From a virus: DNA of 36,150 nt. Under the pieces are notes generated by a model. That model worked only from the letters and a program-made list of their open reading frames with translations. It did no database searches and was not told where the DNA came from. Shown piece by piece: positions 1 through 36,150 of the stretch. The first letter of the stretch is position 1. Each line of letters begins with the position of its first letter. The stretch lies in IMG/VR virus record IMGVR_UViG_3300028864_000011, positions 1 through 36,150 of that record. The stretch is one strand, 5' to 3'. The translations under genes and the position numbers were made by a program.

Positions 1-127
1 ACTAAAACTTTTACAGGAACTATAACAAAAGATTTAGCTATTCAAACTTTATTTACTGTTTCTATTGTCGCTCCTATTGCTACCCCAACTGCCATTACTG
101 CCATAACTAAAGCTGCTTCCGCTAAAG
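1..127. repeat. Terminal direct repeat, left copy (circular-assembly overlap)
   Basis: These 127 bases are identical to 36024-36150 and the reading frame of the tail-nozzle gene continues through both copies. An exact 127-base overlap is the usual footprint of a k=127 assembly of a circular or circularly permuted molecule. It is therefore more likely an assembly overlap than a biological terminal repeat. The unit length is 36,023 bp. Confidence 0.95.
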
Positions 128-1554
128 TGACTTCTGCTGGTCACGGTCTAGCAATTGGAGATATTGTTAGTATTACTGGTGTCTTAGGAATGACTGAAAT
201 AAATAATCTAATTGTTGTTGTCACTTCTGTAATAAGTTCAGCTGAATTTGAAATAGGGTTAAACACCAATTCATTCACGGCTTATACTTCTGGTGGATTT
301 GTAGGTAAAGACGAAGCTTTTAGAGATGATGGAAATGGAAATCTAACATCTTTACAGGGCGGGACTGGTAATATTAATTATTCTACTGGTGTTTATACAG
401 TGACTTTTAACACTGCACCAATAAATACTTATACCCTTTTGCTTTCATATAATGAAGAAGATTCTACTAAAAATAGCTTAGCTTATTTTGTGCCTGATAT
501 TTCCGCTCCAGTAGCTTCTCATCCATCTATTTATGGTCAACCTGGATTTGGACCACTTATGAATGTTTTTCCTTTATCTGGTATTCTTTTTTGCATTCAT
601 CAATTTGGCACTTACCAATTATCTATTGTAGACAATGATGTCACTCAATCATCTCAAATTATTTATCGTAATGGAGTTGGCATTCCTTATTGGCGCGCGG
701 GATTTGCTACTGGCGATGGTATTTTATATTTAGATACTTTAAATCAAGCAAACCCAACTCTTAGACAGTTAGTGATGCAAGCTTCTACATCAGGAACAAA
801 CCCTGCTATTATTCCTGATTCAATTTCTGACCAATTAGATTTAACTATTAACGCTCACGATAGAGACGTAGTTTATGAGTGGGGAGACTATTATGTTCTT
901 GAATGCAAAGCTCTTACTAACGGAGTCGCTGACACTGCAAATAACAGAATGTATTTAATGAATAAAAAGACAGGAGCATTTGATTTATTAGATTTACGCT
1001 CAGATTGTTTTGCTAATTATTACGGAGCGTTACTCGCAGGAGATTCTATTTCAGGAAATCCACTTATTTTATTTTCCGGTTTTGATGATTTAGGGTATAA
1101 TATAAATAACTACTGGAAGTCAGCTCCATCTTTTTTGGGGGCTATCGGAATTAAAACTTTTAATAAATTTGTAGTTAAAGGTTTAATACAGCCATCACAA
1201 AATTTAGGAGTTTATTTATCGTTTGATGGTGGTCAACCAGTGAAGTGGGGAGATGTTGATGGCGATGGCAAGTATGTAAACAAAGGGGTTCCATTAGAGG
1301 TCGGTGGCCCTACGATGGGAACAAATGTAGTTGGTGGTGGTGGAACTGTTTATGCTTATCCATATGAAATGGAAATAACAATCGGTTCCGATCACTTTAA
1401 TAGGGTTTCAGTGATGTTCAAAGCCGAACCAAAATTAGATGAAGATGGGATGGAAATTGATGGAAGCGGTGTAGGCTATGTTTCCGTTGATGAATACACA
1501 CTAAAAGATATTAGATATAAATCGTCTCATATAATGAATTCAAATGTTGAATAA
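1..1554 (+). CDS. Tail nozzle / DNA-stabilisation-like protein, C-terminal part
   Basis: This is the 3' part of a gene whose ATG is at 35328. Joined across the circle it encodes 749 aa. The role inferred is a podoviral tail-nozzle or packaged-DNA-stabilisation protein (T7 gp12 / P22 gp10 type, beta-propeller-like), which closes the head and forms the short tail tube. The segment around bases 97-320, with a VTSAGHGL motif and alternating V/T residues, resembles the E1 FCCH-like domain found in many phage tail proteins. The rest is beta-rich with motifs such as VYEWGDYYVLEC and MNKKTGAFDLLDL typical of these proteins. It follows a putative adaptor gene and precedes a fibre protein. Assignment rests on family resemblance, size and position, with no catalytic motif. 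There is a GTG at base 127, but it is internal to the gene and not a start. Confidence 0.6.
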   Translation, partial: TKTFTGTITKDLAIQTLFTVSIVAPIATPTAITAITKAASAKVTSAGHGLAIGDIVSITGVLGMTEINNLIVVVTSVISSAEFEIGLNTNSFTAYTSGGFVGKDEAFRDDGNGNLTSLQGGTGNINYSTGVYTVTFNTAPINTYTLLLSYNEEDSTKNSLAYFVPDISAPVASHPSIYGQPGFGPLMNVFPLSGILFCIHQFGTYQLSIVDNDVTQSSQIIYRNGVGIPYWRAGFATGDGILYLDTLNQANPTLRQLVMQASTSGTNPAIIPDSISDQLDLTINAHDRDVVYEWGDYYVLECKALTNGVADTANNRMYLMNKKTGAFDLLDLRSDCFANYYGALLAGDSISGNPLILFSGFDDLGYNINNYWKSAPSFLGAIGIKTFNKFVVKGLIQPSQNLGVYLSFDGGQPVKWGDVDGDGKYVNKGVPLEVGGPTMGTNVVGGGGTVYAYPYEMEITIGSDHFNRVSVMFKAEPKLDEDGMEIDGSGVGYVSVDEYTLKDIRYKSSHIMNSNVE

Positions 1555-1567
1555 TAACTTTAAAAAT

Positions 1568-2923
1568 ATGAATAAAAAACTAACAAAGTCATTAATTATC
1601 TTGCTCTTGTTATTTCCTGCGTTAACTCAAGCTATCACAGTTAACAAGGCAACTCTAATTAATTTGGATGGGACTAAAAAAATTGTTTTAATTGGTTCTG
1701 TTGAATCAAATTTTTACACAGGTAAACTCGGCTATCATTTATTAAGTGATGAAATGCTTGGTGCTGTTATTAACCAAACCCCAGCTTTATTTGAAACTTC
1801 TTTAGCTACCGCAATTGGAAAAACTGATTCAGCAATGACGTTAGTTTCAGGAAAGACTAGAGATGGTTTATCTTTATCTGGTAATTACTGTTTTACTATT
1901 GATAGCGGTTTAAATACTGCTGAATACGTTTGTGGAACCGCTTCTTCTACAGTAATAACTTCAATGACTCGCGGTATTGGTTCTGATGGAGTGACCTCCT
2001 ATACTTCTTTGAAATATGCCCATAGATATGGGGCTGATGTAAAAATTACAGACTTTCCAGTTTTACAACAATTTGGTCGTATTTTAAGCGGTCTTGATAC
2101 CACGCCAGGAGGATTAACATTTGGCACTAGCACAATTAGCGGTATTAATAATCTAAACATTAATGGTTCTTTGACTGGTATTATTACTACGCCAGCATCT
2201 TCTGCCACTACTTCGGCCGCAAATGTGGACTATGTTAATAAAATAGTAGTTTCTGGTGGAGTTGACGCTTCTTCGGTTTCTAAAGGTATTTCCTATTTAA
2301 GTTCTAATGCTTCTTCTTCTACTCGACCAATCGCATTAAACAGCGAAGAAGTAGCGACTACGACTGGAGCTAATAAAGTTGTAAGGGCGAGTTCGACTGG
2401 CTTAATCAGCCCAACCTTTATAGATGGAACTGGCAATTATACTTTTAGCGGTAGCAACAGTTTTACTGCCACAACCACGCTTAATAATTTAAACGTGACA
2501 GGAACATCTACGTTTGCCGTCTCTCCTATTGTTATTGCAAAGGGTAGTTATGACGTTACCCCAAATGCTTCAGTATCTACCACTACTATTACTCATAGTT
2601 TAAATGTGGTTCCATATTTAATTACTTTTGATTATTATGCTGCCGATACTACTTCAAGCGGAAGTAAAATTGTTGGAAATGGTAAATATACCACAGGAAG
2701 CAGCACATTAACCTATACTGGTTATTTACAGGGTCCTGTTAATGTAGTTTTTAATCAAAGTAATTCTTTGGTGACTCATTTTCAGGGGACAACAACCTGT
2801 GATGGCTCGATAAATCCAGTTAATGTCGGAACCTCCACGGCTCTTATCAACTATACCGCTTGCAATGATGGAACTTTAACTGATTATAAAGTCTATTGGA
2901 CTGCATTTGGTATCAGAAAATAA
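1568..2923 (+). CDS. Signal-peptide-bearing tail fibre / receptor-binding-like protein
   Basis: Encodes 451 aa. I chose ATG 1568 because it has the standard leader of this genome (TTTAAAAATATG) and begins a clean signal peptide: two lysines, a Leu/Ile core at residues 7-16, then LTQA as a possible signal peptidase I site. ATG 1544 would overlap the preceding gene. Residues about 60-170 resemble the phage baseplate/fibre module with motifs of the form LFxTSLAxAI, SMTLVSG, FTIDSG, TRGI, YAHRYGADVKITDFPVL. The remainder is Ser/Thr-rich beta sequence with NLNVTGTSTF, a phrase common in Parcubacteria secreted proteins. It probably forms a fibre or host-surface adhesin. A signal peptide on a tail-fibre-like protein is unusual. 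It sits between the nozzle and ejection-protein genes. Confidence 0.6.
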   Translation: MNKKLTKSLIILLLLFPALTQAITVNKATLINLDGTKKIVLIGSVESNFYTGKLGYHLLSDEMLGAVINQTPALFETSLATAIGKTDSAMTLVSGKTRDGLSLSGNYCFTIDSGLNTAEYVCGTASSTVITSMTRGIGSDGVTSYTSLKYAHRYGADVKITDFPVLQQFGRILSGLDTTPGGLTFGTSTISGINNLNINGSLTGIITTPASSATTSAANVDYVNKIVVSGGVDASSVSKGISYLSSNASSSTRPIALNSEEVATTTGANKVVRASSTGLISPTFIDGTGNYTFSGSNSFTATTTLNNLNVTGTSTFAVSPIVIAKGSYDVTPNASVSTTTITHSLNVVPYLITFDYYAADTTSSGSKIVGNGKYTTGSSTLTYTGYLQGPVNVVFNQSNSLVTHFQGTTTCDGSINPVNVGTSTALINYTACNDGTLTDYKVYWTAFGIRK

Positions 2924-2948
2924 TTTAAAACAAAATAATAGTAAAAAT

Positions 2949-4880
2949 ATGGCAGATACAATTCAAATCACAGATAAAACATCTAAAGGTGGAGACCCAA
3001 TAACTGTTTCCAAGCAAGCTTATGATGATGTTTATTCTAAACAAGGAGATAGATACTCAGTCTTTACTCCGCCAGTAGCACCTACGCCGGCCCCAGCAGC
3101 AGGAGCTTTAAATTTGGGTGGAACGCCAACTGACCCTAATAAAACTCCAGGCGCTATTGCTAATTTACCGGCAACAACTTTACAGCCAGCCGTTCCTGCC
3201 ACTAAATTACCAGAAGCAACCCCAGCGACTCCAACAGCTCCAGCTCCTACTTTTAAGGATACTTATAATGATGCTTATTCTTCAATGGCATCAAAGGAGC
3301 AAGATGTTATTTCTAAAATTGAGGGTTATTATAAAAATGTTTTAGGCCAAGCTGATACTGAGGCGGCTGGTAGAGAGGCGGCTATTAATGCTTTAGTTGG
3401 TTCAGGTCAAATTGCCGGAGTCGGTGCTGGCGCTAGTGCTGTAAGAGGCTCTCAAAAAACAACTGAAAAAGCTTACGCAACGGCAACTTCTCAAATGGCA
3501 AAAGATATTGCTGATGTTATGCAAAACGTTGCTACTAACGCAATGACACTGGCCAACAATATAACAACCGATAGGGCAAATATTAAGGCCTCGGCAATTT
3601 CAAATTTAGACACCCTTGCTAAGCTCGGTAAATCTTCCGATGAAATTAAAGCGGCTGACCCAAGTCTTTATCAAAATCTTTTAGATCAGACTGGTTTTTC
3701 GGATTATCAATTAGCTTCTTATATTGATTCGAACGATAACAACCCAAATAAACCAACTGTCAAAGAAGTTCCAATGCCATCTGCCGATGGTAACTCTACT
3801 GTAATTAAAAGAATTACTTTTGACCCAAAAACAGGAAAGAGCACTGAAAAAGATTACACCGTTAACGTTCCTTTTGCTTCTTATCAAGGAGAACAAATTG
3901 CCAAGACTACTGATGGGAAAATGCTTCAACAAATGCCTGATGGAACTTATAAAGATATTACACCGGGAATCAGCGGCGCTACCACCACAAATCAAAAAGA
4001 TTATGAGTATTATGCTGCTCAAGAAAAGGCTGCAGGTAAAGTTCCTCAAACTTTTGATGAATGGCAAACTAATGCTAAAGCACCTGCTGCGGTTAAAGAA
4101 TACAACGCCGCCGTTAAAGCTGGATTTACTGGTTCAATGATTGAATATACACAACAAAAGAAAGGTGCTGGTGCTACTTTAGACGCTGAAACAGTAAATT
4201 TCATGGCTAGTGAATATATGACAACTGGTAAAGTCCCATCATTTGGTATGGGGGTTGCTGGTATGGCTGCTAGAACCCAATTCTACAAAGCTGTTGCTGA
4301 TATGGCCGCAACTCAAGGAAAGTCTGGACAACAAGTTGCTGCTTCTCAAATGGCTGCTAAATCTGCCGCTGCTGCTCTTACAAATCAAACAAAACTTAAC
4401 GCCGCTACTGAGCAAGCAGAAAAGGCCGCAATTAAAAATGCCGATTATGCCTTTACTCTTGCTTCAAAACTTGATAAATATCAAATGCCTGATGCCAATA
4501 AATTCACTAATTGGGTTAATGGTAAGTTAGGTAATAAAGATTTGACTGCCTTTGAAGTTGCTTTATTTACTGCTACTAGAGAATATGCTAAAGTCGCTTC
4601 TGGTTCTGCTGGATCTGTCGCTGGTTTAACTGAATCAGCCCAAAAAGAAGCTGCCGCTTTATTGAGTTCTGCTATGAACTTAGAACAGTTAAAGTCTGCT
4701 ATTGATACTATGAAAGTTGATATGGAAAATGTAAAAGAAAGTCAAACATCTACTGAGAGTCAATTAAGACAGGACATAGTTGATTATGGAGGTGCACCAG
4801 AAACACCCGTCACTCCAACAACCCCAACTGATGGAGGTGGTGGAAGCGGAGATACAAGCTTTGATTCAATTTGGGATTAA
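2949..4880 (+). CDS. Putative internal virion (ejection) protein
   Basis: Encodes 643 aa from ATG 2949, which has the leader AGTAAAAATATG; a start at 2907 would overlap the upstream gene. The N-terminus (residues about 45-100) is Pro/Ala/Thr-rich and probably disordered. Residues about 105-240 are Ala-rich helical sequence with repeated MA/AT/QM patterns, and the centre contains a repeated DGxxTxxI-type beta stretch. The last 200 residues are again Ala/Gln-rich helix (many AAxKAA motifs), ending in a Gly/Thr/Pro tail. Size, composition and position after the nozzle gene match podoviral ejection proteins, which are packed in the head and delivered into the cell envelope. No enzymatic motif is seen. 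It is followed after 10 bases by another large protein, consistent with a multi-subunit ejection assembly. Confidence 0.5.
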   Translation: MADTIQITDKTSKGGDPITVSKQAYDDVYSKQGDRYSVFTPPVAPTPAPAAGALNLGGTPTDPNKTPGAIANLPATTLQPAVPATKLPEATPATPTAPAPTFKDTYNDAYSSMASKEQDVISKIEGYYKNVLGQADTEAAGREAAINALVGSGQIAGVGAGASAVRGSQKTTEKAYATATSQMAKDIADVMQNVATNAMTLANNITTDRANIKASAISNLDTLAKLGKSSDEIKAADPSLYQNLLDQTGFSDYQLASYIDSNDNNPNKPTVKEVPMPSADGNSTVIKRITFDPKTGKSTEKDYTVNVPFASYQGEQIAKTTDGKMLQQMPDGTYKDITPGISGATTTNQKDYEYYAAQEKAAGKVPQTFDEWQTNAKAPAAVKEYNAAVKAGFTGSMIEYTQQKKGAGATLDAETVNFMASEYMTTGKVPSFGMGVAGMAARTQFYKAVADMAATQGKSGQQVAASQMAAKSAAAALTNQTKLNAATEQAEKAAIKNADYAFTLASKLDKYQMPDANKFTNWVNGKLGNKDLTAFEVALFTATREYAKVASGSAGSVAGLTESAQKEAAALLSSAMNLEQLKSAIDTMKVDMENVKESQTSTESQLRQDIVDYGGAPETPVTPTTPTDGGGGSGDTSFDSIWD

Positions 4881-4890
4881 TCATAAATTT

Positions 4891-7281
4891 ATGACAATGC
4901 GCACCGATCGTTCGAATAACCCAATAGCAAATAAAGCTTACCCAGTTGTTTTGGCCAAGCTTGATAGCTTAGGTTATAAAAAAGACGTTGATTATACTAT
5001 TGGAGATAGCACAGCTGGTATTGATACTGACGCTACCTCAACGATTAAATATGCTAATCCAACTGTAGGATTCAAAGCTTCTGCTGACCTCTTAAAAGGT
5101 GGGCAGATAGCTTCTTGGTATGGAAATGCTAAATATGGTGGAGCGGGTTCTATTCATTCAACCTTAAGCCAATTAAGTGGCAAAAAAGTAGATTACAATA
5201 ATGCTCAATCAATCTATAATTCTCTTGACCCAGAAAAACAAAAAGCGGTTGTTAAGGCTATTTACAAACACGAGGGAGGAAGTGGTATTTTATCAACTTT
5301 TGAAAACTTTAATGAAAAGATAGACAAATCAAGAGCGGCTGGTTATTCAGACACTCAAATTTTAGATAATCTTGGAAAAATAAGCCCTGATTTAAAATCT
5401 AAGGTAGAAAAATCACGTGCTTTATTCGGAAAAGACCCAATGATTAATAACGATAACGATATTTTAGCTCGTTTATCTCAAAAATATGCTGGCACGGTGC
5501 CAAGTTCTACTCCTAAACCAATATCAGCAACACAAGAACAAAATCAAAAGAAACAGGACATCGCCGCTAAAAATGGAATGGTCTTAAATCCAACAACAGG
5601 GGCAGTCGAACAACCAAAAGAACAGTCAGGAGTTCAAAAAGTTATTGGTGGTTTAGGCAACTGGTTTAATAAAGCAATTATTGACCCAGCTAAAGGTTAT
5701 GCTAAAGACTTACAGGACATCGCTGGTAGAGCCACTACAGCAGGCGCTCTTAACTTAAACCCAGTTAAAGGACAAACATTACCTGAAACAGCCTTACAAG
5801 CCACAGGAGCGGGTGTAAAGGCCTTATTTACTCCTATTGCTGAAACAGTTAAATCTCTATACGAAGCATCTTCATTTAAAAAAGGAATGAGTGATTTGGC
5901 AACGCTGAATCCTAAGGCGGTTGCTGAAAAAGAAAAAGAAAGAAATCAAGCAATGGAAGTTCTTAGTAAAGGGTTTTCTGCTTATAGTGAATTTGCACAA
6001 AAGAATCCAAGATTGGCGGCAAATATTAATGCTACCGTCGATGTTGGAACTTTATTTTTAGGTGGAAGTGGAAAAACTCTTACTTCTATTGAAAAAGATA
6101 TTGTAGCTAATGAGGCTAAGGCCGCCATTCCTAAAGAAGTTGAGACTGTTGTTGGCAAAGACTTCTTAAAAGCTGTTAAACCCAGCACCGCTAATATTAG
6201 ATATGCTGGTGGTATTCAAGGTTATGTTTCTAAGGCTTCCGAGGCTTTACACGATATTCTTTCAAATTTTAGTAAGCTAAATATTGTTAATAAAGAAACT
6301 GGGGAAGTCGTCACTAAACTAAGTAAAATGCCTAGCGTTGTTGACGGCACTGTTCAGGCCGTTGATAATGGTAAAAAATTAGTATTCGATGCTTATGATA
6401 ATTTACAGCGGTCAGCAGGGAATAATGTTAAAGTTGATTTAGGAAAAGTTGCTGATGAAATGACTGCTTTTGTAAAAGATAATAAGGTTTTAAAAACAGA
6501 ATACCCAGAAGTCTATCAAAAGTTTTTGCAAGAGGCTGATAATTTAAGAAATTCAGGAAGCTATAGTTTACAAGAAGCTCAAGAGTCTTTGAAAAAAGCT
6601 AATGAGGCTTTACAGAATTTTTATAGAACTGGAAACGGTGGAGCAGATGCCCAAATTAAGGCTTTTGTTTCTTCTCGTTTAAGAACTTCAATGGACGAAT
6701 TGATAAGCGGAGAAACTGATATGAGTTATCAGGCTCTTAAAAATAAATACGGAAACTTTAAAGCCATTGAAAAGGATGTTATGAATATGGCCCTTAAAGA
6801 GGCAAAGAAAGCTCCTAAAGGCCTTTATGATGTATTTGGCGATATGGCCGCTTCTGGCGAAATGTTAAGAGGATTAGTTACTTTAAACCCGGGCTCAATT
6901 GCTTCTTCATTTGGTATTAAAGCCGTTCAACAATTCTATAAGAACTTAAACAGCCCAGATGCTATTTTAAGAGGTATGTTTAAAACTCTTGAAAAGAAGA
7001 TACCAGAAGCAGATGTTACTTCTATCACCCAAGCATTAGGAGCTAAAGAAAAACCATTACTACAACTTCCCGAACCAAAACCAGGTGCTTCCAAAGTTAG
7101 TATTGAAACTCCTATAAATTTACCAGCTAAAGCCCCGTCAACCATTGAGAAAGGGGAAATACAAAAGTTTGGCGGTAAAAAGACTGCTGAACCAGTTAGT
7201 ATTTTAGGGCTTCCAGCTCCAAAAAATGTTATCGAGCTTCCTAGTAAAGGAATATTAGAGGGTCAATCTAAAATAAAATAA
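4891..7281 (+). CDS. Large internal virion / ejection protein
   Basis: Encodes 796 aa from ATG 4891 (leader CATAAATTTATG). A longer frame reaches back to 4780 inside the previous gene but lacks such a leader. The N-terminal 150 residues, beginning MTMRTDRSNNPIA, look like a compact domain that recurs at the start of phage-encoded cell-wall or injected proteins, but I see no definite catalytic triad. The middle is Lys/Ala-rich helix; about residues 470-640 have heptad-like character. The C-terminus has repeated LP-EP and PAPK motifs. Its place beside another ejection-like gene suggests delivery with the genome or envelope penetration. A tape-measure role is unlikely because no long-tail genes exist. 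Function is inferred from context. Confidence 0.5.
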   Translation: MTMRTDRSNNPIANKAYPVVLAKLDSLGYKKDVDYTIGDSTAGIDTDATSTIKYANPTVGFKASADLLKGGQIASWYGNAKYGGAGSIHSTLSQLSGKKVDYNNAQSIYNSLDPEKQKAVVKAIYKHEGGSGILSTFENFNEKIDKSRAAGYSDTQILDNLGKISPDLKSKVEKSRALFGKDPMINNDNDILARLSQKYAGTVPSSTPKPISATQEQNQKKQDIAAKNGMVLNPTTGAVEQPKEQSGVQKVIGGLGNWFNKAIIDPAKGYAKDLQDIAGRATTAGALNLNPVKGQTLPETALQATGAGVKALFTPIAETVKSLYEASSFKKGMSDLATLNPKAVAEKEKERNQAMEVLSKGFSAYSEFAQKNPRLAANINATVDVGTLFLGGSGKTLTSIEKDIVANEAKAAIPKEVETVVGKDFLKAVKPSTANIRYAGGIQGYVSKASEALHDILSNFSKLNIVNKETGEVVTKLSKMPSVVDGTVQAVDNGKKLVFDAYDNLQRSAGNNVKVDLGKVADEMTAFVKDNKVLKTEYPEVYQKFLQEADNLRNSGSYSLQEAQESLKKANEALQNFYRTGNGGADAQIKAFVSSRLRTSMDELISGETDMSYQALKNKYGNFKAIEKDVMNMALKEAKKAPKGLYDVFGDMAASGEMLRGLVTLNPGSIASSFGIKAVQQFYKNLNSPDAILRGMFKTLEKKIPEADVTSITQALGAKEKPLLQLPEPKPGASKVSIETPINLPAKAPSTIEKGEIQKFGGKKTAEPVSILGLPAPKNVIELPSKGILEGQSKIK

Positions 7282-7289
7282 TTAAAAAT

Positions 7290-8624
7290 ATGATTATTAA
7301 CATCCCAAAAGAAAAAGACAATAAAAGAAAGTTTGTCCTCGTCACGAAAGATTTTAGTGGACTAGGTTTCGCATTGGACGAACAAGAAAACGGAAGCGAA
7401 GTTATTATTGCCTATGGTGGTCAAGAATTTAAAGACGACAAGGAAGAAAAAGCCTATTTAATGACTGGCGAGGGAATGATTGAAAAAATACCTTTAGAGG
7501 AATTGATGGCTAGTAAAAATAAATACAAAGAACACTATTTTGTGTTTGACGGAAATCATAATGTTGACTCTGGCGAGAAGCTTAGAAAACTAGGATTTAA
7601 AGTTTGGGGTGGTTCTAAATTTACCGATGACCTAGAAAATGACCGAGAGTTTGGAATGGAGTTTGCTGAGTCTTGCGGACTACATAGCCCAGAGCAGGAA
7701 GAATTTAGCGGTGCTGATGAGGGAATATCATTTTTAGAGGAACACGAGGAAGATGCTTATGTTTTTAAACCAAACGGATCGTCAGATAATTCTAAGACCT
7801 ATGTTCCAGTTAACGAAGAACCAGCTAAGGCTAATAAAGAAGTTAGAGATTTTATTCAAGCGTTTCAAAATGATGAATGCACCTCTTCTTATATTCTTCA
7901 AAAGATGGTTAAAGGAGTTGAAGTAAATGTTGAGGCATATTTCATTAAAGGTAATGCGGTATTCGCTCACGCTAACTTTGAAAACAAAAAAGCTTATCAA
8001 GAAGAAATGGGCCGAGCAACTGGCTGTGCCTTTGACGTTGATTTTGAAATACCTTTAGAGTCCGAACTTTATAAGATGACTGTTGGTAAAATGGCTAGTA
8101 AGTTAAAGGAAATGAACTATACTGGATTGGCCGATGCTAATGTTTTAATCGGTGACTTTAATGAGGTTTATTTCTTAGAATTCTGTTTCCGTTGTGGTTA
8201 TAATGCTATGGTAAATTTCCATAAAAACCTTTGTAATAAAACAATGATGCAAACTTGCGCTGATATGATTGACGGAATTTCCGATATTAAAGCTAAAAAA
8301 GGTTTTGGTGTCACAATTACAATGTTTACTGATGACTTCTACACTGGACTCCCTATTTATATCCCAGAGAATATTGAGAAAGATGTTTACTTATTTGATG
8401 CTTATTGTGAGGGGTATGATTTAAGAATGGCTGGAACTTCAAATGAAATACTTATTGTTTGTCATCACGGTTATACTATCTCGGAAGCTTTGAGAGAGTG
8501 CCAAGAAAAGGCAGAAAAGATTATTTTTAAAGACAGATATATGAGACTTGATACTTGGGAGCATAAAACAAGTAAGAGTCCCCAGAGACGATTTGAAGCC
8601 ATTAGAGCGATGAATATTTTGTAA
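7290..8624 (+). CDS. ATP-grasp ligase, PurD (GAR synthetase)-like
   Basis: Encodes 444 aa. Motifs in order resemble phosphoribosylamine-glycine ligase: a phosphate/ATP-binding region VFKPNGSSDNSK (about residues 160-170), GVEVNVEAYF (about 210-220), GLADANVLIGDFNEVYFLEF (about 280-298) and a C-terminal domain with YCEGYDLR. The usual ExN metal ligand pair of ATP-grasp enzymes (EFNxRxG in PurD) here reads E297-F-C299-F-R301-C-G, so Asn is replaced by Cys. Members ligate a carboxylate to an amine using ATP. It is the last gene of the rightward structural block, 8 bases after an ejection-protein gene, and ends just before a terminator, with no other purine-synthesis gene nearby. A role in modifying DNA, a virion protein or the host wall is more plausible than purine synthesis, but the substrate is unknown. 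Confidence 0.7.
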   Translation: MIINIPKEKDNKRKFVLVTKDFSGLGFALDEQENGSEVIIAYGGQEFKDDKEEKAYLMTGEGMIEKIPLEELMASKNKYKEHYFVFDGNHNVDSGEKLRKLGFKVWGGSKFTDDLENDREFGMEFAESCGLHSPEQEEFSGADEGISFLEEHEEDAYVFKPNGSSDNSKTYVPVNEEPAKANKEVRDFIQAFQNDECTSSYILQKMVKGVEVNVEAYFIKGNAVFAHANFENKKAYQEEMGRATGCAFDVDFEIPLESELYKMTVGKMASKLKEMNYTGLADANVLIGDFNEVYFLEFCFRCGYNAMVNFHKNLCNKTMMQTCADMIDGISDIKAKKGFGVTITMFTDDFYTGLPIYIPENIEKDVYLFDAYCEGYDLRMAGTSNEILIVCHHGYTISEALRECQEKAEKIIFKDRYMRLDTWEHKTSKSPQRRFEAIRAMNIL

Positions 8625-8626
8625 AT

Positions 8627-8655
8627 AAAAAGACTCCTTAATTGGAGTCTTTTTT
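8627..8655. terminator. Bidirectional intrinsic terminator
   Basis: An 11-bp perfect stem, AAAAAGACTCC (8627-8637) with GGAGTCTTTTT (8644-8654), closes a 6-base loop. It is followed by a T run on the + strand and, because the arms begin with A runs, also on the - strand. It lies 3 bases after the stop of the ATP-grasp gene, at the meeting point of the rightward late block and the leftward early block, so it should end both transcripts. Confidence 0.9.
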
Positions 8656-8753
8656 AAAGAACGTGCTGTGGTCATGTTGTCATGGCCGATTGAAGCGTAA
8701 ACTCTTATTTTGTAATATTTATTTTTTGAGGCAAACAAATGTCGAAAATAATC

Positions 8754-8797
8754 CGGAGTGTTGGGCGAGCATCCCAAATGGCTCAATTTCCACTCCG
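8754..8797 (-). other. Structured 3' UTR element with interleaved inverted repeats
   Basis: CGGAGTG (8754-8760) pairs with CACTCCG (8791-8797). Inside, TTGGG (8761-8765) pairs with CCCAA (8773-8777), and GAGC (8767-8770), which lies in that loop, can pair with GCTC (8781-8784). The last two pairs are interleaved, giving a pseudoknot topology within an outer stem. The element lies after the stop of the leftward HAD gene and before the shared terminator. A second hairpin, GGTCATG-TTGT-CATGGCC, lies nearer the terminator. It may protect the 3' end of the leftward transcript. Confidence 0.4.
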
Positions 8798-8822
8798 ACA
8801 GCATTCTTTTTGTAGGGGGATG

Positions 8823-9161
8823 TTAGTTATGCTTATTCCATTGTTCTCTGGAACGATTATTATTTAAACGCTTAACCTTTATATTTATTTTAGATAAATC
8901 AACATCACAGTCATCAAAGGCAATATCTATATCATCTGTCTTTTGTTTTACTCTTATTTCGCAAGGGAAAAGTCCTAATTTATTAGCCCACATTTTAGCA
9001 TAATCAACCCCACCACCAGACCAAACTATCATTCTATTTCCTTGAGCTTGAAACCATCTAAATAAAGCAATAGTTTCATAATTAGGGGTATCAATATCTG
9101 AACTTGTAGCAATACTAGGAATTATTAAAGTGTCATCTACATCAAAAGCTATTATAGCCAT
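8823..9161 (-). CDS. HAD-superfamily phosphatase-like protein
   Basis: Encodes 112 aa and begins with the HAD motif I sequence FDVDDTL (catalytic D7, acid/base D9). Motif II is probably VWSGGG (S48), and motif IV is DIAFDD (D79, D83, D84). It lacks a large cap domain, so it fits a minimal HAD phosphatase such as small phage-encoded polynucleotide or nucleotide phosphatases. The kinase half of a polynucleotide kinase-phosphatase is absent. It is the last gene of the leftward block, 56 bases downstream of the methyltransferase-like gene, and its ATG has the leader TAATATAATTTTATG. The substrate cannot be told from sequence. Confidence 0.75.
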   Translation of the reverse strand: MAIIAFDVDDTLIIPSIATSSDIDTPNYETIALFRWFQAQGNRMIVWSGGGVDYAKMWANKLGLFPCEIRVKQKTDDIDIAFDDCDVDLSKINIKVKRLNNNRSREQWNKHN

Positions 9162-9217
9162 AAAATTATATTACATTTATTAACTTGCCGACTGGTTATG
9201 GTTGGGAGGGGGTGGGG

Positions 9218-9829
9218 CTATCCCCATTGTTCTGCCATAGCATCTGCTATTCCTTGAAATGTTTTACTTCTTTCACTGCTTCCACTAAATTTTCCATTAA
9301 AGCCTCCATATCTACCGCTTGGAGTAAAGGATTGGTTTAACCAACCAGTAGTAGGTTTTTCTAAAACATTAGTGTGACTCAATAGTGGCAATCCTTTTAT
9401 CCATAAACAAGTGCTTTTAGTATAAGGATGACCAAACTGCCAAGGTTGAATTATTTGGTCTGGTTTTCTATATCTACTACTAATAACTCCAATGGGATTT
9501 TCGATAACTATTTTATCGCACTTAGCATTAACAAATTTCATAAAAAACTCAATCGCTTCCTCCCGGCTCTTAGTTCTTTCAATCGCTTTATCTCCATATT
9601 TTTCTACATTAAACCAAGCGTTACCGGAAACAGTTAAATAGGTGCAAGGAGGGTGAGCAATAATCATATCCCAACCTTTATCTAATTGTTCTAAAACATC
9701 TCCTTTAATATGCCACTCAGGATGTCCGCCGGAACAATCTAAAATATCGCAAGAGTATGCTTCGTGACCTAATTTTCTAAACGCTTTACATACTGCTTGA
9801 CTTTCTTCACAAGCTATTAAAATTCTCAT
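9218..9829 (-). CDS. DNA cytosine methyltransferase-like protein (class I SAM fold)
   Basis: Encodes 203 aa. The N-terminus MRILIACEESQ resembles the SAM-binding first strand of phage DNA-methylase proteins. HPPC (residues 59-62) followed by TYL occupies the place of the catalytic PPC motif, and IVIENP (residues 108-112) matches the ENx motif of cytosine-C5 methyltransferases. It is short relative to the roughly 300-400 aa of full enzymes and has no obvious target-recognition domain, so sequence specificity is unclear. The family is frequent in phages. Possible roles are DNA protection against restriction or modification of a small substrate. The leader upstream (9867-9994) is highly structured and carries a promoter candidate. 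Confidence 0.65.
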   Translation of the reverse strand: MRILIACEESQAVCKAFRKLGHEAYSCDILDCSGGHPEWHIKGDVLEQLDKGWDMIIAHPPCTYLTVSGNAWFNVEKYGDKAIERTKSREEAIEFFMKFVNAKCDKIVIENPIGVISSRYRKPDQIIQPWQFGHPYTKSTCLWIKGLPLLSHTNVLEKPTTGWLNQSFTPSGRYGGFNGKFSGSSERSKTFQGIADAMAEQWG

Positions 9830-9866
9830 ATAAATATACTTAATTATTAAATCTCTTATAACACTT

Positions 9867-9994
9867 TAATTATTTGCTAAGCTAGTATAATGTCCACCTT
9901 TGCTCATACAAGTATTGTGGCTACCTAACTAGACTCATCTAATTAGTTATCGTAATAGCTTTTTACGACTCATTATACCGACTCAACAAACAAT
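9867..9994 (-). ncRNA. Structured leader element X1, upstream of the methyltransferase-like gene
   Basis: The element is bounded by TAATTATTTGCT (9867-9878) and TCAACAAACAAT (9983-9994), which are exactly the ends of a second element at 10214-10329. Read leftward, a hairpin TCGTAA/TTACGA (9963-9968 with 9950-9955) has a loop containing GCTA (9956-9959) that can pair with TAGC at 9920-9923. Between these lies a TAACTA/TAGTTA hairpin. The gene start is 38 bases downstream. This is a candidate cis-regulatory leader RNA, with no match to a known riboswitch that I can recognise. Confidence 0.45.
9884..9911 (-). promoter_or_regulatory. Candidate promoter proximal to the methyltransferase-like gene
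   Basis: On the - strand, TTGTAT (9906-9911) lies 16 bases before TATACT (9884-9889), a fair sigma70-type match. It is inside leader element X1 and would give a short-leader transcript for the 9829 gene. The evidence is spacing and base match only. Confidence 0.35.
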
Positions 9995-9999
9995 ATTAA
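9972..9999 (-). promoter_or_regulatory. Candidate promoter at the outer edge of leader X1
   Basis: On the - strand a perfect TATAAT (9972-9977) lies 16 bases after a weak -35 TTAATA (9994-9999). Transcription would start near 9965, within the first arm of the X1 hairpin, so the RNA would begin with the structured element. Confidence 0.4.
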
Positions 10000-10001
10000 G
10001 T

Positions 10002-10187
10002 TTAATCTTCTATTTCTACTTTCTTTTTAGACAAAGTAAATGTCATTAAATAACAAGAAAGTAAATACCACCAACCACTTATTCCTACCCAAAATACTAA
10101 GTAAGTTGTTCCAATTAAAACAATAACTGCCCATAACCATTCAAGTATCATTGATAAATTGTTTTTTTCTCGTGTCGTTGTTTTCAT
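10002..10187 (-). CDS. Small two-helix membrane protein
   Basis: Encodes 61 aa. Two hydrophobic segments, about residues 13-33 (rich in Trp, Val and Ile) and 35-52, are joined by a short Gly/Trp turn and flanked by charged ends (KTTTREKNN and KKKVEIED). The topology is probably N-in/C-in. I do not recognise a family. In the early block it could be a superinfection-exclusion or membrane-modifying protein, or an early holin, but none of these is shown. The ATG has the leader TAAATTATATG and lies 27 bases downstream of structured element X2. Confidence 0.6.
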   Translation of the reverse strand: MKTTTREKNNLSMILEWLWAVIVLIGTTYLVFWVGISGWWYLLSCYLMTFTLSKKKVEIED

Positions 10188-10200
10188 ATAATTTACATTT

Positions 10201-10340
10201 AATTTACCAATAGTAATTATTTGCTGGTAAGAACTGGGCTACTTTATTCACCCAGTTTGTAATATTGAGGTAGCGTATAAAAGAACTAAATATAAATACG
10301 CTTTTCAAGACCTCTTATCAACAAACAATTTACCAATAGT
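10201..10340. repeat. 14-bp perfect direct repeats bracketing leader X2
   Basis: AATTTACCAATAGT occurs at 10201-10214 and again at 10327-10340, exactly flanking the structured element 10214-10329. Recombination between the copies would delete the element. Alternatively the repeats are target-site duplications or paired regulator sites. Confidence 0.7.
10214..10329 (-). ncRNA. Structured leader element X2, upstream of the two-helix membrane protein
   Basis: It has the same ends as X1: TAATTATTTGCT (10214-10225) and TCAACAAACAAT (10318-10329). The interior differs. AACTGGG (10232-10238) pairs with CCCAGTT (10251-10257), and a larger nested stem is formed by GAGGT and GCGTAT with ATACGC and ACCTC between about 10266 and 10314. 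A short GCTAC/GTAGC pairing would interleave with the first stem. Conserved termini with a variable structured interior suggest a family of cis-acting leader RNAs. Confidence 0.45.
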
Positions 10341-10600
10341 GAAAGAAAGATGTGGCTGAGTTATAGTAAGAAATCTTCTATTTGTTCTTCACAACTTGAT
10401 TCAAATTCTTCAACTACTTTAATGGCTTCTCTTACTTTTTTAGCATCATCTTCGTTTTCGCATAATTTCTCTGGGTCTAAATAACCACCTTTAGATAAAT
10501 CATACCAAAAATCTGCTGTTTGAACTTCTTGTAAATTTTCTTTAATTTTCATATAAATTATATTATTTTATTAGCCACACATCTTTCTCTCGCTACTGGT
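10332..10600. repeat. Imperfect inverted repeats bracketing the 63-aa gene
   Basis: The reverse complement of 10332-10357 aligns with 10573-10600: both start AGCCACA and end TGGT, with a 2-base insertion and three transitions between. The arms flank the gene 10361-10552 within about 20 bases on each side. They could be remnants of a small mobile cassette, paired operators, or an mRNA end-to-end stem. Confidence 0.55.
10361..10552 (-). CDS. Small acidic protein of unknown function
   Basis: Encodes 63 aa and is strongly acidic in its second half, with one amphipathic helix predicted around residues 36-60. It has cysteines at two positions and no recognisable motif. The ATG has the typical leader TAATATAATTTATG, which is the main support that the gene is real. 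Small acidic early phage proteins often act as inhibitors or DNA mimics, but nothing here shows this. The gene is bracketed by inverted repeats and followed leftward by the direct repeats around X2. Confidence 0.55.
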   Translation of the reverse strand: MKIKENLQEVQTADFWYDLSKGGYLDPEKLCENEDDAKKVREAIKVVEEFESSCEEQIEDFLL

Positions 10601-10606
10601 TCCCAC

Positions 10607-11143
10607 TTAGTGATGACTGTTTAATTCTTCTAACTTAATTTTTAAATCTTCTATGATCGCCGTTAAATCTTCTACTGAATAACCTTTATGACTCCAAGCG
10701 TCTTTTACTAATTGATTAAACCATTCTAAGCCATAATCTCTTATAAGGTTCTCGGCGTAAACATCTAATTTACCAGAATAATATTTATTACATTGGCTAT
10801 CCTGAGGCTTTAAATTTCTAGGGTCAAAGTCAAGTTTATCGTGTTTGAAGTGTCCGGCTTGTAATTCTTTCCAATGCTTAACCGCTCCGCAGGTGTAGCA
10901 TTCGTTGTAGCCGTCTAAATTAGCCCCTGTGCGTCTTACAATCTCACTCATTAACTTCCACGCCTTTTTATGTAAAGTCTTGCGTAGCGACTCTTTAAAG
11001 CCTTTAGTGGACTCGTGTCTTTCTTTCTTAAGTCGTGCCTTTTCTTCTTTCTGTTCCTTGGTTCTAGCCTTTAGACAAGAATAACAGAAATTGCTATTGG
11101 CATATTTAGGTTTTAGTCCGCAAGTTTTACAAAGTTTAGTCAT
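10607..11143 (-). CDS. NinG/Rap-like recombination nuclease (HNH type)
   Basis: Encodes 178 aa. I chose ATG 11143 because it overlaps the stop of the upstream gene as ATGA. A GTG at 11158 gives a longer form but lacks a good leader. The N-terminus is a zinc ribbon (C5, C8, C20, C23). A highly basic helix follows. The core has CYTCG and ELQAGHF, then NLKPQDSQCNKYYSGK, the pattern of NinG family proteins in which the Cys/His cluster binds metal. NinG (Rap in lambda) promotes recombination by cutting branched DNA. With the annealing protein and exonuclease further upstream it would complete a phage recombination pathway. Confidence 0.75.
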   Translation of the reverse strand: MTKLCKTCGLKPKYANSNFCYSCLKARTKEQKEEKARLKKERHESTKGFKESLRKTLHKKAWKLMSEIVRRTGANLDGYNECYTCGAVKHWKELQAGHFKHDKLDFDPRNLKPQDSQCNKYYSGKLDVYAENLIRDYGLEWFNQLVKDAWSHKGYSVEDLTAIIEDLKIKLEELNSHH

Positions 11144-11514
11144 AGTTTTATGGTCCACTCTAGTGGCATTACTAAATTTTTAGGTAATTCAAATCTATTA
11201 AATAAACAAATCATATGGTTGTGGGTATGTCCACAAATTCCAGTCCCCACAGCAGTTAATAGAAAAGTTTTGTCTTGATTATCTTCACAACACTTAATAA
11301 GTTTTTTAATGTGTTCTAGTAACTCTTTATTTTCTATCTTATTCATTTGTTTATCCAGTGTAGGAAAAGCATAACATTGACCAGTTAATCCCTCCCCAAC
11401 TCCCCATTCAGCTCCAAACTGTTCATAGGCTTGTTTCGCCGCTCCCCCTAGATGATTCCCTAGTAAATTACTACCAAATACGAAAATTTGATTATCTTTA
11501 AGTTCTGTAATCAT
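11140..11514 (-). CDS. Macro-domain-like protein (A1S_2505 / T4 gp30.3-type)
   Basis: Encodes 124 aa. FVFGSNLLGNHLGGAAK (residues 11-27) followed by GAEWGVGEGLTGQCYAFPT matches a small family of macro-domain-like phage and bacterial proteins. The C-terminal half contains a TAVGTGICGH-type glycine loop expected to cradle a phosphate. Macro domains bind ADP-ribose or hydrolyse ADP-ribosyl groups, so removal of ADP-ribose from phage or host molecules is possible. Activity is not proven by sequence. It ends in an ATGA overlap with the NinG-like gene and starts 1 base after the repeat-protein gene, so these three genes form an operon. Confidence 0.6.
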   Translation of the reverse strand: MITELKDNQIFVFGSNLLGNHLGGAAKQAYEQFGAEWGVGEGLTGQCYAFPTLDKQMNKIENKELLEHIKKLIKCCEDNQDKTFLLTAVGTGICGHTHNHMICLFNRFELPKNLVMPLEWTIKL

Positions 11515-11515
11515 A

Positions 11516-12640
11516 TTATTCGTTGCTATCGTCAGTTTCTACAAACTTCTTATCAACTACTTTATACCACTGGTCAGCTTTAATTTTTTTATCATCAACT
11601 TTAGCAGATAAAACACATAAAGGTTTAGCATCTTCAAAATTATATCCCTCTTTCCATTCAGCAATAACAATCCAAGAACCTAGTGATGCTTTAGCTTTAG
11701 CTTTTCTTCCTATAGAACAAGCAATCGCATCGCTCGTTGAAGTAGCGGAGTGAGCACCATAGCCAGAAGTAGCGGAGTTAGCACGATTGCCAGAAGTAGC
11801 GGAGTGAGCATATTCGCCAGAAGTAGCGGAGTGAGCATCATTGCCAGAAGTAGCGGAGTGAGCATATTCGCCAGAAGTAGCGGAGTGAGCATCATTGCCA
11901 GAAGTAGCGGAGTGAGCATCATTGCCAGAAGTAGCGGAGTGAGCACCATGGCCAGAAGTAGCGGAGTGAGCACCATAGCCAGAAGTAGCGGAGTGAGCAT
12001 ATTCGCCAGAAGTAGCGGAGTGAGCACCATGGCCAGAAGTAGCGGAGTTAGCATCATTGCCAGAAGTAGCGGAGTGAGCATCATTGCCAGAAGTAGCGGA
12101 GTGAGCACCATAGCCAGAAGTAGCGGAGTGAGCACCATAGCCAGAAGTAGCGGAGTGAGCACCATGGCCAGAAGTAGCGGAGTGAGCACCATGGCCAGAA
12201 GTAGCGGAGTTAGCATCATTGCCAGAAGTAGCGGAGTGAGCACCATAGCCAGAAGTAGCGGAGTGAGCATATTCGCCAGAAGTAGCGGAGGTATTTTTGA
12301 AAATTGATTTTTTAGACGCTTTGTTCCAAATGAAATCAACTGATGCTTTGACTAAAGCCGGTAAGTCTAATTTAGCGGTTATTCTAATACCGTCTGTGAC
12401 TGATTTATTTTCGTCATCTTGAACTTTTCCAAAAGCTTCAATGATGCCAAACTCAGTCAATTTATTATTTTGTAGCAATGGATAATAAGTAAGTATATCT
12501 AATGGGTTTTTACAAAAATGAAAACCATTTGAACAAATACCAATTTCGCCATCCAATTTATAATCTTTTCCAATCTCATATTGGAAGTCCCTACATTTTA
12601 ATCCCCCATTAAAGGCTTTGTAGCCAATTACTTTTTTCAT
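11516..12640 (-). CDS. Nonapeptide-repeat protein (DUF7666-like ends, 20 SATSG repeats)
   Basis: Encodes 374 aa in three parts. Residues 1-115 (YKAFNGGLKCRDFQYEIGK, GICSNGFHFCKNPLDIL) match a phage/bacterial family that I believe is catalogued as DUF7666. Residues 118-297 are 20 tandem nonapeptides of the form SATSG-x-x-A-H/N, where x-x is EY, YG, ND, HG or NR, followed by a final SATS. Residues about 308-374 (IGRKAKAKASLGSWIVIAEW, DQWYKVVDKKF) are the family's C-terminal part. The repeats should fold as a regular beta solenoid. The family is known from many phages but its function is unknown to me. The ATG lies 9 bases downstream of a long leader hairpin. Repeat number is likely to vary between isolates. 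Confidence 0.8.
   Translation of the reverse strand: MKKVIGYKAFNGGLKCRDFQYEIGKDYKLDGEIGICSNGFHFCKNPLDILTYYPLLQNNKLTEFGIIEAFGKVQDDENKSVTDGIRITAKLDLPALVKASVDFIWNKASKKSIFKNTSATSGEYAHSATSGYGAHSATSGNDANSATSGHGAHSATSGHGAHSATSGYGAHSATSGYGAHSATSGNDAHSATSGNDANSATSGHGAHSATSGEYAHSATSGYGAHSATSGHGAHSATSGNDAHSATSGNDAHSATSGEYAHSATSGNDAHSATSGEYAHSATSGNRANSATSGYGAHSATSTSDAIACSIGRKAKAKASLGSWIVIAEWKEGYNFEDAKPLCVLSAKVDDKKIKADQWYKVVDKKFVETDDSNE
11738..12289 (-). repeat. 27-bp in-frame tandem repeat array
   Basis: About 20 tandem 27-bp units encode the nonapeptides of the 374-aa protein. The constant part (AGAAGTAGCGGAGT on the + strand) is nearly invariant at nucleotide level, while two codons per unit switch between five alternatives. 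Near-identity at silent sites indicates recent amplification or gene conversion. There are no CRISPR-like spacers. Confidence 0.95.
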
Positions 12641-12648
12641 AAATTTGT

Positions 12649-12711
12649 CGCTATTACGGTGGAGCGAGTGGCAGTAATCATAACTACTCGACTCGCACCG
12701 CCATAATAACG
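12649..12711 (-). promoter_or_regulatory. Long leader hairpin upstream of the repeat-protein gene
   Basis: Three stacked stems form one hairpin: 12649-12656 with 12704-12711 (8 pairs, one a G.U wobble only on the - strand), CGGTG with CACCG, and CGAGT with ACTCG, separated by 3-base bulges. The wobble supports an RNA made leftward. It ends 9 bases before the ATG at 12640, close enough to affect ribosome access. Confidence 0.55.
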
Positions 12712-12731
12712 GATTACTAATTATTTTTTAT

Positions 12732-12893
12732 TTAATGTTTTATTTTAAAATTTTCAATTATTAAATCCAACATCCCAGCTAAACTTTTCTTACCCTTAAT
12801 TTTTCTAATATATTCTAGATTATCAGGTTTAATTCCAATAGTTTTAGAATATTCACTTTTTTCCCAATTATTTCTATCTTTATTTTCTGACAT
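12732..12893 (-). CDS. Small RHH-like basic protein
   Basis: Encodes 53 aa, MSENKDRNN at the start and IKPDNLEYIRKIKGKKSLAG in the centre. Its leader ATTCAATATG fits the genome's start pattern. The central part resembles a ribbon-helix-helix DNA-binding protein (a short strand followed by two helices) such as small antitoxins or phage repressors, but the similarity is only by eye. It stands alone upstream of the repeat-protein gene with the 13118-13217 structured leader behind it. It may regulate local transcription. Confidence 0.5.
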   Translation of the reverse strand: MSENKDRNNWEKSEYSKTIGIKPDNLEYIRKIKGKKSLAGMLDLIIENFKIKH

Positions 12894-13117
12894 ATTGAAT
12901 AACTTTAATATATTTAACTAGTTCAACTTATTTAACTACTTCAAGTTGTTCCCTTTTCCTATGTTCTCTCTAACCCCAAGTGCTTGTCTTTAATCAGCGT
13001 TGTCCTAAGACTTGTTAAGCGTAAGTTTGGAGGTAGTGGAGATTGTAAAAGGGTAAAAGTATTGTTCCTCTTGTGATGATGAATCACTGGTTAAGCACGG
13101 GCTAGAGGTTAAAAAAA

Positions 13118-13217
13118 ATAGAAGTATGATTTTTAATTTATTCAACTGTTAGCCCCGCCAAGGTTCTAACTGTTGATATAAGCTAAAGCTCATACTTCTA
13201 TCTTATTGGCGGGGTTA
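13118..13217 (-). ncRNA. Interleaved inverted-repeat (pseudoknot-like) leader
   Basis: ATAGAAGTATGA (13118-13129) is a perfect 12-bp partner of 13190-13201. CCCCGCCAA (13153-13161) pairs with TTGGCGGGG (13206-13214) and extends by two or three pairs. The order is A-B-A'-B', so the stems are interleaved: either a pseudoknot or two mutually exclusive folds. A smaller GTTAG/CTAAC pairing (13148-13152 with 13166-13170) competes with the B arm. On the - strand the last arm is followed by eight T, so one fold looks like a terminator. The GC-rich arm stands out in a very A/T-rich region. Confidence 0.6.
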
Positions 13218-13230
13218 TTTAATTGATTAA

Positions 13231-13259
13231 ATTGTAAATCTTTTTATAGTTGGTGTCAA
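13231..13259 (-). promoter_or_regulatory. Leftward sigma70-type promoter
   Basis: On the - strand TTGACA (13254-13259) is 17 bases before TACAAT (13231-13236). The -35 overlaps an inverted repeat GGTGT-CA-ACACC that could be an operator. The predicted start near 13224 lies about 7 bases before the first arm of the structured element, so the transcript begins with that structure. Confidence 0.65.
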
Positions 13260-13264
13260 CACCT

Positions 13265-13429
13265 TTATTTTATTGGATTTTTTTGGAAATTTTGGACTTT
13301 ATCCACAGCACAGTTTTTACAAATAAATTTTACATCACTTTCTAAATAGACTAGATCGCCGACTTTAATTTCATAACCGCAGTCATCGCATAGTCTATTT
13401 GGTTTCTTGTTTTGAAGTATTAAAGACAT
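13265..13429 (-). CDS. Small zinc-finger protein
   Basis: Encodes 54 aa from ATG 13429 (leader ATTAACCTTATG). CDDC (C14, C17) and CKNC (C37, C40) form a four-cysteine zinc site around a short strand-turn segment. The C-terminus is basic (QNFQKNPIK). Such proteins are common in phage early regions and may bind DNA, RNA or a host protein. No specific family is recognised. It starts 4 bases after the stop of the preceding gene and is probably cotranscribed with it. Confidence 0.6.
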   Translation of the reverse strand: MSLILQNKKPNRLCDDCGYEIKVGDLVYLESDVKFICKNCAVDKVQNFQKNPIK

Positions 13430-13433
13430 AAGG

Positions 13434-14092
13434 TTAATTATATTTATTTTCAGCATCACGCTTTTTTAAAATCATATCAAACTTATCCATTCTCTCTAAA
13501 AGTAAAGAGATGTATTTTTGGTCGGCGTATTCCTTTGTTAACTTAGAACGGTTTTCAGCTTCAAGTCTTGAACATCCACACTCATCAATAATATTAGTTA
13601 ATTTGGCATAATATTGCTGAGTCTTATAAATACGGTCACGTTCTAAAATATCTTGAAAACTAATGAAAATAATCGCAGTATCTAACCAGTAATTATCTGG
13701 TATCTTAGTTTTATTAGCAATTGAATTTCTAAGATTATCGAGGGTGTCGGAAATAAACTTAATAGCCATATCTGCTTTTTCTCTCCATTCGGAGTCATCA
13801 GCCCCACTCATTAACTCATCAACTGTTGGCGGTTTAATCTCATCTCCCTCAATAATCTTAGACTCTGGGAAAATGGCCATAATCTTTTCGGCCACTGATT
13901 TGTCATCGGATTTAAGGGTGGTAAGAAAGTCAGTTAGTTCCATTAAGTCGCTATCAGTAATCTTTTGACTTCCTTGAATTTCTGCTAAAAGTTTGGCTAG
14001 TTCTTTGTTAAAAAACTTTTTTCTAATATAGGACTCGGAAACTCCGCAGATTAACTTTTCGTCTTTTTTTTTTCTTGTTTTATTGGTGGCAT
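13434..14092 (-). CDS. Unknown helical protein, probably made by -1 frameshift at A AAA AAG
   Basis: The conservative frame is 13434-13943 (169 aa, Glu/Lys-rich, helical, unrecognised). However, that frame stays open upstream to 14093 and encodes a plausible segment, DEKLICGVSESYIRKKF and KELAKLLAEIQ, without any ATG/GTG/TTG start. The only well-placed start is ATG 14092 (leader AATAATATG) in the neighbouring frame, which reads MPPIKQEKKK and then stops after a few codons. A run of ten A, with the codons AAA AAA AAG, ends exactly where the frames meet. A -1 slip on A AAA AAG gives the long frame, about 219 aa. An indel error in the homopolymer, or transcriptional slippage, would look the same. 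Confidence 0.55.
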
Positions 14093-14097
14093 ATTAT

Positions 14098-14457
14098 TTA
14101 AATTAATTTAGGTTGTGTTAATTGAGGTTTTAATTCTTCTAATGGCTTAATTTCATCTTGATAAGTAATGAACTCCATTGAACCATCAGGCATTTGTTTC
14201 CAGTCTCCCCTTACCTTAGGAGTTATTAGTCTTGGGTAGCTATCAGCGTTAACCTCTCCTTTAGACTTTAGCTCTAAGCCGTCTAAATCAGCCCCTACTT
14301 CAAGCAAGTTCTTCCAACGACTAAAGTTCCGATAAGCCATAACTAAATCAGTCTTGGCCCATTCTCCGCCCTCTAGTTTAAACTCTAGCCTAATAAAGTT
14401 TCCGCCATTACGGCTATATTTTGGTAAATGTATTTTTGTAATCGTTCCTTTAAACAT
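14098..14457 (-). CDS. Unknown early protein, possibly OB-like
   Basis: Encodes 119 aa beginning MFKGTITKIHLPKYSRNGGNFIRLEF. Alternating hydrophobic residues in the first 60 positions, separated by Gly/Asn turns, suggest a small beta barrel. The C-terminus is Pro/Gln-rich and probably disordered. This layout is reminiscent of single-stranded-DNA-binding phage proteins (barrel plus tail), but there is no acidic tip and I cannot name a family. It is the first gene after the strong promoter at 14631-14658 and its structured leader, which suggests it is made early. Confidence 0.55.
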   Translation of the reverse strand: MFKGTITKIHLPKYSRNGGNFIRLEFKLEGGEWAKTDLVMAYRNFSRWKNLLEVGADLDGLELKSKGEVNADSYPRLITPKVRGDWKQMPDGSMEFITYQDEIKPLEELKPQLTQPKLI

Positions 14458-14550
14458 ATTATTGTTTTAATAAAGATTTTAAATTCTCTATTTGGTTTCA
14501 TCCGAGTGTTTGAATCCTTTTTTATTTCCTCTAGTCATATAGTCAAAATA

Positions 14551-14625
14551 CACAAAACCCGCAATCTGCTTGTTCAAGGCTTTGACCACGGGTTTTGTGC
14601 TTATATAATTTTAGTGCCTTGAACA
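14551..14625 (-). ncRNA. H-type pseudoknot-like leader at a transcript 5' end
   Basis: CACAAAACCCG (14551-14561) pairs with CGGGTTTTGTG (14589-14599), 11 bp. TGTTCAAGGC (14571-14580) pairs with GCCTTGAACA (14616-14625), 10 bp. The arms are interleaved, with connecting loops of 9, 8 and 16 bases, which is sterically reasonable for an H-type pseudoknot. The predicted start of the promoter 14631-14658 is near 14624, so the RNA would begin at the first arm. The first gene starts 94 bases after the element. Similar topology occurs at 13118-13217. Confidence 0.65.
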
Positions 14626-14630
14626 CTATA

Positions 14631-14658
14631 ATTATAACATTTTGATTTTAATTGTCAA
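14631..14658 (-). promoter_or_regulatory. Strong leftward sigma70-type promoter
   Basis: On the - strand a consensus TTGACA (14653-14658) is 16 bases before a consensus TATAAT (14631-14636). The -35 lies within the near-palindrome TAATTGTCAATTA, a possible operator. It should drive the genes from 14457 leftward. Confidence 0.75.
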
Positions 14659-14724
14659 TTAAGTGGGCAGTATATAATTCCCCTAAAATTATACAGTGCC
14701 AAAAGGCAATTGTTTGTTTATTAA

Positions 14725-15054
14725 TTATTCAATACCTAGATTTATACTTCCGCATCTCTTCAATTGGTAAGCTTGTTGAATACCTGTAGGACGGCAACCA
14801 TTGATTGGTTTGATAATCGTTCTAAATTGAAAGTTAAAACGAGTATCACATTCAGTCCAAGGAGTGTATTCTACTTCCTTACACTGGTTAGCTAAGATAG
14901 CCAATAAAGTGTCTCCTTGCCAAGTTAGAACGCATTTTCCTTGTTCGGAATCATAATGATAACCGTTATCACAAGTTGGTTCACTTGCTTTTGCTACTGC
15001 GCTAAATCCGAATAAAATTAATCCGAATAAAGCAATCATTGCTATTTTTTTCAT
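14725..15054 (-). CDS. Secreted Cys-rich protein with W-x-x-C module
   Basis: Encodes 109 aa from ATG 15054 (leader TTTAAATATATG). The signal peptide has KK, a hydrophobic core at residues 5-16 and a cleavage site after AVAKA. The mature part has six cysteines in two modules: CDNGYHYDSEQGKC, and WTECD ... GC ... KRC. The second is like the thrombospondin-like W-x-x-C repeats frequent in Parcubacteria surface proteins. It sits in the early block between the exonuclease gene and the 14631 promoter. A secreted early protein could act on the host surface or on the partner cell of an epibiont. Function is unknown. Confidence 0.65.
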   Translation of the reverse strand: MKKIAMIALFGLILFGFSAVAKASEPTCDNGYHYDSEQGKCVLTWQGDTLLAILANQCKEVEYTPWTECDTRFNFQFRTIIKPINGCRPTGIQQAYQLKRCGSINLGIE

Positions 15055-15112
15055 ATATTTAAAGTTATTTCTCCTCTCGGCAAACACCGATTAAAAGGAT
15101 AATAATATTTAA

Positions 15113-15904
15113 CTATTTCTTTACAAATGGAACCGCATATTTATCAGACCATTTTTTAACTTCCAACAATCCACGAAAGGCTTTAAAATCTTCAATCATC
15201 TCATCCCTATTTCTTTCTTTGGTTTCAAAGTCTCCGGTTTCTTTATTAAATTTAAGTATCAGACAATGGTCGTATTCATCTCCAGACTCCTCTTCATCAG
15301 CGAAAGCGTAGGCAGAAACTTGGGCGAAGTATTCAATGGCCATATAATTAGAAGTTTTGAAATCGACTAATGTTAATTTACCATCCACCTTGGCTTTACA
15401 GTCAAGGATTCCACAATACTTATATTTTTTAGAATAAATCAATCTCTCGGAAGCGATGAATTTAATCTTATGTTCATCTACCCATTGAAGAAAAGCGAGA
15501 ATTCCATTTTTAACTCTTTCATCGAAGTCCTTTTTAATAACTGGTTTTTCTTTATTGATTTTAAGTTCAAATAAAATGTATTGTTCAGCCCAGTCGTGGA
15601 CTTGAGTTCCTAAATCGGCTGCCTTGTCTTTAAATTTAGTGTGAGCCTTTGAGCCCTCTTCAATTTGTGATTTTAATTCCTCGATAGAAAATATTGGAAC
15701 ACCCATGTCTCCTATCCAATTGATTAAGTATTCTTTCATCATCTTCACGCTCCAGAATTTAAGCGCTGGTTTATCCATCATCCCTGTAGCGCTCGTTACT
15801 GAAATTTTACACCTTTCGCCATTAACTTTGTAGGCGTGATTTCCATCATTAAATTCTACGTTGACAGTGCCGTTATACAAACTTCTTGTTTTTATTTCTC
15901 CCAT
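15113..15904 (-). CDS. RecB-type PD-(D/E)XK exonuclease
   Basis: Encodes 263 aa. The catalytic signature is clear: GTQVHDWAE with H103, SERLIY with E153, CGILDCKAKVDG with D168, LVDFKTS with D181 and K183, and Q195 / Y199 in AQVSAYA, the QxxxY motif of RecB-family nucleases. These enzymes chew DNA ends to yield single strands for annealing. Its start codon is 1 base after the stop of the annealing-protein gene, so the pair forms a two-component recombination module comparable to lambda Exo/Beta. With no phage polymerase present, it may support recombination-dependent replication and concatemer formation for packaging. Confidence 0.8.
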   Translation of the reverse strand: MGEIKTRSLYNGTVNVEFNDGNHAYKVNGERCKISVTSATGMMDKPALKFWSVKMMKEYLINWIGDMGVPIFSIEELKSQIEEGSKAHTKFKDKAADLGTQVHDWAEQYILFELKINKEKPVIKKDFDERVKNGILAFLQWVDEHKIKFIASERLIYSKKYKYCGILDCKAKVDGKLTLVDFKTSNYMAIEYFAQVSAYAFADEEESGDEYDHCLILKFNKETGDFETKERNRDEMIEDFKAFRGLLEVKKWSDKYAVPFVKK

Positions 15905-15905
15905 A

Positions 15906-16613
15906 TTATTTAGCGTTTAAAAGTGATGAATAAGCGTTTCTAATTGCCACTGGGGTATGATTAGTAAACCCTTTCCAAACTAGACCAGTTTTCTTTTTTA
16001 GAAGTTCTAAAGCCTCAGTTTCGTTCTTGGCTCCGAGTTTCATCAACTTGTCTTTTATTTTTAAAAGTAGTTGGTCGGCGTTTACGGCTGGAACTGGATT
16101 AACCGGAGCTGATTGTTTGGCTGGGTTAAAATCAGCAGGTGTTTGGTCAACTTTGGTCATTTCTTCAGTCGGGGTTGATTCGTAACCGGCCATCTTCATA
16201 ACCCACCCAATAAGGTTCCTGTAGGCTTTACCTATGGCCCTAGTTTGCGCCATTGAGACGATTGCGTATTCGTCAAAGGTTTTCTTTTTAGCTTCCGTGT
16301 TGGAGCAAATAGCCACCCCTGTTCCCATCACGATACCATCCTTCATTCGGATTACTTCAACGTCAGCTCTCCACTTCTTTTCAGTTCCCGATGATAGATT
16401 TTCGACACTGACCACTTTAGGCATGTAACCGAGTAAGCCACCAGCAAATTGCCATCCTTCGACCTGCGTATATTCTTTGCCGGCAATGTTGGTTGATAGC
16501 TTTTGGTCTTTGATGTGGGCCTGCAGAACCTTAGACATGGCCGTCATCTGACTCGGAGCGCCCAAATCGTATTGTCTAATTTCATTCTTTTTAACTACTA
16601 ATGATTTTTCCAT
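15906..16613 (-). CDS. Single-strand annealing recombinase-like protein
   Basis: Encodes 235 aa. The segment EYAIVSMAQTRAIGKAYRN with GWVMKMAGYESTPTEEM (about residues 115-150) is the signature of a phage family of putative annealing proteins (Rad52/Erf/Sak-like group; the exact subfamily is uncertain). A Pro/Ala-rich linker follows, then a C-terminal helical domain from about residue 180 with LKKKTGLVWKGFTNHT. It would coat and pair single strands made by the adjacent RecB-type exonuclease. The gene order LexA-like protein, annealing protein, exonuclease is compact and supports a single early operon. Confidence 0.6.
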   Translation of the reverse strand: MEKSLVVKKNEIRQYDLGAPSQMTAMSKVLQAHIKDQKLSTNIAGKEYTQVEGWQFAGGLLGYMPKVVSVENLSSGTEKKWRADVEVIRMKDGIVMGTGVAICSNTEAKKKTFDEYAIVSMAQTRAIGKAYRNLIGWVMKMAGYESTPTEEMTKVDQTPADFNPAKQSAPVNPVPAVNADQLLLKIKDKLMKLGAKNETEALELLKKKTGLVWKGFTNHTPVAIRNAYSSLLNAK

Positions 16614-16632
16614 AAAAATTAAAATTAATTAA

Positions 16633-16881
16633 TTAAGCTAATTGAAGTTTTCTTGACTTCTTACTCTTACTCATCGTCTTGATATAACCCTTAGCTCTCA
16701 TCCCTCTTAAACAAGCTTGGATGGAACTAATGCTTTTATCTTTCCATGCTCTATTAGTTTTTAAAACCTCTTTCAATTCTCTCATAGTTGGAGAGTAGTC
16801 ATGGGTTTTTGTAAATTCTTGGAAAGCTTCCAGCACGTCTTTTTGTTTTTCGGTTAGTGGTTGTTTTTTGATAGTCATCAT
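16633..16881 (-). CDS. LexA-type winged-helix DNA-binding protein
   Basis: Encodes 82 aa. LTEKQKDVLEAFQEF, YSPTMRELKEVL, SSIQACLRGMRAKGYI and a basic end KSKKSRKLQL follow the LexA N-terminal winged-helix layout, with the recognition helix in the SPTMREL / SISSIQ region. The autoproteolytic peptidase half of LexA is absent, so it cannot self-cleave. It may be a phage repressor, or may compete for host LexA-type operators. Genes on either side are 1-20 bases away. A second Met at residue 2 is an alternative start. Confidence 0.7.
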   Translation of the reverse strand: MMTIKKQPLTEKQKDVLEAFQEFTKTHDYSPTMRELKEVLKTNRAWKDKSISSIQACLRGMRAKGYIKTMSKSKKSRKLQLA

Positions 16882-16882
16882 A

Positions 16883-17425
16883 TTATTTTATATATTTAGC
16901 GCAAACAAATTGTTTTAATTGTCCGCGGTTTATTAAATTAATTGTAAATTTTGTAGCAAACCTTAAATCGTAAGCTTGTTCATCCGTAACCTCTTTATGC
17001 CAATAAGAATTTATTTGAAACCATCCTCGGTCCTTACTGCCAACTGGTTTATTTCCTTTGGAGTTAAGCATCCTTTCTCCTAGTGAACTCTCACAAGCAC
17101 AAAGATTAATTAGCAAGTCAACATCTTTGAAGTTTTCTTCTTTAGCAACTTCGGAGATTATTTCTTCTGGCTTCTTTATTCTTACTCCGCTTCCAGTATC
17201 TTCAATTTCGATGACCGACTCTTTAGGATTAAACTTATGGTCTAAGATTTTAACCGATTCTTCTTTACTAAATAAAAATTCTTTTTTTATTTGATGTTGA
17301 GTATATACCATTAGACAAACACCAATTAGAATTATTTCAGCAATGTAAATTTTATACTCTCGTTTCTTTTTTATGGGGTAGACGAATAAATTATTTTTTC
17401 GCCACCCGTGAATATTCTTAGTCAT
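16883..17425 (-). CDS. Membrane-anchored lytic transglycosylase / lysozyme-like protein
   Basis: Encodes 180 aa. A basic N-terminus precedes one transmembrane helix at about residues 26-42. A Lys/Glu-rich spacer leads to an SLT/lysozyme-like domain: INLCACESSLG with catalytic E112, LNSKGNKPVGSKDRGWFQIN, the ES...N...S.D.GWFQIN pattern of the fold, and a helical end. The topology places the enzyme outside the cytoplasmic membrane, acting on peptidoglycan. It is in the early block, unlike normal endolysins, so it may open the wall for entry, serve as a signal-anchor endolysin or exclude other phages. It overlaps the upstream zinc-ribbon gene by 8 bases. Confidence 0.75.
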   Translation of the reverse strand: MTKNIHGWRKNNLFVYPIKKKREYKIYIAEIILIGVCLMVYTQHQIKKEFLFSKEESVKILDHKFNPKESVIEIEDTGSGVRIKKPEEIISEVAKEENFKDVDLLINLCACESSLGERMLNSKGNKPVGSKDRGWFQINSYWHKEVTDEQAYDLRFATKFTINLINRGQLKQFVCAKYIK

Positions 17426-17591
17426 TTACTCCCTCCTCTCTTTCGTCATCGTATAAGCTTTCTTGGTTGTCTAGTCTAATGCTTTCGCAGATTAGACACT
17501 CGCCGTTTTCTTCGATGTTATCAATTTCTTCCTCAGCGAATTTGATTACACCGCAGTTTGGACAAATAACACTTTTGATTGGGGATGTCAT
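17418..17591 (-). CDS. Small zinc-ribbon protein
   Basis: Encodes 57 aa and was found by reading the - strand directly. CPNC (C10, C13) and CLIC (C32, C35) form a four-cysteine ribbon, separated by an acidic segment AEEEIDNIEENGE. The C-terminus is acidic (DDEREEGVND). The ATG at 17591 follows AACAAAAGT and lies 36 bases after the predicted start of the consensus promoter 17634-17662. The stop overlaps the next ATG. Being first in the operon it is probably an early regulator or host-interacting protein. Function is unknown. Confidence 0.65.
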   Translation of the reverse strand: MTSPIKSVICPNCGVIKFAEEEIDNIEENGECLICESIRLDNQESLYDDEREEGVND

Positions 17592-17633
17592 ACTTTTGTT
17601 TTTTGTTTAATTTATTAACTTAATTATAATCTA

Positions 17634-17662
17634 ATTATAATCTAATTTAAGATTGATGTCAA
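17634..17662 (-). promoter_or_regulatory. Consensus leftward promoter of the early operon
   Basis: On the - strand a perfect TTGACA (17657-17662) is 17 bases before a perfect TATAAT (17634-17639). The region downstream repeats TAATTATAATC in tandem (17621-17642), which gives a second -10-like copy. It should drive the zinc-ribbon, transglycosylase, LexA-like, annealing and exonuclease genes. Confidence 0.8.
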
Positions 17663-17702
17663 TACCCCGTAAATATTGGGTTAAAGTATCTTTTAAAAAA
17701 TA

Positions 17703-18185
17703 TTATATTTTTTTATTAGAAGTTATCAACAGGGCTAAAAGCTCTTCTTCGGTTATAGGAGAATGCCTTTTTAATACTTTATTTCTTGTATTGAGCTGGA
17801 ATTTAACCGCAGGGTGTTGATTTATGTATTTATTATCGAATATATACATGCTATGAAAATTCAATGTTCTATCAATCACAAATAAAATGACATAATGAAT
17901 ATTTTTAAAATCATTTTTCGACCAGACACAACCAACCGTATTTTTATAAAGTATTTTAGAGGTTTTTATTTCTATATTTAAATTATTAACAATAAAATCA
18001 AACTGATGTTTTTTAATTAGTGTTTTATATTTTATAGTTGTTTTACGAATTTGATCGTAGTATTCTCTATCTTGCAGAACCATTGCCAATCTATTGTCAA
18101 TAAATTTTATGTCATTCTCTATAAGAAAATTTTTAAAGAAAAATTCACCTCTTTGTCCGATAGAATTTGTGTAATTGATTTCCAT
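17703..18185 (-). CDS. PD-(D/E)XK nuclease-like protein
   Basis: Encodes 160 aa. GQRGEFFFKNFL (E14), QFDFIVNNL (D63) and IEIKTS (E72, K74) form the helix-strand-strand core of PD-(D/E)XK nucleases, as in small resolvase-like or restriction-like enzymes. No target domain is visible. The gene is more A/T-rich than its neighbours, with many AAA, ATT and TTT codons, so it may be a recent arrival. It is the first leftward gene after the control region, behind its own promoter (18215-18243). Alternatives are host-DNA degradation, a homing-type nuclease without an intron, or Holliday-junction cleavage. Confidence 0.6.
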   Translation of the reverse strand: MEINYTNSIGQRGEFFFKNFLIENDIKFIDNRLAMVLQDREYYDQIRKTTIKYKTLIKKHQFDFIVNNLNIEIKTSKILYKNTVGCVWSKNDFKNIHYVILFVIDRTLNFHSMYIFDNKYINQHPAVKFQLNTRNKVLKRHSPITEEELLALLITSNKKI

Positions 18186-18214
18186 AATGTTTTTATTAAA
18201 TAAGTTATAGTTAT

Positions 18215-18243
18215 ATTATAACTTTTTTTAACCAATCAGTAAA
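18215..18243 (-). promoter_or_regulatory. Leftward promoter of the nuclease gene
   Basis: On the - strand TTTACT (18238-18243) is 17 bases before a perfect TATAAT (18215-18220). A direct repeat GTAAAC-GT-GTAAAC (+ strand, starting 18239) covers the -35, and an inverted repeat AGTTATA/TATAACT covers the -10, suggesting repressor control. Confidence 0.55.
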
Positions 18244-18293
18244 CGTGTAAACTCTATCCTGTAATTATGTGGATAAGTGACAAAAAAAACATC

Positions 18294-18322
18294 TTATTAA
18301 GAATTGATTAAGATGCTATAAT
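18294..18322 (+). promoter_or_regulatory. Rightward promoter of the small-RNA locus
   Basis: TTATTA (18294-18299) is 17 bases before TATAAT (18317-18322). A second overlapping TATAAT starts at 18322. Transcription would start at about 18329-18334 and meet a terminator about 120 bases later. Confidence 0.5.
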
Positions 18323-18328
18323 ATAATA

Positions 18329-18452
18329 GAAATTGCTAGATTAAGCAAAACCTGATAATTAGATTTTAAGTCCATGTCAAGAATCGTATTTTCGGGAAAA
18401 CAGAATAATAGTTTAAAGGGTTTAAGACGCTAATATTTTGGTCGTCTTTTTT
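18329..18452 (+). ncRNA. Candidate small RNA of about 120 nt
   Basis: It is defined by a promoter at 18294-18322 and a terminator ending near 18452, with no start-containing frame of useful length between. Internal hairpins are TTGCT-AGATTA-AGCAA near the 5' end and TTTT-CGGG-AAAA in the middle. Its position between the divergent blocks suits a regulatory RNA, or a short attenuated leader that is read through into the late genes when antiterminated. Confidence 0.4.
18424..18452 (+). terminator. Intrinsic terminator at the start of the late block
   Basis: AAGACG (18424-18429) pairs with CGTCTT (18443-18448), loop 13 bases, followed immediately by a T run. It stands between the rightward promoter and the first late gene, so late transcription needs readthrough or another promoter. 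Confidence 0.65.
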
Positions 18453-18481
18453 GTATTGGAGAAAATCATCTTTAAAATAAA

Positions 18482-18602
18482 ATTGCTTACCAATGCCTGT
18501 AACTTCGACCTTACAAGCAGTGTTCTTTTAAGCCTTAGCGATAAGGTAAAGAAGCATGATTTTTTTCATAAACCAATACCCTTACCGGTGTTGGTAATCA
18601 AT
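18482..18602 (+). ncRNA. Structured leader upstream of the late block
   Basis: ATTGCTTACCAA (18482-18493) pairs with TTGGTAATCAAT (18591-18602), 11 of 12 positions, closing a multi-branched fold. Inside are TGTAA/TTACA (18498-18502 with 18511-18515) and a bulged hairpin TTCTTT/AAAGAA capped by CCTTA-GCGA-TAAGG (18533-18546) with a GNRA-type tetraloop. A local TTACC/GGTAA hairpin competes with the closing stem. It ends 34 bases before the ATG at 18637. Confidence 0.5.
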
Positions 18603-18636
18603 TTTAAATAATTTAATAAAAATAACAAAAACTTTT

Positions 18637-19137
18637 ATGAAAAAAGTCACATCATTCCTTTTAACAGAGGGAGAAGCAATGAATAAATTTATTGAGGAAG
18701 CTAGTGCTAAAGAATCATTAAACCTAAATGTCTTTAATGACAAAGTGGTAATCGTGGCCGAGACCGATAAACTTTTAAGCGACCAGATTATTGCCATAGA
18801 AACTAAGTTGCTTACTTGCTTGAATAACAAGAACCACTACATCACAGTGGTTCAGCTAACTGATAAGAATCTAGAAGAACTTAGAGCTACAACCGTAAAC
18901 CCAGACCAGACAGAAAGCTTTAATGAAGTATCTAATAAGCTTATCTCCCAGAAGAACGAAGCTATCGCCCAGATTAAAGTAAACACTGTTAGTATCAACG
19001 CCTACCAGACATTAATTGATGATTTAAGACTAGGTCGCCCTACTGTTGTCAGTTTAGAAGAAGAGGATTTAATCAAACCAGTTGCTAAAGAAGCCGCTAT
19101 TACTATTCCAGTTAACGAAAGCAAAGATGATAAATAA
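18637..19137 (+). CDS. Unknown first late-block protein
   Basis: Encodes 166 aa with leader CAAAAACTTTTATG. It is mostly helical with a mixed alpha/beta first 70 residues (MKKVTSFLLTEGEA, NDKVVIVAETD, NHYITVVQLTD), a coiled-coil-like central section rich in Asn, Gln and Glu, and an acidic C-terminal tail with EEEDLIKP. No catalytic motif or family is recognised. It lies at the start of the rightward block, before the terminase genes, where phages often place regulators or DNA-packaging accessories. Confidence 0.6.
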   Translation: MKKVTSFLLTEGEAMNKFIEEASAKESLNLNVFNDKVVIVAETDKLLSDQIIAIETKLLTCLNNKNHYITVVQLTDKNLEELRATTVNPDQTESFNEVSNKLISQKNEAIAQIKVNTVSINAYQTLIDDLRLGRPTVVSLEEEDLIKPVAKEAAITIPVNESKDDK

Positions 19138-19153
19138 GCTAAGGCTTAACTTT

Positions 19154-19348
19154 ATGTCAAAAGATATTAATATAGAGTTCACGGAGGAAGAAGTAAGATT
19201 GATGGTTGGTTTCTTTGAAGATATAAAAACCCATTGGAGAGGTCAACCTAATAAAGCCTTACTCGTCTTAGAGGGTTTAATCTTAAAGCTAAAAGTTCCT
19301 TTACTTGCTAGAGATAGTAGAATAAAGAAAATGTTTGGAAAAAAATAA
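19154..19348 (+). CDS. Small unknown protein
   Basis: Encodes 64 aa. I chose ATG 19154 because its leader GGCTTAACTTTATG matches others, whereas earlier starts overlap the upstream gene. The protein begins MSKDINIEFTEEEVRL and is mostly helical with a basic C-terminus (RIKKMFGKK). The N-terminal strand plus helices suggest a compact DNA- or protein-binding fold, but no family is recognised. It precedes the structured tRNA-like region. Confidence 0.5.
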   Translation: MSKDINIEFTEEEVRLMVGFFEDIKTHWRGQPNKALLVLEGLILKLKVPLLARDSRIKKMFGKK

Positions 19349-19442
19349 TTTATTGTCGGTTAATCTCCGATTAATATAAAACAGCTCTTCGTCTTACCTA
19401 GGTAATGATGTAAGGGGATCGGGGAGGAAACACTCCCTGAAT

Positions 19443-19540
19443 GGTGGAATAGTGCAACGGTAGAACAGTGGGGTGGAGTAAATGGTTTACGCAAACTTTT
19501 GAAAAGCACCACCGACTTGGGTTCGACTCCCAATTCCTCG
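19443..19540 (+). tRNA. tRNA-like element with non-canonical anticodon region
   Basis: The T arm is canonical: TTGGG (19517-19521), loop TTCGACT, CCCAA. The D arm is nearly so: U8-A9, GTGC, loop AACGGTA with GG, GAAC (one mismatch). The acceptor GGTGGAA/TTCCTCG pairs at 5 of 7 positions, and no CCA is encoded. In place of a 17-base anticodon arm there are about 45 bases. GGTGG (19472-19476) pairs with CCACC (19509-19513), enclosing two mini-hairpins, GTAAA-TGG-TTTAC and CTTT-TGA-AAAG. No normal anticodon loop can be drawn. An upstream hairpin GGGAG/CTCCC (19422-19437) precedes it. It could be a mimic, an intron-bearing tRNA or a decayed tRNA. Confidence 0.45.
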
Positions 19541-19566
19541 TCAAGTTAATAATTAAACTTAAATTT

Positions 19567-19956
19567 ATGGAATCATATCAAGCTAAAGTGGTTTGCACTA
19601 ATTGCAACCATAGACAGAATTTGGTTATTAAGAAAGGTATAGCGATATCTATGCTCGTTTGTCCTAACTGTGGATGTTTTGGAGTAATCAACGACCCAAA
19701 GCATTATTCCGATGAAGAGTTAAAAAAACAGCAGGAGTTTATAGATAAAATAGAACTCAGCATTTCTAGCCCTGATGAACTTATCTCATTACATAAAGGA
19801 TTCAATATTTCAAATATAAAGTTCAATCTTCGTGGCATTTGTTCTTATAATTATTATATTAATTACAGAAGAGTTGCTAGCACTTGTTTAGGTAATAAAA
19901 AGTTTGAAGATCAATTAGAATTCGAGAAGCGAACTGGGTTAAAGGTTAGAGAATAA
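19567..19956 (+). CDS. Zinc-ribbon protein of unknown function
   Basis: Encodes 129 aa from ATG 19567 (leader AAACTTAAATTTATG). A longer frame starts within the tRNA-like element and is rejected. CTNC (C10, C13) and CPNC (C32, C35) form a rubredoxin-like zinc ribbon. An acidic helix follows (DEELKKQQEFIDKIE). The second half has a Tyr-rich stretch around YNYYINYRR and two further cysteines. No enzyme motif is seen. Immediately upstream of terminase small subunit, it may help DNA recognition for packaging, but this is only positional. Confidence 0.6.
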   Translation: MESYQAKVVCTNCNHRQNLVIKKGIAISMLVCPNCGCFGVINDPKHYSDEELKKQQEFIDKIELSISSPDELISLHKGFNISNIKFNLRGICSYNYYINYRRVASTCLGNKKFEDQLEFEKRTGLKVRE

Positions 19957-19964
19957 TTAATTAT

Positions 19965-20513
19965 ATGCCAGGAAAGAAAACAAAACCTAAAACTGTTAAA
20001 TCTGTAATGGACTCCACCACCTTAAAGCAAGAGATATTTTGTCAGGAATGGGTTGATAGTATTGGCAACGGAACTATAGCCGCTTTAAATGCTTTTGATA
20101 TTATTGATAAAGATTTATTTGATAAAGAATTGCCAGAGAAGCCTAAGAAAAGAGCAGATGTAATTAAATGGAATAAAGAATTGATAGATATAAGTAAGAG
20201 AAAAAAAAGAGCAATGAATACTGCGGCAGTAATGGCCACTGAATACTTAAGAAAACCTAATATTGCTAAGCGTATTGATGAGATACTAGAAGAGAGAGCT
20301 TTTAATGATAATGCGGTTAAGAGAGAACACTTTAAATTGGTGGCTAATTCCAAAGATGAAGTTAAGATAAGAGCTATTGATTCTTATTATAAGTTGAAAG
20401 GAAAATTTGTTGAAAAGATTGACCATACTACTTTAGGAGAAAAGATTGAAGGTATTAATTATATAATCCCAAATGGCAACGATAAACATAACACCAACAT
20501 TAAGACAGCATGA
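19965..20513 (+). CDS. terS: Terminase small subunit
   Basis: Encodes 182 aa. The helical, Lys-rich sequence has TLKQEIFCQEWVD, then a long helix and TAAVMATEYLRKPNIAKRIDEILEERA, the pattern of small terminase subunits with an N-terminal DNA-binding helical bundle followed by an oligomerisation helix. The tail ELKxDSYYKLKGKF-like sequence before the end is also typical. It recognises phage DNA to begin packaging. It overlaps the start of the large-subunit gene by 41 bases and its stop is TGA, which shows that TGA is a true stop here. Confidence rests on the pattern and the TerL partner. Confidence 0.75.
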   Translation: MPGKKTKPKTVKSVMDSTTLKQEIFCQEWVDSIGNGTIAALNAFDIIDKDLFDKELPEKPKKRADVIKWNKELIDISKRKKRAMNTAAVMATEYLRKPNIAKRIDEILEERAFNDNAVKREHFKLVANSKDEVKIRAIDSYYKLKGKFVEKIDHTTLGEKIEGINYIIPNGNDKHNTNIKTA

Positions 20514-21975
20514 AGTCTACCAAGCTCTTCAAAGTAAAGACGAAATATTTTATGGTGGAGCGGCTGGCGGAGGAAAGAGTTGGCTTATATGTGAGAGTAG
20601 ATTAATAAACTGCTACCTATACCCAGGTTATCGTTCATTTATTGGTAGAGAAGAGTTAACCAGATTAATGCAGTCAACCTATCTTACTTGGATGAAAGTT
20701 TGTAAGTATCATAAAATACCATCAACTGATTGGCATTTGAATGGCCAATATCATTATATACAGTTTAACAATGGAAGCCGGATAGATTTACTAGATTTAA
20801 AGTTTCTTCCATCTGATCCATTATATGAAAGATTTGGTTCGTTAGAGTTCTGCGATGGTGCTATTGATGAAGCTGGGGAAATAAACTTCTTAGCTTATGA
20901 TGTATTAAATTCTAGAATTGGTCGTCATATGGTTGATATAGTAAGGCCTACACTACTTTGCGGTGGCAATCCTAAGAAGAATTGGACTTATAGATTGTTT
21001 TATAAGCCATGGAAACTTGGGACTTTATTACCGGGTCAAGCCTTTATTCAAGCAAAGTATTCCGATAATCCTTTTATATCAGAGTCATATGGTAAACAAC
21101 TAGATAAGCTTAAGGATGGAGTTATGAGGTCTAGACTTAAGGATGGTAATTGGGAGTATGAAGACGATAATAATTCTATGACTAGTTTTGAAGCAATAAA
21201 TAGTTTATTCAGTAATACCATTAAACCATCGTCAGAAAAGTTCTTAATAGTTGATGCGGCAAGATATGGAGGAGACTTAATTGTTTTTAGTTTCTGGTCA
21301 GGTCTTAATTGGTATAAAGTAGTTTACAAGACTAAGCAGGGATTAGATAAAACTGCTGATGACATTATAGAGTTTGCCAAGCAAGAGAAGATACCATATG
21401 AGAATATATTGATTGATGAAGATGGTGTTGGTGGTGGCTTAGTTGATGATAAAAGGTTAAGAGGTGTTAAAGGTTTCATGGGTAATCGTTCTCCATTAGT
21501 TAATCCTAATCCAGCTAACCCAGATCAACTTAAACAAAACTTTGGTAATTTACGCGCTCAGTGTTGCTATAAGATGTCTGATATAATTAATGAACATAAA
21601 GCAAGTGTTAGTTTCACTGACGAGAAAGCCAAAGAATTATTGGCATCTGATATTGAACAATATAAAAAGAAGAACCCTGACTCCGATAAAAAGCTTTATA
21701 TTATTGATAAGAAAGAAATGAAAAAAGAGTTAGGCAGAAGTCCTGATTTTGGAGATTGTTTCATGATGAGAATGTGGTTTATATTAAAGGAGTCAGCTGA
21801 TAAGCAAGACGAGTATCAACAGAAACCTTATGAGCCAAGTAGTGACTATGAAGATGCAGGACAAATAAATAACAATTTATACCCAGAAAATAACAATCCG
21901 TTTATAAATAATAACGAGTCGGTGGTCCAAGATAATTATAAGCAAGCCCCATGGAATGGGTTTGATGAAGAATAA
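20473..21975 (+). CDS. terL: Terminase large subunit
   Basis: Encodes 500 aa. The N-terminal ATPase has the Walker A motif GGAAGGGKS (G28-S36) and Walker B AIDEAGE (D132, E133). The C-terminal RNase H-like nuclease has LIVDAARYGGD (D261), ILIDEDGVGGG (D315 and nearby acids) and PDFGDCFMM (D425, D428). It powers DNA translocation into the procapsid and cuts the genome. The size is typical of this superfamily. It overlaps terS by 41 bases, so translation is probably coupled. The portal follows after 5 bases. The nuclease and ATPase residues all look intact. Confidence 0.95.
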   Translation: MATINITPTLRQHEVYQALQSKDEIFYGGAAGGGKSWLICESRLINCYLYPGYRSFIGREELTRLMQSTYLTWMKVCKYHKIPSTDWHLNGQYHYIQFNNGSRIDLLDLKFLPSDPLYERFGSLEFCDGAIDEAGEINFLAYDVLNSRIGRHMVDIVRPTLLCGGNPKKNWTYRLFYKPWKLGTLLPGQAFIQAKYSDNPFISESYGKQLDKLKDGVMRSRLKDGNWEYEDDNNSMTSFEAINSLFSNTIKPSSEKFLIVDAARYGGDLIVFSFWSGLNWYKVVYKTKQGLDKTADDIIEFAKQEKIPYENILIDEDGVGGGLVDDKRLRGVKGFMGNRSPLVNPNPANPDQLKQNFGNLRAQCCYKMSDIINEHKASVSFTDEKAKELLASDIEQYKKKNPDSDKKLYIIDKKEMKKELGRSPDFGDCFMMRMWFILKESADKQDEYQQKPYEPSSDYEDAGQINNNLYPENNNPFINNNESVVQDNYKQAPWNGFDEE

Positions 21976-21980
21976 ATAAT

Positions 21981-23993
21981 ATGCCAGTATCAAAACGATT
22001 AGGAGAAAATTTATTAAAGACAGCGCTTATACAGCTTAAGGTCTCAACAGACTATAAGGCTAAGCGTTTTGTTAAGATTAATGAGGCTATCGCTTTGCTT
22101 GATGGCGATACTAAAAAGAAACTAAGAACTCAGTTTAATGTTCCATTGCCAGTGCTTCAAGGTTTGTTTGAAACTTTCTTAGGAGACTTAGACGACCCAG
22201 TTACTATTAAGATTAAAAATAACGCTGGTAAGAACTTCCAGGCTATTAAAGGTATTAACGAAGCTATTAACATTGCTAAGAAGTCATTAAAAAATAATGC
22301 TCTATGGGATTATAAAGACCGTGCTAGTCGTAAGTTTTGTGGTGCTACTGGACGAGCTGTCTTAAAGTCTTGGTCAGTTGCTAACCCATATCAAAACAAT
22401 TTGGAATGTGTTGACCCTCAGGAGTTCCATTGTCAACCTAAAGGTGGTGGCATTTTAGAGCGCCATTTGTTCTGTGGAGAAGAGGGCATCTTTAAAACCA
22501 AAGATGAATTAACTAAAGGCGCAGAGGACGATTACTACATTAAAGAGAATGTGGACGAACTGTTAACAATCATTGGCGACAATGAATACCAACAGAAATT
22601 AAGTGAGGCCAATGAAGCTAGTATGACTCGCTTTAAGTCTTTAGGGTTAGACCCTGACTCTAATAATTATGTTGGAGAAGTTACTGTTAACCTTTGCGAG
22701 TGGAATTTAACTAAATACGGTAAGAGATACCATTTACTATTTGACCCTTGGAATAAGATTTTATTAAAAGCTGATGAGTTGAAAGACTTAGAACCATCTG
22801 GCTTATACCCTTATACTTCTTACGCTACTCACGAAGATATTAAGGTTTTCTGGTCAACTTCAATGTTGGCTGACATCTTAATGCCTATTGCTAAGTCCAT
22901 CATTGATTTGTTTAATCAAGACTTAACCAATAGACAGAAGAGAATGATGAACGCCAAGTTGTATGATAAGGACATGATCAAGAACGTGGCCAAGCTCGAT
23001 GAAGCTCAAAGCCGTCCTGATTGTTTAGTCCCTGTTGATACATTTGGCGGAGCAAGACGTTTGAGTGAGGCTACATATGCCTTTCAAACCCCTGAAATGT
23101 CAGGCACAGTCGATTTAATCTCTTGGCTTGATGAATTTACAGGAAAAGCTACAGGTATCTACCAGAACGCTCCTAGCAAGGGGGGAAAGAAGAATAATAA
23201 CATCGTCTACGCTGAAATTCAGCAAATGACTAAGAGAGTAGATTATCGCTCCCACTCCTATCAAGAATGTTGGGGCCAAGTCGCTCTTCGCTTCATTTCT
23301 GGACTTAAAGAAAACTTAACTGATAAAGAAGCTTTAGATATGTTGGGTCCTGAACTTGGTTTCGACTTTGTTAAACAATTAAAAGAAGTTCGGATTGACA
23401 AAGATGATATTGAAATTATATCAACTAAAGAACAAGCCCAGGAAGATGCTTTACGTAAAGCTCAAAAGGAAAAGGCGTTAAGTTTATTAGGACAAGACCC
23501 TGGAATTAATCCTGACTGGAAAAGACGACATTTACTATCGGACATTGGAGGTTTTGAACAAGACGAAATTGATGATGCTTTAGATATTCGAGGTCAAGGT
23601 AAGGAGCAAGACCAACTTAGTTCTGCAGATGATGCTATTAAAGATTTGATTAAAGGAAAAGAGCCAGAAGTTTGTTGGCACGCTACTACGATATTTTTAA
23701 GAAAGATTATGGACTTTGCCGTTGGTCATAAACTGTCACTCGATGATAAATTCCCTAAATTTATTCAATTTGCTGAAAAGCACAACGAAATAGTAATGGA
23801 GAATATGATGCAACTCGCACTGAGAACCAAAGCTTATCAACCACCAGCTCAGCCAGGAGCCACCCCTCCTAACCAACCAGGTGCTCCTACCGGAGCCCCA
23901 GGAGCACCTGATGGCGGAGGATTTGCCCAAAAGACACCCGAGCCAACAATGGGAGGTGGCCAACCCACTCCCGTAGAAGTTTCACAACGATAA
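21981..23993 (+). CDS. Portal protein
   Basis: Encodes 670 aa, within the larger size range of podoviral portals. Supporting motifs are VPLPVLQGLFETFLGDLDDP, ASRKFCGATGRAVLKSWSV, PQEFHCQPKGGG and a long helical region near SIIDLFNQDLTNRQKRMMNAKLY. The C-terminus (from about residue 625) is Pro/Gly/Ala-rich and likely disordered in the capsid interior. It forms the dodecameric ring through which DNA enters and leaves and to which the adaptor and nozzle bind. Its position directly after TerL and before the scaffold and capsid genes is standard. Confidence 0.85.
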   Translation: MPVSKRLGENLLKTALIQLKVSTDYKAKRFVKINEAIALLDGDTKKKLRTQFNVPLPVLQGLFETFLGDLDDPVTIKIKNNAGKNFQAIKGINEAINIAKKSLKNNALWDYKDRASRKFCGATGRAVLKSWSVANPYQNNLECVDPQEFHCQPKGGGILERHLFCGEEGIFKTKDELTKGAEDDYYIKENVDELLTIIGDNEYQQKLSEANEASMTRFKSLGLDPDSNNYVGEVTVNLCEWNLTKYGKRYHLLFDPWNKILLKADELKDLEPSGLYPYTSYATHEDIKVFWSTSMLADILMPIAKSIIDLFNQDLTNRQKRMMNAKLYDKDMIKNVAKLDEAQSRPDCLVPVDTFGGARRLSEATYAFQTPEMSGTVDLISWLDEFTGKATGIYQNAPSKGGKKNNNIVYAEIQQMTKRVDYRSHSYQECWGQVALRFISGLKENLTDKEALDMLGPELGFDFVKQLKEVRIDKDDIEIISTKEQAQEDALRKAQKEKALSLLGQDPGINPDWKRRHLLSDIGGFEQDEIDDALDIRGQGKEQDQLSSADDAIKDLIKGKEPEVCWHATTIFLRKIMDFAVGHKLSLDDKFPKFIQFAEKHNEIVMENMMQLALRTKAYQPPAQPGATPPNQPGAPTGAPGAPDGGGFAQKTPEPTMGGGQPTPVEVSQR

Positions 23994-23997
23994 CTTT

Positions 23998-24336
23998 ATG
24001 ATGGAAGTCAAGAAAAAACTTAATACACTTCGAAAGCGAGAGGACTGGGATTCAAGTGCGTTGGCCGTATTCAATGAATGGGACAAGCAACTTGATGAGC
24101 TCGAACTAGAAAAAAACTATTTAGAACTTCCTCAATCAATTGCGATCGCAAATCAATTGGTCGATAAGTTACAAAACATTCACGAGGAATTGCTTACTAA
24201 TCGAACAATGTCAGTAGACCAAAGAGAAAGTTTGTTTAACTTAAAAGATTTAACAGAAATGTTATTGTCACATTATTCTTTAGAAGAAAATAATAAAAAA
24301 ATCTCTTCCATTGAGAAAGAGATAGAAGCTAATTAA
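23998..24336 (+). CDS. Small helical protein after portal
   Basis: Encodes 112 aa and is almost wholly helical with coiled-coil character (WDKQLDELELEKNYLELPQS, then LVDKLQNIHEELLTN). It begins with two Met codons (23998 or 24001) after leader CGATAACTTTATG. No family is recognised. Genes of this kind between portal and scaffold often encode minor head or assembly proteins. It lies 4 bases after the portal stop. Confidence 0.6.
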   Translation: MMEVKKKLNTLRKREDWDSSALAVFNEWDKQLDELELEKNYLELPQSIAIANQLVDKLQNIHEELLTNRTMSVDQRESLFNLKDLTEMLLSHYSLEENNKKISSIEKEIEAN

Positions 24337-24342
24337 AATTAT

Positions 24343-24603
24343 ATGATTAAGCCAATTAAAAAACCAAACGCTGGTGTTGCTAAAATGGGTTCTAAAGGAG
24401 CCGTTCCAACCAAAGCAAAAGAAATGGTAAAGCAAGTTACAGGTGGTAAGAGAGTTATGCGCGGTATGAAAGCTCCAATGACTAAAAATGGCGTTAAACC
24501 AAACATTCCTATTATGGATAGCTCTGGCCCAGATGACCGCACAGGTTCAATGACCGGTGCTCCATCTCCAGCAGAAAGAGCTAAGTTAAAGTTTAAAGAT
24601 TAA
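24343..24603 (+). CDS. Small basic protein, possibly virion-associated
   Basis: Encodes 86 aa and is very rich in Lys, Gly, Pro and Met (MIKPIKKPNAGVAKMGSKG, KQVTGGKRVMRGMKAPM). It is predicted disordered with no hydrophobic core. Such short basic Gly/Lys proteins are common between portal and scaffold in related podoviruses and may be DNA-associated or cementing components, but function is not known. The leader TTAAAATTATATG supports the start. Confidence 0.55.
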   Translation: MIKPIKKPNAGVAKMGSKGAVPTKAKEMVKQVTGGKRVMRGMKAPMTKNGVKPNIPIMDSSGPDDRTGSMTGAPSPAERAKLKFKD

Positions 24604-24615
24604 TTTATAAACTAA

Positions 24616-24647
24616 TTACAACTAATAGTTACAACTAATAGTTACAA
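24616..24647. repeat. 13-bp tandem repeat
   Basis: TTACAACTAATAG occurs twice in tandem (24616-24628, 24629-24641) and continues as TTACAA. It sits just before the ATG at 24652, making the intergenic leader A/T-only. It may be a binding site or slippage product. Confidence 0.8.
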
Positions 24648-24651
24648 AAGT

Positions 24652-24963
24652 ATGTCCGTAAAAGTATTTCACAAAGTAGCCGTTCCAACTCACGGCATGG
24701 TAAGAGAATTTAGCGAAGAGTTACATGGTAAAGATTATAAGGAAATTGCTAAGAGTTATGTAGCAAACTATCCTCATAATATTGCATCTGTTGAGGGTTT
24801 AGATATTAAACCAGCTAAGTTAGATGCTACTGGAAAAGAATTGTCAGCTAGAGATTTATTAAAGGCAAAGGCTGAGTCTCTAGGTATTCCATTCGCAGCG
24901 AATATTTCTACTGCTAATTTAACCGCTTTAGTTGAAGCTAAAGAGGCCGAAGAAGCTAAGTAG
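24652..24963 (+). CDS. Small acidic protein before scaffold
   Basis: Encodes 103 aa. The N-terminal 60 residues look like a small alpha/beta domain (VKVFHKVAVPTHGMVREF, YKEIAKSYVANYPHNIASVEGLD), the centre is Lys-rich helix and the end is acidic (KEAEEAK). No family is recognised, though such proteins near the capsid may be head-decoration or scaffold partners. ATG 24652 follows the repeat-containing leader. It is separated from the scaffold gene by a 121-base structured leader. Confidence 0.55.
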   Translation: MSVKVFHKVAVPTHGMVREFSEELHGKDYKEIAKSYVANYPHNIASVEGLDIKPAKLDATGKELSARDLLKAKAESLGIPFAANISTANLTALVEAKEAEEAK

Positions 24964-24982
24964 TTTTAGATATTAGTTTGGC

Positions 24983-25069
24983 GTTTCCACTCGCCTGTCG
25001 CAAGACGAAACAAGGATTTGAGGGCGTTTACCTCATTGTTAATAAATAAACTGCGCTTCACACTGCGCA
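24983..25069 (+). promoter_or_regulatory. Structured leader of the scaffold gene
   Basis: Three successive hairpins occur: GTTTC/GAAAC (24983-24987 with 25007-25011) enclosing GTC-GCAA-GAC with a GNRA-type loop, GAGG/CCTC (25020-25034), and TGCGC/GCGCA (25052-25069). The ATG at 25085 has one of the few Shine-Dalgarno-like sequences here (AAGGAA, 7 bases away). The leader may set the high expression expected of scaffold. Confidence 0.45.
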
Positions 25070-25084
25070 TTAAAAAGGAATTAT

Positions 25085-26005
25085 ATGGGTAAAGAATTAG
25101 ATGAGATGGAAAAAGATGCCTTAGAGTTAGGTATAACTACTGAGGATGACGAAGAAGAGTCCGAAGAGGAAGAGGAATCCGAGGAGGAATCCGATGAAGA
25201 AGAATCTCAATTCGAGGACGATGAGGAAGAAGAGGAGGAAGAGGAATCCGAGGAGGAGGAAGATTCCAAATCTAAAAAACCAAAGGGAAGTATTTACAAG
25301 GAATTTAACCAAATCCGTAAAGAAAATCGACAATTCCAAAAAGAAAAAGAGGAATGGGAAGCGGAAAAGGCTGGGCTACTTGAAAAGTCATCTAAATTTG
25401 ATGCCTTAGAGAATGGCAAAGTCGAGGAAGAGAAAATTAGAGAAGCTGCTAAAGAGTTAGCTGGCGAAGATGCTTCGGAAGAAACATTAATCGCCACTGA
25501 AAAGCAAATCAGAGCTCTATCAAAGATTTTCTCTAAACCTGCTACCGCTGCTAACGAACAAGAAATCGAGTCTATTAAAGAAAAACTTGCCGTCACTGAG
25601 GATGAAAAGTTATTCCAAACAGACTGGAAAGAGTTTGAAAGCACCACCCTCCGCAGTGAGTTTAAAGGAGCGAGCAGGGAACAAATCGAACAAGCCCAAA
25701 AGGCTATGGATGATTTGGCCCACGCACCTCAATTCGCTGATAAGGAATTTGATTATGTCTACTTCAAAAACAAAGCTATCTTTCAAGAAATCTTAAAGTC
25801 ACGACCATCTAGAACTTTTGAGTCTAGGGATAATTACTTAGAAGATAGGGAAGAAAAACCTAACTTAGAAGAAAAATATAAGGGCCGTCACGCTAAAGAT
25901 ATTCCTATCCGTGATTTAGAAAAGATGGATAGAGAAATGGACGAACAAGCTCGTCAAGAAGAAGAATCTGATGGATGGAAAATTCAAAATCCAAGTAGAA
26001 CTTAA
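25085..26005 (+). CDS. Capsid scaffolding protein
   Basis: Encodes 306 aa. Residues about 19-58 are almost entirely Glu, Asp and Ser, followed by KSKKPKG and a long Glu/Lys coiled coil (QIRKENRQFQKEKEEWEAEKAG). The C-terminal third has mixed helices and ends in a polar segment. This extremely acidic, helical layout and its place directly before the major capsid gene fit podoviral scaffolds, which direct procapsid assembly and are then lost. There is no protease motif, so release is probably without self-cleavage. The nucleotide repetitiveness of the acidic tract creates long false frames on both strands. Confidence 0.8.
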   Translation: MGKELDEMEKDALELGITTEDDEEESEEEEESEEESDEEESQFEDDEEEEEEEESEEEEDSKSKKPKGSIYKEFNQIRKENRQFQKEKEEWEAEKAGLLEKSSKFDALENGKVEEEKIREAAKELAGEDASEETLIATEKQIRALSKIFSKPATAANEQEIESIKEKLAVTEDEKLFQTDWKEFESTTLRSEFKGASREQIEQAQKAMDDLAHAPQFADKEFDYVYFKNKAIFQEILKSRPSRTFESRDNYLEDREEKPNLEEKYKGRHAKDIPIRDLEKMDREMDEQARQEEESDGWKIQNPSRT

Positions 26006-26009
26006 TTTT

Positions 26010-26054
26010 GGTATTAATTAAATAATACCCTGTCAACTAACTAAGTTTAGTTGA
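26010..26054 (+). promoter_or_regulatory. Double hairpin in the capsid-gene leader
   Basis: GGTATTA (26010-26016) pairs with TAATACC (26023-26029), and TCAACTAA (26033-26040) with TTAGTTGA (26047-26054). Both stems are perfect, and lie just upstream of the proposed capsid start at 26070. They lack T-tracts, so they are more likely mRNA-stabilising or processing structures than terminators. Confidence 0.55.
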
Positions 26055-26069
26055 TACAAACCCAAACAT

Positions 26070-27446
26070 ATCGCAAACACATATTCGTTACAACAAGTAT
26101 GGGAACGAAAGTTCGAAGTTTCCCATTACAAAAAGCCATTATTTAGAGCTTTTTCAGTTGAAAAATTCACTCCAGGTTTAGAAATGGGTGCAACTTTCAA
26201 CCGTCAATTCGCTTCTGATTTAGCGGTTAATTCTATGGGTGCCAATGGTTCCTATAGTGTTCAATCTTTCACTAACAGCAACGAGTCCGGTGTTGTTAAT
26301 ATCAAAGATGAAGCATCCTACCAAATTGTAGAATGGCAAAAAATGCAAGACCACTTAAAGAGTCAAACTAAGTATGCTGAAAAGGCTGCTAACGCTCTTT
26401 GGTTACAGGTTGATGCAGAAGCTCTATTCGCAATGCAACAGGGTGCTGCTAGTTATATTGATGATGCTGTTTTAAACCCAGCAGGTGGTGTAGCTGGTAA
26501 GCCAATCGCTTTAGGTATTAACAATGTTATGCCTATCTTTACTACTGCTATTCAAATCTTCCAGTTAGCTAATGTAGTTTATGATCCAAATAAGAGTTTA
26601 AAGAGTGATGTTAAGTTAGAAACTATCTCTGATGCTTTATGCGCAGCGATTACTCCTCAACTTTACACAACTTTACTTCAATATATTGGTGGGAAAACTA
26701 CTGTTTTAGGAGATACTATTTCCCGCAATGGTCATGCTGGTTTATTCATGGGACATAACCTATTCACAGGTAACACTTTACCTTGGGAGGGTGTATTAAA
26801 TGTTGGTGCTACAAACCCATCAGATGGCGATACTATTACTTTATTAAGTGGTGTTTCCGTTAAAGGAGTTTCTCAGGCTTTAACATTTACTTTCAAATCC
26901 ACTCTAGGAGCTACTGCAGGTAATGTTAAAATCGGAACTGCTATTGCTGACACGGTTGCTAATTTAGTAGCTGCTTTAAATGCTCCTTACACAACTATTG
27001 CTGAAACTGCTACTACTGGTTTTGCTCCATTTGTTAAGGCTTCATTAACTACAGCTCAAATCAGACTATTAAGAAACATCTATGCTGTTCAAACTGCTAG
27101 TGCTTCTTTAGGTGCCGCTTCTAACGCTGCTGGAACTTATGTTGATTTGTTCGTTAAAGGACAAGGAAACATCCCAGTCGCTAATGTAGCCGCTTCTAAT
27201 GGTGCTGCTTGGGGTTATCAATGTCAGCATTTACTTTTCGCTACTTCTCAATCCGTATCTTTATTGATGCAGAAAGAAGTTCACTTATATGAAAACCCAG
27301 TATCAGGACAAGTCGCTCATGACTTTGTTTTCTGGGATTTGTATGGTGTTAAAGTATTCACTGACCAATCCTATCAAATCATTGATGTTAAGATTGACAG
27401 CTCTTCTTATGGTGCTGCAGGCTCATCCCCAATGGTATCTTTCTAA
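26070..27446 (+). CDS. Major capsid protein, apparent ATC start
   Basis: Encodes 458 aa if it starts at ATC 26070. The first in-frame ATG (26184) would remove 38 residues that look like a genuine capsid N-terminus: ANTYSLQQVWERKFEVSHY, then KPLFRAFSVEKFTPGLE. That frame is open back to a TGA at 26052 and has no ATG, GTG or TTG before 26184. At 26070 the context AAACATATCGCAAACACA equals the genome's normal AAACATATG leader with G replaced by C, giving (M)ANTY. The body shows HK97-type capsid features, ALWLQVDAEALFAMQ and a C-terminal WDLYGVKVFTDQSY. It carries an inserted beta domain at about residues 220-310 (DTITLLSGVSVKG ... TFKSTL ... IADTVANLVAALN), an insert seen in other phage structural proteins. 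Confidence 0.8.
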   Translation: MANTYSLQQVWERKFEVSHYKKPLFRAFSVEKFTPGLEMGATFNRQFASDLAVNSMGANGSYSVQSFTNSNESGVVNIKDEASYQIVEWQKMQDHLKSQTKYAEKAANALWLQVDAEALFAMQQGAASYIDDAVLNPAGGVAGKPIALGINNVMPIFTTAIQIFQLANVVYDPNKSLKSDVKLETISDALCAAITPQLYTTLLQYIGGKTTVLGDTISRNGHAGLFMGHNLFTGNTLPWEGVLNVGATNPSDGDTITLLSGVSVKGVSQALTFTFKSTLGATAGNVKIGTAIADTVANLVAALNAPYTTIAETATTGFAPFVKASLTTAQIRLLRNIYAVQTASASLGAASNAAGTYVDLFVKGQGNIPVANVAASNGAAWGYQCQHLLFATSQSVSLLMQKEVHLYENPVSGQVAHDFVFWDLYGVKVFTDQSYQIIDVKIDSSSYGAAGSSPMVSF

Positions 27447-27474
27447 CCTTTAATTAACTTAATTTTTAATCTAT

Positions 27475-28068
27475 ATGAATAAAAATAAAATCTTAATTGG
27501 GTTAGTAGCTTTAGTAATCGGTGCTGTGTTTGGTTTTTCCATCCACGGCGCTGGGGTTGCTAATCTAGGCACCCAAGTGCAAAACGAAGCATTTAATTTC
27601 ACAAGTGGTATCAATGTAGGCTCGACTAACCAGTTAGCTGTTAGTTCAGCTGGTGCTGTTTCTACTACTGGTGCAATTACTTCCACAGGTTTAATAACTG
27701 CTAATAATCTAGTTCAAGGTGGACCTAGTTCTGTATTATCAATTGCAACATCTTCAACCGCTTATACTTTAACAGCGGCTCAAGGTTGTTCTGCTTCTAC
27801 ATTTATTTCTACACCTCTAGCTGGTGCATTAACTGTGACTTTACCTGCCACATCGACATTATTCACTACTTGTTTAACGTCTGTCGGTCAGTTTGCAGAA
27901 AACAATATAAACTCTGTTGGAACTTCGACAACTATTGCTGCTGGTGCTGGTGGAACACTCGGTTATACTTCGAGTGCGACTATCGCCGCTGGTAAATATG
28001 GTTTATTAAGAGTAGTAAGAGATACCGCTAATACTTATAAAGCGTATTTAGTAAATATTACGAACTAA
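27475..28068 (+). CDS. N-terminally anchored Thr/Ser-rich protein (decoration-like)
   Basis: Encodes 197 aa. KNK at the start and a hydrophobic helix at about residues 5-23 indicate a signal anchor. The rest is a beta-rich Ser/Thr/Ala/Gly sequence with SVLSIATSSTAYTLTAAQG and TLPATSTLFTTC, typical of Parcubacteria secreted proteins. There are two cysteines about 40 residues apart. It lies right after the capsid gene, the usual place for a decoration protein, but a membrane anchor would be odd in that role. It may instead be displayed on the cell envelope. Leader TAATCTATATG. Confidence 0.55.
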   Translation: MNKNKILIGLVALVIGAVFGFSIHGAGVANLGTQVQNEAFNFTSGINVGSTNQLAVSSAGAVSTTGAITSTGLITANNLVQGGPSSVLSIATSSTAYTLTAAQGCSASTFISTPLAGALTVTLPATSTLFTTCLTSVGQFAENNINSVGTSTTIAAGAGGTLGYTSSATIAAGKYGLLRVVRDTANTYKAYLVNITN

Positions 28069-28080
28069 TCGAATTTTCTT

Positions 28081-28103
28081 AGGTGGGCGGAACTCCGCCC
28101 CCT
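28081..28103 (+). promoter_or_regulatory. GC-rich intergenic hairpin
   Basis: GGGCGG (28085-28090) pairs with CCGCCC (28095-28100) around AACT, extended by AGG/CCT with one bulged T. It is the strongest GC stem in an A/T-rich region, with no T-tract, between the two anchored proteins. It may be an mRNA processing or stabilising element, or a partial terminator that lowers downstream expression. Confidence 0.6.
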
Positions 28104-28134
28104 TATAGAGAATTTAATTAATAATCTAAAAAAT

Positions 28135-28524
28135 ATGAACAAGTTATCAAAAATTTTATTAACACTAGCCACCGTATTAGTTATCGGTTTAATGGCAATT
28201 GCTCTTGATAAATCGAGTAGCAAAACAATTGGCGACTCAAACGTCCCTAATCTATTTGCTTCTGCTACTAATAGTTCGGTAGCCGTCTCAGCTTCAACAA
28301 GCACAACTATCATGTCATTTAATGGCAATAGACAATTCGCTTCGGTTTGTAATAACGGAGCTAACACTGTTTATTTGTCTTTTAATGCTGCTGCCGTTGT
28401 AGCAAAGGGGTATATATTAAACTCGACTGATTGTTTTGAAATAAATAATACTAAAAATTATACTGGCTCAATTACTGGTATTGCTACAAGTTCAACATCA
28501 ACTGTCACTATTATCGAAAAGTAG
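28135..28524 (+). CDS. Small N-terminally anchored surface-like protein
   Basis: Encodes 129 aa. A lysine-flanked hydrophobic helix spans about residues 6-24 (LLTLATVLVIGLMAIA). The exported part is Ser/Thr/Asn-rich beta sequence (SASTSTTIMSFNGNRQFASVCNNG, ILNSTDCFEINN) with two cysteines about 35 residues apart that may form a disulphide. It has the style of the preceding 197-aa protein, so the two may be diverged relatives. It may be a virion decoration or an envelope protein. Leader CTAAAAAATATG. Confidence 0.5.
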   Translation: MNKLSKILLTLATVLVIGLMAIALDKSSSKTIGDSNVPNLFASATNSSVAVSASTSTTIMSFNGNRQFASVCNNGANTVYLSFNAAAVVAKGYILNSTDCFEINNTKNYTGSITGIATSSTSTVTIIEK

Positions 28525-28549
28525 ATTTTAATTATTAAACATTAAATCT

Positions 28550-29482
28550 GTGTCACAATTACAACCAAGAATTCAATATCCTTTAGTTTATCAAATATTC
28601 CCTGATGACCCAGCGACTTATTATATTCGCGCGATCATAAGACTTTCTAACAGTGGCCAAGTTTGGCGGACTGTTGATTTAGTGAACTCTGGCGGAAATA
28701 GATATACAGGCCAGTATTTGACCCCAGGAGACGATACTAATGGCGTTCCGATAGATATTACCTATTATGTTTATACAGACGCACAGCACACCACTCTGTC
28801 GCAACAGTATGATACCAAGAATGTGGAGCATCTAGTCTTTACGCTTGCTAGTCCATCTATCGGTTTTTCTGGTGGCGGAAGTGACGGTCTTACTCCTAAA
28901 ATGATTGCTGAAATAGTCCGGGAAGAACTTAAGGGGTATAAACTTCCTAAAGGTTTCGGTATGGAAGATATGGAATTAGGCTTAAACAAGAATATGAGCC
29001 CATATTTTCAAACATTTCACGACTCTTTAATGGGAATTTATGATAAGAACGATATTTTAGAGGGAGGTTTACATAAATTAACCGAACTTCATGGCGAAAA
29101 CGGTAAAATGTTATCAAGCGTTAAAGAAGAATTATCTGTTTTATTTTCTAACGTTATTAAACAGTTAAAAGAAGAATTATCTGGCCACTTCGAATTGTTA
29201 ATGGAAGAAAATGGTAACAAACTAGGAAACTCAATAATTGACAGTCAGTCAAGATTAGAGAAGTTTAGCGGCGAAGTCGGAGATAACTTTAAAAAGGTTG
29301 CCTCAGTCTTGGAAGAATTAACTAATAACACTAAAGGCATTGATGGAAAGATTAATCAATACAATTACCGAAAGATTCAAGGATTAAAAGAAAGTTTAAC
29401 AAAGATTTTTGATGACACTGAAAAGGATTATCAAAATGAAGAAGATTATTTAAAACAAGCAAAAAAGTTATTAGGAAACTAA
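28550..29482 (+). CDS. Structural protein with beta domain and coiled coil (tail-fibre stalk-like)
   Basis: Encodes 310 aa from GTG 28550 (leader ATTAAATCT), the only clear GTG start in the late block. Residues 1-100 form a beta domain (YQIFPDDPATYYIRAIIRLSNSGQVWRTVDL, with YTGQYLTPGDD), a Gly/Ser hinge follows (GFSGGGSDGLTPKM), and the rest is a long coiled coil with heptad patterns (KQLKEELSGHFELLMEENG, EELTNNTKGIDGKINQ). A beta head plus long coil suits a trimeric stalk or fibre base. It precedes the main fibre gene. Confidence 0.5.
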   Translation: MSQLQPRIQYPLVYQIFPDDPATYYIRAIIRLSNSGQVWRTVDLVNSGGNRYTGQYLTPGDDTNGVPIDITYYVYTDAQHTTLSQQYDTKNVEHLVFTLASPSIGFSGGGSDGLTPKMIAEIVREELKGYKLPKGFGMEDMELGLNKNMSPYFQTFHDSLMGIYDKNDILEGGLHKLTELHGENGKMLSSVKEELSVLFSNVIKQLKEELSGHFELLMEENGNKLGNSIIDSQSRLEKFSGEVGDNFKKVASVLEELTNNTKGIDGKINQYNYRKIQGLKESLTKIFDDTEKDYQNEEDYLKQAKKLLGN

Positions 29483-29492
29483 ATTTAGATTT

Positions 29493-31583
29493 ATGTTAAA
29501 CTCTATTAAAATATTTTTATTATCATTTGTAGCCATAGTTTCTGGTTTATTTGGGGTCAACAATAAGACAATTGGAGAATACGCGCCAACGAGAGGAATG
29601 ACTAATCCAATGACTACTGCGGGGGATATGATTATTGGTGCTACCGCTGGCACTCCTACTAAATTGGGTATTGGTTCTAATGGACAAGTCCTCACAGTAT
29701 CAAGTGGAACTCCTATTTGGGCACCATCTACTGGTAGTGGTGGTAGTTCTGCCACAACTACAATCAATGGAGCAAGTGGACCTGATTTTTCTTTCTTAAC
29801 CGGAACAAGCGGAAGTAATTTTAATTTAGCAACTTCTACCGGTTCAGTTACTTTTAATTTACCAACTGCTTCAGCTTCTAACCGCGGTCTTTTATCTAGT
29901 GCCGATTGGACAACTTTTAATAATAAACAACCAGCAGGAAGTTATTTAACATCAATATCAGGATTAAATATTTCAACATTAAATAATGACAGTGGATTTA
30001 TAACTTCTAGTTCTTTGACCCAATATCTTTCAACAACAACTGCGGCATCGACTTATGCTCCCCTAACATCTCCTACTTTTGCCACGTCAATTAATGGTTC
30101 TTATCTTACTGCTTCTCAAATACTTGGCACAGATGCTTCTAAGAATATAGTTAGTTTGCCTGTAGCAACTTATCCTAGCTTAACTGAACTTACTTACTTA
30201 AAAGGTGTTACAAGCGCAATACAGACTCAGTTAAATGGTAAACAAGCCTCATTAACTAACCCAGTAACAGGCACAGGAACGACTAACGAACTTGCTTATT
30301 GGTCTAGCTCATCAGCTATCGGAACTTTACCAGTTGCCACCTACCCAAGTCTTACAGAACTTTCTTATATTAAGGGGGTTACTTCTGCTATCCAAACTCA
30401 ACTTAACGCTAAGGGAACATTTACTTTGCCAGATTTAACCACTGGTTCAGTTCTATTCTCAAACGGCACAACTATCTCTCAAGATAATAATAATTTTTTC
30501 TACGACTCAACTAATAATAGATTAGCAGTTGGAACAAAAACATTTCTTTCAACTGGGAATGTTTTTCAAGGTGTAGCTTCTAGCACAGCAACGGCTCAAT
30601 TAAATATTCAAAATACAAGTTCAGGAACTTCCGCTTCTTCGGATTTAGTAGCAACCGCAAATACTGGGACAGATTCAGCAAATTATATAGATTTAGGAAT
30701 TAACTCTTCAACTTATAATGATGCTGGTTATACAATAGGCGGTGCTTTAAGTTCTTATCTTTATTCTAATGGTGGAGATTTAGCAGTCGGAACTCAATCA
30801 ACTGGTAAAGTATTAAAATTTCATACAGGCGGAACTTTAGCCGCTAACTTAAGGGCAACAATATCTGATACTGGATTAGCAGTTGTTGGAACTGTAACCG
30901 GTTCTAATCTTTCAGGAACTAATACGGGGAATGAAAGCACTTCAACTATCGGTGTTCTTATTAATGGTTCTACATCCACGACAACGCCAGCTGATACCGA
31001 TCGCTTTGCTTTTAGTAGCACAAGTATTTTACGTTATATCACTTGGTCTAATATCAAATCAAGTTTAAAGACTTACTTTGACACAGTTTATTCTCAATTA
31101 GCAGGTAGTATCTCACAAGCATTTTCTGCCCTTAGTTTAGACTTAGGCAACGCTGACACAACCATAGCAAGAGTAAGTGCTGGTGTTATTTCTGTAGAGG
31201 GCGTAACAGTGCCAACTATTTCAAGCACTGACACTCTAACGAATAAGCGTGTAACCCCTAGAATTGTCACTACAGCAACGACAACATCTTTGACGATAAA
31301 TAGTGATACAACTGACCAATACACGATTACGGCCCTAGCTAGTGCCCTTACAATTAACGCTCCAAGTGGAACGCCAACAGACGGACAGAAACTTGTCTTA
31401 AGAATTACCCCAGATGCTACTCCAAGAGCTTTAACATTCGCGACTTCGACAGGTGGATTTGCTACTTCAAGTGATTTGGCTTTACCTAGCACTACAGTCG
31501 CAAGCAAAACAATGTATTTAGGATTTATTTGGAGTTCTTTAACTTCTCGTTGGAATTTAATCGCATTTTTAAACAACTTCTAG
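29493..31583 (+). CDS. Tail fibre protein with hydrophobic N-terminus
   Basis: Encodes 696 aa. An N-terminal hydrophobic segment (about residues 5-20) is followed by typical fibre sequence: MTTAGDMIIGATAGTPTKLGIG, Gly/Ser linkers, SADWTTFNNKQ and a duplicated block LPVATYPSLTEL-x-Y-x-KGVTSAIQTQLN at residues 222-247 and 279-304. The C-terminus has the frequent phage fibre domain TLTNKRVTPRIVTTATTTSLTI ... QKLVLRITPDATPRALTF. The two blocks are similar in protein but differ at many synonymous sites, so the duplication is old. It should mediate host recognition. A hydrophobic leader on a fibre protein is unusual. Confidence 0.7.
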   Translation: MLNSIKIFLLSFVAIVSGLFGVNNKTIGEYAPTRGMTNPMTTAGDMIIGATAGTPTKLGIGSNGQVLTVSSGTPIWAPSTGSGGSSATTTINGASGPDFSFLTGTSGSNFNLATSTGSVTFNLPTASASNRGLLSSADWTTFNNKQPAGSYLTSISGLNISTLNNDSGFITSSSLTQYLSTTTAASTYAPLTSPTFATSINGSYLTASQILGTDASKNIVSLPVATYPSLTELTYLKGVTSAIQTQLNGKQASLTNPVTGTGTTNELAYWSSSSAIGTLPVATYPSLTELSYIKGVTSAIQTQLNAKGTFTLPDLTTGSVLFSNGTTISQDNNNFFYDSTNNRLAVGTKTFLSTGNVFQGVASSTATAQLNIQNTSSGTSASSDLVATANTGTDSANYIDLGINSSTYNDAGYTIGGALSSYLYSNGGDLAVGTQSTGKVLKFHTGGTLAANLRATISDTGLAVVGTVTGSNLSGTNTGNESTSTIGVLINGSTSTTTPADTDRFAFSSTSILRYITWSNIKSSLKTYFDTVYSQLAGSISQAFSALSLDLGNADTTIARVSAGVISVEGVTVPTISSTDTLTNKRVTPRIVTTATTTSLTINSDTTDQYTITALASALTINAPSGTPTDGQKLVLRITPDATPRALTFATSTGGFATSSDLALPSTTVASKTMYLGFIWSSLTSRWNLIAFLNNF

Positions 31584-31584
31584 T

Positions 31585-32589
31585 ATGAAACTATTTAAAA
31601 AACTATTCTTAATATCAACTTTATTAATAAGCACATTATTTGTTTCTTTGAATGTTTATAATACTAGAGTAGTTAGCAATCAATTTACTGAGTCAAAATT
31701 ATTAGGAGTTTCATCTGTTAATATAAAAGCTTTAGTAGTAGCTGGAGGAGGAGGAGGAGGAAAGGGTATTTCTGGCGGTGGTGGTGCTGGAGGTTATCAA
31801 TATAATTCTTCTTTTGCCGTATCTATACAGCAATATTCTATTGTAGTTGGTAATGGAGGAAATGGAGCAACAGCAGCTAATGATGCCGGTTCCAATGGTT
31901 TTAACTCAACTTTTTCGACTATAACAGCTAATGGCGGAGGGGGTGGAGTTTCTAATACATCTGGTATTGGCTCTGGTGGTGGTTCAAGCGGAGGTGTTCA
32001 CGGAGCGTCAGCTACAATAGGGGCAGCTTCACAGGGTTATCAAGGTGGCAGAGGTAATGATAGTGCCCCTTTTGGTCAATGTGGCGGTGGAGGAGGTGGA
32101 GCTGGTGGATTAGGAACAACTGGAACAACTCTAAATCATGGTGGGGTTGGTGTCGTAAATCCTATTACCGGTTCTACTTCTGGTCAAAATGTTAGTGGAA
32201 CTTATTATTTAGCTGGTGGTGGAGGAGGTGGTGGATATTTAAATGGAAATACTCTTGCTGGCAATGGCGGTAATGGTGGGGGCGGAAACGGAACAAATGA
32301 CGGAGCAGCTGGTGGAAATGGAACAGCAAATACTGGTGGTGGAGGTGGAGGTGCTGGTTATTCTTATAGTGGAGGAGTTTTAGGTGTTGGTAACGGCGGT
32401 AATGGTGGCTCTGGTATAGTTATTTTATCCTGGCCAACATCTTCAATGGGAATAGCTAGTATTACTGGAACTGGTAATACTATCACAACTAGCGGGGCTG
32501 ATTCTATTGCTACATTTATAGTAAGTGGAAATATTACTTTTACTGAGGCTATTTCTAATAATTCAAATTTCTTTATGTTTTTTAATTAA
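31585..32589 (+). CDS. Glycine-rich adhesin-like protein (Gly_rich domain)
   Basis: Encodes 334 aa. The N-terminal 30 residues contain a basic start and a Leu/Ile/Ser helix, a likely signal anchor. Then ALVVAGGGGGGKG, SGGGGAGGYQYNSSFAV, YSIVVGNGGNGA and AGGGGGGGYLNGN follow the glycine-rich domain found in phage tail-tip proteins and other adhesins, in which polyglycine runs may pack as polyglycine-II helices. The last 50 residues form a separate Thr/Ile-rich beta segment. Placed directly after the fibre gene, it is a candidate receptor-binding tip or fibre chaperone/adhesin. The repeated GGA and GGT codons make the DNA slippage-prone. Confidence 0.65.
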   Translation: MKLFKKLFLISTLLISTLFVSLNVYNTRVVSNQFTESKLLGVSSVNIKALVVAGGGGGGKGISGGGGAGGYQYNSSFAVSIQQYSIVVGNGGNGATAANDAGSNGFNSTFSTITANGGGGGVSNTSGIGSGGGSSGGVHGASATIGAASQGYQGGRGNDSAPFGQCGGGGGGAGGLGTTGTTLNHGGVGVVNPITGSTSGQNVSGTYYLAGGGGGGGYLNGNTLAGNGGNGGGGNGTNDGAAGGNGTANTGGGGGGAGYSYSGGVLGVGNGGNGGSGIVILSWPTSSMGIASITGTGNTITTSGADSIATFIVSGNITFTEAISNNSNFFMFFN

Positions 32590-32607
32590 TAAATTAATTA
32601 TAAATTT

Positions 32608-32835
32608 ATGAACACTCAAATTGGAAACTTAAATTTAGGGGATTGGTTAAAAGGTTTAGTTATGGCGGTTATTACTGCCGTCCTAACACTTGTCTATCAA
32701 CTATTAACTTCAAGTCAAGCTATTGATTACAAACAAATTGGTATTGTTGCTTTAACTGCCGCTCTTGCTTATATTTTGAAGCAATTAGGAAGTGATGAAC
32801 AAGGTAATATTTTAGGTGTTGGTTCTAAAAAATAA
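32608..32835 (+). CDS. Holin-like small membrane protein
   Basis: Encodes 75 aa with two hydrophobic helices (about residues 14-32, WLKGLVMAVITAVLTLVYQLL, and 44-62, IGIVALTAALAYILKQLG), a short polar hairpin loop and a charged C-terminus. Size and topology match class II/III holins that permeabilise the membrane for the lytic enzyme. It lies before another small membrane protein and a peptidase gene, as in a lysis cassette. No sequence signature proves holin function. Leader TTATAAATTTATG. Confidence 0.55.
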   Translation: MNTQIGNLNLGDWLKGLVMAVITAVLTLVYQLLTSSQAIDYKQIGIVALTAALAYILKQLGSDEQGNILGVGSKK

Positions 32836-32847
32836 TCTAAACGTCTT

Positions 32848-33084
32848 ATGTCTTTACACAAACTTGGAGCAATAACTCAAAATACCTTAATCCCTTTAAG
32901 CTTAGCAATAGGTTTATTAGGAGCCGCTATCTGGCTGGGAACTCTGTTCGCTAGAGTTCAATTTTTAGAAGCTAAAGATGCTCCAAGTCGCTCTGAGTTT
33001 AATGCGATGTGCACTCAATTATCAGATATTAAGACAGGAGTAGATGGAATAAATAACTATTTAAGAGGTAAAAAACTTGATTAA
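32848..33084 (+). CDS. Small membrane protein with coiled coil
   Basis: Encodes 78 aa. One strong transmembrane helix (about residues 13-34, TLIPLSLAIGLLGAAIWLGTLF) is followed by a short helical or coiled region (FNAMCTQLSDIKTGVDGINNY). The layout resembles spanin-like or holin-partner proteins but has no lipobox. It is 12 bases after the holin-like gene, so it is probably part of the same lysis cassette. Function is not established. Confidence 0.5.
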   Translation: MSLHKLGAITQNTLIPLSLAIGLLGAAIWLGTLFARVQFLEAKDAPSRSEFNAMCTQLSDIKTGVDGINNYLRGKKLD

Positions 33085-33104
33085 AAAAAGAAAGGGAATG
33101 AGAA

Positions 33105-33371
33105 ATGAAAGACATTGGCAATTGCCCAATCTGCGGAAACATTTATGGCAAACATAACCATAGAACATTCCATCACGTCTTTCCTGTAAATGTATATCCA
33201 AATAGCACGTTAAGAGTTGAAGTGTGCCAAAAGTGCCACGGAGAATTTAACCAACTACACGAACATACAGAAAAACTGGATAGACCAACTTGGTTGAAAC
33301 GATGGATATTATTCGTTATTTCTAAAAAGAAACAACCCTATGAATTGTATCCGCAACTTAGAGATTTCTAA
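33105..33371 (+). CDS. HNH-type zinc-binding nuclease-like protein
   Basis: Encodes 88 aa. CPIC, RTFHHVFP and CQKCHGEFNQLHEH form a Cys/His cluster typical of small HNH endonucleases (two CxxC knuckles with HH between). It has the best Shine-Dalgarno-like sequence in the genome (AAAGGGAATGAG, then AATG), which differs from the A/T leaders of its neighbours and hints at recent acquisition, perhaps as a homing nuclease. The neighbour genes appear intact. Alternatively it aids packaging, as HNH proteins do in some phages, but terminase is far away. Confidence 0.65.
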   Translation: MKDIGNCPICGNIYGKHNHRTFHHVFPVNVYPNSTLRVEVCQKCHGEFNQLHEHTEKLDRPTWLKRWILFVISKKKQPYELYPQLRDF

Positions 33372-33428
33372 GTCTAAAAGAATGGGGAGCAAAATGTTCC
33401 CCTAACTAAAAAATTAATTATTAAACAT

Positions 33429-34592
33429 ATGTTAGACAAAGAGCAAATCGTCTATAAAATAAAGCATTTTTTACCTTATATATTTGGTTCTTTTAAAGGT
33501 TCTGGCTACAGACTGCTCGAAGATGATGATAGAGACTTTCAATTAGGTAGTTTTTTTGGATTAGGTGCTTATTCTCCAAAGTCTAGCCGTGTTTTGCTTC
33601 CAACTTTAAGCGTTAAAGACCAAAATCATTTTAATACCTGTGTTTTTAATTCTGCAACTGTATGTAAAGAACCAGACGAAGGCGTTATCTTATCGGTTCG
33701 ATCTTTAGTTTCGCAATCTTGGCGTTCTAACTATATTCAAGGAAATGGAAACTCTAGTCTGAGATATGCCCAACAAGTTTTAAAGGACTGGGGGGAGATG
33801 GAAGAAAAAGATTTACCGGATGGAAATTACTCTGTATCTAATGATTTCAATGGTTATGTAAATACTTCTTTAGACCAGAATAAAGCATCTGGTCATAAAA
33901 TTAGCTCTTTCTGGTCAGTAAGCACTAAAGACCAGATTCTACAACTTCTTGATCAAGGAAGAAGATGTCATGTGGCTATTCCTTGGTATTCTGGTTATAA
34001 CCAAGGCGGTGGTTTCTCCGCTCCTTGGATTATTACTAAAGCTTTAGGTTATTTTGTAGGTGGTCACGCTCTAGCAATAATCGGTTATGACTTAAATTAT
34101 CAAGGACATAAAGTTTTTATTATTCAAAATTCATATAGTGCTCAGTGGGGAGATGCTGGAAAGTTCTATGTAGAAATGGACTTCTTAGTTCGTGAAATGA
34201 ATCAACCAGGATACGGATGTTATTGTAATTTAGATTTAGGAACAGACACCGCCTCGTTTATCAATAAGTTTGATAGCAAGAACGTTAAGAAGAAAAACAA
34301 CCCATCAATCTACTTAATCCAGTCTGGTGTTAAAAAAGTTTACCCAGATTGGCCAACTTATTTAGCATTCGATGGTAATAATAAAGGTTTTACTACTTTA
34401 TCGGATACTGATGCTTTAGCTTTAGATAAAATTCAAGCTGGGGATAATATGGACATTACTAAATCTGTTTACTGGTCAATGATTGAAGAATTAAAACTGG
34501 CTGATGATAAAGATGGAGCTTTAATTTCTGCCATTACTCAGATGCAATATAATAAGAGACTTGGTTTAGCTTTAGATACTAATTTAAGATAA
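33429..34592 (+). CDS. Papain-like (C1A) cysteine peptidase
   Basis: Encodes 387 aa. The papain signature is complete: VKDQNHFNTC with oxyanion Q65 and catalytic C71, GGHALAIIGYD with H213, and IIQNSYSAQWGDAGKFYV with N234. There is no signal peptide or obvious propeptide, apart from about 50 polar residues at the start. The C-terminal 100 residues form a separate domain (IYLIQSGVKKVYPDWPTYLAF) of a type found at the end of secreted Parcubacteria-like proteins. It lies between lysis-like genes and tail genes, so it may be a virion-borne peptidase for crossing a protein surface layer, a lysis enzyme or a capsid-maturation protease. Leader TTAAACATATG. Confidence 0.8.
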   Translation: MLDKEQIVYKIKHFLPYIFGSFKGSGYRLLEDDDRDFQLGSFFGLGAYSPKSSRVLLPTLSVKDQNHFNTCVFNSATVCKEPDEGVILSVRSLVSQSWRSNYIQGNGNSSLRYAQQVLKDWGEMEEKDLPDGNYSVSNDFNGYVNTSLDQNKASGHKISSFWSVSTKDQILQLLDQGRRCHVAIPWYSGYNQGGGFSAPWIITKALGYFVGGHALAIIGYDLNYQGHKVFIIQNSYSAQWGDAGKFYVEMDFLVREMNQPGYGCYCNLDLGTDTASFINKFDSKNVKKKNNPSIYLIQSGVKKVYPDWPTYLAFDGNNKGFTTLSDTDALALDKIQAGDNMDITKSVYWSMIEELKLADDKDGALISAITQMQYNKRLGLALDTNLR

Positions 34593-34596
34593 CAAT

Positions 34597-35316
34597 ATGC
34601 AGTTCAACGGACAAAATCTCTACGACTTAACATCGAAACTTCTTTTGGGTTATCAAATGGACACGACTACGTTCTTTTGGCTTTTAAATTTATCAAAATC
34701 AAATAGAGAGCAATCACGTCCTTGGGTAATTTTAAGAAAAAAAGACACATCAAATATTGCTACACCGCAACAAAATACTATCAATAACAGTATGTATTTG
34801 ACTCCGTTTACTTTACCTAGTGATTTTCTTAATCATTACTCACCAAATCGTTCTTTGGTCGGCGTAGCTCAAGACGGAATAACATTTAGATGGTATAAAG
34901 AAATACCGCTAGAAAGAATGCACGAATATAAGGATGATAACTCTAAATTCTATATTGATTTAAAGAATAAAAAGTTTTTCTTATGCGGTATCTTAGACCA
35001 ACAATATACTTTAAATGAATTTTATATTGCTGGGTCAGCTGATATTGATGCTGAAACCGAGTGGGCTTTTCCTGGTCAGTTTGCTCCTATCCTAGCCTAT
35101 GATGTGGCAAAGACTTATAGAGAAATGTTTGACTATGATATTGTCAATGTTCAGCAAGGAGAAATGATTGCTAAGGGGGCGGCGGTTATTGAAAAGATGA
35201 TGATTGAATGGGACGGTGGTTTACAAGAAAGCCAATTAGAGGGAATTGATAATTATCAGGGCATTGGAAGTGGTTCATCATTCAATTCAAACATAGTCGG
35301 AGATAATAATAATTAA
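34597..35316 (+). CDS. Putative head-tail adaptor / tail tubular protein
   Basis: Encodes 239 aa. The N-terminal part is mixed helix and strand with LYDLTSKLLLGYQMDTTTFFWLLN and SRPWVILRKKD. The C-terminal third is helical with FAPILAYDVAKTYREMFDYD, DAETEWAFPG and GAAVIEKMMIEWDGGLQE. This resembles podoviral adaptor proteins that join portal and nozzle, and it directly precedes the nozzle gene as in T7- and P22-like phages. The assignment is by position and weak pattern. It starts 4 bases after the peptidase stop, with leader AGATAACAATATG. Confidence 0.4.
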   Translation: MQFNGQNLYDLTSKLLLGYQMDTTTFFWLLNLSKSNREQSRPWVILRKKDTSNIATPQQNTINNSMYLTPFTLPSDFLNHYSPNRSLVGVAQDGITFRWYKEIPLERMHEYKDDNSKFYIDLKNKKFFLCGILDQQYTLNEFYIAGSADIDAETEWAFPGQFAPILAYDVAKTYREMFDYDIVNVQQGEMIAKGAAVIEKMMIEWDGGLQESQLEGIDNYQGIGSGSSFNSNIVGDNNN

Positions 35317-35327
35317 CTGTTTAATAT

Positions 35328-36150
35328 ATGGCTAGAAAAGCATCAAAAGGAAAGTTAGCGGATTTCGTTGTTTCATCTTTTGGAGGTTTAAATACTTCTT
35401 TAAAAAATTTAGATGCGATGACACCGGGAACTTCTCCTGATAGTTTAAATTGGATGACTGGTGCCGCTGAAAAAGACGGCAAGTATTACGGCGATCATAT
35501 CGAACTTAGACGCGGAACTGCTTTTTTAAATGGTTCTGATAGTGGGTCATCTACCCCAGTATCAGGTTTGACTGTTGGAATAAAACAAGACGGCACTCAA
35601 GTCCCATTTTTTACTTCTGGTCGTAAACTCTTTTATTACGACATAACTACAAACACCTATATTGAATCTGGAAGTGATTTACTTCCTGATTCGGCCATAA
35701 ATGATGATGTTTCTGTTCTTTCTTATCAAAGTTTTTCAGGTAATCAGATTTTATTATCTTCTCCAAACTCGTCAATCTACAAAGTAATGGTTACTAATCC
35801 TATCAACCCGATTAATTTAAACTCTTTAGAATATAGGGGATATATCTCAGCTAATCAATCACGTTTAATGCTTTGGAATAGAAAAGGTTTAACTAGCGGA
35901 AATAATATCAATGATTTATTTGTGTCTGCAGTTGATGGTTCTCAGGTTTCTTATATGGCTGGTCCTAATAACGCTCCTTATACTTATAAGACTGGTGTTA
36001 TTGGTGCTACTGCTGACGGTGTAACTAAAACTTTTACAGGAACTATAACAAAAGATTTAGCTATTCAAACTTTATTTACTGTTTCTATTGTCGCTCCTAT
36101 TGCTACCCCAACTGCCATTACTGCCATAACTAAAGCTGCTTCCGCTAAAG
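35328..36150 (+). CDS. Tail nozzle / DNA-stabilisation-like protein, N-terminal part
   Basis: This is the 5' part of the 749-aa protein completed at bases 127-1554 across the circular join. It contributes 274 codons plus the first base of codon 275. It begins MARKASKGKLADFVVSSFGGLNTSLKN-like sequence (the SSFGGLNTS segment is common at the start of these tail proteins) and continues as repeated short beta motifs ending in a Thr/Ala/Ile-rich stretch. The leader TTTAATATATG fits the genome's start pattern. Frame continuity was checked: 35328 to 36149 is a whole number of codons and base 36150 equals base 127. Confidence 0.6.
   Translation, partial: MARKASKGKLADFVVSSFGGLNTSLKNLDAMTPGTSPDSLNWMTGAAEKDGKYYGDHIELRRGTAFLNGSDSGSSTPVSGLTVGIKQDGTQVPFFTSGRKLFYYDITTNTYIESGSDLLPDSAINDDVSVLSYQSFSGNQILLSSPNSSIYKVMVTNPINPINLNSLEYRGYISANQSRLMLWNRKGLTSGNNINDLFVSAVDGSQVSYMAGPNNAPYTYKTGVIGATADGVTKTFTGTITKDLAIQTLFTVSIVAPIATPTAITAITKAASAK
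36024..36150. repeat. Terminal direct repeat, right copy
   Basis: Exact copy of bases 1-127, which makes the contig circular. Confidence 0.95.

What the first reader, a model, noticed from the sequence alone, without database searches (positions are those of the whole stretch)
13118..13259. Second promoter-plus-interleaved-repeat leader with 12-bp and 9-12-bp arms
TTGACA-17-TACAAT starts an RNA about 7 bases before four arms in A-B-A'-B' order. One arm pair ends in a T run and looks like a terminator, while the other is a GC-rich alternative. This could be a terminator/antiterminator switch or a pseudoknot. With the element at 14551-14625 it makes a repeated design in the same early block.
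Basis: partly seen in the sequence, partly recalled or inferred. Interest (0 to 1): 0.7.

Follow-up and report, generated by a model that had tools for sequence, protein, structure and literature searches.

The report
Phage early-gene RNA two-way switch
A phage's early genes carry a short RNA stretch, right after a strong promoter, whose start can pair with the loop of a terminator-like hairpin; the same layout with different letters sits in front of the DNA-replication genes of at least four (probably five) distantly related phages, so it looks like a real, undescribed RNA on/off switch, although nobody has yet measured it.

Summary
Neither matches Rfam. Searching distant relatives found the same anatomy (promoter, A, [B - A' in the loop - B'], T-rich tract) in L020, L023, L014, L090 and probably L022, each time at the head of the operon with the replisome-organiser gene, 16-28 nt before a start codon. 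Arm letters differ completely yet both helices persist; L014 and L022, found by gene position alone, pass independent shuffle tests. Folding predicts A:A' forms first (6 of 7) and the B:B' terminator hairpin is as stable or more stable once complete (7 of 7). Best reading: a promoter-proximal attenuator in which the RNA's own 5' end pairs with the terminator's loop. Not shown: transcription, termination, the trigger. A protein-binding pseudoknot leader, or for 13224-13110 a free small RNA, remain possible. Element 1 differs from the others: its next start codon is about 220 nt away.

The parts
13231..13259 (-). Promoter of element 1: TTGACA-17-TACAAT; predicted start about 13224
   Evidence: 11 of 12 consensus matches; read directly. 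Transcription not measured.
13206..13214 (-). Arm A (CCCCGCCAA), first arm, in the 5' tail of the RNA
   Evidence: Perfect complement of 13153-13161
13190..13201 (-). Arm B (ATAGAAGTATGA), 5' side of the long hairpin
   Evidence: Perfect complement of 13118-13129
13153..13161 (-). Arm A' (TTGGCGGGG) in the apical loop of the B:B' hairpin
   Evidence: Fold and duplex test: loop shuffles as strong in 1 of 2000; lead shuffles 209 of 2000
13118..13129 (-). Arm B' (TCATACTTCTAT), 3' side of the terminator-like hairpin
   Evidence: Fold -36.7 kcal/mol, z -7.1
13111..13118 (-). T8 tract after B' (terminator-like tail; its first T is the last base of B')
   Evidence: Read directly
12895..13108 (-). 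About 215-nt non-coding stretch between element 1 and the next ORF; can close a 15-bp helix (CTCTAGCCC..GTGCTT / AAGCAC..GGGTTAGAG) and holds a C-rich, G-poor run
   Evidence: Fold z -1.95, weak; composition. Whether it belongs to the element is not known.
12732..12893 (-). Next ORF downstream of element 1 (53 aa, no family match)
14631..14658 (-). Promoter of element 2: TTGACA-16-TATAAT with a TG before the -10
   Evidence: 12 of 12 consensus matches
14616..14625 (-). Element 2 arm A (TGTTCAAGGC)
   Evidence: Perfect complement of 14571-14580
14589..14599 (-). Element 2 arm B (CACAAAACCCG)
   Evidence: Perfect complement of 14551-14561
14571..14580 (-). Element 2 arm A' (GCCTTGAACA) in the hairpin loop
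   Evidence: Duplex test: 0 of 2000 lead shuffles and 2 of 2000 loop shuffles as strong
14551..14561 (-). Element 2 arm B' (CGGGTTTTGTG), followed by TATTTTG (weak T tract)
   Evidence: Fold z -3.6
14098..14457 (-). Gene downstream of element 2 (119 aa, no match; strand pattern resembles an OB fold but the model is unreliable, pLDDT 43)

Best explanation
Each element is a promoter-proximal transcription attenuator, a conditional terminator read co-transcriptionally. The nascent RNA begins with strand A. When A' emerges, A:A' pairs and holds B in its loop, so that the terminator hairpin B:B' cannot nucleate and polymerase reads on. If A is kept from A' (by a bound phage or host protein, a trans RNA, or because polymerase pauses long enough for the more stable B:B' hairpin to displace A:A'), B:B' forms and transcription stops at the T tract. 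In several relatives this gates the replication operon. In the window two copies sit in the early block. Shown: the sequence anatomy, its rarity, its recurrence at one genomic position in distant phages with unrelated arm sequences. Inferred: that promoters fire, that B:B' terminates, that the two helices compete. Unknown: the trigger.
For: Anatomy and rarity: no shuffled hit at the threshold reached by all four real ones; 0 of 600. Recurrence: a scan for promoter, A, then T-tailed hairpin with A' inside gives 6 hits in 274 kb of related phages against 2 in twenty shuffled copies, 0 in 199 kb of more distant phages and 1 in 429 kb of controls. Same place: head of the replisome-organiser operon in L020, L023, L014, L090 and probably L022, with 16-28 nt from B' to the first start codon. 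L014 and L022 were picked by gene position only: L014 beats all 300 shuffles, and in the duplex test 4 (lead) and 3 (loop) of 2000 shuffles match it; L022 4 and 0 of 2000. L023 and L014 organisers are homologous (36%), yet all four arms differ while both helices persist, including G-U pairs in L014. Folding order: A:A' is in the predicted fold before B' exists in 6 of 7, and B:B' is equal or more stable afterwards in 7 of 7. T-rich tract after B' in all.
Against: No RNA data. Element 2 and L023 have weak T tracts; element 1's next start codon is about 220 nt away. The arms do not overlap, so unlike textbook attenuators the two helices are not exclusive by sequence, only by geometry, and L020 and the window elements could hold both as a pseudoknot. 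L090 alone is not significant in the duplex test (about 0.06), L022 fails the ungapped score (59 of 300), and L095 at the same genomic position shows nothing significant (104 of 300). Thresholds were set after seeing the first members. Thermodynamic prefix folding is a crude stand-in for kinetics.
Confidence: 0.5

Rival explanations
1. A folded 5' leader (pseudoknot A:A' plus B:B' together) that acts after transcription: a binding site for a phage replication protein that represses its own translation, as T4 gp32 does on its mRNA, or a 5' cap against nucleases. B:B' is then not a terminator.
For: B' lies a narrow 16-28 nt before the start codon in five relatives, and these phages lack Shine-Dalgarno sequences, so a hairpin there could block ribosomes. 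Loops in element 1, element 2 and L020 are long enough for both helices. T4 gene 32 mRNA has an RNA pseudoknot that is the recognition site for autogenous repression (PMC535899).
Against: In L023 the A' helix (12 bp) cannot form fully inside a 16-nt loop, and in L023's second element the joining stretches are 2 and 0 nt. T-rich tract after B' in all members is not explained. Element 1 has no start codon nearby.
Confidence: 0.25
2. Element 1 is a free-standing, terminated small RNA of about 115 nt, with A or the A' loop as a site for pairing with another RNA; similarity to leaders of relatives is one of build only.
For: Best terminator of the set (T8, hairpin -36.7 kcal/mol); no ORF for about 220 nt downstream; C-rich non-coding stretch after it.
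Against: The other members sit directly before genes. No target found or sought beyond the window.
Confidence: 0.2
3. DNA-level feature (replication origin or protein-binding inverted repeats) next to replication genes.
For: Position near the replisome organiser in relatives.
Against: Two elements per genome in the window and in L023; fixed order promoter, arms, T tract on one strand; G-U pairs that keep the L014 helices in RNA but not in DNA.
Confidence: 0.05

Closest known systems
Pseudoknot riboswitches with transcription terminators (ZTP pfl, fluoride crcB)
   Same: A promoter-proximal leader in which an upstream strand pairs with a loop to make a pseudoknot whose persistence keeps a terminator hairpin from forming (PMC10687018).
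   Different: No Rfam match; no conserved sequence or aptamer core; A' lies inside the terminator's own loop and the arms share no bases; found in phage early and replication operons.
Antisense-controlled rep attenuators of plasmids pIP501 and relatives
   Same: Premature termination in the leader of a replication-initiator mRNA (PMC4981023).
   Different: No antisense RNA covering the leader was found. Element 2 has an opposite-strand promoter (TTGACC-16-TATAAT, 14582-14609) but it would overlap only arm A; element 1, L023 and L090 have none at 10 of 12 matches.
T4 gene 32 mRNA pseudoknot operator
   Same: Phage 5' leader with a pseudoknot before a DNA-replication gene (PMC535899).
   Different: T4's is about 28 nt with no terminator; ours is 75-115 nt with a T-tailed hairpin and a promoter at once upstream; the downstream genes are not shown to be single-strand binding proteins.
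HK022 put and lambda nut leader RNAs
   Same: Early-promoter leader RNA of a phage that affects termination (from general knowledge).
   Different: put is two separate hairpins, nut a small hairpin with boxA; none has interleaved arms (from general knowledge; not tested by model).

Membership tests
Known RNA families (Rfam 15) | Match to a curated covariance model | tested here: not met
   No match at gathering score in the window near the elements; nothing credible up to E = 10
Transcription attenuator / conditional terminator | Leader directly after a promoter | tested here: met
   11 and 12 of 12 promoter matches just upstream; predicted only
Transcription attenuator / conditional terminator | Terminator hairpin with T tract | tested here: met
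   Element 1 T8. Weak for element 2 (TATTTTG)
Transcription attenuator / conditional terminator | Competing structure that excludes the terminator | tested here: inconclusive
   A:A' predicted first, B:B' later; exclusion is geometric and clear only in some members
Transcription attenuator / conditional terminator | Measured condition-dependent read-through | not testable with these tools
   Needs in vitro transcription or RNA-seq
pIP501-type antisense attenuator | Antisense RNA over the leader | tested here: not met
   No opposite-strand promoter of 10 of 12 or better in element 1, L023, L090; one in element 2 covering only arm A, one in L020
T4 gene 32-type autogenous operator | Downstream gene codes for the single-strand binding protein that binds the leader | tested here: inconclusive
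   Gene after element 2 has no family match; model pLDDT 43

The most novel reading that the evidence does not exclude
A widespread, undescribed class of phage leader RNA in which the transcript's own 5' end pairs with the loop of the promoter-proximal terminator, evolving so fast in sequence that only its topology is kept, and used to time the replication operon in phages of hosts that lack Shine-Dalgarno sequences.
Probability: 0.4. Interest if true: 0.75.

Novelty: new variant of a known kind. Interest (0 to 1): 0.58.

Why it matters
If right, sequence-based and ordinary covariance searches miss a family of RNA switches because only the arrangement of pairings is conserved. It would give phages of uncultured hosts a way to time replication genes, and a simple test case of terminator control by loop capture.

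Tried and rejected
Rfam, gathering and E up to 10: nothing. Close relatives of flanking genes: none for the 119-aa and 169-aa proteins; the two contigs of the same virus (G001, G002) do not cover the early block. Phage GenBank DNA: no match. Relatives of the L020 organiser gene (mostly with Shine-Dalgarno sites): no element. L021 was first counted as a member, then set aside: it uses Shine-Dalgarno sites, has no clear promoter, and its arms lie in an ORF. L095: same genomic position, not significant. Structure models of the two downstream proteins too poor to use. Antisense-control idea: opposite promoters not consistent. Host: Patescibacteria suspected from protein style only; the L023 contig is binned with a Pacearchaeota genome; left open.

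Full report
WHAT IS THERE. The window is an IMG/VR phage record of 36,150 bases; a second contig of the same virus (G001) joins the window's end to its start, so the assembly is circularly permuted. Late genes run on the + strand on both sides of a minus-strand early block (8.8-18.2 kb), which holds an exonuclease, a LexA-like protein, a NinG-like nuclease and many unknowns. The finding lies in this block, on the minus strand. Reading 5' to 3': TTGACA (13259), 17 nt, TACAAT (to 13231), predicted start about 13224, arm A CCCCGCCAA (13214-13206), arm B ATAGAAGTATGA (13201-13190), arm A' (13161-13153), arm B' (13129-13118), then a T8 tract. A' lies in the apical loop of the long B:B' hairpin. The sister element has TTGACA-16-TATAAT (14658-14631), A TGTTCAAGGC (14625-14616), B CACAAAACCCG (14599-14589), A' (14580-14571), B' (14561-14551), then TATTTTG.

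IS IT MORE THAN CHANCE. Element 1 folds to -36.7 kcal/mol, z -7.1; element 2 to -25.5, z -3.6. The window has exactly two interleaved perfect pairs with at least three G/C in both arms; shuffles give 0.08. Promoter plus interleaved arms: two in the window, none in 600 dinucleotide shuffles. Rfam has no match.

RELATIVES. Flanking genes have almost no close relatives. The exonuclease led to distant phage contigs, about fifteen of them at 35-49% identity. In them a scan for 'promoter, A, T-tailed hairpin with A' in its loop' gave 6 hits in 274 kb: the two window elements, L020, L023, L090 and L021 (set aside, see below). Shuffles of the same DNA gave 2 hits in twenty rounds; 199 kb of farther phages gave none, and 429 kb of controls (Firmicutes-type phages, lambda, Tuc2009, Flavobacterium 11b, a Bacteroides phage, a Pelagibacter phage, other contigs of a metagenome bin) gave 1. 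In L020, L023 and L090 the element heads the operon that holds the replisome organiser. 'Replisome organiser' is my reading of the protein sequences and their place next to DnaB-type helicases; Pfam gave no hit for the L020 protein. I then looked at that same position in two further phages without scanning. L014 (read as L056, minus strand) has TTGCAG-17-TATAAT, A UUGCAGGCC, B GAACUCUCCAAG, A' GGUCUGCAA, B' CUUGGGGGGUUC, UUUUU, then the organiser's ATG; it beats all 300 shuffles. L022 has a T-tailed hairpin before its organiser whose loop pairs with the 5' lead in two blocks; in the duplex test 4 of 2000 lead shuffles and none of 2000 loop shuffles do as well, though the ungapped score is not significant. 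L095 at the same place is not significant. The L023 and L014 organisers are homologous at 36%, but every arm differs while both helices persist.

A UNIFORM TEST. For each member I compared the duplex energy of the 5' lead with the hairpin loop against 2000 shuffles of the lead and 2000 of the loop. Loop-shuffle counts: element 1 1, element 2 2, L020 10, L022 0, L023 6, L014 3, L090 129, L023's second element 15. Lead-shuffle counts are weaker for element 1 (209), L090 (108) and L023's second element (115). B' ends 16-28 nt before the first start codon in the five relatives that head the replication operon. In element 2 a 16-codon ORF begins 12 nt after B' and the 119-aa gene about 94 nt after; in element 1 the next ORF is about 220 nt away.

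HOW IT MOST LIKELY WORKS. Before B' is made, A:A' is part of the predicted fold in 6 of 7 members; once B' exists, B:B' is as stable or more stable in all 7. With the T-rich tract this is the behaviour expected of a co-transcriptional attenuator: A:A' first, holding B in its loop and allowing read-through; B:B' if A is kept busy or if polymerase pauses. The arms share no bases, so exclusion rests on geometry. In L023 a 12-bp A:A' cannot fit a 16-nt loop, and L023's second element has joints of 2 and 0 nt, so there the helices must largely exclude each other; in element 1, element 2 and L020 both could coexist as a pseudoknot. I therefore keep a protein-binding pseudoknot leader (as in T4 gene 32, PMC535899) as the main rival, and a free small RNA for element 1. 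Pseudoknot-against-terminator competition is established for ZTP and fluoride riboswitches (PMC10687018) and leader attenuation of a replication gene for pIP501 (PMC4981023), so the mode of action is of a known kind; the loop-capture layout, the phage setting and the lack of sequence conservation are what is new, as far as the searches here show.

LIMITS. All promoters, terminators and folds are predictions. Thresholds were chosen after the first members were seen; the independent part is L014 and L022. L021 was set aside because it uses Shine-Dalgarno sites, has no clear promoter and its arms lie in an ORF. The host is unknown: the window, L023, L022, L014 and L090 lack Shine-Dalgarno sites almost entirely and L020 mostly.

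Noticed in passing
window 14582-14609 (+): A strong opposite-strand promoter (TTGACC-16-TATAAT, 11 of 12) lies inside element 2 and would start a transcript antisense to arm A only.
   Followed up: partly
window 12940-13108 (-): Non-coding stretch after element 1 with a C-rich, G-poor run (rut-like) and a possible 15-bp closing helix.
   Followed up: partly
window 12652-12708 (-): A strong stem-loop (GTTATTATGGCGGTGCGAGT...ACTCGCTCCACCGTAATAGC) stands just before the start codon of the DUF7666 repeat gene (11516-12640).
   Followed up: no
window 11710-12307: The DUF7666 protein has a long run of near-identical short repeats (AHSATSG type), open in several frames; the second contig of the same virus breaks in this tract.
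   Followed up: no
L021:6501-6720: TTGACA-16-TAGAAT followed by about 175 nt of apparently structured non-coding sequence ending in a T7 terminator; looks like a phage small RNA gene.
   Followed up: no
L023 / JAFCGI010000007.1: A 38.6-kb phage contig is binned in GenBank with a Pacearchaeota genome; the same bin holds a second phage contig with the same exonuclease (G012:C38).
   Followed up: partly
L072:3101-3151: The control hit in the same bin contains TAATATTAC, the nonanucleotide of CRESS-DNA virus origins, in a 3.2-kb contig.
   Followed up: no
window 19443-19541 (+): Marginal Rfam tRNA match (29.9 bits against 29) that ARAGORN does not report.
   Followed up: no
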